Source of the DNA: Salinicoccus halitifaciens | Lineage (GTDB): Bacteria > Bacillota > Bacilli > Staphylococcales > Salinicoccaceae | Direction of reading: 5' to 3' | DNA length: 64,000 nucleotides | Assembly: GCF_021026095.1 (NCBI RefSeq) | Contig: NZ_JAJNCU010000001.1 | Coordinates: forward strand, 682,001-746,000 | Shown here: positions 1-64,000 of the stretch, piece by piece | Numbering within the stretch: position 1 is the stretch's first letter | Layout of the letters: each line of letters begins with the position of its first letter | Notes under the pieces: model-generated | Databases searched by the model: none | What the model saw: the letters and a program-made list of their open reading frames with translations, nothing else | Told to the model about the DNA's origin: nothing | Program-made: the position numbers and the translations under genes

Positions 1-283
1 CCGTCGCATACTCACCCGCATACCTTGCCGAATAAATACCCGGTGCCCCGTTAAGTGCATCAACCGACAGGCCGGAGTCGTCGCTGATGACGGGCAGTCC
101 GAGCGCCTGTGACGCCGCCTCGGATTTCAGAACGGCATTGCCGCTGAAAGTATCCGCCGTTTCATCCACTTCAAAATCCGGTATGAGTGTTTTTATGCCG
201 ACCACTTCATAACCTTTGAATACGGCCTTGAAGTCGTTGATTTTTCCTGCATTCCCTGTTGCGATAACAATTTTCCCTGTCAT
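1..283 (-). CDS. rdgB: RdgB/HAM1-type (d)ITP/XTP pyrophosphatase, 3' end outside window
   Basis: Only the first 94 codons are present; the gene runs off the left edge. The family hydrolyses non-canonical purine triphosphates (dITP, XTP) to monophosphates and pyrophosphate, keeping them out of DNA. Visible hallmarks are the N-terminal nucleotide-binding motif IATGNAGK, the catalytic segment ISDDSGLSVDAL and PGIYSARYAG. The start is ATG at 281-283 behind AAGGTG. The gene follows murI by two bases, the murI-rdgB order known in Bacillus and Staphylococcus, so the two are almost certainly cotranscribed and translationally coupled. Function is known for the family; nothing unusual is seen in the visible part. 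Confidence 0.93.
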   Translation of the reverse strand, partial: MTGKIVIATGNAGKINDFKAVFKGYEVVGIKTLIPDFEVDETADTFSGNAVLKSEAASQALGLPVISDDSGLSVDALNGAPGIYSARYAGEYAT

Positions 284-285
284 AT

Positions 286-1089
286 CTACACCTTCAATTC
301 TATTTCTTTCATGTCATACTTCAATTCAGGCAGCCAGTCCCGCAGGATATACTTGAAACGGCTGCTGTCCCCGTTGATCAATATCGTATGCGTCACCTCA
401 CCGGCAGGCGGCCTGAGGATCTTCTGGTAGTTCAGCATCGAACTCACCTCACGTGCCGTTTCATACCCGGAATCTATGACCGCTTTCCTGCCCTCAAAAT
501 ACCGTCTGATGCTTTCTTTCAGCAGGGGATAATGCGTACAGCCCAATATCACAGTATCCGCATCACTGTGCATATGGGCTTTCAGTGCCTGATGGATGAC
601 GATGCCGGTGACGATATCATCCTTGTAGCGCAATTCCTCCACCAGGGGAACAAAGGCCGGGCATGCCTGGCTGGTCACTTCGAAATTCTGGTTCAGCCTC
701 ATGATTGCGTCCGGATACGCATTGGATTTGACGGTGCCTGAAGTCGCAAGGACAAGCACTTTCCCATTGCGGCTGTGCTGGATGGCACTCCTTGCGCCGG
801 GGCCGATCACGCCGATGACCGGTATTTCCAGTCTTTCCCTTAATATCTCCAGGGCGGCTGCCGTTGCCGTATTACAGGCGATGACAAGCATTTTGATGTC
901 TTTTGCCACCAGATATTCCGCCACCTGGATGGTGTATGCCCTCACCGTCTCCAGGTCCTTTTCGCCATAGGGACATCTTGAAATGTCCCCGAAGTACAAA
1001 ATCCGTTCGTTCGGCAGCTGCCGCGTGATCTCCCTAACGACGGTCATTCCCCCGACCCCTGAATCCATCACTCCGATCGGCCTATCCAT
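286..1089 (-). CDS. murI: Glutamate racemase
   Basis: 267-residue cofactor-independent racemase converting L-glutamate to D-glutamate for peptidoglycan precursors in the cytoplasm. The two catalytic cysteines are visible as Cys72 in ACNTATAA and Cys184 in GCTHYPLL, and the N-terminal MDSGVGG loop carries the conserved Asp-Ser. The open frame extends 30 codons upstream, but ATG at 1087-1089 has a good AGAGGA ribosome site and gives the family's usual N-terminus. Its first 8 bases overlap the 3' end of the MarR gene, and rdgB follows after 2 bases, so the three form one operon. Confidence 0.96.
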   Translation of the reverse strand: MDRPIGVMDSGVGGMTVVREITRQLPNERILYFGDISRCPYGEKDLETVRAYTIQVAEYLVAKDIKMLVIACNTATAAALEILRERLEIPVIGVIGPGARSAIQHSRNGKVLVLATSGTVKSNAYPDAIMRLNQNFEVTSQACPAFVPLVEELRYKDDIVTGIVIHQALKAHMHSDADTVILGCTHYPLLKESIRRYFEGRKAVIDSGYETAREVSSMLNYQKILRPPAGEVTHTILINGDSSRFKYILRDWLPELKYDMKEIELKV

Positions 1090-1525
1090 GCGTCCTCTTT
1101 TCACTTTCCCGCAGGATGGACTCGAGCAATTCCGGAAGCAGTTCCATCTCATCCTTATCCAGATGTGCAGTGATATCACGTATATAGGAAATGCGCTTAT
1201 CGATCACTTTACGTATGACCTCTTTGCCTTTCGGCTCCATCTTGACCAGCACAAGGCGCTTGTCTTTCTCGGATTTATAGCGTTTGACGAGATTCTGGTT
1301 TTCGAGTTTGTCAACGATGTCGGTGGTTGTGGAATGGGCCAGATACATCCTGCTGGACAGTTCCCCGATCGTAATGCCTTCCTTGTCACCGACCCACTGC
1401 AGCGCGACAAACTGGGGCGGGGATATTTCGTATTCATTCAATATTTCACGGCCATGAGCTCTCACGTGCACTGAAATATACCTGATAGATTTTTCTATGG
1501 AAATGATCAAATCTTTATCTGCCAT
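1082..1525 (-). CDS. MarR-family transcriptional regulator (YsmB-like)
   Basis: 147-residue winged-helix protein of the MarR family. The recognition-helix region (ITIGELSSRMYLAHSTTTD, about residues 51-69) is followed by the wing with the DKR motif (SEKDKRLV). The ligand and targets cannot be read from sequence. It is the first gene of the MarR-murI-rdgB operon and overlaps murI by 8 bases. The same neighbour is present upstream of glutamate racemase in Bacillus (ysmB) and staphylococci, so the context is ancient. A TATAAT at 1557-1562 (minus strand) lies a short distance upstream, but its -35 is poor. Confidence 0.88.
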   Translation of the reverse strand: MADKDLIISIEKSIRYISVHVRAHGREILNEYEISPPQFVALQWVGDKEGITIGELSSRMYLAHSTTTDIVDKLENQNLVKRYKSEKDKRLVLVKMEPKGKEVIRKVIDKRISYIRDITAHLDKDEMELLPELLESILRESEKRTHG

Positions 1526-1584
1526 TCATTCCAGTCCTCACTCTGATTTTCTTTTAATTATATCTTAAATGGGCACAAAAAAAT

Positions 1585-1607
1585 AGGAAGAGCTGTACGC
1601 TCTTCCT
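1585..1607 (-). terminator. Terminator of the sdhCAB operon
   Basis: A perfect 9-bp stem (AGGAAGAGC / GCTCTTCCT) with a 5-base loop, followed on the minus strand by seven T residues. It lies 9 bases after the sdhB stop codon. Confidence 0.93.
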
Positions 1608-1616
1608 AAAATATGA

Positions 1617-2384
1617 TCAATCGACCTGGTGGTCACTTCCGAAGAATGATTTGAATGCATGGAAAGTCGTCTCTCTCTGCATCGCTGCGATAGAAGTGGT
1701 CAAAGGAATGCCCTGCGGACAAGCTTTAACACAGTTTTGTGCCATGCCGCACTCGGAAACTCCGCCGACACCCATCAGGGCTTCGAGGCGTTCGTGTTTG
1801 TTCATGCTGCCTGTCGGATGCAGGTTGAACAGTCTGACCTGGGAAATCGGTGCAGCACCGATGAACTTGGAACGGTCGTTGACGTTCGGGCAGACTTCCA
1901 GACATACGCCGCATGTCATGCATTTTGACAGTTCATAGGCTGTCTGGCGCTTTTTCTCAGGCATCCTCGGACCCGGTCCAAGATCGTAAGTACCATCGAT
2001 CGGAACCCATGCCTGAACGCGCTTCAGGCTGTCGAACATGAATGAACGGTCGATCTGCAAGTCTTTTACGATCGGGAATGTGGACATCGGTTCAAGTTTG
2101 ATCGGCTGCTCGTACTGGTCGATCAGTGCAGTACAGGATTGTCTCGCCGTACCGTTGATCACCATTGAACACGCACCGCACACCTCTTCGAGGCAGCTCA
2201 TGTCCCATGTCACCGGTGTCGTTTTATCGCCTTTGGCATTGACAGGGTTCCTCTGGATTTCCATCAAAGCACTGATCACGTTCATATTCTCGCGGTACGG
2301 TACTTCGAAATCTTCCCAGTACGGGCTTGATTCAGGATTCTCCTGCCTTTTTATGGATAATCTTATCGTTTTATTTTCAGCCAT
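1617..2384 (-). CDS. sdhB: Succinate dehydrogenase iron-sulfur subunit
   Basis: 255-residue electron-transfer subunit of respiratory complex II, carrying electrons from the SdhA flavin to quinone through three clusters. All ligands are visible: Cys64, 69, 72 and 84 for [2Fe-2S], Cys155, 158 and 161 (with 165) for [4Fe-4S], and Cys212, 218 and 222 for [3Fe-4S]. Last gene of the sdhCAB operon. Its ATG overlaps the sdhA stop (TAATG), so translation is coupled. The protein sits on the cytoplasmic face of the membrane. Length and motifs are normal. Confidence 0.97.
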   Translation of the reverse strand: MAENKTIRLSIKRQENPESSPYWEDFEVPYRENMNVISALMEIQRNPVNAKGDKTTPVTWDMSCLEEVCGACSMVINGTARQSCTALIDQYEQPIKLEPMSTFPIVKDLQIDRSFMFDSLKRVQAWVPIDGTYDLGPGPRMPEKKRQTAYELSKCMTCGVCLEVCPNVNDRSKFIGAAPISQVRLFNLHPTGSMNKHERLEALMGVGGVSECGMAQNCVKACPQGIPLTTSIAAMQRETTFHAFKSFFGSDHQVD

Positions 2385-4153
2385 TATTTTTTGGCACCTC
2401 CAGTTGATTTTGAAGTATAGTCACGTTTACGAGGCGGGATCAGGCTGACGTCAACATCTTCATATTCAAATCTTGGTGCTTCGAAGTCCCCCTGGAAGTA
2501 GGCTTTTGTCGTCTTAAGCCATTCTTCGTCGTTACGTTCAGGGAAATCCGGTTTGAAGTGTGCACCGCGTGACTCGTTACGGTTGAGTGCCCCGATCGTG
2601 ATCACACGCGCAAGCACAAGCATGTTCCAAAGCTGTCTTGTAAAGAACGCTGCCTGGTTGCTCCACTTCCTTGTATCGTTGAGGTTGATGTTTTTATAAC
2701 GTTCCATCAACTCGACGATCTTTTTATCTGTCGCTTCAAGTTGGTCGTTATAACGTACAACAGTGACGTTGTCGGTCATGAGCTCACCCAGTTCCTTATG
2801 GATGACATAGGCGTTCTCTTCACCGTCCATGTTCAGGATGTTTTCGAATCTTTCCACTTCAGCCTGTTTCGCTTTCTCGTAAATCGATTCGTCAAGATCT
2901 TCGTATGAGGTCTCGAGACCTTTGACATAGTCGATCGCTTTCGGACCTGCAACCATGCCGCCGTAGATTGCGGACAACAGTGAGTTCGCACCGAGGCGGT
3001 TTGCGCCGTGCTGTGAGTAATCACACTCGCCTGCTGCAAACAAGCCCGGGATATTGGTCATCTGGTCGTAATCCACGTACAGCCCGCCCATTGAATAATG
3101 CACGGCCGGGAAAATCTTCATAGGCACTTTACGCGGATCGTCTCCGGTGAACTTCTCGTAAATTTCGATGATGCCGCCGAGCTTGATGTCAAGCTCTTTT
3201 GGATCTTTATGTGACAGGTCGAGGTAGACCATGTTTTCGCCGTTGATGCCGAGTTTCTGGTTGACACAGACGTCGAAGATTTCCCTTGTCGCGATATCGC
3301 GGGGTACAAGGTTACCGTAGTCCGGGTATTTCTCTTCAAGGAAATACCAGGGCTTGCCGTCTTTGTACGTCCAGATCCTTCCGCCTTCACCACGCGCAGA
3401 TTCACTCATCAGGCGCAGCTTATCGTCGCCGGGGATCGCCGTCGGGTGGATTTGGATGAATTCACCGTTCGCATAGATTGCACCCTGCTGATAAACGATG
3501 GAAGCGGCCGAACCTGTATTGATCATGGAGTTCGTTGATTTTCCGAAAATGATTCCCGGTCCGCCTGTCGCCATGATGACAGCATCCGATTTGAATGTTT
3601 CGATTTCGCCGCTGTCGATTTTCTGGGCGGAAACCCCGCGTGATTTGCCTTCATCATCAAGGACGATGCCGAGGAATTCCCAGCCTTCATATTTCGTGAC
3701 CAGGCCGTCCACTTCGTACCTCCGCACCTGCTCATCCAGTGCGTAAAGCAGCTGCTGGCCGGTCGTGGCGCCGGCAAATGCCGTCCTGTGGTAAAGTGTT
3801 CCGCCGAAACGTCTGAAGTCCAGCAGGCCTTCAGGCGTCCTGTTGAATGTAACACCCATCCGGTCAAGCAGGTGGATGATTTCCGGCGCAGCGTCTGTCA
3901 TTGCCTGTACAGGCGGCTGGTTTGCCAGGAAGTCTCCGCCGTATACCGTGTCGTCAAAATGTATGGCAGTCGAATCGCCCTCACCTTTTGTGTTCACTGC
4001 GCCGTTTATACCGCCCTGGGCACATACAGAGTGAGATCGTTTCACAGGTACAATTGAAAACAAATCAACTTCAGCACCTGTTTCTGCCGCTTTAATCGTC
4101 GCCATAAGGCCGGCGAGACCGCCGCCAACGACGATGATTTTATTGTTCGCCAT
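2384..4153 (-). CDS. sdhA: Succinate dehydrogenase flavoprotein subunit
   Basis: 589-residue catalytic subunit oxidising succinate to fumarate in the TCA cycle. The N-terminal dinucleotide fold reads VVGGGLAGLMATIKAAE. The covalent FAD attachment histidine lies in RSHSVCAQGGINGAV. The active-site region includes the IHPTAIPG segment and the late HGANRLGANSLL motif. ATG at 4151-4153 follows GGAGTG. It sits between sdhC (17 bases upstream) and sdhB (1-base overlap). No anomaly seen. Confidence 0.97.
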   Translation of the reverse strand: MANNKIIVVGGGLAGLMATIKAAETGAEVDLFSIVPVKRSHSVCAQGGINGAVNTKGEGDSTAIHFDDTVYGGDFLANQPPVQAMTDAAPEIIHLLDRMGVTFNRTPEGLLDFRRFGGTLYHRTAFAGATTGQQLLYALDEQVRRYEVDGLVTKYEGWEFLGIVLDDEGKSRGVSAQKIDSGEIETFKSDAVIMATGGPGIIFGKSTNSMINTGSAASIVYQQGAIYANGEFIQIHPTAIPGDDKLRLMSESARGEGGRIWTYKDGKPWYFLEEKYPDYGNLVPRDIATREIFDVCVNQKLGINGENMVYLDLSHKDPKELDIKLGGIIEIYEKFTGDDPRKVPMKIFPAVHYSMGGLYVDYDQMTNIPGLFAAGECDYSQHGANRLGANSLLSAIYGGMVAGPKAIDYVKGLETSYEDLDESIYEKAKQAEVERFENILNMDGEENAYVIHKELGELMTDNVTVVRYNDQLEATDKKIVELMERYKNINLNDTRKWSNQAAFFTRQLWNMLVLARVITIGALNRNESRGAHFKPDFPERNDEEWLKTTKAYFQGDFEAPRFEYEDVDVSLIPPRKRDYTSKSTGGAKK

Positions 4154-4170
4154 GTTTTACACTCCTCTAA

Positions 4171-4782
4171 TTAAATAAACGCTAATATTGCCTGGATGCC
4201 GATGACGCTCACTATCACGAATACAATCAGTGACACATAACCCATGATTCTCTGGGATTTGTCGGATTGGGTGATGCCCCACGTGATCATGAAGGTCCAT
4301 AAACCGTTTGCAAAATGGTATACGGTCGCAAGGATACCCACGATATAGAACACGAGCCACCACGGATTCTCGACGATATCCGCCACCAGATCGAAGTCCA
4401 GATCCACACCCATGAACACCTGCACCCTCGTCTGATACACGTGGATCGCTATGAATATGAAGGATAAGACTCCCGTCACCCTTTGCAGCACGAAGTTGAT
4501 GTTACGGTAAGTATTTGGAAAACCGTATCTGTACTGGGCTGTAAAAGCTATGTAAATACCATAAATTCCATGGAATAATATCGGGATGTAAATCACAAAA
4601 ATCTCCAGGAATATGACAAATGGTAAGTTGCCCATGAACCCCGCCGCTTGGTTGAATGCTTCCTCACCCCTTGTTGCAAAGTGGTTAACCACCAGGTGTT
4701 GTACTAAAAACACACCCAGAGGAATAACACCAAGCAACGAGTGGATCCTGCGTATTAAAAAACTTGAATCTTGTTTCGACAC
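4171..4782 (-). CDS. sdhC: Succinate dehydrogenase cytochrome b558 subunit
   Basis: 203-residue membrane anchor of the Bacillus-type (type B) complex II, which has one anchor polypeptide with five membrane helices and binds two b hemes. Histidines that could ligate heme lie in RIHSLLG, VQHLVVNHF, HGIYGIY, AIHVYQT and YHFANGLW. The start is GTG at 4780-4782, 7 bases behind a run of six G. First gene of sdhCAB; a strong promoter is 50 bases upstream. Length agrees with the Bacillus and Staphylococcus proteins. Confidence 0.95.
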   Translation of the reverse strand: MSKQDSSFLIRRIHSLLGVIPLGVFLVQHLVVNHFATRGEEAFNQAAGFMGNLPFVIFLEIFVIYIPILFHGIYGIYIAFTAQYRYGFPNTYRNINFVLQRVTGVLSFIFIAIHVYQTRVQVFMGVDLDFDLVADIVENPWWLVFYIVGILATVYHFANGLWTFMITWGITQSDKSQRIMGYVSLIVFVIVSVIGIQAILAFI

Positions 4783-4814
4783 TTGAATTCCCCCCTAACT
4801 CTACTATCATTACA

Positions 4815-4903
4815 TTTTCACAATCTCTATTTTACGCTTATGGATAGTAGAAATCAAGGCACTTTGAAGGGATATCGTCAATGTTATTAAAAGATTGTGA
4901 AAA
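4815..4903. promoter_or_regulatory. Inverted repeat flanking the sdh promoter
   Basis: TTTTCACAATCT at 4815-4826 and its exact reverse complement AGATTGTGAAAA at 4892-4903 lie on either side of the -10/-35 elements, 65 bases apart. Each contains TTGTGAA, the half-site of the redox repressor Rex, but neither has a good second half-site. Operator function is inferred only. Confidence 0.4.
4829..4857 (-). promoter_or_regulatory. Sigma-A promoter of sdhCAB
   Basis: Minus-strand TTGATT, 17-base spacer, TAAAAT, about 50 bases before the sdhC start. The promoter is framed by a perfect 12-base inverted repeat (see 4815-4903). Confidence 0.8.
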
Positions 4904-4918
4904 TTTAATCGTGGTTGG

Positions 4919-6685
4919 TCACTTAATACTCTCTATAATGTGCTCCGCCACTTTTTTCGGGATGCCGATTTCAGTGAAGTCATCGACTTCTTTTTCTTTC
5001 ATCCGTTTGATCGAACCGAAATGCTTCAGCAGTTTCTGCTTCCTTTTCGGCCCCACACCCTCTATACCATCGAGCACCGACATGGACTGTGATTTGCTCC
5101 GCAGATTCCTGTGGAAACTGATCGCAAACCGGTGCACTTCATCCTGTATGCGCTGCAGAAGATAAAAGCTTTGTGAATTTTTCTTGAGCGGCACGATTTC
5201 GGCATTCTCCCCGAACAGAAGCTCAGCCGTCTGGTGTTTGTCGTTCTTTGCCAGGCCGGCAACCGGGATGTCGAGCGACATCTCATCAAGCAGCACCGAC
5301 TTCACCGTGTTCATGTGGCCGATGCCGCCATCCACGATGATGAGGTTCGGGAGCGGGAGCCCCTCTTTCAGCACCCTTGTATATCTTCTCCTGACCGCCT
5401 CTGCCATGGATGCATAATCATCAATGTTGTCGACGGTCCTGATTTTGAACTTCCTGTAGTCCTTCTTGCTCGGTTTGCCGTCGACGAAAGAGACCATGAC
5501 GCTGACGGGGTCGACGCCCTGGATGTTGGAGTTGTCGAATGCCTCTATGCGTATCGGCGTCTCGATATCCAGCGCTTCGCCGAGTGCTTCGATCGCTTTG
5601 ACCGTCCTTCTCTCATCACGCTCGATGATGTCGAATTTATTTTCGACGGCAATACGTGCATTTTTATTGGCAAGGTCCACCATCTCTTTTTTGGCGCCCC
5701 GCACCGGCTGCAGGATTTTCGTATCGACGATCTCCGAGATAATGTCTTTATCGAACTCTTTCGGCAGGTGGACTTCCTTCGGCAGGAGATTCGATTTCAG
5801 GTCGTAGAACTGGACGATGAAACGGTAGAACTCTTCCTCCACATCGTCATTGATCGGGAACAGTTCCGCCTTCTTCTCTATCAGGTTGCCGTTCCTGATG
5901 AGGAGGACGGAGACCGACATCCAGCCCTTCGATACGCTGTAACCGAACACATCACGCGCCGTCATGTCCGCCGTCATCATCTTCTGCTTCATCATCGTAT
6001 TTTCTATATGCCCCATAAGGTCGCGGTATTCCTTCGCTTTCTCGAACTCGAGCGCTTCGGCTGCTGTTTCCATCTTGGACTTCAAATCGTCCATGATTTC
6101 ATCGGTTTCGCCGTTCAGAAAGCGCGTGATCCCTCTTTTCATCTCTTCATACTGCTCCTGCTCCACATTGAAGACACACGGGCCGAGGCACTGCCCGATA
6201 TGATAATACAGGCACAGTTTGTCCGGCATCGTGTTGCATTTCCTGAGCGGATAGATGCGGTCGAGCAGCTTCTTCGTCTCATAGGCACTGTAGGCGTTCG
6301 GATACGGCCCGAAATAAGTGCCGGTGGACGGCTTGACCGTCCTTGTGACAAGGAGGCGCGGATGTTTTTCCTTCGTGATCTTTATGAACGGGTAGCTCTT
6401 ATCATCTTTTAACAGAATGTTGTATCTCGGATAGTGCTTCTTGATGAGGTTCAGCTCAAGGAGCAGGGACTCCACTTCCGTCGAGGTCACGATGAAGTCG
6501 AAGTCCGTGATCTCCCGTACGAGGCGCATCGTCTTTTCATCGTGCGCACCTGTAAAATAAGATCTTACACGGTTACGCAGGTTTTTTGATTTGCCGACGT
6601 AGAGGATTTCCCCGTATTTGTCCTTCATCAGATAGCAGCCCGGTTCAGCCGGCAGCACCGAGAGTTTCAATTTTAATTCTGACAT
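4919..6685 (-). CDS. uvrC: Excinuclease ABC subunit C
   Basis: 588-residue dual endonuclease of nucleotide excision repair that incises both sides of a lesion bound by UvrAB. Order of domains: N-terminal GIY-YIG nuclease ([19 protein letters not shown], about residues 17-35) for the 3' cut, a UVR coiled coil that contacts UvrB near residues 200-235, the RNase H-like nuclease (FDNSNIQG...) for the 5' cut, and C-terminal helix-hairpin-helix repeats ([15 protein letters not shown]). Two ATGs are possible; the second (6683-6685) is chosen because GAGGG sits 6 bases before it and directly abuts the first. Lies between trxA and sdhC as in related genomes. Confidence 0.95.
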
Positions 6686-6718
6686 ACTCATCCCTCTTTA
6701 AACTTATCTGTACAAAAA

Positions 6719-6738
6719 AACCGCCAATATTGGCGGTT
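6719..6738 (-). terminator. Terminator of trxA
   Basis: Perfect palindrome AACCGCCAATATTGGCGGTT followed on the minus strand by five more T. It separates trxA from uvrC. Confidence 0.92.
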
Positions 6739-6745
6739 CAGATTA

Positions 6746-7060
6746 TTAAGCGTGTTTTTCAATCAATGCAACCAACTGTTCTTTCGGCTGGAAACCGACG
6801 ACTTTATCGACAGGCTCGCCATCTTTGAAAAGAATCAGAGTTGGAATGCTCATAACTTCATATTCACTTGCAGTGGCACCGTTGGCATCCACATCGAGCT
6901 TAGCGATGTCTGCTTTGCCTTCAACCTCAACTGCAACTTCTTCAAGTACTGGAGCAATCATTTTACATGGTCCACACCAAGTTGCCCAGAAGTCCACTAA
7001 TGTTACACCGTTAGCAACTTCGTCTTTAAAATTCTGATCGTTCACATCATATAATGCCAT
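6746..7060 (-). CDS. trxA: Thioredoxin
   Basis: 104-residue cytosolic disulfide reductase with the redox motif WCGPC (Cys29, Cys32), cis-proline segment MSIPTL and the usual fold length. It reduces ribonucleotide reductase, methionine sulfoxide reductases and others using electrons from TrxB. An upstream in-frame ATG (7064-7066) exists, but the second ATG has the better spacing from GGAGG and matches family N-termini. It has its own promoter (7097-7125) and terminator, so it is a single-gene unit. Confidence 0.97.
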   Translation of the reverse strand: MALYDVNDQNFKDEVANGVTLVDFWATWCGPCKMIAPVLEEVAVEVEGKADIAKLDVDANGATASEYEVMSIPTLILFKDGEPVDKVVGFQPKEQLVALIEKHA

Positions 7061-7096
7061 GTTCATATACCTCCATTAATTCCAATTTATAAATTG

Positions 7097-7125
7097 ATTA
7101 TAACGTATTGTCCTTCACTCCACAA
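7097..7125 (-). promoter_or_regulatory. Sigma-A promoter of trxA
   Basis: TTGTGG, 17 bases, TATAAT on the minus strand, with the -10 about 37 bases before the trxA start. It lies just past the stop of the 32-codon gene. Confidence 0.75.
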
Positions 7126-7134
7126 TTGAATTGC

Positions 7135-7233
7135 TTAAGCAAAAAACAATAAATAGATTATTCCAGCAATAAACATCACTATGCCCACTGCGATCAGCAC
7201 CTTTGCCAATTTCAGCATATCAAAGTTATCCAA
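7135..7233 (-). CDS. Small single-span membrane protein (32 aa)
   Basis: Unrecognised 32-codon gene directly after mutS2. It starts at TTG (7231-7233), with AGGTGA 5 bases before it and overlapping the mutS2 stop region, so translation is probably coupled to mutS2. The product is a short charged N-terminus followed by one hydrophobic helix (LIAVGIVMFIAGIIYLLFF) ending in Ala. It resembles the N-terminal half of DUF2905 proteins but is too short to assign. No function is proposed. Being real rests on the ribosome site, the position and the membrane-like composition. Confidence 0.55.
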   Translation of the reverse strand: MDNFDMLKLAKVLIAVGIVMFIAGIIYLLFFA

Positions 7234-7241
7234 ACCGTCAC

Positions 7242-9572
7242 CTACTTCATTTCAACTATCGTCACACCGAAACCGCCCTCATTCGGGTGCCCCATTCTGT
7301 AGGACTTCACTTTCGGATGCTGTTTCAAGTGCTGCTGCACACCTTTCTGGAGTGCGCCCGTGCCCTTGCCGTGGATGATCTCGACCTGGCTGTAGCTGCT
7401 TAGGAGCACCTGGTCCAGATAACGGTCGAGCTCCATCATCGCTTCTTCATAACGCTTGCCCCTGAGGTCGAGGCTGCTTTTCACGACTGACTTGCCAGTC
7501 CTTCTCGCAACCGGGCGGGTGATTTTCTCTTTTTTCCGTTTCTTCAGTTCCTTGAGCGGAATGTTCATCTTCAGGATGCCCATCTGGACGATCGCTTCAT
7601 CTTTTTCGATCGAAAGTATTTCACCTTTCTGACCGTATGACAGCACGTCGACGCTGTCACCCGGCTCGAAATTCTCGGTCTTTTCATTCTCGACCTGCTG
7701 CTTCAGCGATTCCTGATGGTAGCTGTCCCGCAGACCTTTCCGCTTTTCGATGATTTCATGCTCTTCTAAGTTTCTTGCACCGTCCGCCTTCATCTTATTG
7801 AGGTCATCGATGATCTCTTCCGCCTTCATCTCACTCTGCCTGATGAGCCTGTTCGCTTCATGGCGGGCTTCCTTGAAGAGTTTCTCCTTATGCTCCTGAT
7901 ACTGCTCGTACTGCACCTTCAGTTCGTTCTGCAGTTTCTTAGCATCCTCAAGCAGCTTTTCCGTCTCCTCTTCATGTTCACGTGCACTCGTCGTATGGTT
8001 TTCAAGCGCAGTGATCATATCGTTGACATCTTTTGAATCCGATTTGACGAGCTCTTTCGCCCTTTCTATGATGGACGGGGACAGCCCGAGCTTATTGGAG
8101 ATCTCGAATGCATTGGAACGCCCCGGTATACCCATCAGAAGCCGGTATGTCGGGGAGAGTGTATTGACATCGAACTCCACACTCGCGTTGACGACATCTT
8201 CCCGGGTGTAGCTGAATGATTTGATCTGCGGATAATGTGTCGTCGCAATCAGTGTCGAGCGCTTTGCGAGCAGATCTTCAATGATTCCGATCGCAAGTGC
8301 CGCACCCTCTTCCGGGTCCGTCCCGGCCCCGACCTCATCCAGCAGTACGAGCGTCTCATCGTCTGCATTGTCGATGATCACCTTCGTATTCGTCAGGTGG
8401 CTCGAGAATGTGGAAAGCGACTGTTCGATCGACTGTTCATCCCCGATATCACTGTAGATCTTCTTGAAGACCGGCAATATGCTGCCGTCCCTTGCCGGGA
8501 CCGGGATGCCGGACTGGGCCATCAGCTGGGTCAGCCCGATCGTCTTCAGTGTGACCGTCTTACCGCCCGTATTCGGTCCGGTGATGATGACGGCCTGTGT
8601 CTCTTCATCCACGATGATGTCGTTTTTGACGACCTCTTCGCTGTCGATCAGCGGATGGAACGATGCCGGAAGATAGATTCTCCGGGTATCACTGATTTCA
8701 GGTTTCGTCGCTCCGATGCTCATGCCGTATTTGGCTTTCGCAAAGACCATATCCAGATGATGCAGGCTATCGTCCGTCATCGTCAGTTCGTCTGCAACTT
8801 CTGCGGTCCTTGCACTCAAATCGTACAGTATCCTTTCTATTTCAAGTGCTTCCTCGTCCCTCAGGCTCTGGATGCGGTTCGTCATCTGTACCACTGCCAT
8901 CGGTTCCATATATACCGTCTGCCCGCTCTGGGACATATCATGGACGATGCCGTTGAATTCGGAGCGGTGCTCCACTTTGACCGGGACGACATAGCGGTTG
9001 TTCCGCATCGTGATGATGCCGTCGCTCAGTTTCCGCTGCTGACTGCCCCGGATCAAATCGTTCAGCTTCTCCCGGATCTTCCCTTCTTCGGAATTGATCC
9101 TTCTGCGTATCCTGAGCAGATTGTCCGAGGCGTGATCCAGTACATCGGTCTCATCCACGGTGCCTGCAATCTTCTTATACAAGTGATGTATGTCGGGCAG
9201 ATCCAAAATGTAGTGGGAAATCCGGCCGACCTCCACTTCATCACTTTCGAACTCTTCGAATAATTTATTCAGACCCTGCTTTCTGAAAAGCATGCCTTTT
9301 ATTGCGTTGAAGTCACTGATCGATAACATGCTGCCGATGACCGCCCTGTTGACATGCCCCTTGATGTCCGTGACGCCGGCCATTTCAACGTTGCGGTAGC
9401 GGAGGATGGTGGATGCATCATCCACTTCGGCGATCATGGTGCGCACGGCGTTTATATCATTGGAGACAAGGCTGTGGTTGATCGCCTGCTTCGTCTTTTC
9501 ACTCACGGCATGATTCTGCATCTGTGAGAGTATCTTATCGAACTCGAGTGTCCTGAATGTTCTTTCGTTCAT
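7242..9572 (-). CDS. mutS2: Endonuclease MutS2
   Basis: 776-residue MutS paralogue lacking the mismatch-recognition domain; the family acts in recombination control and rescue of collided ribosomes. Visible parts: N-terminal lever/core domain, ATPase with Walker A GPNTGGKTVT (about residues 333-342) and Walker B VLLDEVGAGTDP, a long coiled coil near 515-620 rich in Lys and Glu, a KOW-like segment, and the C-terminal Smr nuclease domain (LDLRGKRYEEA, HGKGTGAL). Follows polX by 10 bases in the zapA-cvpA-polX-mutS2 operon. Length is typical. Confidence 0.95.
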   Translation of the reverse strand: MNERTFRTLEFDKILSQMQNHAVSEKTKQAINHSLVSNDINAVRTMIAEVDDASTILRYRNVEMAGVTDIKGHVNRAVIGSMLSISDFNAIKGMLFRKQGLNKLFEEFESDEVEVGRISHYILDLPDIHHLYKKIAGTVDETDVLDHASDNLLRIRRRINSEEGKIREKLNDLIRGSQQRKLSDGIITMRNNRYVVPVKVEHRSEFNGIVHDMSQSGQTVYMEPMAVVQMTNRIQSLRDEEALEIERILYDLSARTAEVADELTMTDDSLHHLDMVFAKAKYGMSIGATKPEISDTRRIYLPASFHPLIDSEEVVKNDIIVDEETQAVIITGPNTGGKTVTLKTIGLTQLMAQSGIPVPARDGSILPVFKKIYSDIGDEQSIEQSLSTFSSHLTNTKVIIDNADDETLVLLDEVGAGTDPEEGAALAIGIIEDLLAKRSTLIATTHYPQIKSFSYTREDVVNASVEFDVNTLSPTYRLLMGIPGRSNAFEISNKLGLSPSIIERAKELVKSDSKDVNDMITALENHTTSAREHEEETEKLLEDAKKLQNELKVQYEQYQEHKEKLFKEARHEANRLIRQSEMKAEEIIDDLNKMKADGARNLEEHEIIEKRKGLRDSYHQESLKQQVENEKTENFEPGDSVDVLSYGQKGEILSIEKDEAIVQMGILKMNIPLKELKKRKKEKITRPVARRTGKSVVKSSLDLRGKRYEEAMMELDRYLDQVLLSSYSQVEIIHGKGTGALQKGVQQHLKQHPKVKSYRMGHPNEGGFGVTIVEMK

Positions 9573-9582
9573 ATTAAAACCT

Positions 9583-11277
9583 CTATTTTTGCTTATTTAT
9601 AAATTCCCGGAATTCCTCCCGCGTCATCGTGTTGATCACCTGATCCTTGCGTATGAGCCCTTTTTGGAGTGTGGCCACGCCGTACTTCATGAACTCCAGA
9701 TGATCGGTATGGTGGGCGTCCGTATTCACCGACAGCATGACATCCTTATGCCGGATCGCCTCCGCGCTGAGGTCGAGCCGCATCGGGTTCGCATTGACTT
9801 CAAGCGCCGTGCCGGTCTCGGCGGCAAGGCTGATGAGCCTGTCCATATCGACGGGATAGCCTTCACGCCTCCCGATCAGTCTGCCTGTCGGATGCGCAAT
9901 ATGGCGCACATACGGATTGCGGCAGGCGGATTCAAGCCTGTGCATGATTTCTTCCTCCGTCTGCTGGAAGCTGGAATGGATCGCGGCAATGACATAGTCC
10001 AGTTCTTTTAATATCTCATCCGGATAATCCAGTGTGCCGTCCTTCAATATGTCCATCTCTGTGCCTGAATACACATCGATCTCATCGTACTCCTCATTGA
10101 TTGCCCTGATTTCCTCAAGCTGTGCCATCAGACGCTTCTCATCCAGTCCGTTGGCGACCCTGAGGCTTTTGGAGTGGTCGGTGATGACGATGTAGCCGTA
10201 ACCTTTTTCGATGCAGGCCTCGACCATCTCGCGTATGGAGAATGCACCGTCGCTGTACACGGTGTGCATATGGATATCGCCTTTGATGTCCTCCAGCGTC
10301 ACGATGTCACCGACATCGAGTTCGGTCTCTTCACCCGTCTCGCGCATTGCGGGCGGGATGTACTCCAGCCCGAAGTGGCTGTAGAAGTCTGCCTCGGAAT
10401 CGAAGGTGACCGTCTCGCCGTCCTTTTCGACCCCGTACTCGCTGATTTTCTCATCACGCTTTTTTGCGATCTGGCGCATCTTGACGTTATGCTCCTTGGA
10501 GCCGGTGAAATGGTGCAGCGTGGAGTAATATTCTGCTTCAGTCACGAAACGGAAGTCGACGTTGATTTCCTGAAGGTCGTCCTCGATGATGATCGAAAGT
10601 TTTTTATCTCCAGAGACAACGGTTTCCTTGACGAAATCCGCCTGGGTGATCTCCTCGGTGAATGCCTGCGGATCTTTGGAGATCACGATGTAGTCGATGT
10701 CCCGGCTCGTCTCCTTCATGCGGCGTGCACTTCCCGCCACATCGAACCTCTCAACATGATCGCTTCCGGATAAATGGCTTTCAATGATCTCCCTGAATTT
10801 GAGTATCTGGTTGATCGCATACCTCTCAGGACGGACCAATATGTCGTCGATCGCCTTGCTGATGTTCTCCTCCGTCTTCTTGCCGAATCCAGAAAGCGCG
10901 CTGATTTCCCCGTTTTCGCACGCATTCTTCAGCCCTTCCAATGTATCGATGCCGAGCTCTTTGTAGATCTTCGCGATCTTCTTCGGGCCGAGCGATGGAA
11001 TCTTCGTCATCTTTACGAGACCTGCCGGCACACTTTCCTGAAGTTCTTTGAAAACCGTCGATTCGCCGTTCTCCACATACTCAACGATCACCTCGTTCAC
11101 ACCTTTGCCGATGCCCTTGATATCCAGAAATTTATCGATTTCTGAAAGGGATCTCGGGTCGGTCTCCAGTGACTGTGCCGCTTTTCTGTAGGCCGACACC
11201 TTGAACGGGTTCTCAAGCGAGAGTTCCATATATGTTGCGATGTTCTCAAGTAATCTGATGATATCTTTTTTCGTCAT
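9583..11277 (-). CDS. polX: DNA polymerase/3'-5' exonuclease PolX
   Basis: 564-residue family X DNA polymerase for short-gap filling in base excision repair. Helix-hairpin-helix motifs (GIGKGVNEVIVEYVENG and LGPKKIAKIYKELG) occupy the first 130 residues, then the polymerase beta-like nucleotidyltransferase core with DIDYIVIS, then a C-terminal PHP domain starting near residue 335 (GDIHMHTVYSDG) with conserved His/Asp metal ligands. Start chosen as ATG 11275-11277 (MTKKDIIRLL) with GGAGG 5 bases upstream; the frame is open for 39 further codons without a ribosome site. Part of the zapA-cvpA-polX-mutS2 operon. Confidence 0.95.
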   Translation of the reverse strand: MTKKDIIRLLENIATYMELSLENPFKVSAYRKAAQSLETDPRSLSEIDKFLDIKGIGKGVNEVIVEYVENGESTVFKELQESVPAGLVKMTKIPSLGPKKIAKIYKELGIDTLEGLKNACENGEISALSGFGKKTEENISKAIDDILVRPERYAINQILKFREIIESHLSGSDHVERFDVAGSARRMKETSRDIDYIVISKDPQAFTEEITQADFVKETVVSGDKKLSIIIEDDLQEINVDFRFVTEAEYYSTLHHFTGSKEHNVKMRQIAKKRDEKISEYGVEKDGETVTFDSEADFYSHFGLEYIPPAMRETGEETELDVGDIVTLEDIKGDIHMHTVYSDGAFSIREMVEACIEKGYGYIVITDHSKSLRVANGLDEKRLMAQLEEIRAINEEYDEIDVYSGTEMDILKDGTLDYPDEILKELDYVIAAIHSSFQQTEEEIMHRLESACRNPYVRHIAHPTGRLIGRREGYPVDMDRLISLAAETGTALEVNANPMRLDLSAEAIRHKDVMLSVNTDAHHTDHLEFMKYGVATLQKGLIRKDQVINTMTREEFREFINKQK

Positions 11278-11305
11278 AATTTCCTCCAAAAAAAGAGCCA
11301 TATCA

Positions 11306-11839
11306 CTATGACTCGATTTGTAACCACTCCATGAACCTGTCGGAGAGGATGAATGTATGCTCCAGTATGAAATTTGCCAATCCCGAATCTTCAATAGGCG
11401 TTTGGATAAAGTCTAAAGGAATCAATGCCAGCATGAATAATACCACGGCTAAAATATAAATCATCTCGATCAGTCCGAGGACGGCACCGGCCACTTCCCC
11501 GACGATATTGAATACAGGAATCTGCTGAAAATAATCGAATGCGCTGACGACCAGCTGAATCAGTATTTTGGCGACTATGAATATCATGAAGAACGCTGAC
11601 ATGTCATAGTATGCATATTCTGCATTGGCAATGGATGGGAATATCGGATTCGACAGCGTCTCCGTCGTCGATGGATACGGCAGTATCAAATCCAGACGGG
11701 CAGCGAGAGTTTCGTAGTTCAGTGCGGCAATGATGATTGCGGCAAGCGTCCCCATAAGATGGAAGAACTGCAATATCAAACCTCTGCGGTACCCGACAAT
11801 CATTCCGATTATAAGTAAAATTAAAAGAATTAAAGTCAT
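11306..11839 (-). CDS. cvpA: CvpA family membrane protein
   Basis: 177-residue integral membrane protein with about four hydrophobic segments (first helix LILLILLIIGMIVGYRRG). CvpA was first linked to colicin V production in E. coli; in Firmicutes the gene is a conserved partner of zapA and mutS2 with no settled biochemical role. Starts at ATG 11837-11839, overlapping the zapA stop (ATGA), hence coupled translation. Ends 28 bases before polX. Confidence 0.9.
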   Translation of the reverse strand: MTLILLILLIIGMIVGYRRGLILQFFHLMGTLAAIIIAALNYETLAARLDLILPYPSTTETLSNPIFPSIANAEYAYYDMSAFFMIFIVAKILIQLVVSAFDYFQQIPVFNIVGEVAGAVLGLIEMIYILAVVLFMLALIPLDFIQTPIEDSGLANFILEHTFILSDRFMEWLQIES

Positions 11840-12111
11840 ACGTCTCTTCCTTGATCAGATTGATGTTCGGACTGCTCTTTCAAGAGCGCCTCATACTTGT
11901 GCTGCAGCTTCACGTAGTCGTCCATTACATTCACTGCCGTTAAAACTGCTTTCCTCGTCGTATCCAGGCCCGCACTCTTTGAGCCTATTTCACGCATTTT
12001 CTGGTCGACGAGATGTGCGACATGCCGGATATGTTCAGGTTCGTCCCTGCCGATGATCGTATACTGCTGATCGTAGATATCGACATATATACGGTTCCTG
12101 TATTCAGTCAT
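11836..12111 (-). CDS. zapA: Cell division protein ZapA
   Basis: 91-residue FtsZ-ring stabiliser: an N-terminal beta-rich domain (RIYVDIYDQQYTIIG) and a C-terminal coiled coil (AVNVMDDYVKLQHKYEALLKE). It bundles FtsZ protofilaments at midcell. The frame opens at a TTG 24 bases upstream, but ATG at 12109-12111 has GGAG 5 bases before it and gives the normal N-terminus. First gene of a four-gene operon with cvpA, polX and mutS2. Confidence 0.93.
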   Translation of the reverse strand: MTEYRNRIYVDIYDQQYTIIGRDEPEHIRHVAHLVDQKMREIGSKSAGLDTTRKAVLTAVNVMDDYVKLQHKYEALLKEQSEHQSDQGRDV

Positions 12112-12164
12112 GGCGTCTCCGCCTCCTTTATCCAAACTGTTTACAATTATGTTATCATTAATTT

Positions 12165-12193
12165 ATTATACTTATCGGGAATGGATTTCACAA
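12165..12193 (-). promoter_or_regulatory. Sigma-A promoter of zapA-cvpA-polX-mutS2
   Basis: TTGTGA, exactly 17 bases, TATAAT on the minus strand, about 54 bases before the zapA ATG, within the divergent region shared with rnhC. Confidence 0.8.
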
Positions 12194-12230
12194 GTAAAGT
12201 AATTAGAAAAGGGAAAAGGGAATTTGATAT

Positions 12231-12902
12231 ATGAACTATGATGAATATAACACCATCGGCAGTGATGAAGCGGGCGTCGGCGATTATTTCGGACCGATGA
12301 CCGTTTGCGCTGCATACGTGCCAAAAGACAAGATTGCCCTGCTGAAGGAACTCGGCGTGAAAGACTCGAAGAACCTCTCCAACAATACGGTGATTAAAAT
12401 CGCCGGCGACCTGATCCATACGGTCACCTATTCGCTTGTTGTACTGGACAATCCATCCTACAACAAAAAGATAGATGAAGGATGGAACATCGTGAAGCTG
12501 AAGGCGGTGCTCCATGACCACTGCATCAGGAACGTCCATGACAAGCTGGATGAAGATGAACGCGGCAACATCGAGAAGATCGTCATCGACCAGTTCACGA
12601 CACTGAATGCCTACAACAAATATGTGCCGGATCCGTTCATGATAGAGAAAATCCACCAGGAGACGAAAGCCGAAAGCAAATCCCTCGCCGTCGCCGCAGC
12701 AAGCATCATTGCACGGGCAAAGTACCTAGAACAGATGGCGAACCTCGATAAGACACTGAAAGATAAAGTGCCACGGGGTGCAAGCAAGCAGGTCGACGCC
12801 TTCGCTGCACGGCTTGCCAAAAAGCATGGGATGGATTACGTCGACAGCCTCACGAAGAAGCACTTCAAGACACGCGAGAAGGTGCAGGCGCTGCTGAAAT
12901 AG
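12231..12902 (+). CDS. rnhC: RNase HIII lacking the N-terminal TBP-like domain
   Basis: 223-residue ribonuclease cleaving RNA in RNA-DNA hybrids. The catalytic DEDE core begins almost at the start: SDEAGVGDYFGP (first Asp-Glu at residues 11-13), VIDQF and SLAVAAASIIARAKYLE. Bacillus and Staphylococcus RNase HIII is about 310 residues with an N-terminal substrate-binding (DUF3378, TBP-like) domain of some 80-90 residues; that part is absent. An in-frame TGA lies two codons upstream of the ATG and the upstream DNA is the divergent promoter, so this is not a mis-called start. Could be read as an RNase HII/HIII core enzyme. Position beside zapA and pheT is that of rnhC. Confidence 0.88.
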   Translation: MNYDEYNTIGSDEAGVGDYFGPMTVCAAYVPKDKIALLKELGVKDSKNLSNNTVIKIAGDLIHTVTYSLVVLDNPSYNKKIDEGWNIVKLKAVLHDHCIRNVHDKLDEDERGNIEKIVIDQFTTLNAYNKYVPDPFMIEKIHQETKAESKSLAVAAASIIARAKYLEQMANLDKTLKDKVPRGASKQVDAFAARLAKKHGMDYVDSLTKKHFKTREKVQALLK

Positions 12903-12930
12903 CCGGCGGACCATGTGGATGGGCAGGGTG

Positions 12931-13118
12931 TTCGATTAAGTCGGTGTAAACTTCAAGGATAATCGAATAAACGCCGATAAATCGATTAAGTCCTGAATAT
13001 CTCAAAAGATAATCGAAATTGAGCGGCATATTCGATTAAGTGTGCCGGGAACCAGTAAGATAATCGAAAACAGCCCTGAAAATCGATTAAATCCGTAAAA
13101 AACGCAAAGATAATCGGG
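12931..13118. repeat. Four-unit alternating inverted-repeat array (locus 1)
   Basis: Four 37-38 base units starting at 12931, 12981, 13031 and 13082 (period 50, 50, 51). Each unit begins WTCGATTAAGT or a close variant and ends AAGATAATCGAA (the last AAGATAATCGGG), with unrelated sequence in the middle and 12-14 bases between units. The 7-mer TCGATTA and its complement TAATCGA therefore alternate with start-to-start spacings of 28-29 and about 22. No open frame follows the period. It lies between the 3' ends of convergent rnhC and pheT. The same design occurs in the opposite orientation at 45592-45779. Not a family I recognise. Confidence 0.9.
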
Positions 13119-13140
13119 ACCATCAAAAAATTCACAAACA

Positions 13141-13178
13141 AAAAGCTGCAGGAGACATTCAAATCTCCTGCAGCTTTT
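13141..13178. terminator. Bidirectional terminator between rnhC and pheT
   Basis: Perfect 15-base arms AAAAGCTGCAGGAGA / TCTCCTGCAGCTTTT around an 8-base loop, with T-rich sequence on both strands. It ends 3 bases before the pheT stop codon. Confidence 0.93.
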
Positions 13179-13181
13179 TTA

Positions 13182-15584
13182 TTATCCTCTCAATACGAAT
13201 CCTTTATCTTTCAGCGCTTCGAGCACCGGCTGATGGATTTCCTCAACCGCTTCATCGGTCAGCGTCTCTTCCTTGTTCAGGTAAGTGAGGCGGATCGCGA
13301 CGGATTTCTTATCCGATTCTATGTTCTCTCCTTCATAGACGTCGAACACATAGACATCGATCAGATATTTCTCAGCAGCATTCTCGATGATATCGACGAG
13401 TGTGCCCGCAGTAACATCCCTGTCCGCGACAAGTGCGATGTCCCTTGTGACCGACGGGTACTTCGGCAGCACTTCGTATTCAATGGTGCCGGACTTCACG
13501 GCAAGCAGTGCGTCGAGATCCACTTCGAATACGATCGTCTGATCCAGATCATGGTCCCTTTCATATTTCGGATGCAGCTCGCCGACGAATCCGATATATT
13601 TTCCGCCGAGCGTGATATCCGCCGTACGTCCAGGATGCATCTCCGCATATCCTTCCGACGGCACATAATGGATATCATCAGTCAGCCCGAGTTTTTCGAA
13701 CACGCTGTCGAGTATGCCTTTTGCCGCATAGAAATCGGCGGGCACATGGCTGCCAAGCCAATCCGTATTGTTCATCCTGCCTGTCAGGATGCCCGCAAGC
13801 TTCTCGACTTCCTCAGGCTGTACATCCTGCCCTTTGGAAATAAAGATCCTGCCCACTTCGAACAGCTGGACGTCTTTTTGCTGGCGGCTGGTGTTGTACA
13901 CCACATTGTCCACAAGGTGAGGCACCAGACTGTTTCTGAGCACCGCACGATCCTCACTCATCGGCATCATCAGGCGCAATGCTTCCTTGCGGTCCGTGAA
14001 CTGTGAAGCCTTCTCCTCGCTCGTCAGCGCATAGTTGATGGACTGCGACAGACCGAGGGATTCGAGCTGATGGCGTATGATGCGGTGCTTCTCCTGTGCA
14101 TCCGTCAGCCTGCCCGGTGTGATCGTCTCAAATTTCGGGAGTGAGGACGGCAGTGCATCATAGCCGTATATTCTTGCCACTTCCTCAGTGATGTCTTCCG
14201 GGATCTGGAGGTCGTCCCGGCGTGACGGTACATGGATTTCAAGATCGTCACCGCTCACGATGGTCTCCAGGCCGAGTTTTGACAATGTCTCTTCGATTTC
14301 AGACGTCTCAAGGTGCATGCCGAGCCTGTTGTTGATGAAGTCCCTTGACGTTTTGATGATTGAATCACTTGTATCGAGTGCCCCGTCGGAATTATATCCA
14401 ATCTGCACTTTGCCCCCTGCATATTTTTCAAGCAGGTATGCCGCACGTTCCAATGCCGGGAGGACGAATTCATGGGAGACGCCCTTTTCAAAACGGCTGC
14501 TCGCTTCACTCCGCAGATCCAGCCTGCCGCTCGTCTTCCGGATGGAGACCGGATTGAACACTGCCGACTCGATGATGACGTTCGTCGTCTCGTCCGTCAC
14601 TTCGGAGAAATCGCCGCCCATAACACCTGCAAGCGCGACCGGCTCTTTGCCGTTGGTGATGACGATGTCGCTGCCCTTGAGCGTGCGCTCTTTACCATCG
14701 AGCGTCGTCATCTTCTCGCCCTCTTCAGCAAACCGCGTCACGATCTCCTTCGAACCGAGCTGGTCATAATCGAACATATGAAGCGGCTGGCCGTATTCAA
14801 GCATCACATAGTTCGAAATGTCGACGACGTTGTTGATCGGACGGATACCCGCTTTGATCAGGCGGATCTGCATCCATGTCGGTGCAGGTTTTATTTCCAC
14901 GTCTTTCACGACCCGGAGGGCGTAGTAAGGGACCGCTTCACTGTCCTCATTGCGTACGGTGACGTCCACTGCCTCTCCTGTCTCGGTGAGGTCCGTTGAA
15001 GGATGCGTCACTTCCCCGCCATACAGCGCCTTCGTCTCGTAGGCCGCCCCGATGATTGATAGTGCATCCTTCCGGTTCGGTGTGAGGTCGAACTCCATCA
15101 CCGCATCATCGAGATAGACTGCAGGCAGTGCCGGTGCACCGGCTTCCTGATCCTCACTGAAAATGAAGATGCCATCCTGATATTCCTTCGGCACATAATC
15201 GGTTGGTATGCCGATCTCATCAAGTGAGCATATCATCCCTTCCGAGACTTCCCCGCGCAGCTTCGCCTTTTTGATCTTGATGCCGCCCGGCAGCCTTCCG
15301 CCGACCTGGCAGACGATCACGTACGTATCGGCTGCAACGTTATCTGCACCGCAGACGATCTGCTTCACTTCATCCCCGGTATTCACCCGGCACAGGTTCA
15401 GCTTATCCGCATCCGGATGCTGCTTCACTTCCTCGACATGGCCGATGACGAGGTTTTTGATGTCCGACGTATAGTCGATGATGTCATCCACCTCGATGCC
15501 GCCGCGCGTGATGCGTTCCGATAATTCATATACGTCCGCTTCCACATCTATATACTCGCTTAACCACTCTTTAGATACTTTCAA
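13182..15584 (-). CDS. pheT: Phenylalanyl-tRNA synthetase beta subunit
   Basis: 800-residue non-catalytic subunit of the alpha2-beta2 enzyme, carrying tRNA binding and editing. Seen in order: N-terminal EMAP/tRNA-binding domain ([15 protein letters not shown]), B3/B4 editing domain, B5 domain, and the C-terminal anticodon-binding domain ([17 protein letters not shown]). The frame is open to GTG at 15591-15593, but that GTG overlaps the GGAGG ribosome site. TTG at 15582-15584, 8 bases after GGAGG, is the likely start and gives the family N-terminus [12 protein letters not shown]. It overlaps the end of pheS by 14 bases, so translation is coupled. Confidence 0.95.
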
Positions 15585-16638
15585 CGTTTTCACCTCCGTC
15601 TTCCGTCTGTTTGAATTGATTGATGAACCTTAAATCGTTTGTATACAGGTGGCGTATATCCTCGATGCCGTAGCGCAGCATCGCCACCCTGTCAGGACCC
15701 ATGCCGAATGCAAAACCGCTGTATTCATCCGGGTCATACCCTGCCATCCTGAGGACATTCGGGTGCACCATGCCCGCACCGAGTATTTCTATCCAGCCGG
15801 ACTGCTTGCATACGTTGCATCCCGCACCTTTGCATTTGAAGCAGGAGATGTCGACTTCCACACTCGGTTCGGTGAACGGGAAGAAACTCGGGCGCAGTCG
15901 GATTTCACGCTCCGTGCCGAAGATCTCCTTGGCAAACAGCTCGAGCGTGCCTTTCAGGTCGCTCATATGGATATTCTTATCGACGACCAGTCCCTCGATC
16001 TGTGTGAACTGGTGGCTGTGTGTCGCGTCATCACTGTCACGGCGGTACACCTTGCCCGGACAGATGATCTTCACCGCTTCTTTGCCTTTACGGTCTTCAA
16101 GCACACGGGCCTGCACCGGTGAGGTGTGCGTCCTGAGCAGGAGCTCCTCCGATATGTAGAATGTATCCTGCATATCACGCGCCGGGTGGGATTTCGGCAG
16201 ATTCAGCGCCTCAAAGTTGTAGTAGTCCGTCTCCACTTCATAGCCTTCCTGTATCTCATAGCCGAGGCCGATGAAGAAGTCTTCGATGTCCTCGATGATC
16301 CGAGAGATCGGATGCTGGGAGCCGATGTTGAACTTTCTGCCCGGCAGGGTCACATCGATCGTTTCATTCTTCAATCTCTCTTCAAGTGCCGCCGCCTCGA
16401 TTTCCGCACTCTTCTCCTCGATCGATGCCTCTATGTTCCGGCGCAGTTCATTGACCTTCTGGCCATAGGCCGGACGTTCCTCATTCGAAAGATTCTTCAT
16501 CTCCTTCATCAGGCCGGTCACTCTGCCTTTTTTACCAAGATACTGGACTTTGAGGTCCTGGAGGCTTCTTGCATCTTCAACTGTCTCAAGCGACACGTCG
16601 AATTCATCCTGAATATGTGTCATTTGTGATGTATCCAT
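15571..16638 (-). CDS. pheS: Phenylalanyl-tRNA synthetase alpha subunit
   Basis: 355-residue catalytic class II synthetase subunit. The N-terminal coiled coil (about residues 1-90) binds tRNA. Class II motif 2 is seen at [11 protein letters not shown] and motif 3 at [18 protein letters not shown] CxxC-CxxC zinc-like cluster ([12 protein letters not shown]) is typical of this subunit in Gram-positives. ATG at 16636-16638 with AAGGAG 7 bases upstream. Expression is governed by the upstream T-box leader. Confidence 0.97.
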
Positions 16639-16660
16639 TTTTCCACTCCTTTAAAATAAA

Positions 16661-16888
16661 AAAACCCGCCCTTGAAATATCAAGGACGGGATTCCGCGGT
16701 ACCACCTATTTTTCTGCATGGCTAAATACAGACACTTCAAAAGATAAGGGTTTTACCCGTCACTTCATCCGTCAGGTGAACCTGATCCCATTTACCGCAC
16801 GGTCTTCCAGTCGTGTACCGTGCTCCCTGGAGGTAAATGACGGGATCATTTATTCCTGTCTTCATGTGAAGCCTGCATTTTCATTTAT
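16661..16888 (-). promoter_or_regulatory. T-box leader of pheST (uncharged tRNA-Phe sensor)
   Basis: The minus strand carries the T-box AGGTGGTACCGCGG at 16694-16707. It is followed by a terminator hairpin (CCCGTCCTTG paired with CAAGGGCGGG, 16665-16690) and a run of T just before pheS. The long 5' structured region and a TTC in AGGTTCACC (16778-16780) fit a Phe specifier, though I did not fold Stem I. Uncharged tRNA pairing with the T-box would favour the antiterminator and pheST expression. Confidence 0.92.
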
Positions 16889-16894
16889 AGAATC

Positions 16895-16922
16895 ATTATA
16901 AGTCAAAAAATTAAAAAATCAA
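16895..16922 (-). promoter_or_regulatory. Sigma-A promoter of pheST
   Basis: TTGATT, 16 bases, TATAAT on the minus strand just upstream of the T-box leader. Confidence 0.8.
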
Positions 16923-16950
16923 GCTTCCGCGAAATTTTAAAAGGCTGAGG

Positions 16951-17196
16951 CTACTGGGCATCTTCCGCTTCTTCCTCATCCTGTCCCTCGGCAGTTTCAT
17001 CTGCAGCGCCTTCATCAATATCCTGGGATTCTTCGCCTGTTTCATTATCCGCTTCATCCTGATCGCTTGTGCCATGATCCATATCTTCTGCATCTTCGCC
17101 GAGTTCTTCGTCTTCCCCGATGTTCGGCTCATCCTCGCCACACGCACCGAGCACCAATACAGAGGCCAGACCGCCGGCCAGTAAAAACTTTTTCAT
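16951..17196 (-). CDS. Acidic lipoprotein A (81 aa)
   Basis: Unrecognised small secreted lipoprotein. Signal peptide MKKFLLAGGLASVLVLGAC ends in a lipobox (LGAC), so the mature chain would be lipid-anchored at Cys outside the membrane. After the cysteine nearly every second residue is Asp or Glu, with no predicted fold. Two adjacent ATGs exist; the one at 17194-17196 has the better spacing from AGGAGG. A close paralogue lies 38 bases upstream with an almost identical signal peptide, so the pair arose by tandem duplication. The strong acidity could suit a high-salt envelope, but that is inference. Confidence 0.75.
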   Translation of the reverse strand: MKKFLLAGGLASVLVLGACGEDEPNIGEDEELGEDAEDMDHGTSDQDEADNETGEESQDIDEGAADETAEGQDEEEAEDAQ

Positions 17197-17234
17197 CATA
17201 ATCCTCCTAAATGGTTGTTGTCATCATACAGGTA

Positions 17235-17468
17235 CTATTCCGATTCTGCTTCATCCACATCCGACTCTTCGCCCAGGCTCTCCTGGCGGTCGGAACTGTC
17301 GTCTTCAGACTCTTCTTCACCGTTATCCGCATCGATCGCCGTGCCGTCCTGTTCCACTTCCTGATCCGTGTCCACGGCGTCATCGCTCATTTCGGGTTCT
17401 TCCTCCCCGCCGCATGCGCCGAGCATCAGGATTGATGCCAGGCCGCCGGCCAAAAGATACTTCTTCAT
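17235..17468 (-). CDS. Acidic lipoprotein B (77 aa), paralogue of A
   Basis: Signal peptide MKKYLLAGGLASILMLGAC with lipobox LGAC, then a disordered Asp/Glu/Ser-rich tail. The signal peptide differs from paralogue A at three positions, while the tails have diverged in sequence but not in composition. Start ATG 17466-17468 follows GGAGG by 6 bases. Likely cotranscribed with A. No enzymatic motif is visible; function unknown. Confidence 0.75.
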   Translation of the reverse strand: MKKYLLAGGLASILMLGACGGEEEPEMSDDAVDTDQEVEQDGTAIDADNGEEESEDDSSDRQESLGEESDVDEAESE

Positions 17469-17566
17469 AGTCACCCTCCTCAATGATCATAAATAACTGC
17501 TGTTAACATCTGTTTACCCCAACTGCAGGCATATTATTTATACAACCCGGTATTTATAAAAATGAA

Positions 17567-17602
17567 GACCCCATGACCGTGAAGTCATGCCGCCCCGGGG
17601 TC
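17567..17602 (-). terminator. Probable terminator after the SpoU methyltransferase gene
   Basis: Outer stem GACCCC / GGGGTC with an inner ATGAC / GTCAT stem, followed on the minus strand by TTCATTTTTAT. It overlaps the stop codon by 2 bases; the T run is imperfect. Confidence 0.6.
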
Positions 17603-18344
17603 ATTTCTGCGCTTTGAAATGGTGCATGAGGATGCCGCCTGCGATCGCCACGTTCAGACTTTCCGAACGGCCCGGCATATGGATCTTCACCTTGCGGTCG
17701 ACGAGGTCCAGCACTTCCTCACTCACACCCCGGCCTTCGTTGCCGAGGACGATGAGCAGCGGGTCCTGTTGCACAACATCGTCCAGGTAGTCCGCCTGTG
17801 CGAGGCTCGTGCCGATGGAGAGCCCCTGGAAATTTTCGATGACGGGTTTGATATCAGCGACTTCTATGCTCACGTGGAATGTGCTGCCCTGTGTGCTGCG
17901 GAGCACTTTATCGCTGAAAGGGTCCACCGTACCCGGGGACGCCACCACCCGGTCGAACCCGAAAGCATCCGCCGTGCGGATCAGGCTGCCGAGGTTGCCC
18001 GGGTCCTGCACATCATCCAGCACAAGGACTTTATTCCCCGACGCTTCAGGCGCGGCATAAGAGACCGCCGCCATGATGCCCTGGGGCGTTTCAAGCTGGG
18101 ATAACGTCTTCATCACCGGAGAACTTACAAGGATCACTTCAAAACGCGAAGCATCGAAAGTGAAGCTGTAATCCTCGAGCGCGATGATATAATGGATCAC
18201 CTGGTCGGATCCGACCGCCTCCTCCACCATATGTTCCCCGTCGATTAAAAACATGCCCGTCCTGCTGCGTGCTTTCTTCTTATGCAGCTTACGCAGCTCT
18301 TTGATGCGCGGGTTGTCCTTTGAAGTGATGACCTCTCTTACCAA
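17601..18344 (-). CDS. SpoU/TrmH-family RNA 2'-O-methyltransferase (YsgA-like)
   Basis: 247-residue SPOUT methyltransferase using S-adenosylmethionine. An N-terminal substrate-binding domain (SKDNPRIKELRKLHKKKAR...) precedes the knotted catalytic domain with motif 1 near DVQDPGNLGSLIRTADAFG, motif 2 IVLGNEGRG and motif 3 IHMPGRSESLNVAIAGGI. The exact target nucleotide is not readable. The start is TTG at 18342-18344 overlapping the M42 stop region, with GGAG 8 bases before it inside the M42 gene. In Bacillus the homologue ysgA also follows pheS. Confidence 0.9.
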   Translation of the reverse strand: MVREVITSKDNPRIKELRKLHKKKARSRTGMFLIDGEHMVEEAVGSDQVIHYIIALEDYSFTFDASRFEVILVSSPVMKTLSQLETPQGIMAAVSYAAPEASGNKVLVLDDVQDPGNLGSLIRTADAFGFDRVVASPGTVDPFSDKVLRSTQGSTFHVSIEVADIKPVIENFQGLSIGTSLAQADYLDDVVQQDPLLIVLGNEGRGVSEEVLDLVDRKVKIHMPGRSESLNVAIAGGILMHHFKAQK

Positions 18345-19408
18345 ATGATGTTCTCCACCGCTTCGTCATCCAGCGACTTGACGATCGCCGTGATGAGTTT
18401 GACCGCATTGTTCACGTCTTCCTTATGCAGGATGGAGACGTTGGAGTGCATATACCTCAAAGGCACGCCGATGTTCACGGAAGGCACACCTTCATTTGCG
18501 ACATGGAAGCCGCCCGAGTCCGTACCGCCGCCCGGCACCGCCTGGAACTGGAACGGGATGCCGTTTTCCTCTGCAACTTTCTGGATATGGCGGCGGAAGC
18601 CGACATGGCCGATATTGGATGCATCCATCAGGACGATCAGCGGGCCGTCGCCGAGCTTGCCCTGTCCGTTTTCCGGTTTCATGCCCGGCGTGTCCCATGC
18701 GATGCCGACGTCGACAGAAATCGCGAGGTCCGGCTTCACCGTATTCGCTGAAGTCTTCGCACCGCGCAGCCCCACTTCCTCCTGGACGGTCGCACCGCTC
18801 ACAACGTCGATGCCGAGATCTTCGCCTTCAAGGTTCTGGAGCACTTCAACGGCAACGACACAGCCCATGCGGTTATCCCAAGCTTTCGCAAGAAGGTAGT
18901 TCTTGTTCGCCATCTCCGTGAATTCCATATGCGGTGTGATCTGGTCACCCGGCTTCACGCCTGCCTTCAGCGCCTCCTCCTTATCCGCAACACCGATATC
19001 GATGAACATGTTTTTGATTTCAACCGGCTTCTTGCGCTCTTCCGGTGAGAGTGCATGCGGCGGTTTTGAACCGATGACGCCTGTGAGGATCCCGTCGTCG
19101 GTGATGACGTTCATGCGCTGTGAGAGCATGACCTGGTTCCACCAGCCGCCGATCGGTGTGAATTTGATGAAGCCGTTATCGTCGATCTCGGTCACCATGA
19201 AGCCGATCTCGTCCAGATGGCCGCCGATCAGGATCGTTTTATTGCCTGAGGACTTGCGTCTGCCGTAGATGCTGCCGAGGTTGTCTGTCACAATCTCATC
19301 GCTCACCGGCTCGAGGTACTCTTTCATGAGCCTTTTCACATCATATTCGAACCCCGAAATGCCGTGGGCATCCGTCAAACTTTTCATCAATGTCAGTTGT
19401 TTATCCAT
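18338..19408 (-). CDS. M42-family aminopeptidase (YsdC-like)
   Basis: 356-residue cytosolic metallopeptidase of the glutamyl-aminopeptidase/endoglucanase (M42) family, usually a dodecameric tetrahedral shell trimming peptides. Metal and catalytic residues are visible: GGHLDEIGFMV (His and Asp), AWDNRMG (bridging Asp), QEEVGLRGA (catalytic Glu-Glu), SVDVGIAWDTPG and the late MHSNVSI histidine. Cotranscribed with the downstream SpoU gene (7-base overlap). The B. subtilis homologue ysdC lies between pheS and rplT as here. Confidence 0.92.
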   Translation of the reverse strand: MDKQLTLMKSLTDAHGISGFEYDVKRLMKEYLEPVSDEIVTDNLGSIYGRRKSSGNKTILIGGHLDEIGFMVTEIDDNGFIKFTPIGGWWNQVMLSQRMNVITDDGILTGVIGSKPPHALSPEERKKPVEIKNMFIDIGVADKEEALKAGVKPGDQITPHMEFTEMANKNYLLAKAWDNRMGCVVAVEVLQNLEGEDLGIDVVSGATVQEEVGLRGAKTSANTVKPDLAISVDVGIAWDTPGMKPENGQGKLGDGPLIVLMDASNIGHVGFRRHIQKVAEENGIPFQFQAVPGGGTDSGGFHVANEGVPSVNIGVPLRYMHSNVSILHKEDVNNAVKLITAIVKSLDDEAVENIIW

Positions 19409-19555
19409 TATGAGTCTCCTTTATCTTGTATTCCCCACCATTTTATCATAACCATTTCAATAGTCGAAATAATAATATCGCTTTCAAAATGCCGGCAACG
19501 TGGTAATATTGAAGTGCATTATTACATTTGCAACCCTAATGAAGAGGTGGTATAT

Positions 19556-20632
19556 ATGTGGCATCAGACGGAAGTGACTCAGATCCTCAATATCCGGTAT
19601 CCGATCATCCAGGCACCGATGGCCGGCTCGACCACGCCTGAACTCGTCGCGGCGGTCTCCAACCAGGGCGGGCTCGGCAGCATCGGCGCAGGCTACTACA
19701 CCCCGGAAACACTGCGTCGGGACATCGAAGACACGCAGGCGCTCACCGATAAGCCGTTTGCGGTGAATCTCTTCGTCCCCGAATACAATGAAGTGACGTT
19801 TACACAGATTGAACATATGAAGGAAATACTCGCACCCTACCATGAAGCACTCGGCATCACCCCGGATGACCCGGCCGTCTCAAGGGATGATACGTTCCTC
19901 CGCCTAATCGACATCATCATTGAATCGAATGTGAAGATATGCAGCTTCACTTTCGGCATACCGGATACCGAAGTGATCAAAAAGCTTAAACAGGCCGGTA
20001 TGACACTCATCGGCTGCGCCACCACCGTGGAAGAAGCCGTGATCAATGCCCAGGCCGGCATGGACATGGTCGTCGTCCAGGGCTTTGAAGCGGGCGCTCA
20101 CAGGGGGTCATTTTTGAAGAACCCCCTCCACTCCACCGTCGGGACGATGGCGCTCGTCCCCCAGGCGACGGATGCGGTGGATATACCGGTGATTGCCGCT
20201 GGCGGCATCATGGACGGCCGCGGCATCTATGCAAGCCTCATCCTCGGCGCCGATGCCGCACAGCTCGGCACGGCGTTCCTCACGACAAAAGAAAGCGCCG
20301 CCCCGGACATCCATAAGAATGTCATACTCGCCGCCGAAGAAGCGGATACCGTATTGACCACCGTTTTCAGCGGTAAATATGCAAGGGGCATCAGAAATGA
20401 CTTCATCGAAGATATATCAGTATATGAAGATGACATTCTGCCCTACCCGTTCCAAAACCAAATGACGAAAAGGATGCGGAGCGAGGCGGCGAAGGCCGGG
20501 AGGAGCGACCTGCTGCACCTCTGGAGCGGCCAGGGCGTGAGGCTTGCCCGTGACGGGGAGGCTGCGGAACTTTTCCGGGAGCTTGTTGAGGAAGTGAATA
20601 AAATTGCAGGCAATGAAAGTTATCATAAGTGA
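19556..20632 (+). CDS. Nitronate monooxygenase (NPD family)
   Basis: 358-residue FMN-dependent TIM-barrel oxygenase that detoxifies propionate 3-nitronate and other alkyl nitronates. Seen: N-terminal YPIIQAPMAGSTTPELVAAVS, the barrel motif GGLGSIGAGY, the catalytic histidine in FEAGAHRGSF, and the phosphate-binding AAGGIMDGRGI. ATG at 19556 follows GAGGTGG by 5 bases; the frame is open another 64 codons but those overlap the promoter of the divergent M42 gene. Stands alone. Family members are often annotated as enoyl-ACP reductase II (FabK), which has the same fold, so substrate is not certain. Confidence 0.88.
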   Translation: MWHQTEVTQILNIRYPIIQAPMAGSTTPELVAAVSNQGGLGSIGAGYYTPETLRRDIEDTQALTDKPFAVNLFVPEYNEVTFTQIEHMKEILAPYHEALGITPDDPAVSRDDTFLRLIDIIIESNVKICSFTFGIPDTEVIKKLKQAGMTLIGCATTVEEAVINAQAGMDMVVVQGFEAGAHRGSFLKNPLHSTVGTMALVPQATDAVDIPVIAAGGIMDGRGIYASLILGADAAQLGTAFLTTKESAAPDIHKNVILAAEEADTVLTTVFSGKYARGIRNDFIEDISVYEDDILPYPFQNQMTKRMRSEAAKAGRSDLLHLWSGQGVRLARDGEAAELFRELVEEVNKIAGNESYHK

Positions 20633-20634
20633 AA

Positions 20635-20832
20635 CCACGCGATAATATGATAATGTTGTGCTTCCTTAATGAGAGGGATTTTATAGTATTAAAAAGGATT
20701 AACTATCATCAGTTTTTTCATTTTCTAAAATATTCCCGACATTGTTATTTTAGCGTTTAGTACTTCAATACCTTTTTCTTTCTATTCGCACCTATGCAGT
20801 GTTCGTAAAAGGATACTTTTTCATACAAAAAA
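20635..20832. other. Intergenic, no gene seen
   Basis: AT-rich stretch between the convergent nitronate monooxygenase and usp genes. I see no supported open frame, repeat or RNA in it; the bidirectional terminator begins at 20833. Confidence 0.6.
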
Positions 20833-20866
20833 GCGAGGAGAAGCACTTTGATTAGCTTCGTCTCGC
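20833..20866. terminator. Bidirectional terminator between convergent genes
   Basis: GCGAGGAGAAGC and GCTTCGTCTCGC pair over 12 positions with one mismatch, with A-rich sequence on one side and T-rich on the other. Confidence 0.85.
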
Positions 20867-20945
20867 CTGTTTTTGTACATTGAGCCTCTCATATATTATC
20901 TCTAAACTATACCGTCCATTGAAGAGTAAAGCTCTGAATATATTC

Positions 20946-21449
20946 TTATTCAGTGTGGGATTTCGCTTCTCCAGGGGTATAGGAGTCTGAAGGTGCATCA
21001 TCCTGCACTTGATCGGTACGGACAACCAGCACATCGCATTTGGCTGAACGAACGATGCGTTCCGAAACACTTCCCATAACAAAACGTTCTACTGCATTCA
21101 AGCCTGTAGCACCACAAACGATTAAGTCCGCATGAACTTTCTGGGCAATATTCCGGGGTATCATGACTTTCGGAGACCCATAATCCACTACAATATTCAC
21201 ATTTTCAATTCCGGCATTTGCAGCCTCTTTCTTATACTCACTCAGAAGTTCTTCTGCAGACTTATAAACCTGATGTGCTATCGAACGATCATAACCTTCA
21301 ATCGCTCCAAAGGAACGGGTATCTATTACATTCACTAAATTCAATGTTGCATTATTTCGCTCTGCAATGCCGATGGATTTTTTGAATGCCCCTTCCGCTT
21401 CTTTTGAGCCATCTATCGCCACTAAAATTTGCTTATAAACCGATGACAT
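20946..21449 (-). CDS. Universal stress protein, ATP-binding type
   Basis: 167-residue UspA-fold protein. The start of the fold KQILVAIDGSKEAEGAF and the nucleotide-binding signature G-x2-G-x9-GS (GATGLNAVERFVMGS) are present, so it belongs to the ATP-binding subgroup. The C-terminal 20 residues are an acidic tail. Start is ATG 21447-21449 with AAGGGGG upstream; the open frame runs 42 further codons but without a ribosome site. Usp proteins accumulate under starvation, oxidative or anaerobic stress. A promoter lies at 21590-21617 with a palindrome immediately upstream. Confidence 0.92.
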   Translation of the reverse strand: MSSVYKQILVAIDGSKEAEGAFKKSIGIAERNNATLNLVNVIDTRSFGAIEGYDRSIAHQVYKSAEELLSEYKKEAANAGIENVNIVVDYGSPKVMIPRNIAQKVHADLIVCGATGLNAVERFVMGSVSERIVRSAKCDVLVVRTDQVQDDAPSDSYTPGEAKSHTE

Positions 21450-21589
21450 AATTAGATTCCCCCTTGAGATAACTTTTATTGAAATAAATGAACATGATGA
21501 TCGTACCTTAAAAAATTGAGTATTATTTTTGTAAATTGTCCCCCCGTGATTTTTATATCCTGAAAAACACCTCATTTATACATCAGCTG

Positions 21590-21617
21590 ATTTTAATATA
21601 GATTAGCACCTCCACAA
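21590..21617 (-). promoter_or_regulatory. Sigma-A promoter of usp
   Basis: TTGTGG, 16 bases, TAAAAT on the minus strand. It implies a leader of about 130 bases before the usp start. Confidence 0.6.
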
Positions 21618-21628
21618 TGTATTGTCCA

Positions 21629-21642
21629 TCACATAATTGTGA
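21629..21642. promoter_or_regulatory. Palindrome upstream of the usp promoter
   Basis: TCACA-TAAT-TGTGA, a perfect 5+5 palindrome 12 bases upstream of the -35 hexamer, in a place typical of activator sites. The half-sites face the opposite way from the CRP/Fnr arrangement. Confidence 0.4.
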
Positions 21643-21799
21643 ATACTTTAAATTAAAAGAATGTTAAGGCGGCATTCCCTTTTGCAGCTTGGGACGGCGA
21701 CTCAATATTCAAAATTCATGCAGTTTATTGCTATAAAATCGGGCTGTGATACTCTATAATTGAATCAATAATCCTTAAAATAAAGACACGGAGGCCGCC

Positions 21800-22636
21800 A
21801 TGGAAATCATACTTCATGAAAACATAACTGCTTATCTGCAGGAGAAAAATATAATCCCGAATTACCTTTCATCCGGACACGGGGTGACTTGTGAGGCGCA
21901 TGGAGAATGGCTCGCCTATGTGTATTACTCCCTTGATCCCTACCATCCTTCTGCGCCATATTTGAGGTTCGCGGTGCTGGATGACAGCGTAAAACCGGAG
22001 ACGATTGTGGAAATGTACGAAAAATTGAAGACCACCCTGCCGATGTCGGACATCATCCTGGAAATCCACCGGCACCACAACCTGTACGAAAAGCTCATCA
22101 CTACATATGATTTCAAAGAGTTCAGGAGGACTTATGAAACCGAAGTGGAGATCAGCAGAATGATCAGTCATTTTAATACCGGCAGCACAGAAGAGAACCG
22201 GTTGGAAAGCGCATTTGAAATGACTGAAGGTCTTTCAGATCTCTCAAGGCAGGTGTATGCATCCGTCCATGATACCATCCCGCTGAGGGAAATGAGCCTT
22301 GCTGAATGGCGGGACCTCATCACTGATGACATTGATTTTGAAAGTTCAATCGTCATTTACGATGAGGACGAGGCAATCACCGCCTATATGCTGATTTACG
22401 AAGGTGAGGACACATCCAAAGATTTCGGCTATTGCTATTATGCGGATTCTGAGGCAAAGCAGCGTCTTGCTTCAGCGTTCGGGCAAACACTGAACAAGCT
22501 CCAGGAGAATGGTTATGAACATATCAACCTGGAGGTCGACACGACCGATGAATATGCATACGGATTCTTCAATGAATTCGTGAAGGATGAAGCGCCTGTT
22601 TTGGTGAGCTACATCCGCAGGCAGAAAAAAGCATAA
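21800..22636 (+). CDS. GNAT-like acetyltransferase family protein
   Basis: 278-residue protein I place near the GNAT superfamily with modest confidence. Two half-proteins can be seen: an N-terminal part (about 1-125) that looks like a decayed acetyltransferase fold, and a C-terminal part with a beta strand and turn FESSIVIYDEDEAITAYMLIYEG followed by the helix AKQRLASAFGQTLNKLQENGYEHINLEVDTTDEYAYGFF, the usual GNAT beta4-alpha3-beta5 layout. The acetyl-CoA pyrophosphate loop (Q/R-x2-G-x-G/A) is not clear, so activity is uncertain. ATG 21800 has GGAGG 5 bases before it. An SDR gene follows 36 bases downstream, probably in one transcript. Confidence 0.6.
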   Translation: MEIILHENITAYLQEKNIIPNYLSSGHGVTCEAHGEWLAYVYYSLDPYHPSAPYLRFAVLDDSVKPETIVEMYEKLKTTLPMSDIILEIHRHHNLYEKLITTYDFKEFRRTYETEVEISRMISHFNTGSTEENRLESAFEMTEGLSDLSRQVYASVHDTIPLREMSLAEWRDLITDDIDFESSIVIYDEDEAITAYMLIYEGEDTSKDFGYCYYADSEAKQRLASAFGQTLNKLQENGYEHINLEVDTTDEYAYGFFNEFVKDEAPVLVSYIRRQKKA

Positions 22637-22672
22637 AAGACGATCGTATATTATCTTCGGAAGGAGATGCTT

Positions 22673-23500
22673 ATGAAACCTTTATCGGAATGTACAGTTT
22701 TAATCACCGGATCGACAGATGGACTCGGCAAAGCGGCTGCACGATGGTTCGCAGAGAAAGGCGCATCAGTCCGGCTGCACGGCAGAAACGAAGAGAAAGG
22801 CAGACGGACACTGGAAGAGATTAAAAACGTCACAGGTAATGCGGATCTGAAATATTACAACGGGGACTTCTCATCCCTCGACTCCGTCTCAAAGGCTGCA
22901 GAAGAGATACTTGCCGGTGAAGACCAAATCGACATACTGATCAATAATGCAGGCATCGGCGGCGGACCGAAATCAGGAGGCAGGCGCAGCACCAGCCGGG
23001 ACGGCTTTGAGGAGATATGGGCGGTGAACTACATCGCACAGGTGCTCTTCACAAGGAAGCTTCGGCCTTTATTGGAAGAAGGCTCAAGGATCGTCAACGT
23101 CGCATCCATCGGCCAGGCTGAGATCGACTTCGATGATTTGAACATCGAGCAGCGGTATGACGGCTTCCTCGCATACTCGAGGAGCAAGCTTGCATTGATC
23201 ATGTTCACTTTCGACCTTGCCGAAGCAGTTAAAGATCAGGGCATCACGGTCAATGCCATCCACCCTGCTACGCTGATGGAGACGAATATGGTGAATGAAC
23301 ATTTCGGCAGGTCACAGTCATCTGTGGAAGAAGGACTTGAGGCGCTTGTGTTTCTTGCATCCTCTGAAGAAACGGAAGGCATCACGGGAGAATTCTATGA
23401 CGGCAGGCGCCGTTCAAAAGCGCTCGGCCAGGCTTATGACCGTGAAGCGAGGCAAAAGCTGAAGACCTGGACCGAAGAGGTTTTAAGCGGATACGTTTAA
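22673..23500 (+). CDS. Short-chain dehydrogenase/reductase
   Basis: 275-residue classical SDR with the cofactor motif TGSTDGLGKAAA, NNAGIGGG, and the catalytic YSRSK. It is similar to retinol dehydrogenase/WW-oxidoreductase-like SDRs, but the substrate is not readable. Arg/Lys in HGRNEEKGRR after the second strand suggest NADP(H). The second of two ATGs (22673) is chosen because AAGGAG directly abuts the first. Follows the GNAT-like gene. Confidence 0.9.
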   Translation: MKPLSECTVLITGSTDGLGKAAARWFAEKGASVRLHGRNEEKGRRTLEEIKNVTGNADLKYYNGDFSSLDSVSKAAEEILAGEDQIDILINNAGIGGGPKSGGRRSTSRDGFEEIWAVNYIAQVLFTRKLRPLLEEGSRIVNVASIGQAEIDFDDLNIEQRYDGFLAYSRSKLALIMFTFDLAEAVKDQGITVNAIHPATLMETNMVNEHFGRSQSSVEEGLEALVFLASSEETEGITGEFYDGRRRSKALGQAYDREARQKLKTWTEEVLSGYV

Positions 23501-23661
23501 CTTTTGTGAAAATCAATGGAAATGACAAACTTTAAGTGATGACTGGCCCATTGATGTAGTAGAATGGGGAATACAATATCATGACCGACTGTGGAAGTAT
23601 GGAAGACTTTCTCTTGTAATGGAAACCGGTATTTGAAGGAAAACGATATGGAGGAAGTATA

Positions 23662-24555
23662 ATGAAAAAAAGAAATATCATAAATAAGCCTGAGGCGGAA
23701 TGGATCGTGGAGGAATCCACGGAACTGCTGGAGTATTTGTTTGAAAAGATGCCCGCGCGCAGCCGTAAAGCCGTAAAAGGCATCCTCGGCCGCGGCCAGG
23801 TGAGCGTGAACGGCCGGGCTACAAGCCAGTTCAACGACATGCTTGAACCGGGTGACCGCGTGGAGATTGAAACACGCACCGGCAAGCATGATGCGAAGAT
23901 CAGGGGTTTGAAAATCTTACATGAAGACAGAGATATCATCGTGATCGATAAAGAAGCAGGCCTTCTGTCCATCGCATCCGAAAAGGAAAAGCAGATGACC
24001 GCTTTCCGTCAGCTGTCCGACTATCTTCAGACGATTCATCCGAAGAACCGCATTTTCATCGTCCACCGCCTGGACCGGGATACATCCGGTGTGATGGTGT
24101 TCGCAAAGAACAAGCAGGTCCAGCAGAAAATGCAGAATGACTGGGGCAGCATCGTTTCGGAACGGACGTACATTGCACTTGTCGAAGGGAAGGTCGAACA
24201 GGACGGCACCGTCACTTCTTGGCTTTCGGAAAACAAGGCACTGATCATGCGTTCCAGCCAGAATCCCGAAAAAGGCAAAAAAGCGATCACCCACTACAAA
24301 GTGCTGAAATCGAACGATAATTTCTCCCTGCTTCAGGTGAACCTGGAGACCGGACGCAAAAATCAGGTACGGGTGCATATGCAGGATATCGGCCATCCGA
24401 TCGTCCGTGATAAGAAATACGGCGCACAGACGAATCCGATCAAAAGGATGGGACTGCATGCGCAGGCGCTTGAATTCAAACATCCGGCGACCGATGAATA
24501 TGTACGTTTCGAATCCACGGCACCCGCTTCATTTTCACGGCTGTTTAAAAACTAA
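23662..24555 (+). CDS. RluA-family pseudouridine synthase with S4 domain
   Basis: 297-residue RNA pseudouridine synthase. An N-terminal S4-like RNA-binding segment (RSRKAVKGILGRGQVSVNG, about 33-51) precedes the catalytic domain with signature HRLDRDTSG (catalytic Asp138) and the later GRKNQVRVHMQDIGHPIVRDKKYG. It modifies uridines in rRNA or tRNA; the exact site is not predictable. ATG 23662 follows GGAGGAAGTATA. Ends 2 bases before the converging pseudogene. Confidence 0.93.
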   Translation: MKKRNIINKPEAEWIVEESTELLEYLFEKMPARSRKAVKGILGRGQVSVNGRATSQFNDMLEPGDRVEIETRTGKHDAKIRGLKILHEDRDIIVIDKEAGLLSIASEKEKQMTAFRQLSDYLQTIHPKNRIFIVHRLDRDTSGVMVFAKNKQVQQKMQNDWGSIVSERTYIALVEGKVEQDGTVTSWLSENKALIMRSSQNPEKGKKAITHYKVLKSNDNFSLLQVNLETGRKNQVRVHMQDIGHPIVRDKKYGAQTNPIKRMGLHAQALEFKHPATDEYVRFESTAPASFSRLFKN

Positions 24556-24557
24556 AT

Positions 24558-24791
24558 TCATTTTCCATCCAGAATTTCATCCATCGTCTCATTGACGCTT
24601 CCGGCATAAACAGAGCCGAACTTCACGAGATGGACCATCAGCAAATACAATTTATAAAACCTTATCCGCTCCCATGCCCCACCGGTGAGCGGATATTTTT
24701 CGTCATAGGCATCGTAAAAACCTTTATCGAGGCCGCCGAACACCGAGGTCGAATTCACGGTCGCCGTACAGTTGAAATAAAGGATGCCCAT
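24558..24791 (-). pseudogene. Remnant of a fructosamine-3-kinase family gene
   Basis: The last 60 codons match the C-terminus of the fructosamine kinase family (FGGLDKGFYDAYDEKYPL, RIRFYKLYLLMVHLVKFG). Intact members are about 285 residues. Just upstream the family signature YGDREFDLGV is still readable in another frame (minus strand, around 24738-24767), showing a frameshift between the two parts. The kinase core and nucleotide-binding N-terminus are missing and menA-like coding follows 86 bases away. So this is a decayed 3' end, not a small gene. The family phosphorylates ketosamines for deglycation. Confidence 0.8.
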
Positions 24792-24877
24792 ATTGGCTTA
24801 AAATCCAATGTGGACATCTTTTCTTTTTGCTGGCACCTTGCAATTTTGAAGGACATCCATGAAACCCGCCATCCCCG

Positions 24878-25759
24878 CTACAATATAATGGCTGAAATAA
24901 TCGCCAAGCTGTGGATTAAATGGTGCAGGGCGGCCATGCCCATATGGTTTTGGCCATCCGGTTGATAGAAACGATGGATGAGCTCAATTGCGACGGGCAA
25001 TGACACAATAACCCATCCCGATGAAAAGATCAGTATGCTGCTGATATAAGTCAGAGCCAGTATAGCAGTAAGCAGGTATACGGCTTTTTTTCTTCCAAGG
25101 CGTATCGCAACCGTCCGCCGTGTACTATTATCTTTTTCAATATCACGTATATTATTGGTCAGCACCATAGTGGCCATCAGCAGTGAAAATGGAATCGGAA
25201 ATATTAATATTGCCCAGCTCATTGACACACCTTGAACAAGCATCGCGATGATGAGTGGCAGAGGTCCCAGGCACACAGCTGCTGCGACTTCACCAAGGCC
25301 GAGACTCGACAGCGAGCGTTTTCCAGCAGAGTAACAATAACCGAGGACGAGGCCGGCGACGCCAAGTGGAATGATCCAAAAACTGCTTTCTGATGCAAGC
25401 CACAGCGTTAAAATGGAAACGACAGCGACAAGGGAAATAGAAACATAAGGCACCTGTTTATACTGCGGTGTCAGAAAAGAGGCATATGGATCCCTATTCT
25501 GCCATTTCCCTTCCTCCTGACCTTTCATGAAATCGAAATAATCATTCAGCATGTTCACAGCTGCCTGTATGAGTACACTGATTACAAGAAGAATGCCGAA
25601 ACGGAATAAGCTGAAATCCATGACTTGAGAGGCCAAAAGCGTCCCGGCAGTCACCGGCATGACGGAAGCGGTCAAAGTGACCGGCCGGATGATGCGAAAC
25701 CAATTCGAATAATACTGATACTCCGACGTCATATTTCTGTAACCCAATAATTGAACCAT
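24878..25759 (-). CDS. UbiA-family prenyltransferase, MenA-like
   Basis: 293-residue integral membrane prenyltransferase with eight or nine hydrophobic segments. Both Asp-rich Mg-diphosphate motifs are visible: NDYFDFMKG (about residues 71-79) and NNIRDIEKDNSTRR. The pattern is that of 1,4-dihydroxy-2-naphthoate polyprenyltransferase, which makes demethylmenaquinone. Whether it is the sole MenA or a second copy cannot be told here. Follows the CopD-like gene by 15 bases; ATG 25757-25759 with AAGGAG. The pair lies behind an FNR-type site, suggesting a respiratory role. Confidence 0.85.
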   Translation of the reverse strand: MVQLLGYRNMTSEYQYYSNWFRIIRPVTLTASVMPVTAGTLLASQVMDFSLFRFGILLVISVLIQAAVNMLNDYFDFMKGQEEGKWQNRDPYASFLTPQYKQVPYVSISLVAVVSILTLWLASESSFWIIPLGVAGLVLGYCYSAGKRSLSSLGLGEVAAAVCLGPLPLIIAMLVQGVSMSWAILIFPIPFSLLMATMVLTNNIRDIEKDNSTRRTVAIRLGRKKAVYLLTAILALTYISSILIFSSGWVIVSLPVAIELIHRFYQPDGQNHMGMAALHHLIHSLAIISAIIL

Positions 25760-25774
25760 AACAACATCTCCTTC

Positions 25775-26272
25775 CTAGAGCATGATCATAAGTGTCAGCA
25801 GAGAAACGAAGCCGAAACCCTCAACACTTTCCACAAGGACCAGAACAACCAGGGAGCGGTTCAGCGGCCGGCGGTCCCCTCTTTCAGCCGCATCCCAAAG
25901 ATGGTTATCAGAAAGCACTCTCATTGCATGAGGATATCCGATGAAAGTACCCCACAGCAATGTCACGATACCGATGATGAGCGCGGCAAACCACAAATTT
26001 CCATAAGTTGTATGCCAAACTGCTTCGAAGCTGTCCAGCGGACCCAGCCATGTTCCCAAAATTACCCCTGTTAAGATGACGGCGGTTCCGGAAAAGGTGA
26101 AAAGATAATGGCTATGCTTCATGACAGCCCTCAATACCCGTCTCGTATCCTGGAGTTCGAACAGCCGGAGAGCCGGAAAGATGCCCCAGCCGACAAAAAG
26201 CAAACCACCCACCCAATTTATGGCAAGGAATATATGAATCCAAAGTACCGTCTGGTAAACTGTCCAATTCAT
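25775..26272 (-). CDS. CopD/DUF2269-like membrane protein
   Basis: 165-residue protein with four hydrophobic helices and conserved histidines (WIHIFLAINWVGG, KHSHYLFT, VWHTTYGNLWFA, GYPHAMR), the pattern of CopD-domain membrane proteins that are thought to bind copper or heme. The exact role of the short bacterial forms is not established. First gene of a two-gene unit with the UbiA homologue. ATG 26270-26272. Confidence 0.75.
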   Translation of the reverse strand: MNWTVYQTVLWIHIFLAINWVGGLLFVGWGIFPALRLFELQDTRRVLRAVMKHSHYLFTFSGTAVILTGVILGTWLGPLDSFEAVWHTTYGNLWFAALIIGIVTLLWGTFIGYPHAMRVLSDNHLWDAAERGDRRPLNRSLVVLVLVESVEGFGFVSLLTLMIML

Positions 26273-26287
26273 CGTTCTTCATCTCCT

Positions 26288-26337
26288 CTTTTCCATTATG
26301 CACCCCCCTTTTTCTGATTTCCTTGACATAAATCAAG
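26288..26337 (-). promoter_or_regulatory. FNR/Crp-type site and promoter upstream of the copD-ubiA pair
   Basis: CTTGACATAAATCAAG at 26322-26337 matches the FNR-family consensus TTGAT-N4-ATCAA with one difference. On the minus strand a CATAAT -10 preceded by TG lies at 26295-26300. Its centre is 32 bases from the centre of the palindrome, which puts the palindrome at -41.5, the class II activation position of Crp/Fnr proteins. There is no good -35, as expected for such promoters. Confidence 0.6.
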
Positions 26338-26451
26338 TTTTATTTATGTAAACCTGGTTAAGGGAGAGTCAGAGGAAACCTGAAGAATGTAAAAGATGGA
26401 AAACGATACATGTAACATGGATTATGAACTGTTTAACTGAGTAATAAAAAA

Positions 26452-26476
26452 GGACTGCCGGATCCTCCGGCAGTCC
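26452..26476 (-). terminator. Terminator of the thioesterase gene
   Basis: GGACTGCCGG / CCGGCAGTCC with a 5-base loop, followed on the minus strand by six T, directly after the stop codon. Confidence 0.93.
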
Positions 26477-26477
26477 C

Positions 26478-26942
26478 TTATCTTCTGATTCCGATTGTAC
26501 GGCCGATCTCCTTCGGCTCATCCATTTCGCCCTGGGCCTCGTAATAATTTTTGACGGCTTCACCAATCGCTGCCGGAAACTCACCCGGGCGGCCGGTCTC
26601 AGTGTCCATGCCCATGTACATCACTTCGTAAGTGGCAGACTGTGCGCTCTGTGCGTTATGCAGTGTCATGAAGACATGCAGCCGCTTAGCATCAAAGTCG
26701 TATATCCTGATTTTGATCGTGATCTCTTCACCGGCAAACACTTCGTTCTGGTATACGATATGATTCTCCAGAGTGAAGATGGTGAAGGACAGTTCCTTCA
26801 CTTTCTCCGCGCTGAGCCCGAGATGTGACATCCATTCGAGGCCGGCGTCACTGAATGCGCGGCTGTACTGGCCGTCATTCATGTGTCCGTTGTAGTCAAG
26901 CCATGATTCAGGCACCGTAGTGCGGTATTCATATAAACCCAT
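26478..26942 (-). CDS. Hot-dog fold acyl-CoA thioesterase
   Basis: 154-residue 4HBT-type thioesterase. The N-terminal motif VPESWLDYNGHMNDGQYSR contains the catalytic-type Asp-Tyr-Asn-Gly-His-Met of the family and resembles betainyl-CoA thioesterases of carnitine breakdown. No carnitine genes are nearby, so the substrate is open. The open frame includes earlier ATG and TTG codons, but AAGGA is best spaced for ATG 26940-26942 (MGLYEY). It has its own terminator; the next gene upstream is a TetR regulator on the same strand, 64 bases away. Confidence 0.8.
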   Translation of the reverse strand: MGLYEYRTTVPESWLDYNGHMNDGQYSRAFSDAGLEWMSHLGLSAEKVKELSFTIFTLENHIVYQNEVFAGEEITIKIRIYDFDAKRLHVFMTLHNAQSAQSATYEVMYMGMDTETGRPGEFPAAIGEAVKNYYEAQGEMDEPKEIGRTIGIRR

Positions 26943-27006
26943 AGTCATCTTCCTTTTCAAGTATTATATCCACTTTACCATCAGTATATGAAATTTCAAA
27001 CGGCAT

Positions 27007-27567
27007 TCAATCATCTGACGTCAAATCCAGTATCGAGTTGGATATCAGGTAGACATATGCTTCAAATACTTCATCAGCCGGTGTCGCCGCTTCTTCAGTG
27101 ATCCATTTCTCCAAAATATAGACGAGTCCCGAAGCATGGTACCTCTCGACCACCGTCTGTGTGAGGGCGGACAGATTATCATCCAGGTTCAAGCCGTGCT
27201 TCTCATACACTTTACGGTAGAAAAGCTGCATCTTACCCTCGAGGACCGCTTCAAATGAGTTCTGTCCGCGCACCTGGAATGCCTGCTTATAAAAATCCCG
27301 GTTCTTTTCAAAATAACTGAAGATCATCTTCAGCGCTTCCCTTTCCATATCCGACTCCATCATCGTATGTATCGCCTGGAACAGCTCTTCCTCCAGAATC
27401 ACCGAAAACAATTCATATTTGTCCAGAAAATGATTGTAGAATGTCGCCCGTTTCACACCGGCATCTTCGGCAATCATCTGTATGGTGATTTTCTCAAATG
27501 GATACTGCGGAAGCAGCGCTTTAAAACTCTCGATCAACAGCGGTCGTACATTTTTCTGTTCTGCCAT
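27007..27567 (-). CDS. TetR-family transcriptional regulator
   Basis: 186-residue regulator. The N-terminal helix-turn-helix reads ITIQMIAEDAGVKRATFYNHFLDKYELF (about residues 26-53). The C-terminal ligand domain is of the DhaS/YbjK-like group in which two aromatic-rich helices are seen. Ligand and targets unknown; the adjacent thioesterase or its own gene are candidates. ATG 27565-27567 behind GGGAGGG. Confidence 0.87.
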   Translation of the reverse strand: MAEQKNVRPLLIESFKALLPQYPFEKITIQMIAEDAGVKRATFYNHFLDKYELFSVILEEELFQAIHTMMESDMEREALKMIFSYFEKNRDFYKQAFQVRGQNSFEAVLEGKMQLFYRKVYEKHGLNLDDNLSALTQTVVERYHASGLVYILEKWITEEAATPADEVFEAYVYLISNSILDLTSDD

Positions 27568-27698
27568 GCATTTCCCTCCCGTTATGGTCCTCCAAAACAA
27601 TTGATTCCTGTTTTTTATATGACAATTCATCCATTCTGTTCCCGAATCCCGACAAATCTAATCTGAATGTATGCAAATCCACACACCTTCCCCGATAC

Positions 27699-27722
27699 GT
27701 TTGTTATGAATACGCCGGTAAT
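27699..27722 (+). promoter_or_regulatory. Possible sigma-B promoter of the 78-aa membrane protein gene
   Basis: GTTTGT, 11 bases, CGGTAA; resembles the sigma-B consensus GTTTAA / GGGTAA with a slightly short spacer. Weak alone, listed because five similar sites occur in this region. Confidence 0.35.
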
Positions 27723-27750
27723 GGTTAATTTATAAGTAGAAAGAAAAACA

Positions 27751-27782
27751 GAGGAAGGCTGAATCCCCTGGACGTCTTCCTC
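27751..27782 (+). other. Stem-loop in the leader of the 78-aa gene
   Basis: GAGGAAG / CTTCCTC 7-base arms with an 18-base loop, 34 bases before the start codon. No T run follows, so it is not a terminator. It could be an mRNA stability element. Confidence 0.35.
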
Positions 27783-27815
27783 CTTAAATTCTAACAACGG
27801 AAAGGTGGTAATTTC

Positions 27816-28052
27816 ATGAGTGAACATACTGAAAGACAATCGGAAAGCAGTCTTAACAATACGACAGGACTGTGGGTTGGATGGATCGGTCTCATCCTTG
27901 GAATCATCGGTTTCTTCTGGCAGCCAATCTTCCTTGGTATTGCAGCGATCATCCTTGGAATCATCGGTCTGTTCTCCCCACAGAAAGCACTTAACGGAAT
28001 CGCGTTGGCAATAGGTGTCATCGTGCTGATATACGGCATAGCCATATTATAA
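27816..28052 (+). CDS. Small two-helix membrane protein (78 aa)
   Basis: Unrecognised small protein. A 17-residue polar N-terminus is followed by two strongly hydrophobic stretches (WVGWIGLILGIIGFF... and GIALAIGVIVLIYGIAIL) with an internal duplication: LGIIGFFWQPIFLGIAAIILGIIGLF repeats the LGIIG(F/L)F unit. The layout recalls DUF4190-type membrane proteins. RBS AAAGGTGG, ATG 27816. Followed by a strong terminator, so monocistronic. A sigma-B-like promoter upstream suggests a stress role. Confidence 0.72.
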   Translation: MSEHTERQSESSLNNTTGLWVGWIGLILGIIGFFWQPIFLGIAAIILGIIGLFSPQKALNGIALAIGVIVLIYGIAIL

Positions 28053-28092
28053 CCTGATATGTCATGACGCGAATTTAAGATATGAATGATAA

Positions 28093-28121
28093 CAGCCCGG
28101 CCTTTTTAAAGGCTCGGGCTG
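28093..28121 (+). terminator. Terminator of the 78-aa gene
   Basis: CAGCCCG and GCCTTT pair with AAAGGC and CGGGCTG (one bulged T), followed by ATTTTTTATT. Confidence 0.88.
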
Positions 28122-28222
28122 ATTTTTTATTCAAAATCGTTGTAAATTTGTTCTGTCTGCAATTGAATGTATTTTACCGGTAGATTAGACTGTTAATATA
28201 AAGACTTCACAGGAGGCACATG

Positions 28223-29194
28223 ATGCAAAGCGACACAGAGTACTCAAAAGAAGAACTGATCAGGGAAATCGATTCACTGAAGCGTCTGAATAAGCAGCTG
28301 CTGGCGACCTTCCACGAAACTGAGAAGCTGGAGTTCGGCTGGACGGGCAATCTCGGGCAGTGGTTCTGGGATTTCACGATCAATGAAGTTACATACAACC
28401 CGATGAAGGCAACAGCCCTCGGCTACACTGAGGAGGAGTTGCCGGAAAAGGTGCCGTACGAGTTTTTCACCGAAAAGTTGCATCCGGATGATTACGAACA
28501 TGTCATGCAGATGATGCGTGATCATTTGGAGGGGAAGATACCCGTATGGGAAGTGAAATACCGCATCCAGGCAAAGGATGGCTCATGGAAAGTCTACCAG
28601 GACCGCGGAAAAGTCACGGAACGGACGGAAGATGGTGCGCCTCTCTTCTTAAAAGGCATCGTGTTCGACGTGACGGACGAAGAAGAGGAAAAAGAACAGC
28701 TGAAGGTGAAGAACAGCAAACTGAGAAGCCAGATGAGGATTGATGCACTGACTTCCCTGTATGCAAGACAGGGTGTGCTCCTGGAGCTTTCCTATTTGAA
28801 AGAAAGGGAGGATCCGCAGTCCATCATCGTGCTGCGCGTTGACGATTATGCAAAATACGAAGAGGAACTCGGCGTCTTCATGAGTGAAAACATCTTGAAG
28901 ACGACGGGGAAGATCATTAAAGATGCGGCCGGTGAGGATCATTTCGCGGGGCGCTACCGGGAGACGGTATTTATGATTCTGCTTGATGATACCCGTGAAG
29001 AGGAAGCTTACGCATTGGCTGAAAAAGTGAGGAAGACTGTCATGAACACCGTATTTGAAGTGCCCCGCGACATCACCATCAGCGGCGGTGTCGCTGAATA
29101 TGTACCAGGTGAGACGGTCAGTGAACTGATCCACACGGTCACGGAAAAATTGGTCGCAGCCCAGAGACAGGGCGGCAACCGGATCATTGGCTGA
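28223..29194 (+). CDS. PAS-domain protein with degenerate GGDEF domain
   Basis: 323 residues: a short N-terminal coiled coil (to about 35), a PAS fold with PAC segment (about 38-155; PVWEVKYRIQAKDGSWKVYQDRG), then a diguanylate-cyclase-like domain from DALTSLYARQGVLLEL (about 174). The signature pentapeptide is lost: at residues 246-250 the sequence is GRY-RETVF-MILL instead of the usual GGDEF, so c-di-GMP synthesis is not expected. The rest of the fold (ITISGGVAEYVPGET) is kept. No membrane segment, so cytosolic. The second of two ATGs has better spacing from GGAGG. Perhaps a sensor that signals by protein contact. Confidence 0.85.
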   Translation: MQSDTEYSKEELIREIDSLKRLNKQLLATFHETEKLEFGWTGNLGQWFWDFTINEVTYNPMKATALGYTEEELPEKVPYEFFTEKLHPDDYEHVMQMMRDHLEGKIPVWEVKYRIQAKDGSWKVYQDRGKVTERTEDGAPLFLKGIVFDVTDEEEEKEQLKVKNSKLRSQMRIDALTSLYARQGVLLELSYLKEREDPQSIIVLRVDDYAKYEEELGVFMSENILKTTGKIIKDAAGEDHFAGRYRETVFMILLDDTREEEAYALAEKVRKTVMNTVFEVPRDITISGGVAEYVPGETVSELIHTVTEKLVAAQRQGGNRIIG

Positions 29195-29219
29195 GCGTAA
29201 GGAGGCAAAACGCTACCTG

Positions 29220-29417
29220 TCATCTTTCACCGTCGGACCGCCTGCTGCGGACGATGAGCGAGCTGATGATGAAATCGAGCACCACATAAATGATCACTGC
29301 GGTGATGAAGAAACCCATCGACATCAACTCCGGATTCAGGAAATAGATTAACCCTAAAACTCCCAAAAATAAAAAAACGGCCAGTATCCTGAAATACCTC
29401 AGTTTCAAGCTGAACAA
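29220..29417 (-). CDS. Small two-helix membrane protein (65 aa)
   Basis: Unrecognised. Two hydrophobic helices (ILAVFLFLGVLGLIYFL and GFFITAVIIYVVLDFIISSLIV) and a basic C-terminus (RSRRSDGER), so probably both termini are cytoplasmic. Starts at TTG 29415-29417 behind a G-rich ribosome site. A near-perfect sigma-B promoter lies 37 bases upstream, which supports the gene being real and stress-induced. Confidence 0.68.
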   Translation of the reverse strand: MFSLKLRYFRILAVFLFLGVLGLIYFLNPELMSMGFFITAVIIYVVLDFIISSLIVRSRRSDGER

Positions 29418-29453
29418 TCTTACACCCCCTATGGATTTAGCCTCATTAGAGGC

Positions 29454-29478
29454 TTACCCGGCCTCACCGGGCTTAAAC
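29454..29478 (-). promoter_or_regulatory. Sigma-B promoter of the 65-aa membrane protein gene
   Basis: GTTTAA, 13 bases, GGGTAA on the minus strand: an essentially exact match to the sigma-B consensus with optimal spacing. Two short G/C palindromes (29439-29454, 29457-29471) overlap it. Confidence 0.75.
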
Positions 29479-29501
29479 GCCACAGAAATTGTGAGGATTA
29501 G

Positions 29502-29526
29502 GTTTTACAATCAATTTAAATGGTAA
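29502..29526 (+). promoter_or_regulatory. Possible sigma-B promoter of the second usp gene
   Basis: GTTTTA, 13 bases, TGGTAA; two differences from consensus. It is divergent from the strong sigma-B promoter at 29454-29478. Confidence 0.45.
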
Positions 29527-29614
29527 TCTAATATATATAAAGGATGGCATAGATACGTAAAAACTGATATTTTTAATTTAGGCAATATTTTAAGAATTAA
29601 AAGGATGTGTGAAT

Positions 29615-30037
29615 ATGTACAAAAAGATTTTACTGCCTTTCGATTTCGGCAACACTTTCTACAATATTCCAGAACAGCTGGCTAAACTCACGAACGGAGA
29701 CCCGGAAGCCGTGGTCACGATATTCCATATCATGTCGGAAAATGAAATGGCGGATAACGTGAAGTATCACGGCAAGCATTTTGACGACATCACGAAAGAT
29801 AAAGTGGAGGACTTGAAGCCGTTCACGGATGAACTTGACAAGCTGGATGTGAATTACAATATAGTGATCAAAACAGGCCGTGTCATCACTGAACTGCTGC
29901 GGGAAATCAATGAAAATGATTACGAGATCGTCGTCATGAGCAACCAGCGTGCAAGAAGGGAACTGAAACACGTGCTCGGGCATGTCACCCATAAGGTGGC
30001 AAAACGTGTGAACACCCCTGTCCTGATCGTAAAATAA
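29615..30037 (+). CDS. Universal stress protein, non-ATP-binding type
   Basis: 140-residue single-domain UspA-fold protein (MYKKILLPFDFGNTF...). Unlike the usp at 20946, the glycine-rich nucleotide signature is absent: the equivalent loop reads NQRARRELKHVLGHVTHKVAKR. It is therefore expected not to bind ATP, like E. coli UspA. ATG 29615 is preferred over GTG 29609 because AAGGA is 9 bases before it. Ends at a perfect bidirectional terminator. Confidence 0.85.
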   Translation: MYKKILLPFDFGNTFYNIPEQLAKLTNGDPEAVVTIFHIMSENEMADNVKYHGKHFDDITKDKVEDLKPFTDELDKLDVNYNIVIKTGRVITELLREINENDYEIVVMSNQRARRELKHVLGHVTHKVAKRVNTPVLIVK

Positions 30038-30046
30038 TATGACATT

Positions 30047-30082
30047 ACTTAAAAAACACCCTCGTAAGGGTGTTTTTTAAGT
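30047..30082. terminator. Bidirectional terminator between usp and ipdC
   Basis: 16-base perfect arms beginning ACTTAAAAAACACCCT around a CGTA loop, with T runs on both strands. Confidence 0.95.
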
Positions 30083-30094
30083 TTATTGAATGTT

Positions 30095-31732
30095 TTAATC
30101 ATCTTTTGCGTATTCCCTTAATTTATGCAGATACAGCGGTGCATCCATGGGATCGGTGACGACGAGCTCTATAAAGGATACGCCATCGAAGCTTTCAGCC
30201 TTTTCAATCGCTTCATCCAGCTCGCCGTTCGTCCGCACACTGGCCTTGAACACTTCTCCAGCAGCGGAGAAACCGTCGATCAAAGTCATATAATCCCACT
30301 TGGGCACATCATTATAGTCGGCATAAGGACGTTCCGTGTTCAAATACCGTTCAATCGTATAGCCCTGGTTGTTCAGTAAAAATATGATCGGCTGATAGCC
30401 TTTGTCGATGATGGTGCTCAGTTCCTGGGCCGTGAACTGGAAGGCGCCTTCGCCGATGAAGAGCAGTACACGGCGGTCTGCTGCTGCTGAAGCGCCGAGT
30501 GCAGCGGGTGTGCCGTAGCCGATGCTCTGCCATGCGCCGTGGGAGACGAATGTTGCGCCTTCGGGCAGCTTCACCTGGCTCATGCCGTAGGAAAGCGTGC
30601 CGGTGTCGACGACGAGTATATCATCTTTTTCAAGCATCCTCTGGAAGCGCGGGTAATAGGACTCCGCCGCAATTTCCTCTTCCGGTCCGCCGGCGATATC
30701 ATCGTAGATGGAAGGCAGCGTCTCCACTTCCCCTTCCCTCCGATAACCGGATTTCTGAAGTGCTTCCAGAGCATCTGTTGCCTGGATGCCGTCATACTTC
30801 TCACCCGCGACCTCGACTGAATGCGGATGGATGATGATCATCTTCCCGGTGTCGAGGTCTGCGGTGTATTTTGCGAGATTGAAGTCGGACCAGAGCATAC
30901 CGACAGCGATGATGCAGTTGGCTTCCTCGACGATCTTTTGGACTTCAGAGTCGCCGAATGCACCGCCGTACATGCCGATGTACTGGGGATGCTGCTCATT
31001 GAAACCGCCCTTCCCCTGCATCATCTGTGCCACCGGCACATTGAGCGCCTCGGCAAGCGACTGCACTTCCGGCTCGAGGCCGTAACGCAGCGTATTGAAA
31101 TCGACGAGCATCACCGTGTCACCCTTCATACGTTCCTTCGCATGCGCGAGGGCAGATTCAAGGTTTTTATCGTCCGACTTTTCTTCAGATTCCGAAGTCT
31201 CCATCTCCCCGACCGGTTCCGTCACCTGATCGATCGGAATATCGATATAGACCGGCTTCTTCTTTTCTTTTGCGATGCGGACCGCTTTCGGGATCTCGAA
31301 CCCTGCATTGTCTTTCGTCACTTTAACGGCATAGGCGGTGATGTGTTCATACATATGTCTGAACACTTCAAAATTGCCGTCCATCAAAGTATGGTGGACA
31401 TTCTCACCCGACTCTTGAGTCTCGAGGTCCGGGGAACCGGCAATGTGTATCACCGGTATATTTTCACTGTATGCTCCGGCGACGGCATTGGATGCGCTCA
31501 GTTCACCGACGCCGAATGTCGTGATCATTGCAGCGATGCCCTTCACCTGTGCATATCCGTCCGCCGCATACCCCGCATTCAGTTCATTCCGGTTATCGAT
31601 CAGGTCGATGCCTTCATAATCCTCCAGTGTATCGAGGAGGGAAAAATTGAAATCCCCGGGCACGCCGAAAATTTCAGTGATGCCCTCTTCCTTCAAAGTG
31701 TCGAATAAAAATTCCCCGACTGTTTTAGCCAT
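30095..31732 (-). CDS. ipdC: Indolepyruvate/pyruvate decarboxylase family TPP enzyme
   Basis: 545-residue thiamin-diphosphate decarboxylase converting a 2-oxo acid (indolepyruvate, phenylpyruvate or pyruvate) to an aldehyde and CO2. Seen: N-terminal catalytic Glu in NRNELNAGYAADGYA, the paired histidines VHHTLMDG, and the cofactor motif GEGAFQFTAQELST...LLNNQGY (Glu where most relatives have Asp in GDG). The C-terminal ERPYADYNDVPKWDY loop is typical. Staphylococcal homologues are named ipdC. ATG 31730-31732. A large inverted repeat sits in the 5' region. Substrate not certain. Confidence 0.88.
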   Translation of the reverse strand: MAKTVGEFLFDTLKEEGITEIFGVPGDFNFSLLDTLEDYEGIDLIDNRNELNAGYAADGYAQVKGIAAMITTFGVGELSASNAVAGAYSENIPVIHIAGSPDLETQESGENVHHTLMDGNFEVFRHMYEHITAYAVKVTKDNAGFEIPKAVRIAKEKKKPVYIDIPIDQVTEPVGEMETSESEEKSDDKNLESALAHAKERMKGDTVMLVDFNTLRYGLEPEVQSLAEALNVPVAQMMQGKGGFNEQHPQYIGMYGGAFGDSEVQKIVEEANCIIAVGMLWSDFNLAKYTADLDTGKMIIIHPHSVEVAGEKYDGIQATDALEALQKSGYRREGEVETLPSIYDDIAGGPEEEIAAESYYPRFQRMLEKDDILVVDTGTLSYGMSQVKLPEGATFVSHGAWQSIGYGTPAALGASAAADRRVLLFIGEGAFQFTAQELSTIIDKGYQPIIFLLNNQGYTIERYLNTERPYADYNDVPKWDYMTLIDGFSAAGEVFKASVRTNGELDEAIEKAESFDGVSFIELVVTDPMDAPLYLHKLREYAKDD

Positions 31733-31760
31733 TGATCAACCACTCCTATCGTAAGATGCG

Positions 31761-31794
31761 TTAACTAAGTCTTCCCTGTAAGGGACTTTGTTAA
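31761..31794. promoter_or_regulatory. Inverted repeat upstream of ipdC
   Basis: TTAACTAAGTC and GACTTTGTTAA form 11-base arms with one mismatch around 12 bases that themselves contain CCCT/AGGG. It lies 29 bases before the ipdC start, so it may be an operator or a leader hairpin; no T run follows. Confidence 0.4.
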
Positions 31795-31804
31795 TCAATT
31801 GCAA

Positions 31805-32851
31805 TCAGCCCATATTGACGAACGGCCGGTCGAACTCCAGCATGCCTTTGATCTGTTTCACGTACACGTCTTCCCCGGAGAGCCACCTGCCGAAATCGAA
31901 TATGACCGGCTCACGGTCCGGGCCCATCGCAAACCATGCCTTCAATTCCCTCGGGAAATAAACTGAAGTATGGATCGTTCCGGCAGAGGCGTCGTATTTA
32001 TTTGAAAATATTCCGTATGCAGGGTCGTTCATGACTTTATATGACTCATATGCATTGCCTGCATCCTGCTGGCGGGCCATAATCCTCTCCTCACGCCCGC
32101 GTGTCTCCTCCTGGCGGTACCGGTTCTCCTCATTCAATATGTGGAAATGGTTGGTACATACATTCGCCTCCCTTATGACGACCCTCCGGGGAGACGCTTC
32201 GACGACATATGAGATGCCGCTCGGGTCCAGTATCGGATAGCTGAATGAATGCCTGTGCGGGATCTCCTTCAACAGTTCGGCCGCTTCATGTACATCGGCG
32301 CAGTTTTCAAGGATCAGCCGCCCGATCATGTTGCATATGAAGCCATCGTCGGATTTTTTACTGTGGGTGAAGTTGTATCCCATCGCAAGCCCTTTTTCAT
32401 TCATGCCGTCAATGCGGCCTGTAATCTGCATCGACGGGCCGATCACCGCATAGCCCCCGTCGGTCGGCTGGTAGAATGTATACCGGCCTTCATAGCCTTT
32501 CGGATGGCTGTCATAATTACGGATCATGAAGTCGTCGCCGGTGAAGATCGAGCAGCCGCTCGTGACATATTCCATATAAAATCCCCCGAACTGGCGGATC
32601 GCTTCCTCCGCCTCCATTCCGAGAGCATCGGCAAGGCCTTCAATCTCCTCTAAAATCATCGGGGAAAGGCTGGTCATTATTTTGATGAATCTATTTTCAT
32701 CCACTATGAAGTGGCGATGCTGCCGGGGCTTCCACTGACGTTCACGGTTCGGCAGTATGGATGAATGCCTGAGCATCATCCCCTGATGATAACCGAAATC
32801 GTAATGTGTGCCTCTAAATTGGATGACATCGCTGTAGTACTGTTTCATCAT
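31805..32851 (-). CDS. C45-family (acyl-CoA:6-APA acyltransferase-like) Ntn hydrolase
   Basis: 348-residue member of the C45 peptidase family, linear amide C-N hydrolases that self-cleave to expose an N-terminal Cys. The presumed nucleophile is the Cys in VTSGCSIF, about residue 103, followed by the typical RNYDSHP and GMNEKGLAMGYN segments; N-terminal YDFGYHQG is also typical. The natural substrate is unknown; fungal relatives make penicillins, bacterial ones hydrolyse acyl amides. An earlier GTG overlaps the AGGAG ribosome site, so ATG 32849-32851 is taken as the start. Upstream of ipdC on the same strand. Confidence 0.82.
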   Translation of the reverse strand: MMKQYYSDVIQFRGTHYDFGYHQGMMLRHSSILPNRERQWKPRQHRHFIVDENRFIKIMTSLSPMILEEIEGLADALGMEAEEAIRQFGGFYMEYVTSGCSIFTGDDFMIRNYDSHPKGYEGRYTFYQPTDGGYAVIGPSMQITGRIDGMNEKGLAMGYNFTHSKKSDDGFICNMIGRLILENCADVHEAAELLKEIPHRHSFSYPILDPSGISYVVEASPRRVVIREANVCTNHFHILNEENRYRQEETRGREERIMARQQDAGNAYESYKVMNDPAYGIFSNKYDASAGTIHTSVYFPRELKAWFAMGPDREPVIFDFGRWLSGEDVYVKQIKGMLEFDRPFVNMG

Positions 32852-32954
32852 ATATTCGTTCACTCCTGCTTTTTTCTTTATATAAGTGTACGTGATTCGA
32901 CCTTTAAGGTGAAATTAACAGCCTGTAAGCCCATGGCACTATGGCTGCAAACCA

Positions 32955-32980
32955 ATAAAAAAATGACTCCGAAGAGTCAT
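32955..32980 (-). terminator. Terminator of floT
   Basis: ATGACTC / GAGTCAT stem with a tetraloop (TTCG on the minus strand), followed by seven T on the minus strand. Confidence 0.92.
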
Positions 32981-32984
32981 TTCT

Positions 32985-34544
32985 TTAATAATCCTTATAG
33001 TAATCGTCTGCCGGATCGGTTTCCGGACGGTCTTCAGCCGGCGGCTCCAGGCCGTCTTCTGCGTCCGCAGCCTCTGCTTCTCCGGTGTCTTCGGATGCGG
33101 ATTCCTCACTGTCCGTACCGTCATCCTCCACTTCCCTGTACTCCGCTTCGCCCTGTCCGGCTGAAGTGGATAAGTTATTCAGGAAGCCTTCGAGGTCAAA
33201 ACCTGTCATCTGCCCCATGCTTTCCTGGAGTTTTGCCATCGTGCCGGTGACGGTGTTCGGCAGTGAGTTTATCTGCTCGCCCTTGCCGCTGTCCAGGATG
33301 CGGATGGATTCCACATTGCTCAGGGATTCGCTCACGGCCCTTGCGAATTCAGGCATGATTGCGATCAGCTGCTCAAGGATGATGACATCCTTATGCTCGG
33401 CCATCGCCTTCGCACGGCGCTCGATCGCTTCTGCTTCGGCGAGGCTCTTCTCCCTGATGACTTCCGCTTCGGCCTTACCTTCGGCCATGCGGGCTTCCGC
33501 CCTTGCTTCAGCTTCTTTCGTCTGTGCATAGTAGTCCGCCTCGGCCTGCTGCCTTCTGATGGCGACCTGCTGACGTTCAAGCTCGACGTCGTTTTCACGT
33601 TCCATCTGGCGGAGCTTCAATTCGTTCTGCTTCTCCTGTTCGCGGATTTCAAGACGCTGCCTTTCGACTTCCAGGCGGCGTTCTTCCTCCTCGAGCATAC
33701 CCGCTGCCCTCGCGGCCGCATTTTCCTTCTCTGTTTCAGCAAGAATCTTCGCATCTTTGAGATCCTTTTCCTTACGGCTCTCTGCGATGTTCATCTCCCG
33801 CTTATACTGTTCATTGGAGATGTCCTCGTTGTCCTTCGCCTGCTGGATTTCCGTTTCACGCCTGTTTTCGGACTCCGCGATCTCCGCTTCTTTCTTGACC
33901 CTGGCAATCTGCGGACGACCCAGGTTTTCAAGGTAATTCTCATCATCCCTGAGGTCGGATAAGCCGAGTGATGTGATTTTGAAGCCCATCCGGTTCAGCT
34001 GGTCCTGTGCGATTTCACGCACCTGCTCGTTGAAGCTCTCACGGTCTTTATTGATCTGTTCGACCGTCATTTTGGATAATATCGCACGGAGATTCGAGTT
34101 CAGCACTTCGGAGATCTCATGCTCGATATCCTCCTGCTCCTTGCCGAGGAACTGCTCGGCATATTTGACGATGCCGTCCAGGTCATCGGCCACCTTGACG
34201 GTCGCCACCGCCTGACCGTAGATGCCGACGCCTTCCAGTGTGTAGACTTTCGGCGTCGAGATCTGCAGCTGGAATGATTTCAGCGAGACCCTCGTCCCTG
34301 TCTGGAACAGTTTCAACCTGTGCCCGCCGCCGCGGATGACTTTCATATAACGTCCTTGATCGTCTTTGTATATATTGGTCTCCTTCGTCTCGTCTCCGAG
34401 ATTCGGACCCGTGACGATCAGTGCTTCGTTGGAAGGCACCGTGCGGTATCTCGCTTTCATGAAGAGATACCAGCCGACCGCGGCGATCAGCAGCAGGGCG
34501 ATGATGCCTATAATGACAATTAATGTACCCGTCACTTCAAACAT
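32985..34544 (-). CDS. floT: Flotillin-like membrane scaffold protein
   Basis: 519-residue flotillin (YuaG/FloT type) that organises functional membrane microdomains. One N-terminal membrane segment (TLIVIIGIIALLLIAAVGWY, about 6-25), then the SPFH/band 7 domain (about 35-190), then a long charged coiled coil with Glu-Ala repeats, and a short hydrophobic C-terminal segment. The last 55 residues are an acidic tail. ATG 34542-34544 with AAAGGGG 7 bases before it; the frame is open 22 further codons without a ribosome site. No NfeD-type partner is adjacent, although Bacillus yuaG has one. Confidence 0.93.
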   Translation of the reverse strand: MFEVTGTLIVIIGIIALLLIAAVGWYLFMKARYRTVPSNEALIVTGPNLGDETKETNIYKDDQGRYMKVIRGGGHRLKLFQTGTRVSLKSFQLQISTPKVYTLEGVGIYGQAVATVKVADDLDGIVKYAEQFLGKEQEDIEHEISEVLNSNLRAILSKMTVEQINKDRESFNEQVREIAQDQLNRMGFKITSLGLSDLRDDENYLENLGRPQIARVKKEAEIAESENRRETEIQQAKDNEDISNEQYKREMNIAESRKEKDLKDAKILAETEKENAAARAAGMLEEEERRLEVERQRLEIREQEKQNELKLRQMERENDVELERQQVAIRRQQAEADYYAQTKEAEARAEARMAEGKAEAEVIREKSLAEAEAIERRAKAMAEHKDVIILEQLIAIMPEFARAVSESLSNVESIRILDSGKGEQINSLPNTVTGTMAKLQESMGQMTGFDLEGFLNNLSTSAGQGEAEYREVEDDGTDSEESASEDTGEAEAADAEDGLEPPAEDRPETDPADDYYKDY

Positions 34545-34935
34545 ATGTAAACCCCTTTCCATGTATGGTTGTTCTTCTTCAAGGTTTCCATAATTCACTT
34601 CCCGAGTCAATGAATTTCACGGATTCATGGAAACCAATCACCTTAAATGGAATATTATTTCATTTAAATTTTATAAAATTAATATGCATAATGTATATTA
34701 AACTTGCTATTCAGGAAAATCCGACTATAATTAATTAATAATTGAGAGCATATCAAAGGTGTTCTATATTAAACTACACCTTTATGCGGATAAATACCCA
34801 TTCAACACTTTATATCGTTTTCGAAATAAAATATCATAATAATTTTAATATTGTCCATTTCGTCAGTATGTTCCATCCAACACAATACATACCTGTACAT
34901 TACACAATCAGTTCTTCAATAATGGAGGTCATACA
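34545..34935. other. Divergent AT-rich regulatory region between floT and the glycosyltransferase
   Basis: 391 bases without a supported gene. Contains an inverted repeat GGTTTCCAT / ATGGAAACC (34583-34591 and 34627-34635) in the floT leader, a sigma-A promoter for the glycosyltransferase (34704-34731), and an AAAGGTGT / ACACCTTT stem-loop (34755-34783) inside its long leader. Confidence 0.6.
34704..34731 (+). promoter_or_regulatory. Sigma-A promoter of the glycosyltransferase
   Basis: TTGCTA, 16 bases, TATAAT. It leaves an unusually long leader of about 200 bases before the start codon. Confidence 0.65.
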
Positions 34936-36180
34936 ATGGACAATGCAGTCACTTTCATCACTTACCTGAATACATTCATGCTCATCTTCTTCACTGTGCT
35001 GTACAGTTATAAAATCATCTATATACTGGTCGCAATCCGGGCGAAAAGGCGGCACCGCCCTGAAGCCGTCTCCGTCTCCCATTTCAATAAATACGCCGTG
35101 ATCATCGCCGCAAGGAATGAAGCCCTCGTCATCGGACAGCTCATCGAAAGCATCAAAAATCAAAAGTATCCCGCTGAAAACATCGATATATTCGTGATTG
35201 CTGACAACTGCACTGACAATACGGCAGAAGTGGCAGAAAAGGCGGGCGCAATCGTCAGGGAACGTTTCAATGATAAGAAGGTCGGCAAGGGTTATGCATT
35301 GGACCACATGCTCGGAATCATCGAAGATGAATACTCCGACAGGCAGTACGACGGCTTTTTCATCTTCGACGCCGACAACCTCCTCGAGGAAAACTATGTG
35401 GCGAAGATGAACGACACCTTCAACCGGGATTACAGGATCGTCACGAGCTACAGGAACTCCAAAAACTTCGACACGAATTGGATTTCCTCCGGCTATTCCA
35501 TCTGGTTCCTGCACGAGGCGGAATACGTCAACCGGCCGAGGATGCAGCTGAATAACAGCGGCGCAATCTCCGGCACCGGCTTCCTCGTCGGTGCGGATGT
35601 ATTCCGGGAGAACGGCGGCTGGGTGCATCACCTGCTGACGGAGGATATCGAATTCACGGTTTCCCAGGTGCTGAGGGGCGAGAAGATCGGCTACAGCGAT
35701 GCCATGTTCTACGATGAACAGCCCGTCACCTTCAATCAGTCCTGGAGGCAGAGGATGCGCTGGGCCAAAGGCATCTTCAGCGGCAAAGGCAACAGCTTCT
35801 CATGCTTTGATATGGCAATGACCATCATGCCCGCCCTGCTGCTCACTTTTTTCAGCGTCGCCATCAACGGCTTCTTCTTCCTTGCCGGTCTGCTGATCTG
35901 GGATCTCGATGGCAACAAGGCGATCATACTGGCGACATCCACTGCATTCCTCGGCACCATCTCGTGGATTTACCTCATGCTCTTCATCATAGGTGCCATC
36001 ACGATGATGAGTGAGAGGAGTAAAGTCCATTGTGCCGGGTGGAAAAAAGTGGCCTACACTTTCACTTTCCCGCTTTTCATGCTGACTTATATACCGATTG
36101 CCCTTACAGCTCTTTTCAAAGATGTCGAATGGCAGCCGATCGCCCATACCGAAGCAAAATCAATCGAGGAAATGCAATAG
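34936..36180 (+). CDS. Membrane glycosyltransferase family 2
   Basis: 414-residue processive-type GT2. One N-terminal helix (TYLNTFMLIFFTVLYSY), the GT-A domain with the nucleotide-sugar motifs ARNEALVIGQLIES, IADNCTDNT, the metal-binding FDADN (DxD), the acceptor Asp in TEDIEF and the product-binding QRMRW, then three or four C-terminal helices. This is the layout of hyaluronan/cellulose/N-acetylglucosamine polymerases and of IcaA; the sugar and polymer are not readable. It stands alone with no export or modification partners. ATG 34936 with GGAGG upstream. Confidence 0.9.
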   Translation: MDNAVTFITYLNTFMLIFFTVLYSYKIIYILVAIRAKRRHRPEAVSVSHFNKYAVIIAARNEALVIGQLIESIKNQKYPAENIDIFVIADNCTDNTAEVAEKAGAIVRERFNDKKVGKGYALDHMLGIIEDEYSDRQYDGFFIFDADNLLEENYVAKMNDTFNRDYRIVTSYRNSKNFDTNWISSGYSIWFLHEAEYVNRPRMQLNNSGAISGTGFLVGADVFRENGGWVHHLLTEDIEFTVSQVLRGEKIGYSDAMFYDEQPVTFNQSWRQRMRWAKGIFSGKGNSFSCFDMAMTIMPALLLTFFSVAINGFFFLAGLLIWDLDGNKAIILATSTAFLGTISWIYLMLFIIGAITMMSERSKVHCAGWKKVAYTFTFPLFMLTYIPIALTALFKDVEWQPIAHTEAKSIEEMQ

Positions 36181-36187
36181 GGAGACG

Positions 36188-36212
36188 ACCGTCCAGTGGG
36201 ACGGTTTTTTTC
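36188..36212 (+). terminator. Terminator of the glycosyltransferase gene
   Basis: ACCGTCC / GGACGGT with an AGTG loop followed by TTTTTTC. Confidence 0.93.
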
Positions 36213-36252
36213 TTTTGACGTCTTGATTTATAAGCTAAATAAATATATTGGC

Positions 36253-36277
36253 GTTTAGCGCCTTATTATGAGGGAAT
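36253..36277 (+). promoter_or_regulatory. Sigma-B promoter of the DUF378 gene
   Basis: GTTTAG, 13 bases, GGGAAT, 36 bases before the start codon; one difference from the -35 consensus and a consensus-type -10. Confidence 0.72.
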
Positions 36278-36313
36278 ACTTTCAGTAACATGAAATAATA
36301 AGGAGGAGAATTT

Positions 36314-36829
36314 ATGAAAGCATTGGACATGGCTGCTTTGGCACTTGTGATCATAGGCGGCTTGAACTGGCTTCTGGTGGGATTGTTTGAATTCGACCTT
36401 GTAGCCTCCATCTTTGGAAGTCAGGAGAACATCGGTGCCAAAATAGTCTACATCCTGGTCGGTCTCGCAGCTCTGTACTCCTTAAAGTTCTTTGGTCATA
36501 TCAACGATCATCATGAACGCGCTGAGGACACCAACAGAGTGACGGGGACAGGTACGACGCGCACAGACGCTGACAGAACAACCGGGACGACAGGTGCTGA
36601 TGCCAGGACTGCCGGTATATCCAACGAATCCAAGGAAGTCGGCCCTACAGCGGGTTCCACTAAAAACAAGCCTATGGATGCCGACACACGCACAGGCACT
36701 GATACAAGGACCACTGGTATGTCCGAGGAAGTCGACCCTACAACAGGCTCCACAAAAAACAAACCTGTAGATGTTGATACGCGCACAGGCGCTGATACAA
36801 GGGATCTTGATGATACGGACAGAAGATAA
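36314..36829 (+). CDS. DUF378 membrane protein with repetitive hydrophilic tail
   Basis: 171 residues. The N-terminal 62 residues are a DUF378 domain with two membrane helices (LALVIIGGLNWLLVGLFEFD and KIVYILVGLAALYSLKFF). The rest is a Thr/Asp/Gly/Arg-rich, disordered tail with an internal duplication: the block P-T-x-G-S-T-K-N-K-P-(M/V)-D-x-D-T-R-T-G-x-D-T-R occurs twice, about 35 residues apart, and shorter T-G-T-T pieces precede it. DUF378 function is unknown. RBS AAGGAGGAG. The sigma-B promoter suggests a general-stress membrane protein. Confidence 0.82.
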   Translation: MKALDMAALALVIIGGLNWLLVGLFEFDLVASIFGSQENIGAKIVYILVGLAALYSLKFFGHINDHHERAEDTNRVTGTGTTRTDADRTTGTTGADARTAGISNESKEVGPTAGSTKNKPMDADTRTGTDTRTTGMSEEVDPTTGSTKNKPVDVDTRTGADTRDLDDTDRR

Positions 36830-36863
36830 GAGTGAAATGTATTCCTGATATTTGATACTTTTT

Positions 36864-36896
36864 AAGCCCTGCCCGGGAATCGACCGGACAGGGCTT
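36864..36896 (+). terminator. Terminator of the DUF378 gene
   Basis: AAGCCCTG / CAGGGCTT with an inner CCGG pairing, followed by TTTAA. Confidence 0.9.
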
Positions 36897-36951
36897 TTTA
36901 ATTCAGGTTTTAAATGATTCGAGTCACTTTCCTGGATGAAATGCTATCTTT

Positions 36952-38136
36952 TTATGATTTTCCGTTCAGCATGCCGTACCAGTACATATACGGCAGCATG
37001 TTTTTCTTGAACTGATAGAAGAGCTTCTTATCATCCGACTGATCCAGGAACGTCGTCTCTTTTGGAATCTTATCGTAGCCGAACTCAGCCAGGATCAGTT
37101 CACCGTATTCCGTCGCGACCGGACAGGCGGTCTTGCCGTCATACATATGGGTCGGATCTTCATCATTCATGCGCTGGATCAGATTGTCTACGAGTATCGG
37201 CAGCTGCTGCCTCACGGCACCGCCCATCTTCACCGTCGGCAGATTGGAAGCATCCCCCAAAGAGAAGACCGTCGTATAAGTCTTGTGCATCATCGTATGG
37301 GGATCGACGTCCACCCACCCTTCCGCGTCCAGCAGTCCGGACCCCTTCAAAGCATCCGGGCCGTGCATCGGCGGTGTAATGACGAGCATTTCAAAAGGCA
37401 CGACATGTGTCTCACCGGTCTGATGATTTTGGAAGACTGCTTCTTTTTCCCTGCCCCTTACCTCGATCAGCTCTTCATTCAGCTTATAATCTATATTCTT
37501 CTTTTCAAGCTGTTCGACCAGGCTGTCGCTGTATTTCTTCACTTCGAATATTTCCGGGCGCCCGCTTCTGAAGACGACATTGACATCGCGTTCGTGCTTT
37601 TTGACGAAGTCATCCATCGTGAATATGGAATTTTCCGCCGAGACCCCGCCTTTGATCTGGGACAGTGGTTTCGTCACAACTATATTCCCTGTCCTTACAC
37701 TTTTCAGGGATTCATAAGTGTAGTCCACTAAATTATAGACATAATTCGTACACACCCGGTTTTTGCCGAGTGACTCCCTCGCACCCTTGATGGCGTCAAA
37801 ATCAAGCTCAAGACCCATCGCGACGATCAGGAAATCGTAGCTCACGGTCTTACCGCCTGCAGTCACTTCACGCTTCACCGGATCCACACTGTCAACAAAG
37901 GCCTTCATCCACCTGGCACCTTTCGGGATGACCTTCTCCATCGGTTTCTTCGTCGCCTCACTCTTCACTTCCCCGCTGCCGACGAGCGGCCAGCCCGGCT
38001 GGAAGAAGTGGTAATCACCCGGCTCTATGATGAGTACTTCATTTTTCAAATCTTTCTTCTTGCTCAATATGCGGCTTGCAGTCGATATGCCCCCGGCACC
38101 CCCGCCGAGGACGATCAGACGAAAATGACTCTTCAT
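36952..38136 (-). CDS. Sulfide:quinone oxidoreductase-like flavoprotein, one redox Cys missing
   Basis: 394-residue FAD protein of the SQR/HMT2 type. FAD fold VLGGGAGGISTASRIL, the HFFQPGWPLVGSG segment and FSLGDASNLP are present. Active SQRs use two cysteines for the sulfide-to-persulfide step, one in KCxGAPQK and one in a TxCP segment. Here the late one is kept (Cys338, TACPVATEYG), as is Cys129, but the first catalytic one is replaced (IKGGVSAENS, about 161-170). So classical SQR chemistry is doubtful; it may be a related quinone reductase. The C-terminus is amphipathic as in membrane-associated SQRs. ATG 38134-38136 with GGAGG. Confidence 0.82.
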   Translation of the reverse strand: MKSHFRLIVLGGGAGGISTASRILSKKKDLKNEVLIIEPGDYHFFQPGWPLVGSGEVKSEATKKPMEKVIPKGARWMKAFVDSVDPVKREVTAGGKTVSYDFLIVAMGLELDFDAIKGARESLGKNRVCTNYVYNLVDYTYESLKSVRTGNIVVTKPLSQIKGGVSAENSIFTMDDFVKKHERDVNVVFRSGRPEIFEVKKYSDSLVEQLEKKNIDYKLNEELIEVRGREKEAVFQNHQTGETHVVPFEMLVITPPMHGPDALKGSGLLDAEGWVDVDPHTMMHKTYTTVFSLGDASNLPTVKMGGAVRQQLPILVDNLIQRMNDEDPTHMYDGKTACPVATEYGELILAEFGYDKIPKETTFLDQSDDKKLFYQFKKNMLPYMYWYGMLNGKS

Positions 38137-38148
38137 AGTGCACCTCCA

Positions 38149-38173
38149 TTAAGATAGAAAATCCTTATCTTAA
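38149..38173. promoter_or_regulatory. Palindrome immediately upstream of the SQR-like gene
   Basis: Perfect 8-base arms TTAAGATA / TATCTTAA separated by 9 bases, 12 bases before the start codon. A GGGTAT element lies just upstream. Position fits a repressor operator or a leader hairpin. Confidence 0.45.
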
Positions 38174-38242
38174 CTTTCATACCCGTATATTGATGAAATC
38201 ATTCGTGATCCGAGGGCACTGCACAATAAATAACTCCATTGC

Positions 38243-39121
38243 TTAAGTTTTTGCATATTCCTCCCGCCGTTCACTCCAAAGGAAGATGTAGACACCGATA
38301 AGCACGATCATTCCACCCGTTAGCTGAAGGGGCCCCAGTGTTTCCGACAATATGAAGAAGGCGAGTATGGATGCGCCCACAGGTTCAAGCAGCATGGCCA
38401 TGGACACGGTGGTCGGGCTCACATCATACAGCAGGTAGTTGAATATGACGTGTGCAATGGTCGGGAAAATCGCAAGCAGTATGAATAACAGCCACTCCAC
38501 CGGCGGGTATGCCGTCAGGGCGGTCCCGGTGATGATGTTGTAGATCAATAAAAATACACCGGCAATGGCGAATACGATGAAACTGTAGACCCAGTGTTTA
38601 AGATTGCGCACCGCATTCTGTCCGATCATGAAGTAGCATACGACGGCCACCGCGCCGAGGAATGAAAGGAAGTTGCCGGTGATGGCGCTCAAGTCCGTAA
38701 AACTGAAATCCCCCCAGCTGATGAGGACGACCCCGAGGAATGAGATGAACACCGAAACCGCCGCCCTGAGGCTCACTTTCTCTTTATAGACCAGGTACGC
38801 CCCCACCATCGCAATGATCGGCTGCAGTGCAAGTATGACCGTCGAACTTGCCACAGACGTCAGATGCAGGGATTCGAACCAGAAGCCGAAATGCATGGCG
38901 AGGAACAACCCTGCAAAAATCAGCGCCCCCCACTCCCGCACCGTCAATTTCAGGAACTCTTGCCTGTATTTATAGACGACCGGCAGCAGCAGGAGGCTTG
39001 CGAAGAACATCCTGTACATGCTGATGATGCTTGCCGGTGCCCCTGAAAGCTTTACGAAAATTGCGGCAAACGCGATGCAGACGACGGAGATGCCGAGTAA
39101 GACGATCACGGATTTCTTCAT
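38243..39121 (-). CDS. EamA/DMT-family transporter
   Basis: 292-residue integral membrane protein with ten hydrophobic helices arranged as two EamA repeats (about 1-140 and 150-285). The family exports amino acids, nucleosides or other small metabolites; the substrate cannot be predicted. Two in-frame ATGs (39131-39133 and 39119-39121) are possible; the G-rich ribosome site almost abuts the first, so the second (MKKSVI) is used with reservation. Stands alone on the minus strand, 106 bases upstream of the SQR-like gene. Confidence 0.85.
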   Translation of the reverse strand: MKKSVIVLLGISVVCIAFAAIFVKLSGAPASIISMYRMFFASLLLLPVVYKYRQEFLKLTVREWGALIFAGLFLAMHFGFWFESLHLTSVASSTVILALQPIIAMVGAYLVYKEKVSLRAAVSVFISFLGVVLISWGDFSFTDLSAITGNFLSFLGAVAVVCYFMIGQNAVRNLKHWVYSFIVFAIAGVFLLIYNIITGTALTAYPPVEWLLFILLAIFPTIAHVIFNYLLYDVSPTTVSMAMLLEPVGASILAFFILSETLGPLQLTGGMIVLIGVYIFLWSERREEYAKT

Positions 39122-39269
39122 TATGTATCTCATCCCCCTTCCGCATACTCTTTTTTAAGCGGACTTCAATCCCTTTAATGATATCAGACAATGATTGAAT
39201 TTTGCGACAGTTTTGCCGCATGCAGCACCCATCCTGCCATCTTTAAGCTGCGGGGAGGTGTCGCCGGCT

Positions 39270-39295
39270 GTTTAATTTCTGCCATCAAAGGGAAC
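39270..39295 (+). promoter_or_regulatory. Sigma-B promoter of the four-helix copper protein gene
   Basis: GTTTAA, 14 bases, GGGAAC: a consensus -35 and a one-off -10, 40 bases before the start codon. Confidence 0.7.
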
Positions 39296-39335
39296 ATGGA
39301 ATTTAAATCCATAAATATTTCAAGGAGGATTCGAT

Positions 39336-39656
39336 ATGGCTCAAGCAAATGAGAAGCTGCTGCAGGTGGTGCATGAATGCATGGAGGCATGCAACAACTG
39401 TTATGACGCATGCCTGAAGGAAGATGATGTGGGCATGATGGCTGAATGTATACGCATGGACAGGGAATGTGCGGATATATGTTCCTATCTTGAACAGGCG
39501 ATCACGAGGGATTCACCGTTCGTGACCGAACTCACGCAAGTTTGTGCGACCATCTGTGAAGCATGCGGCCAGGAATGTGAGAAGCATGACCATGACCACT
39601 GCCAGCGCTGTGCCGAAGCGTGCTTCAGATGCGCCGAAGCATGCAGGGCAGCATAG
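39336..39656 (+). CDS. Four-helix bundle copper-binding protein (DUF326)
   Basis: 106 residues with 14 cysteines placed along helices in C-x2-C and C-x3-C patterns (CMEACNNCYDAC, CIRMDRECADIC, CATICEACGQEC, CQRCAEACFRCAEAC), plus a His-rich loop (KHDHDHC). This is the DUF326/Csp-type four-helix bundle whose cysteines face the bundle core and store Cu(I). No signal peptide, so it would act in the cytosol as Csp3 does. ATG 39336 with AAGGAGG. Sigma-B promoter upstream, terminator downstream, so one stress-induced gene. Confidence 0.9.
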   Translation: MAQANEKLLQVVHECMEACNNCYDACLKEDDVGMMAECIRMDRECADICSYLEQAITRDSPFVTELTQVCATICEACGQECEKHDHDHCQRCAEACFRCAEACRAA

Positions 39657-39685
39657 ACCCAAACAGAAATTATCAATCCGGTTCA

Positions 39686-39710
39686 CAGGCCACACAAGTG
39701 GCCTGTTTTT
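39686..39710 (+). terminator. Terminator of the copper protein gene
   Basis: CAGGCCAC / GTGGCCTG with ACAA loop, followed by TTTTTA. Confidence 0.93.
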
Positions 39711-39746
39711 ATGAAATTATGATCATATTTTTAGAGGGGGATTATC

Positions 39747-40754
39747 GTGAAGAATGAACAAATTGTTTTGGCTAAGCGCCCGGACGGGGTGCCCGGCGAT
39801 GAAGTTTTCAGATATGAAGAAGTTGAAACGGACTCACCCGGTGTCGGGGAACTGCTGATAGAAAGTGTCTATATATCAGTCGATCCATACATGCGCGGAA
39901 GGATGAACGATGCAAAGTCCTACGCGGAACCGTTCAAGATCGATGAGCCGCTGGCCGGCCATGTTGTCGGCAAAGTCGCAGAATCCAATGCGGACGGTTT
40001 TGAAAGCGGGGATGTCGTGACGGGGGCATTGCCATGGAAGAAATTCAATACCGTCCCGTCAGATTCGGTCGATAAAGTGCCGTCGACGGAAGTGCCGCTG
40101 TATTTATACCTCAGCACGCTCGGCATGCCGGGACACACCGCCTACGGTGGTTTATTGAATATAGGAAAGCCTCAGGAAGGCGAAACCGTCGTCGTCTCGG
40201 CAGCATCCGGTGCCGTGGGGTCCGTCGTCGGACAGATCGCCAAAATCAAAGGCGCAAGAGTCGTCGGTATTGCAGGCGGTCCTGAAAAAGTGAAGCACCT
40301 CACCGACAATCTCGGGTTCGATGAAGGTGTCGACTACAAGGCCGATGATTATGCCGAAAGGCTTGCTGAAGCTGTCCCTGACGGGATAGATGTGTATTTC
40401 GAAAATGTCGGCGGCTCCGTGTCGGATGAGGTGTTCAACCATTTGAACCGTTTTGCCAGAATACCAGTATGCGGTGCAATTTCGGCCTACAACAGCAAAG
40501 AAGACAACGGCCCGCGCGTACAGACCAAGCTGATTAAATCACAGGCGCTGATGCAGGGGTTCCTCGTCGGCCAATTCAAGGATGATGCCAAAAACGCCAG
40601 CGAGCAGCTCGCGAAATGGATAGAAGAAGGGAAGATCAAATCCGAAGTCTCCATTGAGGAAGGCTTTGATAAGCTGCCGAAGGCATTCAGGAATTTATTC
40701 ACCGGAGAGAACTTAGGCAAACAGATCGTCAAAGTGTCGGATGCGCTGGATTGA
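39747..40754 (+). CDS. NADP-dependent MDR oxidoreductase (PTGR/CurA-like)
   Basis: 335-residue zinc-free medium-chain reductase of the leukotriene B4 dehydrogenase/CurA group, which reduces the C=C bond of enones and other reactive carbonyls. N-terminal SVDPYMRGRMND is the family signature. The Rossmann motif is AASGAVGSVVGQIAKIKG, with the NADP-phosphate-binding Lys in GGPEKVKHL, and DVYFENVGG follows. GTG start at 39747, 6 bases after GAGGGGG. Likely a detoxification enzyme; monocistronic. Confidence 0.9.
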   Translation: MKNEQIVLAKRPDGVPGDEVFRYEEVETDSPGVGELLIESVYISVDPYMRGRMNDAKSYAEPFKIDEPLAGHVVGKVAESNADGFESGDVVTGALPWKKFNTVPSDSVDKVPSTEVPLYLYLSTLGMPGHTAYGGLLNIGKPQEGETVVVSAASGAVGSVVGQIAKIKGARVVGIAGGPEKVKHLTDNLGFDEGVDYKADDYAERLAEAVPDGIDVYFENVGGSVSDEVFNHLNRFARIPVCGAISAYNSKEDNGPRVQTKLIKSQALMQGFLVGQFKDDAKNASEQLAKWIEEGKIKSEVSIEEGFDKLPKAFRNLFTGENLGKQIVKVSDALD

Positions 40755-40787
40755 AACAGCTGAACACTTTTAAAAATTCTGATCAAA

Positions 40788-40821
40788 GTTAAACCCACCA
40801 GCATAGACTGGTGGGTTTAAC
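40788..40821. terminator. Bidirectional terminator between convergent genes
   Basis: GTTAAACCCACCAG and CTGGTGGGTTTAAC form 14 perfect base pairs around a 6-base loop. Confidence 0.92.
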
Positions 40822-40835
40822 TGTTTCAAATTGTT

Positions 40836-42506
40836 TTATTCACTTAAAGTCACATTACGGAAATCCGGTTTATTATAATTGTTGATGTACAATCCTTCCA
40901 CGTCACTGCGCTGGGCGTTCATGCTGAGCGCCTGCCTCATATAGATCATCGGTGCTTCATCCACCAGGACTTCCTGCAGCTCATGGTAGATCTCCACACG
41001 TTCTGCCTCATCGGTCGTCGTCCTTCCCGCTTCAAGCAGTTCATCGACTCTTTCATCATCGGTGAAGGTGCGGTTGCCCTGGCTGCCTTCCATTGATGAA
41101 TGGAACAGCGGCCATACGGACTGGTCCGGGTCACCCGTCGGGTTCGGCCAGCCGAGGATGAATATATCATGATCTCCCGTGCCGGTCTCTTCAAGGTAGG
41201 CGCCCCATTCCAGCTGGTCGACGGTCGCATCCACATCGATCTCCTGCAGTGCTTCCTGCAGGTAGATTGCGACATCGACACGCTCCGGCGCGTCATTGGT
41301 GATGATGGTGATGTCAAAGCCGTCTTCATAACCCGCTTCCGCCATCAGTTCCTGCGCACGCTCCACATCATGTTCAATTCCTTCCAGGTCCTCGTCATGT
41401 CCGAGCAGTTCGGGCTGGATGGGCCCTGCAGGTATCCTGCCTGTGCCGCTGTATATACCATTGATGATTTCTTCTTTATCCACGACATGCGAAATCGCCT
41501 GCCTCACCCTCTTGTCATCCAAGGGTTCTTTCTGCGTGTTGAATCCAATGAATTCCGTCGCGATATTGTAAAGCGTATAAGGCTCGGTTTCCGCATTGTC
41601 TTCAATACGCTGCAGGTGGTTCGGTTCGAATCCGCCGATCATATGGGAGTCGCCCGTCTCAAGTTCTGCGATCCTTGAGCCGGTCTCCGAGACGACCTTA
41701 TAGGTCACTGTATCCAGATTCATCGGCCCGCCCCAGTAGTCGTCGAACCTCGATAATGTCGTGCTTTCACCGGGGCTGCGTTCTTCGAATCGGGCATAGT
41801 TCGTGCCAATGGGCTGCTGTTCCACCACGCTCCCCACTTCACCGGAGATGTCGTCCACTACATCTTCATAATCCTCACCGCCGGCTTCCCTCAAGTCATA
41901 ATAGTCTTCCACAGTCATATCGAGACCTGCTGAATCAAGGGCGGACTGGTAATCTTCATCGATGACCTCCTTGCTGATCATGCTCGCACCATCACTTGTC
42001 AGATGATTGAGGAGCGGTGCAAATGGATATTCAGTGGTGATCTCGACCGTATACTCATCGATGACCGCCACTTCCTCTATCATTTCAAACAGGTTCATCC
42101 TTGCTGATGCGGTCGCAGGATCCAACAGACGGTCGAAATTCGCCTTGACCACGTCTGCATTGAACGCGCTGCCGTCATGGAATGTCACATCTTCACGCAG
42201 GTGGAAGATCCATGTATTGTCATCCGTCTGCTCCCAGTCCTCGGCGAGGAGCGGCTCGATCTCCATCTCCTCATCCTGCGTGAGCAGCGTTTCATAAATG
42301 TTCGTGTTGACCTGATCGGACGGCAGGTCACTTGTCGCGTGAGGATCAAGGGATGTCAGATCGCTTCCGTAGGAGACGACGAAATCCCCGCCTGTTGCTT
42401 CGCCGTCCGTCCCCTCTTCCGCTTCCGGATCCACATCCCCGTCATCCGTGCAGGCCGCAAGCAGCAGAAGCACCGGCAGCAATAATAGTGAGAGCTTTTT
42501 ATTCAT
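40836..42506 (-). CDS. Oligopeptide/nickel-type ABC substrate-binding lipoprotein
   Basis: 556-residue family 5 solute-binding protein. Signal peptide MNKKLSLLLLPVLLLLAAC with lipobox LAAC, acidic linker, then the SBP fold (SLDPHATSDLPSDQVNTNIYE; LREDVTFHDGSAFNADVV). It presents peptides, opines, glutathione or nickel to a Dpp/Opp-type importer. No permease or ATPase genes are adjacent, so it must share a system encoded elsewhere. The chain is strongly acidic, as in halotolerant secreted proteins. Start ATG 42504-42506, 6 bases after GAAGGTG. Confidence 0.9.
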   Translation of the reverse strand: MNKKLSLLLLPVLLLLAACTDDGDVDPEAEEGTDGEATGGDFVVSYGSDLTSLDPHATSDLPSDQVNTNIYETLLTQDEEMEIEPLLAEDWEQTDDNTWIFHLREDVTFHDGSAFNADVVKANFDRLLDPATASARMNLFEMIEEVAVIDEYTVEITTEYPFAPLLNHLTSDGASMISKEVIDEDYQSALDSAGLDMTVEDYYDLREAGGEDYEDVVDDISGEVGSVVEQQPIGTNYARFEERSPGESTTLSRFDDYWGGPMNLDTVTYKVVSETGSRIAELETGDSHMIGGFEPNHLQRIEDNAETEPYTLYNIATEFIGFNTQKEPLDDKRVRQAISHVVDKEEIINGIYSGTGRIPAGPIQPELLGHDEDLEGIEHDVERAQELMAEAGYEDGFDITIITNDAPERVDVAIYLQEALQEIDVDATVDQLEWGAYLEETGTGDHDIFILGWPNPTGDPDQSVWPLFHSSMEGSQGNRTFTDDERVDELLEAGRTTTDEAERVEIYHELQEVLVDEAPMIYMRQALSMNAQRSDVEGLYINNYNKPDFRNVTLSE

Positions 42507-42603
42507 CACATTCACCTTCCATAATTGATGGCATATATTTCATACTCACAAAGTATGGTATAAAAGAACGATGCCGAATGCAAGGGCATGAGCCAACTAG
42601 AAT

Positions 42604-42654
42604 AAAAAAATTGCCAGATGTAATCGCATTTTCATCCGTTGAAGTACCTGTGGC
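42604..42654 (-). terminator. Possible terminator of the 29-aa gene
   Basis: On the minus strand TTGCCA and TGGCAA pair across a long loop and are followed by seven T. The stem is short, so only tentative. Confidence 0.4.
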
Positions 42655-42701
42655 AATAACCCTCAGAAATGAAAGAGCAGCCTTCAGGCCGCTCCGGAAA
42701 A

Positions 42702-42791
42702 TCATGTAAATGGGTTGCCGAACAGGTATATCAGAATGACAGCGGCAATGATACCCAAAATGAATATAATCAGATAATTTGAACTTTTCAT
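42702..42791 (-). CDS. Tiny single-span membrane protein (29 aa)
   Basis: Unrecognised 29-codon gene. It has AAAGGGGGAG 6 bases before ATG 42789-42791. The product is MKSSN followed by a hydrophobic helix (YLIIFILGIIAAVILIYLF) and GNPFT, a size and layout like small stress-induced membrane peptides. A sigma-B-like promoter (GTTTAA-N12-AGGTAA) precedes it. Function unknown. Confidence 0.55.
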   Translation of the reverse strand: MKSSNYLIIFILGIIAAVILIYLFGNPFT

Positions 42792-42823
42792 AACGACTCC
42801 CCCTTTAGTACTGTTATGAAACC

Positions 42824-42848
42824 ATTACCTTCTTTTTACATTTTAAAC
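42824..42848 (-). promoter_or_regulatory. Possible sigma-B promoter of the 29-aa gene
   Basis: On the minus strand GTTTAA, 12 bases, AGGTAA: consensus -35 and one difference in the -10. Confidence 0.5.
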
Positions 42849-42903
42849 ATTCATTATAATGATTCGGTATAATGGGATTTTAGTCTGACCTGACAAATTA
42901 AAG

Positions 42904-42933
42904 AGTGGCTTCCTATATATAAAGGAAGCCACT
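42904..42933 (-). terminator. Terminator of the MFS transporter gene
   Basis: AGTGGCTTCCT / AGGAAGCCACT, 11 perfect pairs with an 8-base loop, followed on the minus strand by CTTTAATTTG; the T run is broken. Confidence 0.75.
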
Positions 42934-42957
42934 TGTATACTTGATGAATTTTTTATT

Positions 42958-44301
42958 TTAAGACTCTCCGGCAACGGGGGCTGCAGTCTGCACCGTCTTA
43001 CCGCTTCTTTCACGGACGAACAATAATGCAGTGCCGCCGAGGAGGCTTGGTATGGCGAATGCCATGAATGCAGTCTGCGGCTCCAGGTTCGTCATAAGTA
43101 CCAGACCGATCAAGACCGGTGCGGTGATGGAGCCGAGCCTGCCGATGCCGACGGCCATGCTGAGGCCGGTTCCCCTGATATCCGACGGGTAGAATGCGCT
43201 GATGTAAGGGTTCACCAGATTTTGCGTACCGCCCGTACATGCCCCGCCGATGGCGATCAGCACATAGATGAGCAGCGGCTGCTGCGTGATGCTCAAGGCG
43301 ACGAAACACACCGCGCCGAGCAGGTACATCGTGAGCAGTACATTCTTATGGCCGATCCGGTCGACCATATAGCCGCCGGTGAGGGACCCGATGATCTGCC
43401 CGACTGCGAGTATCATGATGAACGACATGCTGGAGGCGACATTGAAGCCGGATTCCTGCATCATCGTCGGCAGCCATGTGTTCAGGCCGTAGATCATCAT
43501 CAGACAGCTGAATACCATGATCCAGAATGCGATGGTCGTGATTGCACGGTTGCCTGTGAACAACTGCCCGATCGGCAGTCCCTTCGCATCCTTTTTGGCG
43601 GCCGTATACACGAATTCATCCGTCGGGCTGTAGTTGCCTCCGGGGTTTGCCCTGTTCAGGATTTCGGCAACTTTTTCCTTATGCCCTCTCGGCAGGTGGT
43701 AGGAAATCGATTCCGGGAACTGTTTGATCAAGAACGGCAAGGCAAGGAGCGGCAAGGCACTCAGTAAATACATGAACCGCCAGCCCAGGCTCTCAATGAA
43801 GTAGATTGCGGTGACCGAGGCGATGATGGCACCGATCGAGTAGCCGGTGTACATCATTGCGACAGTCAGTGCCCGGTTCTTCTTCGGTGAGTATTCACTC
43901 ATGAATGAGATCACCACCGGCATGAGGCCGCCCATCCCGATGGAACCGATGAAACGGAATGTAAGGAACATAGCCGCACTTGTCGCAAGACCCGCGAGTG
44001 CATTGAATACACTGATGAGCACAAGGCAGATGATCAGTATGCGTTTCCTGCCGATGACATCAGAGAAGGAACCGAGCACGAAAGTGCCGAGCATCATGCC
44101 GATCAGGGCATAGCTCCCGATGGCACCGCCTTCGGCAGCGGATAGACCGAAGTCCTCCATCATGTGCGGAAGTCCTATTCCATATAATGCGATATCGAAT
44201 CCGTCAAAAGCGATGGCAAAGAAACACCATAGAAACACGAGCAGATGAAATTTATTGAAGCGGCTTTTATCGATGGCCTCTTCCACTTGCACTTTCCGCA
44301 C
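42958..44301 (-). CDS. MFS transporter, aromatic acid:H+ symporter (AAHS)-like
   Basis: 447-residue major facilitator with 12 helices. The first-helix motif AFDGFDIALYGIGLP matches the D-G-x-D of AAHS proteins (BenK, PcaK) that take up benzoate-type acids. The loop 2-3 motif GSFSDVIGRKRIL and loop 8-9 motif GYMVDRIGHKNVL are present. Start GTG 44299-44301, 8 bases after AGGAGGGG. It follows the MetE-like gene by 43 bases on the same strand with no terminator between, so it probably imports something connected with that enzyme. Substrate uncertain. Confidence 0.82.
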   Translation of the reverse strand: MRKVQVEEAIDKSRFNKFHLLVFLWCFFAIAFDGFDIALYGIGLPHMMEDFGLSAAEGGAIGSYALIGMMLGTFVLGSFSDVIGRKRILIICLVLISVFNALAGLATSAAMFLTFRFIGSIGMGGLMPVVISFMSEYSPKKNRALTVAMMYTGYSIGAIIASVTAIYFIESLGWRFMYLLSALPLLALPFLIKQFPESISYHLPRGHKEKVAEILNRANPGGNYSPTDEFVYTAAKKDAKGLPIGQLFTGNRAITTIAFWIMVFSCLMMIYGLNTWLPTMMQESGFNVASSMSFIMILAVGQIIGSLTGGYMVDRIGHKNVLLTMYLLGAVCFVALSITQQPLLIYVLIAIGGACTGGTQNLVNPYISAFYPSDIRGTGLSMAVGIGRLGSITAPVLIGLVLMTNLEPQTAFMAFAIPSLLGGTALLFVRERSGKTVQTAAPVAGES

Positions 44302-44344
44302 ATTAACCCCTCCTGATATAAAAATTTATCGGCTTATCGGCTGT

Positions 44345-45448
44345 TTATGACCATACTTCCTCTGCGATCTGGACGACATGCCTGATCTTTTCCCACTGTT
44401 CTTCCTCCGTCAGCAGGTTGCCTTCCTCTGTCGAGGCGAAGCCGCACTGCGGACTAAGCGCAAGCTGATCGAGCGGCACATATTTGGACGCTTCCTCGAT
44501 GCGCTGCTTCACTTCCTCCTTGTCTTCCAGTTCACCGTGCTTGGAAGTGATGAGGCCGAGGACGATCGTCAGGTCATCCCGGTTGACATGACGCAGCGGT
44601 TCGAATCCGCCGGCACGCTCCGTATCATATTCGAGGAAGAAACCGTCGATATTGAGCTTTCCGAAAATTTCTGCAGCCACCGGCTCATAGCCGCCTGATG
44701 AAATCCATGTGGAACGGAAGTTCCCGCGGCATATGTGCATTGTGATCGTCATATCATCCGGACGGTCCGCCACTGCATTGTTGATCGTCTCAAGATATTT
44801 TTCGACGAGGTATTCCGGATCGAGGCCTTTTTCCCTAAGCTTCTCTTTCTGCTCATCAGAACAGAGGTAGGCCCAGGCCGTATCATCCAGCTGCAGGTAT
44901 CTGCAGCCAGCCTCATAAAATTTCCCGATCGCCGTTTTATATGCCGCGGCAAGATCTTCGAAAAAGACTGCCTCATCCGGGTAGGCCGCCGGGTCCACTT
45001 CACCGCGGAAGTGCAGCATGCTCGGGCTCGGGATCGTCACTTTTGCCGTGTGCTCCCCTGCCTGCTCGTTCAGGAATTTGAAGTCCTCCAGGAAAGGATG
45101 ATCATCGAAGCCGAGTTTACCGGTGACTCTGATTGCACGCGACTTCGTCTGCTTTCCCTGGAACTGGATGCCGTCGCCACTCCAGTAACCTTCGACACCC
45201 GTCAGGTTTTCAAGGAAATCGAAATGCCACCATGCACGGCGGAATTCACCATCCGTGACGGCGCCAAGGCCCGCTTCCTTCTGCTTCTCGACGACTCTCT
45301 TTATTTCCTCGTTCTCAATCTGTCTGAGCGCGTCTGCGGTAATCTCCCCCGCTTCAAGTTTGCGTCTTGCATTCTTGATTTTCTCAGGTCTGAGGAGGCT
45401 CCCCACCTGATCGGCACGATATATGTTTTTAGTATTTACCTTTGTCAT
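44345..45448 (-). CDS. MetE-type methyltransferase (YxjG/YxjH family)
   Basis: 367-residue protein equal to the C-terminal catalytic half of cobalamin-independent methionine synthase. Zinc ligands are visible in MHICRGN (His and Cys), a following Glu in LEYD, and the late Cys in SPQCGFAS. The family includes B. subtilis YxjG/YxjH; the methyl donor is unproven and need not be methyl-tetrahydrofolate. N-terminal ADQVGSLLRP is typical. ATG 45446-45448 with GGAG 8 bases upstream; earlier in-frame GTGs overlap it. A MET-box-like palindrome lies about 80 bases upstream. The MFS gene follows. Confidence 0.88.
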   Translation of the reverse strand: MTKVNTKNIYRADQVGSLLRPEKIKNARRKLEAGEITADALRQIENEEIKRVVEKQKEAGLGAVTDGEFRRAWWHFDFLENLTGVEGYWSGDGIQFQGKQTKSRAIRVTGKLGFDDHPFLEDFKFLNEQAGEHTAKVTIPSPSMLHFRGEVDPAAYPDEAVFFEDLAAAYKTAIGKFYEAGCRYLQLDDTAWAYLCSDEQKEKLREKGLDPEYLVEKYLETINNAVADRPDDMTITMHICRGNFRSTWISSGGYEPVAAEIFGKLNIDGFFLEYDTERAGGFEPLRHVNRDDLTIVLGLITSKHGELEDKEEVKQRIEEASKYVPLDQLALSPQCGFASTEEGNLLTEEEQWEKIRHVVQIAEEVWS

Positions 45449-45526
45449 GACCACCACTCCAATTTATGTATTGGATAAATACTATCATGTATATGAGATA
45501 TAGAATAACAGTATTTCTTCATAGCC

Positions 45527-45549
45527 TGATATAGCTTTTGGCTATATCA
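45527..45549. promoter_or_regulatory. MET-box-like palindrome upstream of the MetE-type gene
   Basis: TGATATAGC-TTTTG-GCTATATCA, 9 perfect arm bases. The core TATAG-N7-CTATA has the same ends and length as the streptococcal MtaR/MetR box TATAGTTTNAAACTATA. A LysR-type regulator of methionine genes is the obvious candidate. Confidence 0.5.
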
Positions 45550-45591
45550 TGGATGGCTGCGCTTACATTTTTTAGAGGAATGATTCTGAAA

Positions 45592-45779
45592 GTCGATTAT
45601 CTTCACCAATTTTTCTCACTTAATCGATTTTAGGGATGATATTCGATTATCTTCTTGGAATTCATCCAACTTAATCGATTTCAGGGGCCAAAGTCGATTA
45701 ACTTCATAGATTTCATCAACTTAATCGAATATTGAGGTGATATTCGATTATCTTCATGAATTGGCCTGACTTAATCGAA
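45592..45779. repeat. Four-unit alternating inverted-repeat array (locus 2)
   Basis: Four units whose TCGATTA cores start at 45593, 45643, 45694 and 45744 (period 50, 51, 50) and end with TAATCGA 35-36 bases later. Read on the minus strand they are WTCGATTAAGT, 14-15 variable bases, GAAGATAATCGAV (one unit GAAGTTAATCGAC), the same design and spacing as 12931-13118 but in the opposite orientation. The array lies between the MetE-type gene promoter and rplT. It makes no open frame. The 13-16 bases between units also show partial similarity (TATCAYC). Confidence 0.9.
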
Positions 45780-45853
45780 GTGCCATATAATTAACACTTC
45801 GGCTGTGCCCCGGCAGAATCCAAATCGGCCGCCCCCAAAAAATCCATAAGAAA

Positions 45854-45881
45854 AACCCCGCTGCATCTGTTCAGCGGGGTT
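45854..45881 (-). terminator. Terminator of infC-rpmI-rplT
   Basis: AACCCCGCTG / CAGCGGGGTT, 10 perfect pairs, 8-base loop, followed on the minus strand by TTTCTT. Confidence 0.92.
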
Positions 45882-45904
45882 CCAATACCTATATATTATA
45901 TTAA

Positions 45905-46264
45905 TTATTTAGCAAGAGCGTCTTTTGCTTTGTTTGCAAGTTCAGCAAATGCCGCTTCGTCAGAAATCGCGATTTCTGAAAGCATTTTTCTGTTCACATC
46001 GATGCCGGCAACTTTCAGTCCGTTCATCAGACGGCTGTAGCTGATGTCGTTTTGACGTGCTGCTGCATTGATACGTGTGATCCAGAGCTTTCTAAATTCA
46101 CGCTTTTTATTTTTACGGTCACGGTATGCATACTGACCTGATTTGATTACCTGTTGTTTTGCTGTTCTGAAGAGAGTACTCTTGGAACCGACGTACCCTT
46201 TAGCCTGTTTTAATACTTTTTTACGTCTCTTACGTGACGTCAATCCGTTCTTTACACGTGTCAT
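45905..46264 (-). CDS. rplT: Ribosomal protein L20
   Basis: 119-residue 50S protein that binds 23S rRNA early in assembly. Typical basic N-terminus ([23 protein letters not shown]) and globular C-terminal domain ([21 protein letters not shown]). In Firmicutes L20 also represses its own operon by binding the infC leader. Last gene of infC-rpmI-rplT; ATG with GGAGG upstream. Confidence 0.98.
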
Positions 46265-46290
46265 CGCTTATTCCTCCTTGAAAATGTGTA

Positions 46291-46491
46291 TTATTTGGCG
46301 CGTGCCAGTAGGTGTTTCAGTCTTTTAGAATCTGCTTTGGCAACAAGTGTCGCCTTTCTTAAATGACGCTTCTGTTTTGTCGTCTTGTTTGCGAATAAGT
46401 GGCTTGTGAATGCTCTGCCACGTTTGAATTTACCTGTACCGGTTTTCTTAACGCGCTTTGCGTAACCTCTGTGTGTTTTCATTTTTGGCAT
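46291..46491 (-). CDS. rpmI: Ribosomal protein L35
   Basis: 66-residue basic 50S protein ([23 protein letters not shown]), standard length. Between infC and rplT, 24 bases after infC, with GGAGG before the ATG. Confidence 0.98.
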
Positions 46492-46515
46492 TTTTCTGAC
46501 CTCCGAATTTAATGG

Positions 46516-47037
46516 TTATTTATTTTCTGTGATGGGTGCAACAACCAGGAACATGGAACGGCCTTCCATCTTAGGTCTCTGCTCGACTGTCGCAACATCT
46601 TTGAGTTCCTCAGCAAAACGTTCCAATACTTTCCGACCGATATCTTTATGGGTGATTGCACGGCCACGGAAACGTATGGAAACTTTAACTTTATCTTCTT
46701 TGGCAATAAACTTCTTCGCATTCTTCAACTTCGTATTGAAATCATGCTCCTCGATTGTCGGGGACAGTCTGATTTCCTTTACGTTGATTGTCTTCTGCTT
46801 TTTGCGTGCTTCTTTGTCTTTCTTCTGCTGCTCGTACTTGTACTTGCCGTAATCCATGATACGGGCGACAGGCGGCTTGGCTTTTGGTGCAACCAAGACT
46901 AAATCCAATTCCACACGTTCTGCCATTTCCATAGCTTCTTTAGTCGGTTTGACACCGAGCTGTTCACCGTCTTGTGCAATTAATCGAACCTCTTTGGCGC
47001 GAATACGATCATTAATTATTGTCTGGTCTTTTGCTAT
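46516..47037 (-). CDS. infC: Translation initiation factor IF-3, probable AUA start
   Basis: 173-residue IF-3 that checks start-codon pairing on the 30S subunit. N-domain ([22 protein letters not shown]), linker with [16 protein letters not shown]-domain ([35 protein letters not shown]). The frame is open to an ATG at 47070, but that has no ribosome site. GGAGG at the usual distance (8 bases) precedes ATA GCA AAA GAC, and the family N-terminus begins there. So ATA at 47035-47037 is the likely start. Rare start codons are known for infC (AUU in E. coli and Bacillus relatives) and let IF-3 repress itself. Confidence 0.93.
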
Positions 47038-47040
47038 CTT

Positions 47041-47232
47041 TGACACCTCCAAAATATTTAAGACGAACAAAAAACAGCGGGTGCATATAAATGCACCCGC
47101 TGATCACCATCAATACATTCTCCCACATACTTCTTATCACATATGTGTGCTGTATTTTTGAAACCCGGTCACTGCCTTAAAGGCGTTTGCGGGTGAGAAG
47201 CGGGTGCTTCTTCTTGTCCGTTCTTATCAACT
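47041..47232 (-). promoter_or_regulatory. L20-type leader with attenuator upstream of infC
   Basis: About 190 bases of leader between the promoter and infC. It ends in a perfect hairpin AGCGGGTGCAT / ATGCACCCGCT (47076-47101) with TGTTTTTTG after it on the minus strand. In Bacillus L20 binds this leader and promotes termination. The match is by position and attenuator; I did not fold the L20-binding part. Confidence 0.8.
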
Positions 47233-47238
47233 CTTACT

Positions 47239-47267
47239 ACTATACAGGTTCCATCTTATTTTGTCAA
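47239..47267 (-). promoter_or_regulatory. Sigma-A promoter of infC-rpmI-rplT
   Basis: Consensus TTGACA, 17 bases, TATAGT on the minus strand. The -35 hexamer contains the thrS stop codon (TGA, 47264-47266). Confidence 0.9.
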
Positions 47268-49201
47268 ACTTTTTTGAGCCTGATTTCATCGACGAGGTGC
47301 CAGATGAATTCTTCCTTCTCGAAGGTGTTCTGTTTCTCTTCGCCGTATTTACGGACGTTCACTTCCTGCTCTGCGATTTCCTTATCACCGATGACGACCT
47401 GGTAAGGGACTTTGCGCATCTGCGCATCGCGGATTTTGTAGCCGAGCTTTTCATTACGGTCATCGATATGGACGCGGACGCCGTGTGATTTCATCTCGTC
47501 ATGGATGGCCCTTGCGTAGTCATAGTGAAGGTCGAGGTTGACCGGGATGATCTCCACCTGCTGTGGTGCCAGCCATAACGGGAAGGCACCCTTGTATTCT
47601 TCAGTCAGGAATGCAACGAACCGTTCCATTGTGGAGACGACACCGCGGTGGATGACGACCGGACGGTGCGCTTCCCCGTCACTGCCGGTGTAAGTCAGGT
47701 CGAATTTCTCAGGCAGCAGGAAGTCGAGCTGTACGGTCGAGAGCGTCTCTTCCTTGCCGAGTGCCGTCTGCACCTGCACATCGAGCTTCGGGCCGTAAAA
47801 TGCCGCTTCGCCTTCCGCTTCGACGTACTCAAGTTCCATCTCATCGACGGCTTCCTTCAGCATCGCTTCCGCCTTCTGCCACATTTCATCGTCGTCGAAA
47901 TACTTCTCGGTGTCTTCCGGATCACGGTAGCTCAGACGGAAGGAATAATCCTCGATGCCGAAGTCCTTATACACTTCGATGATGAGCTGCACAACGCGGA
48001 TGAACTCCTCCTTGATCTGGTCGGGTCTCACGAACACGTGGGCATCATTCAGCACCATGCCGCGCACACGCTGCAGGCCGCTGACCGCGCCGCTCGCCTC
48101 ATACCGGTGCATCATGCCGAGTTCCGCGATACGGATCGGCAGTTCCCTGTAGGAATGCTTTTCATTCTTGTAGATCATCATATGATGCGGGCAGTTCATC
48201 GGACGGAGCACGAGCTCCTCGCCGTCCATGTCCATCGGCGGGAACATGTCTTCATGGTAGTGATCCCAGTGGCCGCTCGTCTTGTACAGGTCGACGTTCG
48301 CCATGATTGGGGTGTACACATGATCGTATCCGAGCGCGATCTCCTTATCGACGATGTACCTTTCGATCTCGCGGCGGATCGTCGCGCCGTTCGGCAGCCA
48401 GAGCGGCAGTCCCGCGCCCACTTCCTGGCTGTTCTGGAACAGTTTCATCTCGCGGCCGATCTTGCGGTGGTCACGCTCTTTACGCTCTTCGAGCAGTTGT
48501 AGGTATGCATTCAAATCTTTCTTGTTGAAGAACGCAGTGCCGTAGATCCTCTGGAGCATCTTGTTGTCCGAATCACCGCGCCAGTACGCACCTGCCGTGG
48601 ACAGCAGCTTGAACGACTTGATCTTCGATGTCGTCGGCACATGTACCCCGCGGCATAAGTCGGTGAACTCACCCTGTGAGTAGACAGAGACGCTTTCATC
48701 TTCAGGGATCGCCTCGATCAGTTCCTGCTTGTAAGGGTCATCCTTGAAGAGCTCCTTCGCTTCATCACGTGAGAGCACGCGGCGCTCGATCTCGACATTT
48801 TCATCGACGATGCGCTGCATCTCTTTTTCGATTTTCGGGAAATCCTCCGTGGAGATGCTCTCCTCCATATCGAAGTCGTAGTAGAACCCTTCCTCGATGA
48901 CCGGGCCGACGCCGAACTTCACATCGCCGTAGAGCCGCTTCAATGCCTGGGCCATCAGGTGGGCCGTCGAGTGCCTCAGCACTTCAAGTCCCTCTTCATT
49001 CTTATTTGTGAATAACTCGATATCACTGCTTGATTCGATCGGCCGGCGCAGGTCGTACATTTCGCCGTCCACTTTGGCGGCGACCGCCGCTTTCTTCAGC
49101 CCCGGGCTGATTGACGCCGCAACCTCTTCCGGCGTCACGCCGAAGTCGTATTCCTTCACATTGCCATCCGGAAATTTGATTTTAATCGCTTCTGTCATCA
49201 T
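47264..49201 (-). CDS. thrS: Threonyl-tRNA synthetase
   Basis: 645-residue class II synthetase. TGS domain at the N-terminus ([28 protein letters not shown]), editing domain with [16 protein letters not shown], catalytic domain with motif 2 ([19 protein letters not shown]), the zinc ligands Cys in RPMNCPHHM and later histidines, motif 3 in [16 protein letters not shown], and the anticodon-binding domain. Several ATGs lie at the start; the one at 49199-49201 is 6 bases after GGGAGG. Controlled by a T-box leader. Confidence 0.97.
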
Positions 49202-49222
49202 GCTCATCCTCCCATAATATAA

Positions 49223-49462
49223 AAAACGCCCCTCTAAATAAGTTAGAGGGACGGAATGACCGTGGTACCACCCTGATTCATGACGGGCAAATGCCCATCA
49301 TCTCAAGTCCGGATATAACGGTCCGAACCGGCCGGGTATTAACCGGCAGATCAAAAGGTAGTAACAACAGTCGGTTTGATGCACATCTTTCAGCAGATGA
49401 TGCGCTCTCTTTGAAAAAACACGAAAGTGTCTCGTCCTTGGAATTTAATCAATGAAATTTAC
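49223..49462 (-). promoter_or_regulatory. T-box leader of thrS (tRNA-Thr sensor)
   Basis: T-box AGGGTGGTACCACG at 49261-49274 on the minus strand, then a terminator hairpin CGTCCCTCTAA / TTAGAGGGGCG (49227-49253) with six T, directly before thrS. Specifier codon was not assigned with confidence; threonine is inferred from the gene controlled. Confidence 0.92.
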
Positions 49463-49468
49463 AGATTA

Positions 49469-49497
49469 ATTATACTTTAAAGCTGTGGTGAATGCAA
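49469..49497 (-). promoter_or_regulatory. Sigma-A promoter of thrS
   Basis: TTGCAT, 17 bases, TATAAT on the minus strand, immediately after the dnaI stop codon. Confidence 0.82.
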
Positions 49498-49500
49498 TAC

Positions 49501-50427
49501 TCACCTTGTCCTGTAGTTCTCACCCGTCAGCTGGACCTCTTCGCACAGGGCGCGGATACGCTCCGTCATCCGGCGCGCCTTCGTTTCTTCTATGCCGTTC
49601 TCCTTCGTCCGTGCATAACGGTACTCGAGATCATTGATCGAGAAGTTGGAGCTGATGAATGTCGGCAGCTTTTCCACCATGCGGGAATGCAGTATGCCGG
49701 TGATCACTTCATCACGCGCCCACGGAGTCACATCCTCCGCTCCGAGGTCATCCAGTATGAGGACATGCGCACTTTTGATGGCCCTGTACTTTTCGTCCGT
49801 GGTGCCGTCCCGGAAGCCGGATTTCAGGTCACGGATGATTTCAGGCACATAGACGATCAGGGATGAGACGGCCTTCTCCTTCAGTTCGTTCGCAATGCAG
49901 CCGAGTATATAGGACTTGCCGATGCCGAACTCCCCGTGGATGTAGAGCCCCCGGTAATTTTCACCGGAAGCGACCGCTTCCGTCACCTGGATCGCTTTTC
50001 TCAGCACGTCGCCCCGGTTGGAATTTTCATCGAGGTAGATCGTATCGAACGTCGCGTTCTTGATGTCTTCAGGCACGTGATACGACTGGATCAGGCTTTC
50101 GCGCTTCTTGAATTCATCGTTCCTCACTTTGATCGGGCAAGGGGTGTAGAACATGTTCGCCCGTCCGTTCCGGATATCGATGTTGATGATGTAGCCGTCG
50201 GGATGGTTGTCACATCCGCCTGCGCTGTTTTCACTGCATTCGACCGGCTGATCTGCATAATGCTTCAAGGTGATCAGGTCGTTTTTGATCATCGAAGCGG
50301 TCAGCGGATTTTCCGCATCATTGATCAGCCCCACTATCTTCGGGTTGCGGATGAGTTCCTGATAGATCCGCTCGTTATTTTCTTCTATTTTCCTGTTATT
50401 TTTAATGAATTGATTGATCGGCTCCAT
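49501..50427 (-). CDS. dnaI: Primosomal protein DnaI, helicase loader
   Basis: 308-residue AAA+ ATPase that loads the replicative helicase DnaC onto oriC with DnaB and DnaD. The N-terminal zinc-binding domain includes Cys/His residues in ECSENSAGGCDNH and TPCPIK. Walker A is GEFGIGKSY (about residues 167-175), Walker B LILDDLGAE, sensor 1 ISSNFS. Four bases downstream of dnaB and clearly cotranscribed. Length matches the Bacillus protein. Confidence 0.95.
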   Translation of the reverse strand: MEPINQFIKNNRKIEENNERIYQELIRNPKIVGLINDAENPLTASMIKNDLITLKHYADQPVECSENSAGGCDNHPDGYIINIDIRNGRANMFYTPCPIKVRNDEFKKRESLIQSYHVPEDIKNATFDTIYLDENSNRGDVLRKAIQVTEAVASGENYRGLYIHGEFGIGKSYILGCIANELKEKAVSSLIVYVPEIIRDLKSGFRDGTTDEKYRAIKSAHVLILDDLGAEDVTPWARDEVITGILHSRMVEKLPTFISSNFSINDLEYRYARTKENGIEETKARRMTERIRALCEEVQLTGENYRTR

Positions 50428-50431
50428 GATA

Positions 50432-51775
50432 TCACCTGTTTTTTCTGAATTCCTCTATCATTTTCTGCAATTCCGGGTCGTCTTTTGCAGTCTTCTTCAC
50501 ACCGCCGGACTGCTTCACTTCTTTTTCCGGCTGCTTCTGCTCCACCGGTGCATCTTTCTTCTTCGTCATCCATTTCGGAGCCTTTTCGCCCTGGCGCTCG
50601 GAAGGCACATAACGCCGCTTCCGCTTCTCCTGCTGCGCCTTGCGTTCCTTGATCGAGGCGATCGCTTCACCCGGCGTCTGGTACCCTTTCTCCACCCAGT
50701 CCTTCGCAATCGTCATCGTGTAATTATACGGCAGTTCACCGTCCAATTTCAAATAAACATATTCGAGCAGTATGTTGATCACACCGTGGCTGAGCGTCGT
50801 ATTGACGATGATGTCGGTGACGAGCTTCAATTCGGTGTCCGTCGGCATGCCCTGCCGGAGGTCCCGCAGGCGGTCGATCGGATTCGTCTCATTCAGCATG
50901 CGGATGTATTCATCTTCCTCTGTCTTCTCCGGTCCGGTGCCTTTGTCGGCCGATGCCTCAAGCACGGGACTGACCTTCTTCGACTCCATCTGGAAGTACT
51001 TCCTCGCTTCATATTTGAGCTTCGCCGCATCGATGCCGTGGTAGTTCGAAGTCGATTTGAGCAGTATGTTCTTCATGTCATATGCATTCAGGCCGAACAG
51101 CACACTGAGCTTCACGATCAGCATACGGATGTCCTTCGTGAAGTATTTGCGGTCTATGATGGTGCCCTTCAGATGTGTGAATAAAACATCGAAGTCGAAA
51201 TCATCAAGGTCCACATTGATACCTGATGAGACCGTCTCCTTTTTGAAGTTCTCCTTCGGCAGCGTGAAGGCGAGATCATTATTCGGGTTGAACACTTCGG
51301 TGAACTTCGAAGTCACTTCCGTGATGTTTTCCGGGAGTTTTGGATAGATGAGCCGCTCCTTTTTGATCTTATACTGTGCACTGCCCACTTTTCCGTAAAG
51401 GTACATGCTGAGCATCGGATCGTTGAAGAATGCAGCAGGGCTCACCGGGAGCAGCAGTTCGTAGACGAACAGGTCCTCATGGGCATTATTCGAGACATAG
51501 CTCTTCAGCAGCCCGATGCCTTCGAGCCTGCGGATGACCGTCATCAGGTCGGATAACGGGACTGACAGTGCGTCCATGAACTCCTTGTGGAAGCGGATTG
51601 CGAGCGGTGAGTGATGTTCAGTCGATTCGAACATATAGATGTAGACCATCACAGCATCCGGTCCGATCAGCGGCATATAGAGCTCATTAAGGCAGGCCAT
51701 ATGATCGGCACCGAGGCGCATCGGGCGGTAGATGATGAACTCGGTGTTCGGTTTCAGCCGGTCATTGATGTTCAT
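50432..51775 (-). CDS. dnaB: Replication initiation and membrane attachment protein DnaB
   Basis: 447-residue Firmicute DnaB (unrelated to the E. coli helicase of that name), a DnaD-fold protein that attaches oriC to the membrane and helps load the helicase. N-terminal DDBH1 winged helix (about 1-130), C-terminal DDBH2 domain around [11 protein letters not shown]-like sequence ([15 protein letters not shown]) and a basic C-terminal tail ([14 protein letters not shown]...). ATG 51773-51775 lies inside the end of nrdR (14-base overlap). Confidence 0.95.
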
Positions 51776-52235
51776 CGTTATTACTGCCTTTTGTCAGCTG
51801 GTTCAAAGCTTCCATCAGCTGATCTATATCCTTGAACTCCTTGTAAACGGAGGCGAACCGCACATAGGCCACCTGGTCAAGGGTCATGAGCTCCTGCATG
51901 ACGAACTCCCCGATATCATTTGATGAAATCTCCGCTTTGTTCAGGTTCCGGAGGCTTGCCTCGACCTGATCCGTGCGCTTTTCAAGTTCCTTGTACGGTA
52001 TCGGCCGCTTTTCACATGCACGGAGCAGCCCTGCGAGCACTTTATCCCTGTTGAAAACTTCCCTTGTCCCGTCTTTTTTCACGACGACCAGAGGTGTGAC
52101 TTCTATCCGTTCGAATGTGGTGAAGCGGAATCCGCAGCTTTCACATTCACGCCGGCGCCGGATGGCAGCCATTTCATCGGTATGGCGTGAATCGACCACT
52201 TTTGAGCTGCTGTGCCGGCATTGTGGACATTTCAT
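51762..52235 (-). CDS. nrdR: Ribonucleotide reductase regulator NrdR
   Basis: 157-residue repressor of ribonucleotide reductase genes. N-terminal zinc ribbon with CPQC (3-6) and CESC (31-34), then an ATP-cone domain ([25 protein letters not shown]) that senses ATP/dATP. Standard length. First gene of nrdR-dnaB-dnaI; ATG 52233-52235 with AAGGGG upstream. Confidence 0.97.
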
Positions 52236-52317
52236 AAATGATCACCCCTTCTCTCGGTTTTTATTCCTTTATATTATATCAAATTTTATATATTCTCTAT
52301 AGCGATTGAAATAAAAA

Positions 52318-52338
52318 AGCCCGGAAGATATCCGGGCT
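52318..52338 (-). terminator. Terminator of gapB
   Basis: AGCCCGGA / TCCGGGCT with a 5-base loop and six T on the minus strand. Confidence 0.93.
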
Positions 52339-52347
52339 GTATACAAC

Positions 52348-53352
52348 CTATAATTTTTCTGCGATTTTTTCAGCAAGCTCAACAGTGCGCTTAGAGTACG
52401 CCCATTCGTTGTCGTACCATGCGAGCACTTTGACTTTGTTGTCATCCATGACCATGGTGAGGCTTGCGTCGACGATCGAGCTTCTCGGGTCCGTATTGAA
52501 GTCCCTTGAAACAAGCGGCTCGTGGGTCACGCCGAGAACGCCTTTCATATCGCCTTCAGCATACTTTTCGAAAGTTTCGTTCACTTCTTCCACCGTTACA
52601 TCCTTCTCGAGGTCCACCACGAGGTCGACGAGGGAGACGTTCGGTGTCGGCACACGCAGGGCCATGCCGTCAAGTTTGCCTTTCAGCTGTGGCAGCACTT
52701 CGCCGAGCGCTTTTGCGGCACCTGTCGAAGTCGGTATGATGTTTTCTGCAGCCGAGCGTGCACGGCGCAGGTCCTTGTGCGGGTTGTCGATGCTCTTCTG
52801 GTCATTGGTGTAGGCATGGACCGTCGTCATCAGGCCGCTGACGATGCCGAATTCATCATCAAGTATTTTTGCGACGGGCGCAAGACAGTTTGTTGTGCAT
52901 GAAGCATTTGAAAATACTGTATAGTCGTCCACACTCAAATTCTCATCGTTCACACCCATGACGACCGTCTGGACGCTGCCGCCCTTCGTCGGGCCGGTGA
53001 GGACCACTTTTTTGGCTCCTGCTTTGATATGGCCGGAGGCTTTTTCTTCATCATTGAATTTACCGGTCGCCTCGAAGACGATGTCCACGCCAAGGTCGGC
53101 CCATGGTAAATTCTCAGGGTTGCGGTCACTTGTGATCTTCACTTCATGACCGTCAACGAGCAGTGCACCCTCTTTGGGTTCCACTTGTTTCTGCCACTTC
53201 CCGTGGGTTGAATCGTAATTAATCAAATGGGCAAGCGTTTCAGCCGGATAGCTTGCATTCACCGCAACTACCTCCAGGTGCTCAGATTCCGATGCAATCC
53301 TGAAAACCATTCTGCCGATCCTGCCCAACCCGTTAATCGCAACTTTTTTCAT
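52348..53352 (-). CDS. gapB: NADP-preferring glyceraldehyde-3-phosphate dehydrogenase (gluconeogenic)
   Basis: 334-residue GAPDH of the GapB branch. Rossmann motif NGLGRIGRMVFR, catalytic Cys in SNASCTTNCLAP, catalytic His in TTVHAYTNDQ. The segment VVAVNASYPAETLAHLINYDS is the GapB-type sequence; glycolytic GapA has an acidic Asp there that selects NAD. So it should work in gluconeogenesis with NADP. In B. subtilis gapB also sits near coaE-mutM-polA and is repressed by CcpN on glucose; a CcpN-type site overlaps its promoter here. Confidence 0.94.
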   Translation of the reverse strand: MKKVAINGLGRIGRMVFRIASESEHLEVVAVNASYPAETLAHLINYDSTHGKWQKQVEPKEGALLVDGHEVKITSDRNPENLPWADLGVDIVFEATGKFNDEEKASGHIKAGAKKVVLTGPTKGGSVQTVVMGVNDENLSVDDYTVFSNASCTTNCLAPVAKILDDEFGIVSGLMTTVHAYTNDQKSIDNPHKDLRRARSAAENIIPTSTGAAKALGEVLPQLKGKLDGMALRVPTPNVSLVDLVVDLEKDVTVEEVNETFEKYAEGDMKGVLGVTHEPLVSRDFNTDPRSSIVDASLTMVMDDNKVKVLAWYDNEWAYSKRTVELAEKIAEKL

Positions 53353-53369
53353 GATAAATCTCCTTCAAG

Positions 53370-53398
53370 TTATACTTTTTCATAAATAGTATAACACA
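53370..53398 (-). promoter_or_regulatory. gapB promoter -10 with CcpN-type operator
   Basis: On the minus strand TGTGTTATACT (53388-53398) fits the CcpN consensus TRTGHYATAYW as I recall it and includes the TATACT -10. TTATACT and AGTATAA also form a 7-base palindrome (53370-53376, 53388-53394) separated by 11 bases. Confidence 0.55.
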
Positions 53399-53425
53399 TT
53401 TAAATTCTTAAAAAAGTGTTATTTA

Positions 53426-54025
53426 TTACATTTCATCATTTTGTAATTCTTTCAGGAATTCATCAATCTGCCTGAACAGTTCCGCTTTATCACCGTTGTT
53501 GTCGAATACCCGGTCGCTCAGCTTTTTCTTCTCGGAAAGGGGCATCTGGCTCTTGATCCTTGCTGCAGCATCCTCTTTCGTGAGCCCGTTCCTCGCCATC
53601 AGCCTCTCCATCTGGTTTTCCTCCGTCACATAGACGGTGACGGTCATATCACACTGTTCATCCAGGCCGTTTTCAAAAAGCAGCGGAATGTCCAGGAAGA
53701 CATGGTTTTCTTTCACATACTCATCCCTGTCCGCATTCATCATCCGCCGGATTTCCGGATGGGATATGTCATTGAGTTTCTGCCGTTCGTCCGGATCGTT
53801 GAAGATGATCCGGCCGAGTGCGGGCCGGTCGATGTTCCCGTCCTCATCGAGTATGCCGGTGCCGAATGCTTCGATGATTCTTTGGTAGCCGGGGCTCCCC
53901 TTTTCGGTCACCTTCCGTGCATACACATCCGCATCCAGCACTTTGAAACCCTGTTCCTCTATGTAAGCGGATGCCGTGGACTTGCCACTCGCAATGCCGC
54001 CTGTCAAACCGATCACTTTATACAT
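53426..54025 (-). CDS. coaE: Dephospho-CoA kinase
   Basis: 199-residue P-loop kinase for the last step of CoA synthesis. Walker A GGIASGKST (about residues 9-17), DADVYARKV and the LID-type segment RLMARNGLTKEDAAARIKSQM. ATG 54023-54025 chosen; a TTG two codons earlier overlaps the ribosome site. Follows mutM by 21 bases in a polA-mutM-coaE operon. Confidence 0.95.
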   Translation of the reverse strand: MYKVIGLTGGIASGKSTASAYIEEQGFKVLDADVYARKVTEKGSPGYQRIIEAFGTGILDEDGNIDRPALGRIIFNDPDERQKLNDISHPEIRRMMNADRDEYVKENHVFLDIPLLFENGLDEQCDMTVTVYVTEENQMERLMARNGLTKEDAAARIKSQMPLSEKKKLSDRVFDNNGDKAELFRQIDEFLKELQNDEM

Positions 54026-54046
54026 TTGCAATCCTCTCCTGAAAGC

Positions 54047-54910
54047 CTACCGCTGGCACTTCGTACAGTAGAATGTATTGCGCCCGGCAATGACTTTGGT
54101 TGTTATGTCGTGCCCTTCCGGGCAGATCTTCCGCTGATAGACTTTGAAACGGTTCTGCATCTCACCGCTTCCGCCGGTGGAGCTCCGGTAGTCGGATATC
54201 GTCGAACCGCCCTGGGATAAAGACAGCTCGAAAACATCCACGATTGCCTGGAACAGGTCCCGGAGCCTTTTGACCGACACGTTCCCGGCCTTCCTCGTCG
54301 GCAGTATACCGGCATCATACAGGCTTTCGCAGGCATAGATGTTGCCGGCACCGGTCACGACGGTGCTGTCCATTATCACTGCCTTGATTGCCTTCCCGGC
54401 ATTGGCCGGATGCCTCACCGCACCGACGAAATGCTCGGCTGCTGCTTCATCGTCATACTCCGGCGCCATCCTGACGACAGGCAGGAAGTCGGACAGCCTG
54501 TCGATCGTCCTGAGTTCGCCGAACCGGCGGATATCCGCATAGACGAGCATAGAGCCGTCCGAGAGGCGGAATATGACCTGCCAGTGCTTCCTGAAATTAT
54601 ACTCGACGATATCATCCAGGCTGTCGAGGTGGAAAAACGCCCCGCTCATCCCGAGATGCCCGATCAGATATTTCACCCGGTCGCCGTTTTGAAGGATGAA
54701 GTATAAATACTTCCCGCGGCGCCCGAGGGAAATGATCTTCATATTTTCCGTATTCTTCATGAACACATCGACCGGTTCCTTGACGACCGTCAGCTTCCCG
54801 GCGTTATGGCCCAGGGTGACCTTCTCCGACACTTCGACGCGCTCTATCGTCAGGCCCTGTACAGTCGACAGTTCCCTTTTGACTAATTCAACTTCCGGTA
54901 ATTCCGGCAC
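54047..54910 (-). CDS. mutM: Formamidopyrimidine-DNA glycosylase, unusual zinc finger
   Basis: 287-residue base excision enzyme removing 8-oxoguanine and FapyG. The catalytic N-terminus PELPEVE is intact, as are the HLGMSGAF segment, the helix-2-turn-helix (NIYACESLYDAGILPTRKAG) and SQGGSTISDYR. The C-terminal finger is normally C-x2-C...C-x2-C. Here it reads KICPEGHDI ... FYCTKC, so the second cysteine is Gly with a His next to it (C-x3-H). The ending (CTKCQR) is normal. Starts 8 bases after polA; part of polA-mutM-coaE. Confidence 0.93.
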   Translation of the reverse strand: MPELPEVELVKRELSTVQGLTIERVEVSEKVTLGHNAGKLTVVKEPVDVFMKNTENMKIISLGRRGKYLYFILQNGDRVKYLIGHLGMSGAFFHLDSLDDIVEYNFRKHWQVIFRLSDGSMLVYADIRRFGELRTIDRLSDFLPVVRMAPEYDDEAAAEHFVGAVRHPANAGKAIKAVIMDSTVVTGAGNIYACESLYDAGILPTRKAGNVSVKRLRDLFQAIVDVFELSLSQGGSTISDYRSSTGGSGEMQNRFKVYQRKICPEGHDITTKVIAGRNTFYCTKCQR

Positions 54911-54918
54911 ATCCTCAC

Positions 54919-57519
54919 CTACTTCACCTGATACCAGTCGCTGCCGTAGCCATGTTCGACCTTCAGCGGCACACCGATATCAAGCGCATTTTCCATAATA
55001 TCCCTGATCACCGGGATGAAATCTTCCACTTCATCTTTCGGAACATCAAAGATCAATTCATCGTGGATCTGCAGCAGAAGCTCTGCATTGAAGCTCTGTG
55101 CTTTTTCATCTTTGGCATAGTTCACCATCGCAAGCTTGATGATGTCCGCGGCACTGCCCTGTATCGGCGAGTTCATCGCTGTCCGCTCGGCCACACTCCG
55201 TGCATTGAAGTTTTTATTGTGGACGTCCGGGATGTAACGGCGCCTGTTCAATAGCGTCTTCACGTAGCCGTCCCGCTTTGCATCCTGGATGATCGAACTC
55301 ATGAATGCCTTCACTTTAGGGAAGGAGGCAAGGTAATTGTCGATGAAAGTCTTCGCCTCCTTACGGGTGATGCCGAGGCTCTGGCTGAGCCCGTAATCGC
55401 TGATGCCGTAGACGATGCCGAAGTTCACCGCTTTGGCATTCCGCCTCATTGTCGGTGTGACATCTTCACGTGCCACATTGAACACTTCCATCGCCGTCTT
55501 CGTATGGATGTCGAGGTCGCTCGTGAATGCCTCCTGCATCGTCTCATCACCCGTGATCGCAGCAAGGACGCGCAGTTCAATCTGTGAATAATCCAGCGCG
55601 AGCAGTACATGGTCTTCATCTTTAGGTACGAATGCCCGTCTGATCAGCCGTCCCTCATCCAGGCGGATCGGTATGTTCTGCAGGTTCGGCTCAACTGATG
55701 AGAGCCGTCCGGTCTGTGCAAGCGTCTGGTTGAAGCGCGTATGGATCCTCGAATCCTCCCGCACTTCCTTTTGCAGGCCGATTACATAAGTCGACTGGAG
55801 CTTGGATATCGTGCGGTAATCCAGCAGATGCTGGATGATTTCATGTTTGTCCTGCAGCGCCTCCAGCACATCCACAGCCGTTGAATATCCGGTCTTCGTC
55901 TTTTTGATGACAGGCAGACCGAGCTTTTCAAACAGCACCACGCCGAGCTGTTTCGGGGAGTTGATGTTGAACTCCTCCCCGGCCAGTTCATAGATGCGCG
56001 CCTTCATCTCCTCGAGCCGGCCTTCGATCTCCTCTTCCATCTCAACAAGGCGTTCGGGCAGGACGCGTATCCCCCTAAGCTCCATTTCTGCGAGCACTTT
56101 GGACAGCGGCACTTCAAGATCGTGATACAGGTCCGCCATCTCATCCTCGGCAAGTTTGGCCACCATTTCATCTTTAGCGGTGTGGACCGCCATCACCTTG
56201 TCCGTCAGAAACTCGGTCATTTCTTCTTCGGACGGCGTTTTTTTATTGCGCCCCTTACCGTAGTGGAAATCGTCGCTGTTGATGTTGATGCCGTACGGGC
56301 TGACCGTCTCGGCCACATCGACGATCTTCTTGGACGGGTCCAGAAGGAAGCTTGCCATCATGATGTCATGTGTGAAGCCGGTGAAGCCGATGCCGAGCTG
56401 GCGCAGCAGCGCGATCTGCCTTTTGATGTCATAGGCATTCACTTCGTTTCGGCTGTCCAAGAACGCCTCCAGCCTGTCAGCATCGATGTCTTCGATCTTT
56501 TTGATCCAGGCCTTTTCGCCATCGGTCACGGCGGCGTATTCGGGCCTGTTGTATAAATAATTGTCCGCGCGGACTTCCAGGTGGATCGAGACTTTTTCAC
56601 CAAGTTCATCAAGATCGTCCGTCAATGTCACATCGAAGTCGCTGATATCCTCCGTTTCCTGTGCATCCATGTTCTGCAGCAGGGAATTGAACTCATACTC
56701 TTTGAAGAGTTCGTACTTCTGTTCTTCGGAGTCATTCCTGAATTCAAGATCTGAAATTTCAAAATCCACGGGCACTTCCCTGTGGATCGTGGCAAGATTC
56801 TTGCTCATAAGCGCCTCTTCGCTGAACTCCTTCAGCTTCTCCTGGAGCTTTTTGCCGCCTGCTGAATCGGCATTTTCAAGCACATTCTCGACCGTGCCGA
56901 ATTGATGCAGGAGCTTCAGCGCCGTCTTCTCGCCGACGCCCGGTATGCCCGGTATATTGTCGGACTTGTCCCCCATCAGGCCTTTCAGGTCGATGATCTG
57001 CCCGGGCTCGAGGTCATAGACTTCCCGTATGTGTTCAGGTGTATATTCCTCGATGTCGCTGATCCCTTTTTTGGTGAAGTAGATGGCGGTATGGTCGCTT
57101 GCAAGCTGGGTCAGGTCTTTATCGCCGGTGATGATGATCGTCTTCATCTTCTCTTCGTCCGCCATCCTGGAGAGCGTCCCGATGATGTCATCCGCTTCGT
57201 ATTCATCCAGCTCGAAACGTTTGATGCCGTAGGCGTCGATCAGCCGTCTGATCGGGGCGAACTGCTCCCCGAGCTCCGGCGGCGTCGACTGCCTGCCGCC
57301 TTTGTAGTCCTTGTACTCCTTGTGCCTGAAAGTGGACTTCCCTGCATCAAAAGCAACGAGGAAATGAGTCGGTTCCTCCTCTTTTATGATCCGCTCCAGG
57401 AGCCTTGCATAACCGAAGACCGCATTCGTATGCAGACCGCTCTGGTTGGATAATAAAGGCAGTCCGTAAAAGGCCCTGAAGGCCACACTGTTGCCATCAA
57501 TCAAAATTAATTTTTTCAT
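54919..57519 (-). CDS. polA: DNA polymerase I
   Basis: 866-residue family A polymerase for Okazaki-fragment maturation and repair. N-terminal 5'-3' flap nuclease (about 1-290; LIDGNSVAFRAFYGLP, GDKDLTQLAS), a 3'-5' exonuclease-like domain without its catalytic Asp-x-Glu (SIHLEV), hence no proofreading as in Bacillus and Thermus, then the polymerase domain with motif A (LALDYSQIELRVLA), motif B (RRNAKAVNFGIVYG) and motif C (LQIHDELIFD). ATG 57517-57519. First gene of polA-mutM-coaE. Confidence 0.97.
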   Translation of the reverse strand: MKKLILIDGNSVAFRAFYGLPLLSNQSGLHTNAVFGYARLLERIIKEEEPTHFLVAFDAGKSTFRHKEYKDYKGGRQSTPPELGEQFAPIRRLIDAYGIKRFELDEYEADDIIGTLSRMADEEKMKTIIITGDKDLTQLASDHTAIYFTKKGISDIEEYTPEHIREVYDLEPGQIIDLKGLMGDKSDNIPGIPGVGEKTALKLLHQFGTVENVLENADSAGGKKLQEKLKEFSEEALMSKNLATIHREVPVDFEISDLEFRNDSEEQKYELFKEYEFNSLLQNMDAQETEDISDFDVTLTDDLDELGEKVSIHLEVRADNYLYNRPEYAAVTDGEKAWIKKIEDIDADRLEAFLDSRNEVNAYDIKRQIALLRQLGIGFTGFTHDIMMASFLLDPSKKIVDVAETVSPYGININSDDFHYGKGRNKKTPSEEEMTEFLTDKVMAVHTAKDEMVAKLAEDEMADLYHDLEVPLSKVLAEMELRGIRVLPERLVEMEEEIEGRLEEMKARIYELAGEEFNINSPKQLGVVLFEKLGLPVIKKTKTGYSTAVDVLEALQDKHEIIQHLLDYRTISKLQSTYVIGLQKEVREDSRIHTRFNQTLAQTGRLSSVEPNLQNIPIRLDEGRLIRRAFVPKDEDHVLLALDYSQIELRVLAAITGDETMQEAFTSDLDIHTKTAMEVFNVAREDVTPTMRRNAKAVNFGIVYGISDYGLSQSLGITRKEAKTFIDNYLASFPKVKAFMSSIIQDAKRDGYVKTLLNRRRYIPDVHNKNFNARSVAERTAMNSPIQGSAADIIKLAMVNYAKDEKAQSFNAELLLQIHDELIFDVPKDEVEDFIPVIRDIMENALDIGVPLKVEHGYGSDWYQVK

Positions 57520-57555
57520 GAAATAGTCTCCTCAGAATGTATTATCCTCAACTGA

Positions 57556-57584
57556 ATTATACATGTCTTAAATTGATAATGAAA
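57556..57584 (-). promoter_or_regulatory. Probable promoter of polA-mutM-coaE
   Basis: TATAAT on the minus strand with a weak -35 (TTTCAT) 17 bases upstream. Confidence 0.5.
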
Positions 57585-57589
57585 AGAAA

Positions 57590-57615
57590 AAAGACACAGT
57601 GTAAACTGTGTCTTT
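57590..57615 (-). terminator. Terminator of the AbgT gene
   Basis: AAAGACACAGT / ACTGTGTCTTT, 11 perfect pairs, 4-base loop, T-rich on the minus strand. Confidence 0.92.
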
Positions 57616-57625
57616 GAAAAACCGT

Positions 57626-59191
57626 CTAACCCGGATAATGAATTGGTGCATTCGGACCGAGCGGCAGACCTGTGAGCATCCAGACGATCAGCATCAGGCT
57701 CCATACGACCAGGAAGAAGATCGAGTACGGCAACATGACCGAAATCAATGTACCGATGCCGATGTTCCTGTCATATTTCTGCGCAAATGCGATGATGATC
57801 GCAAAGTATGTCATGAGCGGCGTAATGATGTTCGTCGATGAGTCCGCTACACGATATGCCATCGTCGTCAGTTCCGGCGAATAACCAAGCTGCATCATGA
57901 TCGGGATGAATATCGGCGCCATCATGGCCCACTTGGCGCTGGCACTTCCGATGAACAGGTTGATGAACGCCGTGACCAGGACGAACCCGATGATCAGCGG
58001 AATGCCCGTCAGATTCATGTTCTCAAGCAGGTCCGCGCCGTAAACGCCGATGACCAGCCCGAGGTTGGATTCGTTGAAGTAGGCGACGAACTGGCCGGCT
58101 GTGAAAGCGAGCACTATGAACATGCCCATGCCTGCCATCGTCCTCGACATCTGATTTGCAACATCCTTATCGTTTTTGATGGAGCGTGTCACAATGCCGT
58201 AGACGAGCCCCGGTATGAAGAACAGGATCGCTATGATCGGCACAAGCGCATTCATGAACGGCGACTGGATGATCGTATCGAGGTATGAGCCCTCGTCCCC
58301 GCGCATCGGTGAAGCCGGGAAGGCGACGAGTGAAGCTGCAAGTATCAGGCCGATGATGACCGAGATGAACGCCAGCAGCAGCCCTCTTTTTTCCAGCTTC
58401 GTAAGCGGCGCCATGTAGTCCTCTTCCTCTTCGTCCGTATCGACACCGGTACCGAGGGTGAATTTCCCGAGGCGCGGTTCGACGATCTTATCCGAGACGA
58501 ACCAGCCGACGAGCGTCAGTACAAAGACACTCACTGCGATGAAGTACCAGTTCATCGCGACGTTCATCGTTTCGGCATATGCAGGGTCGATCGTTGCGGC
58601 TGCCGCGGTGCTGAGTTCTGCGAGCATCGCATCGGTCCCGCTCAGGAACAGGTTCGCAGAGAACCCTGCGGATACACCGGCGAATGCTGCGGCAAGCCCT
58701 GCAAGCGGATGCCTGCCGAGCGCGAGGTAAATGACCGCGCCAAGCGGCGGCAGCACGACATAACCTGCATCGGATGCAAGTGAAGACATGATGCCTGCAA
58801 AGACAAGCCCGCCTGTGATCAGGCTTTTCGGTATGGATAAAACGAAACCTCGGAGTGCTGCACTGATGAGTCCAGAGTGCTCCGCCACCCCGATGCCGAG
58901 CATCGTCACAAGGACGACGCCGAGCGGTGCGAAGTTGATGAAATTATCAGTCATATTAAGGAATATGTAATTGATCCCTTCCGCACTTAATAGGTTTGTG
59001 ACTGCAACTGTACCTTCCTCCCCCGGATGCTCCACGGACACTTCGAGTGCCGAGAAAATCCAGGAACCGATCAGTGTTAGGCCCGCCAGTATCGCAAACA
59101 ATGTGACGGGATGCGGCAGTTTATTGCCCAGCCACTCCACAAAGTCGAGAAATTTTTGGAAGAAACTATTTTTTCTTTTACCATTTTCCAT
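57626..59191 (-). CDS. AbgT-family transporter
   Basis: 521-residue membrane protein of the AbgT family (p-aminobenzoyl-glutamate uptake in E. coli; MtrF and YdaH relatives export sulfonamides and p-aminobenzoate). About eleven helices and two hairpins; N-terminal VEWLGNKLPHPVTLFAIL and the re-entrant SGTDAMLAE and RVADSSTNIITPLMTYF are family signatures. Direction of transport not predictable. ATG 59189-59191 chosen over a TTG that overlaps GGGAGG. It lies between polA and icd, where Bacillus has phoPR and mdh. Confidence 0.88.
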   Translation of the reverse strand: MENGKRKNSFFQKFLDFVEWLGNKLPHPVTLFAILAGLTLIGSWIFSALEVSVEHPGEEGTVAVTNLLSAEGINYIFLNMTDNFINFAPLGVVLVTMLGIGVAEHSGLISAALRGFVLSIPKSLITGGLVFAGIMSSLASDAGYVVLPPLGAVIYLALGRHPLAGLAAAFAGVSAGFSANLFLSGTDAMLAELSTAAAATIDPAYAETMNVAMNWYFIAVSVFVLTLVGWFVSDKIVEPRLGKFTLGTGVDTDEEEEDYMAPLTKLEKRGLLLAFISVIIGLILAASLVAFPASPMRGDEGSYLDTIIQSPFMNALVPIIAILFFIPGLVYGIVTRSIKNDKDVANQMSRTMAGMGMFIVLAFTAGQFVAYFNESNLGLVIGVYGADLLENMNLTGIPLIIGFVLVTAFINLFIGSASAKWAMMAPIFIPIMMQLGYSPELTTMAYRVADSSTNIITPLMTYFAIIIAFAQKYDRNIGIGTLISVMLPYSIFFLVVWSLMLIVWMLTGLPLGPNAPIHYPG

Positions 59192-59310
59192 TCTTTCCTC
59201 TCCTCCCAAAATGTATAAGTGGTCTTAATAAAAAGACAACGCGTTACAGTATATATGTTTGCGGCCAAATTTTCAAATAATTTTCCGGGGAGTCTCCGGT
59301 AAACGAATAA

Positions 59311-59339
59311 AAAGCACGGCTCAATTTGAGCCGTGCTTT
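59311..59339 (-). terminator. Terminator of citZ-icd
   Basis: AAAGCACGGCTC / GAGCCGTGCTTT, 12 perfect pairs with a 5-base loop; T-rich on the minus strand. Confidence 0.92.
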
Positions 59340-59354
59340 CATATGATATTTGGA

Positions 59355-60623
59355 TTATCCCATGTTTTTAACGAGTTCTTCACCGAATTCGGAACACTTG
59401 ACTTCCTTCGCGCCGTCCATCAGGCGGGCAAAATCGTAAGTGACGACTTTGGAAGCAATCGTCTTCTCCATTGATTTCGTGATCAGTTCAGCCGCTTCGG
59501 TCCAGCCGATGTGCTCGAGCATCAGTACACCTGAAAGGATGACGGATGAAGGGTTCACTTTATCCTGTCCTGCGTATTTCGGCGCCGTACCGTGTGTCGC
59601 CTCGAAGATCGCATGTCCTGTTTCATAGTTGATGTTCGCACCCGGTGCGATGCCGATGCCGCCGACCTGTGCTGCAAGCGCATCGGAGATGTAGTCGCCG
59701 TTCAGGTTCATCGTCGCCACGACGCCGAACTCTTTCGGGCGTGTCAGGATCTGCTGTAAGAAGATGTCCGCAATGGAATCCTTGATGATGATCTTGCCTG
59801 CGTCCTCAGCTTCGCCCTGGGCTTTATCCGCTGCTTCGCGGCCGTCTTTTTCAACGATCTCATCGTATTCTTTCCATGTGAACACTTTGTCGCCGAATTC
59901 CCTTTCCGCAAGGTCGTAACCCCATGCCTTGAACGCGCCTTCCGTGAACTTCATGATGTTGCCTTTGTGGACGAGCGTCACAGACGGACGGTTGTTGTCG
60001 ATTGCATAGTTGATCGCCGCACGCACCAGGCGCTCGGTGCCTTCTTTTGAAACCGGCTTGATGCCGATGCCTGAAGTTTCAGGGAAGCGGATGTTTTCAG
60101 AGCCCATTTCGTTCTGGATGAAATCGATGACCTTCTTGACTTCGTCCGTACCTTCCTGGAATTCGATGCCTGCATAGATGTCTTCAGTGTTCTCCCTGAA
60201 GATCACCATGTCCGTGTCTTCCGGACGCTTCACCGGCGAAGGAACGCCGTCGAAATATCTCACCGGGCGCAGACATGTGAACAGGTCCAGCTTCTGGCGC
60301 AGCGCAACGTTCAATGAACGTATGCCGCCGCCGATCGGTGTCGTCAGAGGTCCTTTGATCGCGATGAGGTATTCATTGATCGCATCCAGTGTATCCTGCG
60401 GCAGCCACTCGCCTGTTTTGTCATATGCCTTCTGACCTGCAAGCACTTCTTTCCATTCGATTTTCTTTTCGCCGTTGTATGCTTTTTCAACAGCACCGTC
60501 TAGCACCTTCTGTGCTGCATTCCATATATCCGGCCCCGTGCCGTCACCTTCGATGAAAGGGATGATCGGGTTGTTTGGTACAGTCAAATTTCCATTGTTT
60601 GTTGCGATTTTTTCGCCAGCCAT
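59355..60623 (-). CDS. icd: Isocitrate dehydrogenase (NADP)
   Basis: 422-residue TCA enzyme converting isocitrate to 2-oxoglutarate with NADPH production. Substrate-binding Ser and Arg in [13 protein letters not shown], the adenine-binding [17 protein letters not shown] and metal-binding [10 protein letters not shown] are visible. Follows citZ by 36 bases; the pair is a standard Firmicute operon (citC in Bacillus). Confidence 0.97.
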
Positions 60624-60659
60624 TATTTATTCCTCCAGATTATATTATATGTTTTGATG

Positions 60660-61775
60660 TTATCTGCTTTCGATCGGTTCGTATTTTCTGCCTGTAGCAC
60701 CGACATATTCAGCCCTCGGTCTGATCAGCCTGTTGTCGGCATACTGTTCCAGTATGTGGGCCGTCCAGCCTGAAGCGCGGCTCATTGCGAATATTGGTGT
60801 GAAAAGGTCGGATTCAATGCCCAGTGAATGATAGACAGTTGCACTGTAGAAGTCCACGTTCGGCAGCAGGCCTTTCTCCTCTTTGACGATATCTGCGATT
60901 TTAGTGGAAATATCGAACAGCTCACTGTAACCACTTTCCTCTGTGAGTTTCTTCGACATCTCTTTCAGATATTTCGCCCTCGGATCCCCGTCTTTGTATA
61001 CCCTGTGGCCGATTCCCATGATTTTTTCCTTATTATCGAACTTTTTCTGTAAGTAACCTTCTACATTGTCCAGAGTGCCGATCTCCTTCAGCATCTCCAT
61101 GACCTGTTCGTTCGCACCACCGTGCAGCGGCCCCTTGAGTGCGCCGATTGCAGCAGTCACACCGGAGTAGACATCCGATTCCGTGCCCACACAGACGCGG
61201 GCAGTGAAGGTGGAAGCGTTCAATTCGTGGTCCGCCTGCAGCACAAGCACTTTATTCATCGCTTCCTCCTCGACATCCGTCGGCGCCTCGCCGTTCAGCA
61301 TGTAAAGGAAATTCGCAGCATAGCTCAGGCCTTTTTGAGGCTTGATGACTTCTTTGCCGTCCCTGATGCGTGCAAATGCAGCAACCAGTGCAGGCATCTG
61401 TGCAAGTATGCGGACCGCTTTGTTCCTTGATGCTTCAACCGAGCTGTCCTCGGCATTTTCATCAAAGTGTGCCGAAAGTGACACTCCAGTCCTTAAGGCT
61501 GACATGGGATGTACTTTGTCAACCGGATATAATTCAAAATGCTTGTAGATGTTGTCATCCAAAGTCATCAAATTGAACAATTCATCGGTGAATGCATCCA
61601 ACTCCTGCTGGTTCGGCAGCTTATCATTCCACAGCAGATAAACCACCTCTTCAAACAGTGCATTTTCAGCAAGATCGTCAATTTCATATCCACCGTACGT
61701 CAATTGTGACCCGATGATGGAACTGATCTTGGAATCAGCAACAACTACCCCTTCTAAACCTTTGTTTTCAGGCAT
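60660..61775 (-). CDS. citZ: Citrate synthase
   Basis: 371-residue short-form citrate synthase condensing acetyl-CoA and oxaloacetate. Catalytic residues appear in LKGPLHGGANEQV (His), GIGHRVYKDGDPRA (His) and NVDFYSATVYHSLG (Asp). ATG 61773-61775 with AGAGGAGG. First gene of citZ-icd; a promoter and two catabolite-type cre sites lie upstream, fitting glucose repression by CcpA. Confidence 0.97.
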   Translation of the reverse strand: MPENKGLEGVVVADSKISSIIGSQLTYGGYEIDDLAENALFEEVVYLLWNDKLPNQQELDAFTDELFNLMTLDDNIYKHFELYPVDKVHPMSALRTGVSLSAHFDENAEDSSVEASRNKAVRILAQMPALVAAFARIRDGKEVIKPQKGLSYAANFLYMLNGEAPTDVEEEAMNKVLVLQADHELNASTFTARVCVGTESDVYSGVTAAIGALKGPLHGGANEQVMEMLKEIGTLDNVEGYLQKKFDNKEKIMGIGHRVYKDGDPRAKYLKEMSKKLTEESGYSELFDISTKIADIVKEEKGLLPNVDFYSATVYHSLGIESDLFTPIFAMSRASGWTAHILEQYADNRLIRPRAEYVGATGRKYEPIESR

Positions 61776-61823
61776 TTTAAATCCTCCTCTAAATTACTAT
61801 TACTAATATTCATAGTTTCATTC

Positions 61824-61851
61824 ATTATATCAAATTATAAAGTATTGTGAA
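61824..61851 (-). promoter_or_regulatory. Sigma-A promoter of citZ-icd
   Basis: TTCACA, 16 bases, TATAAT on the minus strand, about 48 bases before the start codon. Confidence 0.7.
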
Positions 61852-61876
61852 TGAATGATTATAAGGACCAACCTTG

Positions 61877-61902
61877 TGAAAGCATTTACAAAAACGCTTT
61901 CA
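61877..61902. promoter_or_regulatory. Two overlapping cre-like sites upstream of citZ
   Basis: TGAAAGCATTTACA (61877-61890, plus) has one difference from the CcpA consensus TGNAARCGNWWWCA; TGAAAGCGTTTTTG (minus strand, 61889-61902) differs only in the last two bases. They overlap by two bases and lie 26 bases upstream of the -35. Confidence 0.6.
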
Positions 61903-62001
61903 AACGTTGCGGTCAAAGCTTTTATGCATTCTTTATGCATTATAAATTTGTATGATAAGAAACGTTTAATTATCTTATGGTAGATGATAAGTTTTAATTA
62001 T

Positions 62002-62032
62002 AAAAGACCAATCATTGAATGATTGGTCTTTT
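62002..62032 (-). terminator. Terminator of the DUF6612-like lipoprotein gene
   Basis: AAAAGACCAATCAT / ATGATTGGTCTTTT, 14 perfect pairs and a TGA loop; it overlaps the stop codon by two bases. Confidence 0.9.
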
Positions 62033-62798
62033 ACATGCCGTTCGGCTTTTCTATGACAGGTATATTATTGATATCTTCAATCGTCATGCTTGAAGACAAG
62101 TCGATCTCTTCGCCCCCGCTCACCAGCACGGCCGTCATTTCGCCGCCGGTGTACCGGTATTCTTCATCGAAGGTCAGATTGATTTCACCTGTAATGTCCT
62201 CCGCCTCCTGCAGCAGTCCGCTCATCTCACCGGACAGGAGGTTTTCGGCATCCTCCATATTTTCAACCTGCATGGTCAGTGTGTAGCCTTCATCCGTACC
62301 CTCCACTTCACCGGAACGGTAAGGATCCAGCTGGCTGATCAGATCGCCGTATGTGGTGCCCTCTATATCGGGTGCTTCTGCCTGCGGTTCCATTTCATGC
62401 CCGCTGTATATATGATGGCTGTCATCCACGATGTAATGGGTCACAGTCGCGTCATCACGGTTGATCTCCACCTTCAGTTCATTCTGATCGCTGTGTGTCG
62501 TGATCGTCCGGATGGATTCGGACATATCATTACCTTCGATCATATAAACCTGATTCAGTTCATAACTGTCGGTTCCTCCCCATTCCTCCTGGGCTGAATC
62601 GATCAATTCATCGGCTGAAATCGCAGGCGCCTCATCGGCGTCGGGGCTTTCGTCAGCTTCATCGGATGTCTCTTCAGCGGTGTCAGCTGTATCGTCCGCC
62701 TCTTCACCGGAATCTGCCGGCGCCGCTTCATCCCCGTTGCAGGCCGTGAGTATCAGTACAAAAGTAAACATGATCATCAATAAAAAACGCATCTTCAT
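62031..62798 (-). CDS. Secreted lipoprotein, DUF6612/LppX-like
   Basis: 255-residue lipoprotein. Signal peptide MRFLLMIMFTFVLILTAC with lipobox LTAC, a 45-residue acidic linker (Asp/Glu/Ala/Ser), then a globular domain with the repeating amphipathic beta pattern (SYELNQVYMIEGND, LKVEINRDDATVTHYIVDDSHHIY) seen in DUF6612/LolA-fold-like proteins of Firmicutes. Probably anchored on the outer face of the membrane; lipid or other hydrophobic ligand binding is only a guess. ATG 62796-62798 with GAGGTG. An extended -10 (TGGTATAAT) lies at 62816-62824. Confidence 0.75.
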   Translation of the reverse strand: MKMRFLLMIMFTFVLILTACNGDEAAPADSGEEADDTADTAEETSDEADESPDADEAPAISADELIDSAQEEWGGTDSYELNQVYMIEGNDMSESIRTITTHSDQNELKVEINRDDATVTHYIVDDSHHIYSGHEMEPQAEAPDIEGTTYGDLISQLDPYRSGEVEGTDEGYTLTMQVENMEDAENLLSGEMSGLLQEAEDITGEINLTFDEEYRYTGGEMTAVLVSGGEEIDLSSSMTIEDINNIPVIEKPNGM

Positions 62799-62815
62799 AT
62801 GAACACCTCAGAATC

Positions 62816-62824
62816 ATTATACCA
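62816..62824 (-). promoter_or_regulatory. Extended -10 promoter of the lipoprotein gene
   Basis: TGGTATAAT on the minus strand, 18 bases upstream of the start codon; no clear -35. Confidence 0.45.
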
Positions 62825-62873
62825 GTGTAATTTTAAGAGGGAAACAATAACTTCATCAAAAATGCCCGCCGGC

Positions 62874-62902
62874 TTCACTCAAGCCGGCGGGCCCATTTTA
62901 AA
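62874..62902 (-). terminator. Terminator of pyk
   Basis: GCCCGCCGGCTT / AAGCCGGCGGGC, 12 perfect pairs, 5-base loop, followed on the minus strand by ATTTTTGATG. Confidence 0.88.
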
Positions 62903-62905
62903 TTC

Positions 62906-64000
62906 TTAAAGCACGTTCGCATGTCCGCTGTAGATGGAATGCTGTTCTGCATCTATCGTCACCAGTTTATCATCCTCCAGGACATCGAATGCTTTCACTG
63001 CACCGACAATCGTCGGGAGCCCGAGGTTCAGACCGATGATCGCACCGTGTGAGGTGAGTCCGCCCTCCACCGTGACAAGGCCCGCCGCTTCTTCGAGGAG
63101 CGTCGTCATCTCCGGCTCTACAGACTGGAGCACGACGATTTTATCCTTCAAATCTTTCGACTTCAGTTCTTCGAGGTCATGCGCCGTGACGACTTCCCCC
63201 ACGGCACTCCTTCTGCCGATGCCCTGGGCTTTCAATATCACATCACCCACGACATGCAGCTTCATCAGGTTGGTCGTCCCCGCGTGTCCGGTCGGTACAC
63301 CGGCGGTGATGATCAGAAGATCTCCATTGTTCGCATAGCCTTTTTCAAGGGTGACGGCAACGGAGGTGTTGAGCAGTGTATCTGTATCCTTCGTCGCATC
63401 CTCGACGATCGGATGGACGCCCCAGACGAGCTCAAGCTGCCTTGCGACATATCCGTAAGGGGTGACGGCAATGATATCTGAGTGCGGGCGGTATTTGGAG
63501 ATCATCCGTGCCGTATGGCCGGATTCCGTCGCAGCGACGATCGCCTTCGAGTTCAGGTTCAGTGCCGTATGGGCGACGGAAACGCCGATCGCTGTTACAA
63601 GGTTGGTCTGCTGCACTTTCGTCCGCTCCGACAGCAGCTTTTTATAATCCTGTGCCGCTTCGGCGGAAACCGCGATGGAGGCCATCGTCCGCACCGCTTC
63701 CACAGGGTAGTCGCCCGCCGCCGTCTCACCGCTCAGCATCACGGCATCCGTGCCGTCGTAGATAGCGTTCGCCACATCACTTGCCTCGGCACGGGTGCAG
63801 CGCGGGTTCACCTGCATCGAATCGAGCATCTGTGTGGCGGTGATGACCGGTTTGCCGATGATGTTGCATTTTTTGATCAGATCTTTCTGGACCATAGGCA
63901 CCGTCTCCGGCGGGATTTCCACACCAAGATCCCCGCGCGCCACCATCAGGCCGTCCGATATTTCAAGGATGGAATCGATGTTATCGATCCCCTCCTGGTT
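62906..64000 (-). CDS. pyk: Pyruvate kinase, 5' part outside window
   Basis: The reading frame is open to the right edge, so about the first 220 codons are missing; the internal Met at 63944-63946 is not the start. The visible part begins with the conserved SDGLMVARGDLGVEIP, then KPVITATQMLDSM and DAVMLSGETAAGDYP (active-site and K+ region). The C-terminus carries the extra phosphohistidine-like (PEP-utiliser) domain of Gram-positive pyruvate kinases (VEGGLTSHGAIIGLNLGLP). Converts PEP and ADP to pyruvate and ATP at the end of glycolysis. Confidence 0.95.
   Translation of the reverse strand, partial: NQEGIDNIDSILEISDGLMVARGDLGVEIPPETVPMVQKDLIKKCNIIGKPVITATQMLDSMQVNPRCTRAEASDVANAIYDGTDAVMLSGETAAGDYPVEAVRTMASIAVSAEAAQDYKKLLSERTKVQQTNLVTAIGVSVAHTALNLNSKAIVAATESGHTARMISKYRPHSDIIAVTPYGYVARQLELVWGVHPIVEDATKDTDTLLNTSVAVTLEKGYANNGDLLIITAGVPTGHAGTTNLMKLHVVGDVILKAQGIGRRSAVGEVVTAHDLEELKSKDLKDKIVVLQSVEPEMTTLLEEAAGLVTVEGGLTSHGAIIGLNLGLPTIVGAVKAFDVLEDDKLVTIDAEQHSIYSGHANVL

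Follow-up and report, generated by a model that had tools for sequence, protein, structure and literature searches.

The BIMEs of enterobacteria are made of alternating inverted units that lie behind genes and bind gyrase, IHF or Pol I, and CRISPR arrays of near-identical repeats separated by unique spacers of fixed length. REPIN-RAYT systems combine paired REP palindromes with a Y1 HUH transposase, a different REPIN cluster lying beside each RAYT; tandem clusters occur, and enzyme and repeat are thought to have co-evolved (PMC3116915). The GTAG and CGTC superfamilies of REPs are palindromic extragenic repeats of 20-40 bp, tagged at one end with GTAG or CGTC, in a paper whose main text has neither “Firmicutes” nor “Staphylococc” (PMC3733652). 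The STAR elements of staphylococci are intergenic, recur every ~50-58 bases, expand and contract, and are described as being of unknown function; their motif is T(G/A/T)TGTTG(G/T)GGCCC(C/A), their spacers are common within a locus and distinct between loci, and the loci themselves differ between species (PMC3532100).

Here we describe the repeat arrays in a stretch of 64,000 nucleotides from Salinicoccus halitifaciens, called the window below, together with a family of genes with which such arrays are associated. The features of the window are as follows.

12231-12902, forward strand: rnhC (Pfam Ribonuclease HII, PF01351), followed after 29 bases by array 1
12932-13117, forward strand: array 1, four inverted-arm units of 35-36 bp with 15-base spacers
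12932-12966, 12982-13016, 13032-13067 and 13083-13117, forward strand: the units of array 1
13140-13180, no strand assigned: inverted repeat resembling a terminator, between array 1 and pheT, found by eye and unlisted by the scan tool
13182-15593, reverse strand: a gene that we take to be pheT, convergent with rnhC
45593-45778, reverse strand: array 2, four units, the sister of array 1, beyond the rplT terminator-like hairpin
45593-45627, 45643-45678, 45694-45728 and 45744-45778, reverse strand: the units of array 2
45851-45882, reverse strand: terminator-like hairpin between rplT and array 2, found by eye and unlisted by the scan tool
45905-46264, reverse strand: presumably rplT, its 3' end facing array 2 (coordinates converted from locus L015)

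The alternating TCGATTA and TAATCGA 7-mers that the first-pass annotation reported downstream of rnhC are real: a detector of alternating 7-mers reports two arrays for the window, compared with none across 20 shuffles, and the two-arm pattern matches 5 times against 0 in 100 shuffles (with 6-mers the alternating detector adds one AT-rich stretch, at 0.05 per shuffle). The four-unit array is, however, not alone, array 2 (45593-45778, reverse strand) having been overlooked, and each unit start given by the annotation (12931, 12981, 13031 and 13082) lies one base before the true one. Left arms TCGATTA begin at 12932, 12982, 13032 and 13083 and right arms at 12960, 13010, 13061 and 13111; seven of the eight alternating arms are exact as claimed, and the eighth, the last right arm, reads TAATCGG. 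Unit lengths are 35, 35, 36 and 35 with every spacer at 15, and the period, said to be exactly 50 bases, is 50 for two steps and 51 for the third. The flanks, likewise called conserved, are so in part: the left flank is TCGATTAAGT in three of four units (TCGATTAAAT in unit 4), and at the other end AAGATAATCGA is exact in just two of four, with AAGGATAATCGA in unit 1 and AAGATAATCGG in unit 4. Elsewhere in the window, Tandem Repeats Finder reports a 93-bp unit repeated 1.9 times with 82% matches (36629-36802).

The design recurs in the rest of the genome and in relatives. A genome-wide count of arrays, their spacing and their orientation, which the annotation had suggested, gives 27 units in eight intergenic arrays, in both orientations, for S. 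halitifaciens (G000; 28 rows, one place being counted on both strands), 30 units in seven arrays for Lacicoccus alkaliphilus DSM 16010 (G002) and 18 units in five arrays for Salinicoccus kekensis DSM 23173 (G005); the covariance model, R1, served for counting alone, and of the six genus members it finds 0 units in G001, G003 and G004 (the last 80% complete). Exact arm pairs number 26 in G000 against 0 for a reversed control, and among 120 genomes including its own the counts are 26, 26 and 16 in G000, G002 and G005 and 0-3 in the remainder, with controls at 0-4. A stricter pattern, scanned over a species-genome collection that may exclude the window's own genome, matches the two sister species and gives four single matches (two Jeotgalibacillus, an Opitutia MAG and a Cytobacillus), which were set aside, roughly four being expected by a rough estimate. 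The two in Jeotgalibacillus are one same-arm unit each (L026:3605-3639 and L029:5817-5851), lying inside a terminator-like hairpin in at least one.

In all three array-bearing species, a TCGATTA array adjoins a gene with a NERD domain. The key partner of array 1, a NERD gene followed by an array of its own, is a long way from the coordinates that the annotation gave: NERD-A is found at 213.9-214.8 kb of contig C1 in G000, the contig that also carries array 1, at a distance of ~480 kb. The gene before the array at L009 encodes a NERD-domain protein with a PF08378 score of 43.1 bits (cut-off 22.1). We favor, with moderate confidence, the reading that array 1 is a dispersed relative of the array behind NERD-A, the NERD protein binding its own phased array and, by its action, allowing copies to grow and spread.

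Of the described systems, REPIN-RAYT is the nearest analogue in logic. As there, short inverted-arm units, those of the TCGATTA family, are dispersed in intergenic DNA and an array cluster sits beside an enzyme gene, here NERD replacing RAYT. The enzyme, however, is a NERD-domain protein unrelated to HUH, the NERD-linked arrays are regular tandems as a rule, with periods near whole helical turns, and the TCGATTA units have no GTAG or CGTC tail. A Y1 transposase as driver was rejected because Y1_Tnp (PF01797) is found in 0 of the 3 array-bearing genomes; the other three genus members yield one partial match, in G004, a genome without a TCGATTA array. The GTAG/CGTC REPs are similar to the TCGATTA units in being palindromic, extragenic and within 20-40 bp. 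BIMEs also alternate inverted units behind genes, but their sequence and period are unrelated. Regular repeats with fixed-length spacers recall CRISPR, but in the TCGATTA arrays the 15-base spacers are largely alike within an array (L071, L072, L077) and it is the loops that vary, so that identity with CRISPR does not hold. STAR is matched in behavior, not in motif: the STAR core TGTTGNGGCCC has 0 matches within the window, on which ground identity was rejected, and, unlike STAR, five TCGATTA arrays stand at loci common to three species and the system has a candidate enzyme partner, none being described for STAR in PMC3532100. A scan of seven array loci against Rfam gives nothing above the curated threshold except FMN and SAM riboswitches, and no Rfam family can be assigned. 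The annotation knew of no named family with this design, and none matched among Rfam, STAR, CRISPR and the Y1-REPIN systems. Searches of open PubMed Central papers turned up no account of such arrays or of repeats linked to NERD, and no study of the role of NERD in bacteria preceded that of SmdA, according to PMC9040797. The SAM and FMN riboswitches (L012:7070-7169 and L013:3773-3905) lie near two of the arrays.

Between orthologous arrays (six pairs), 239 of 244 arm positions are identical (98%), compared with 287 of 371 in the loops (77%) and 123 of 165 in the spacers (75%), which places the TCGATTA arms under strong constraint; the flanks are identical at 856 of 1021 positions. The alignment suggested by the annotation therefore confirms its conserved ends. 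Its free middles fare less well, as each of the 40 distinct 21-base loops compared has A (36 loops) or T (4 loops) at the dyad center, and its exclusion of recent duplication is contradicted by L071 and L077, where identical or near-identical units show that tandem duplication does act. The array loci common to three species lie behind NERD-A, rnhC and the genes that we take to be purA, nrdF and metQ (as we also take the names rplT and, below, ispE), and the rplT locus is common to two species; between species, a shared locus holds from 1 to 8 copies. Crude ORF calls at 18 loci with clear neighbors give 7 convergent, 11 co-directional and 0 divergent arrangements (L181, L183 and L188/L189, which are unclear, are omitted, and L193 disagrees with its counterpart L179).

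This constraint, the shared loci, the placement behind genes and the periods near helical turns are also what one would expect of phased platforms useful to the host, comparable to the BIMEs that bind gyrase, with NERD acting as a chromosome or transcription-end factor, selection keeping the sites behind genes and no amplification by the protein. Our reading has its chief competitor in such a host role with no spreading, which we hold unlikely rather than negligible, since arms and array families at one site vary between close species, three congeners (one of them 80% complete) are without the TCGATTA family, and a single genome can contain several NERD families whose arms differ. The variation is seen directly at orthologous sites, where congeners have arrays of the same build with different arms: G005 has a TCCGAT...ATCGGA array before ispE and a CCGATTTG array at rplT, the rplT site of G001 has TTCGATTTGA, and the rnhC site in both G001 and G003 has TGACACGAA. 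Other sites of the congeners, the purA and metQ sites of G001 and G003 among them, have no array. At the rplT site (L015, L087), a remnant of a CCGATTTG-type array, CCGATTTGGATTCTG, stands in G000 beside the TCGATTA array, and the fuller form is in G005.

The association with NERD extends well beyond one arm family. Loci were chosen for the presence of a NERD gene in sets of 20, then 30 (PF08378, 45 relatives, one per genome), then 20, giving 69 distinct loci after L240 was dropped as a duplicate of L219; eight loci reached via their arrays (L009, L066, L074, L101, L102, L188, L189 and L194) are omitted from the 69. The exact-arm detector finds arrays at 21 of the 69 against 3 of 239 random 3.2-kb windows, a set from which the NERD-side window of L194 was excluded, and in genera g1 and g6 alone at 17 of 48 against 3 of 119; with the eight array-reached loci the count is 27 of 77. 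Detection by exact 6-mers misses many arrays, as at L217, L218, L222 and L223, which are unmatched by it and were later found periodic. A period test of the 420 bases after the NERD stop codon, accepting any lag from 30 to 75 (46 lags), was usable at 60 of the 69 loci, the other 9 being without a usable 3' flank or ORF. In this test 49 of 60 NERD 3' flanks prove periodic, compared with 9 of 300 control 3' flanks (p = 3e-40), gap lengths being unmatched between the two sets and the control flanks being screened at z 4.5 with 30 shuffles, the NERD flanks with 60. The lags of the 49 are 41 (23 flanks), 42 (3), 50 (1), 51 (15), 52 (5) and 62 (2). Six of the nine control positives have lags of 41 or 51 and the other three 48, 31 and 33; four of the six belong to L194, namely a NERD flank, the gene facing that array and two at a CAACGG array. 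Eleven of the 60 NERD flanks fail, among them L278, which is a run of N, and L219 and L239, whose arrays are 5'; arrays lie on the 5' side of the NERD gene at L219, L239, L272 and L282.

One might ask whether these are passive tandem repeats lingering in long gaps, their link to NERD being incidental. Copy number does vary between species, plain duplication is seen in L071 and L077, and the control flanks are unmatched in gap length, but such repeats would hardly fall into three period classes only, behind NERD genes so much more often than behind others and with arms far more conserved than loops. We disfavor this account and give it scarcely any credence. Genes for a NERD subfamily with a nuclease-like domain, a zinc ribbon and a C-terminal segment usually have their own tandem array on the 3' side. 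In a class-wide sample beyond the order, from which 3 of 29 loci were dropped for want of a flank, only 4 of 26 testable NERD 3' flanks are periodic. Three of the four proteins with zinc-ribbon spacing, a small number, are among them (lags 40, 52 and 42), against one of 22 without it; two more flanks, one of a protein with the zinc-ribbon spacing, are close but below threshold. This suggests that the association is a property of proteins built from NERD, zinc ribbon and C-terminal segment, not of NERD at large.

The repeat length goes with the clade of the NERD protein. In a tree of 50 NERD proteins, one clade has arrays of 41-42 bp and another arrays of 50-52 bp, and two g10 proteins (periods 62 and 51) fall outside both. 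With a score margin of 60 bits, 26 of 26 rows of clade I are at 41/42 (setting aside two g10 rows at 62 and the run of N at L278) and 16 of 16 rows of clade II at 51/52, most of the scored proteins having helped to build the clade profiles; five rows outside the assignment have periods of 50, 51, 51, 52 and 52. In a fresh set scored from the protein alone, in which clade II loci are absent, fourteen g6 loci have strong clade I scores (365-425 bits) and all 13 readable ones are at 41/42. A simple rule assigned all 19 loci of this set to clade I, including five with low scores, of which L279, L280, L282 and L283 have periods of 50, 62, 52 and 51 and the fifth has no array. As the rows are related by descent, they reflect few independent changes and their counts overstate independence. 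At 10.2-10.3 bp per turn, the period classes correspond to about 4, 5 and 6 turns of the helix. At least eight matched arm bases, taken as clear inverted arms, are present in the consensus of 23 of the 49 periodic flanks: 11 of the 16 clade II flanks, 8 of the 26 clade I flanks and 4 of the 7 others (run of N left out). The common feature is the period, the inverted arms being characteristic of the 51-bp class.

The annotation had left a choice between protein-binding sites and small hairpins, and protein sites fit better. RNA hairpins in 3' untranslated regions, stabilizing or ending transcripts, would agree with the position of the examined arrays near a 3' end and with the folding of single units at -3.6 to -12.6 kcal/mol (both strands counted), but the inner pairing is weak and inconsistent, array 2 and the arrays behind nrdF and purA lie, by reading, past terminator-like hairpins already, and the canonical strand is sense at 6 of 9 loci and antisense at 3 of 9. 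Furthermore, the arm changes within the family, for which compensation had been suggested as a test, are one-sided in the units inspected and not compensatory, the periods follow the turns of DNA, and 18 of 26 clade I arrays are without clear inverted arms. Hairpins as the working form are accordingly very unlikely in our estimate. The near-whole-turn periods, the use of either orientation, the position of some arrays beyond terminator-like hairpins and the one-sided changes all suggest sites for a DNA-binding protein.

Arms from an array beside a NERD gene turn up again at further intergenic sites of that genome, and several orthologous NERD genes share arms. TCGATTA arms of the NERD-A array are found at seven further loci of G000, and CGATTTG arms likewise both beside a NERD gene and at other sites of its genome; GTGATAA arms recur in G014, where one long array lies near 870 kb, and ATAGAC arms at rplT in G021. 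CAACGG arms occur in G014 at ~203 and ~1000 kb, the NERD locus itself being near 905 kb, and CTATGA arms of the same genome just ~5 kb from the corresponding NERD array. The CAACGG arrays of G014 have a 41-bp period and are dispersed at L194:3323-3452 and L196:613-1111, and a further one, at L272:464-921, lies 5' of a NERD gene. Mobile carriage was rejected, as plasmids give no match for three NERD proteins, phages none for two, and viral contigs none for the TCGATTA pattern.

In type III toxin-antitoxin pairs, repeat RNAs restrain a toxin, and by analogy an array, as RNA or as DNA decoy, might restrain its own nuclease. Most of these nuclease-like genes do have their own repeat, and the NERD domain is weakly similar to defense proteins (PADLOC, NCBIfam). 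The arrays, however, lie mostly behind the gene rather than before it, many copies are far from any NERD gene, and the plasmid and phage queries found nothing, so we regard such a pairing as quite improbable and return to a protein that binds and spreads its array.

An alignment of 22 NERD proteins, all of which match PF08378 at E 0.1 or better, has GE, QxD and ExK motifs and four cysteines conserved: G37, E38, Q82, D84, K99, Q126, C224 and C244 are among the invariant positions, and E97, C227 and C241 are nearly invariant. We take these to be a PD-(D/E)xK-like site and a zinc ribbon. Pfam helix-turn-helix matches are weak (E 0.024 and 0.078, in one member each of 22), a single-sequence structure prediction has a pLDDT of 33.7, too low to be of use, and a PDB profile search at E 1 gives mostly weak zinc-ribbon or zinc-finger matches, the best at 0.0015. 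NERD-A is nuclease-like and probably DNA-binding, and its C-terminal end is, by sequence pattern, a possible helix-turn-helix. The C-terminal sequence appears to go with the arms in eleven of 26 proteins, in a comparison made by eye and post hoc, with no statistic attached. The ending ...ISEFYVRS... accompanies TCGATTA arrays (G000.A, G002.A, G005.A), ...EISEYC[VI]R... accompanies TCGATTTG arrays (G001.A, G002.B, G005.B), ...Q[IV]SDF[YF]IRK... accompanies GATATGCTCG right arms (G003.A and the split G000.B), and ...SSAT[VI]RRYR.KNLI[DE]Y accompanies CTGCTCAC or the near forms CTGCTCA/CTGCTTA (G001.4, G003.4, G005.D); G000.D, with a different C-terminus, has CTAAAC arms.

A mechanism would then run as follows. 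The C-terminal segment, a putative helix-turn-helix, would read the arm; units placed whole helical turns apart would bring neighboring sites to the same side of the double helix, allowing the protein to load the array side by side, and the intact-looking PD-(D/E)xK-like site could nick or cut there. More speculatively, repair of the cut might make the array longer or shorter by increments that the protein dictates, pieces of the array might occasionally be seeded at permissive places, mostly behind genes, and protein and arrays might persist together as REPINs do with RAYTs. A wider proposal, which we advance tentatively and hold to be rather less likely than its opposite, is that proteins with NERD, zinc ribbon and helix-turn-helix are DNA-measuring nucleases found well beyond the order in Bacilli, which would write and maintain their own arrays behind their genes at about 4, 5 or 6 turns and seed copies through the genome without a transposase, the C-terminal reader setting the arm and the body the ruler. 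If true, NERD proteins would have a definite DNA target and a function open to experiment, there would be a second, unrelated solution to the task of REPIN-RAYT, and an explanation would be at hand for a class of intergenic tandem repeats in which the geometry of the helix, not the sequence, fixes the repeat length. The proposal predicts repeat length from protein clade and arm sequence from C-terminal sequence.

Other arm families have their own distributions. Genus g6 has GGTGATAAG arrays with a period of 51, found with a looser pattern whose background in other genomes is 0-13 pairs, both strands together. A 66-67-bp tandem repeat with inverted CAAATG arms in genus g8 of the same order (G036, L206:19754-19972) was set aside as unrelated. 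Pairs of the form CGATTTG-N12-26-CAAATCG number 8, 17, 11, 4, 1 and 9 in G000 to G005, and at most 1 in each of 27 further genomes; some lie at contig ends (C7 and C12 of G002, C5 of G000), and draft assemblies may therefore undercount arrays. In G000, the NERD-B gene (L214:914-1890) is split into two overlapping ORFs, with CGAGCA arms in its array; it counts against our reading that the genome retains its 8 CGATTTG pairs despite the split.
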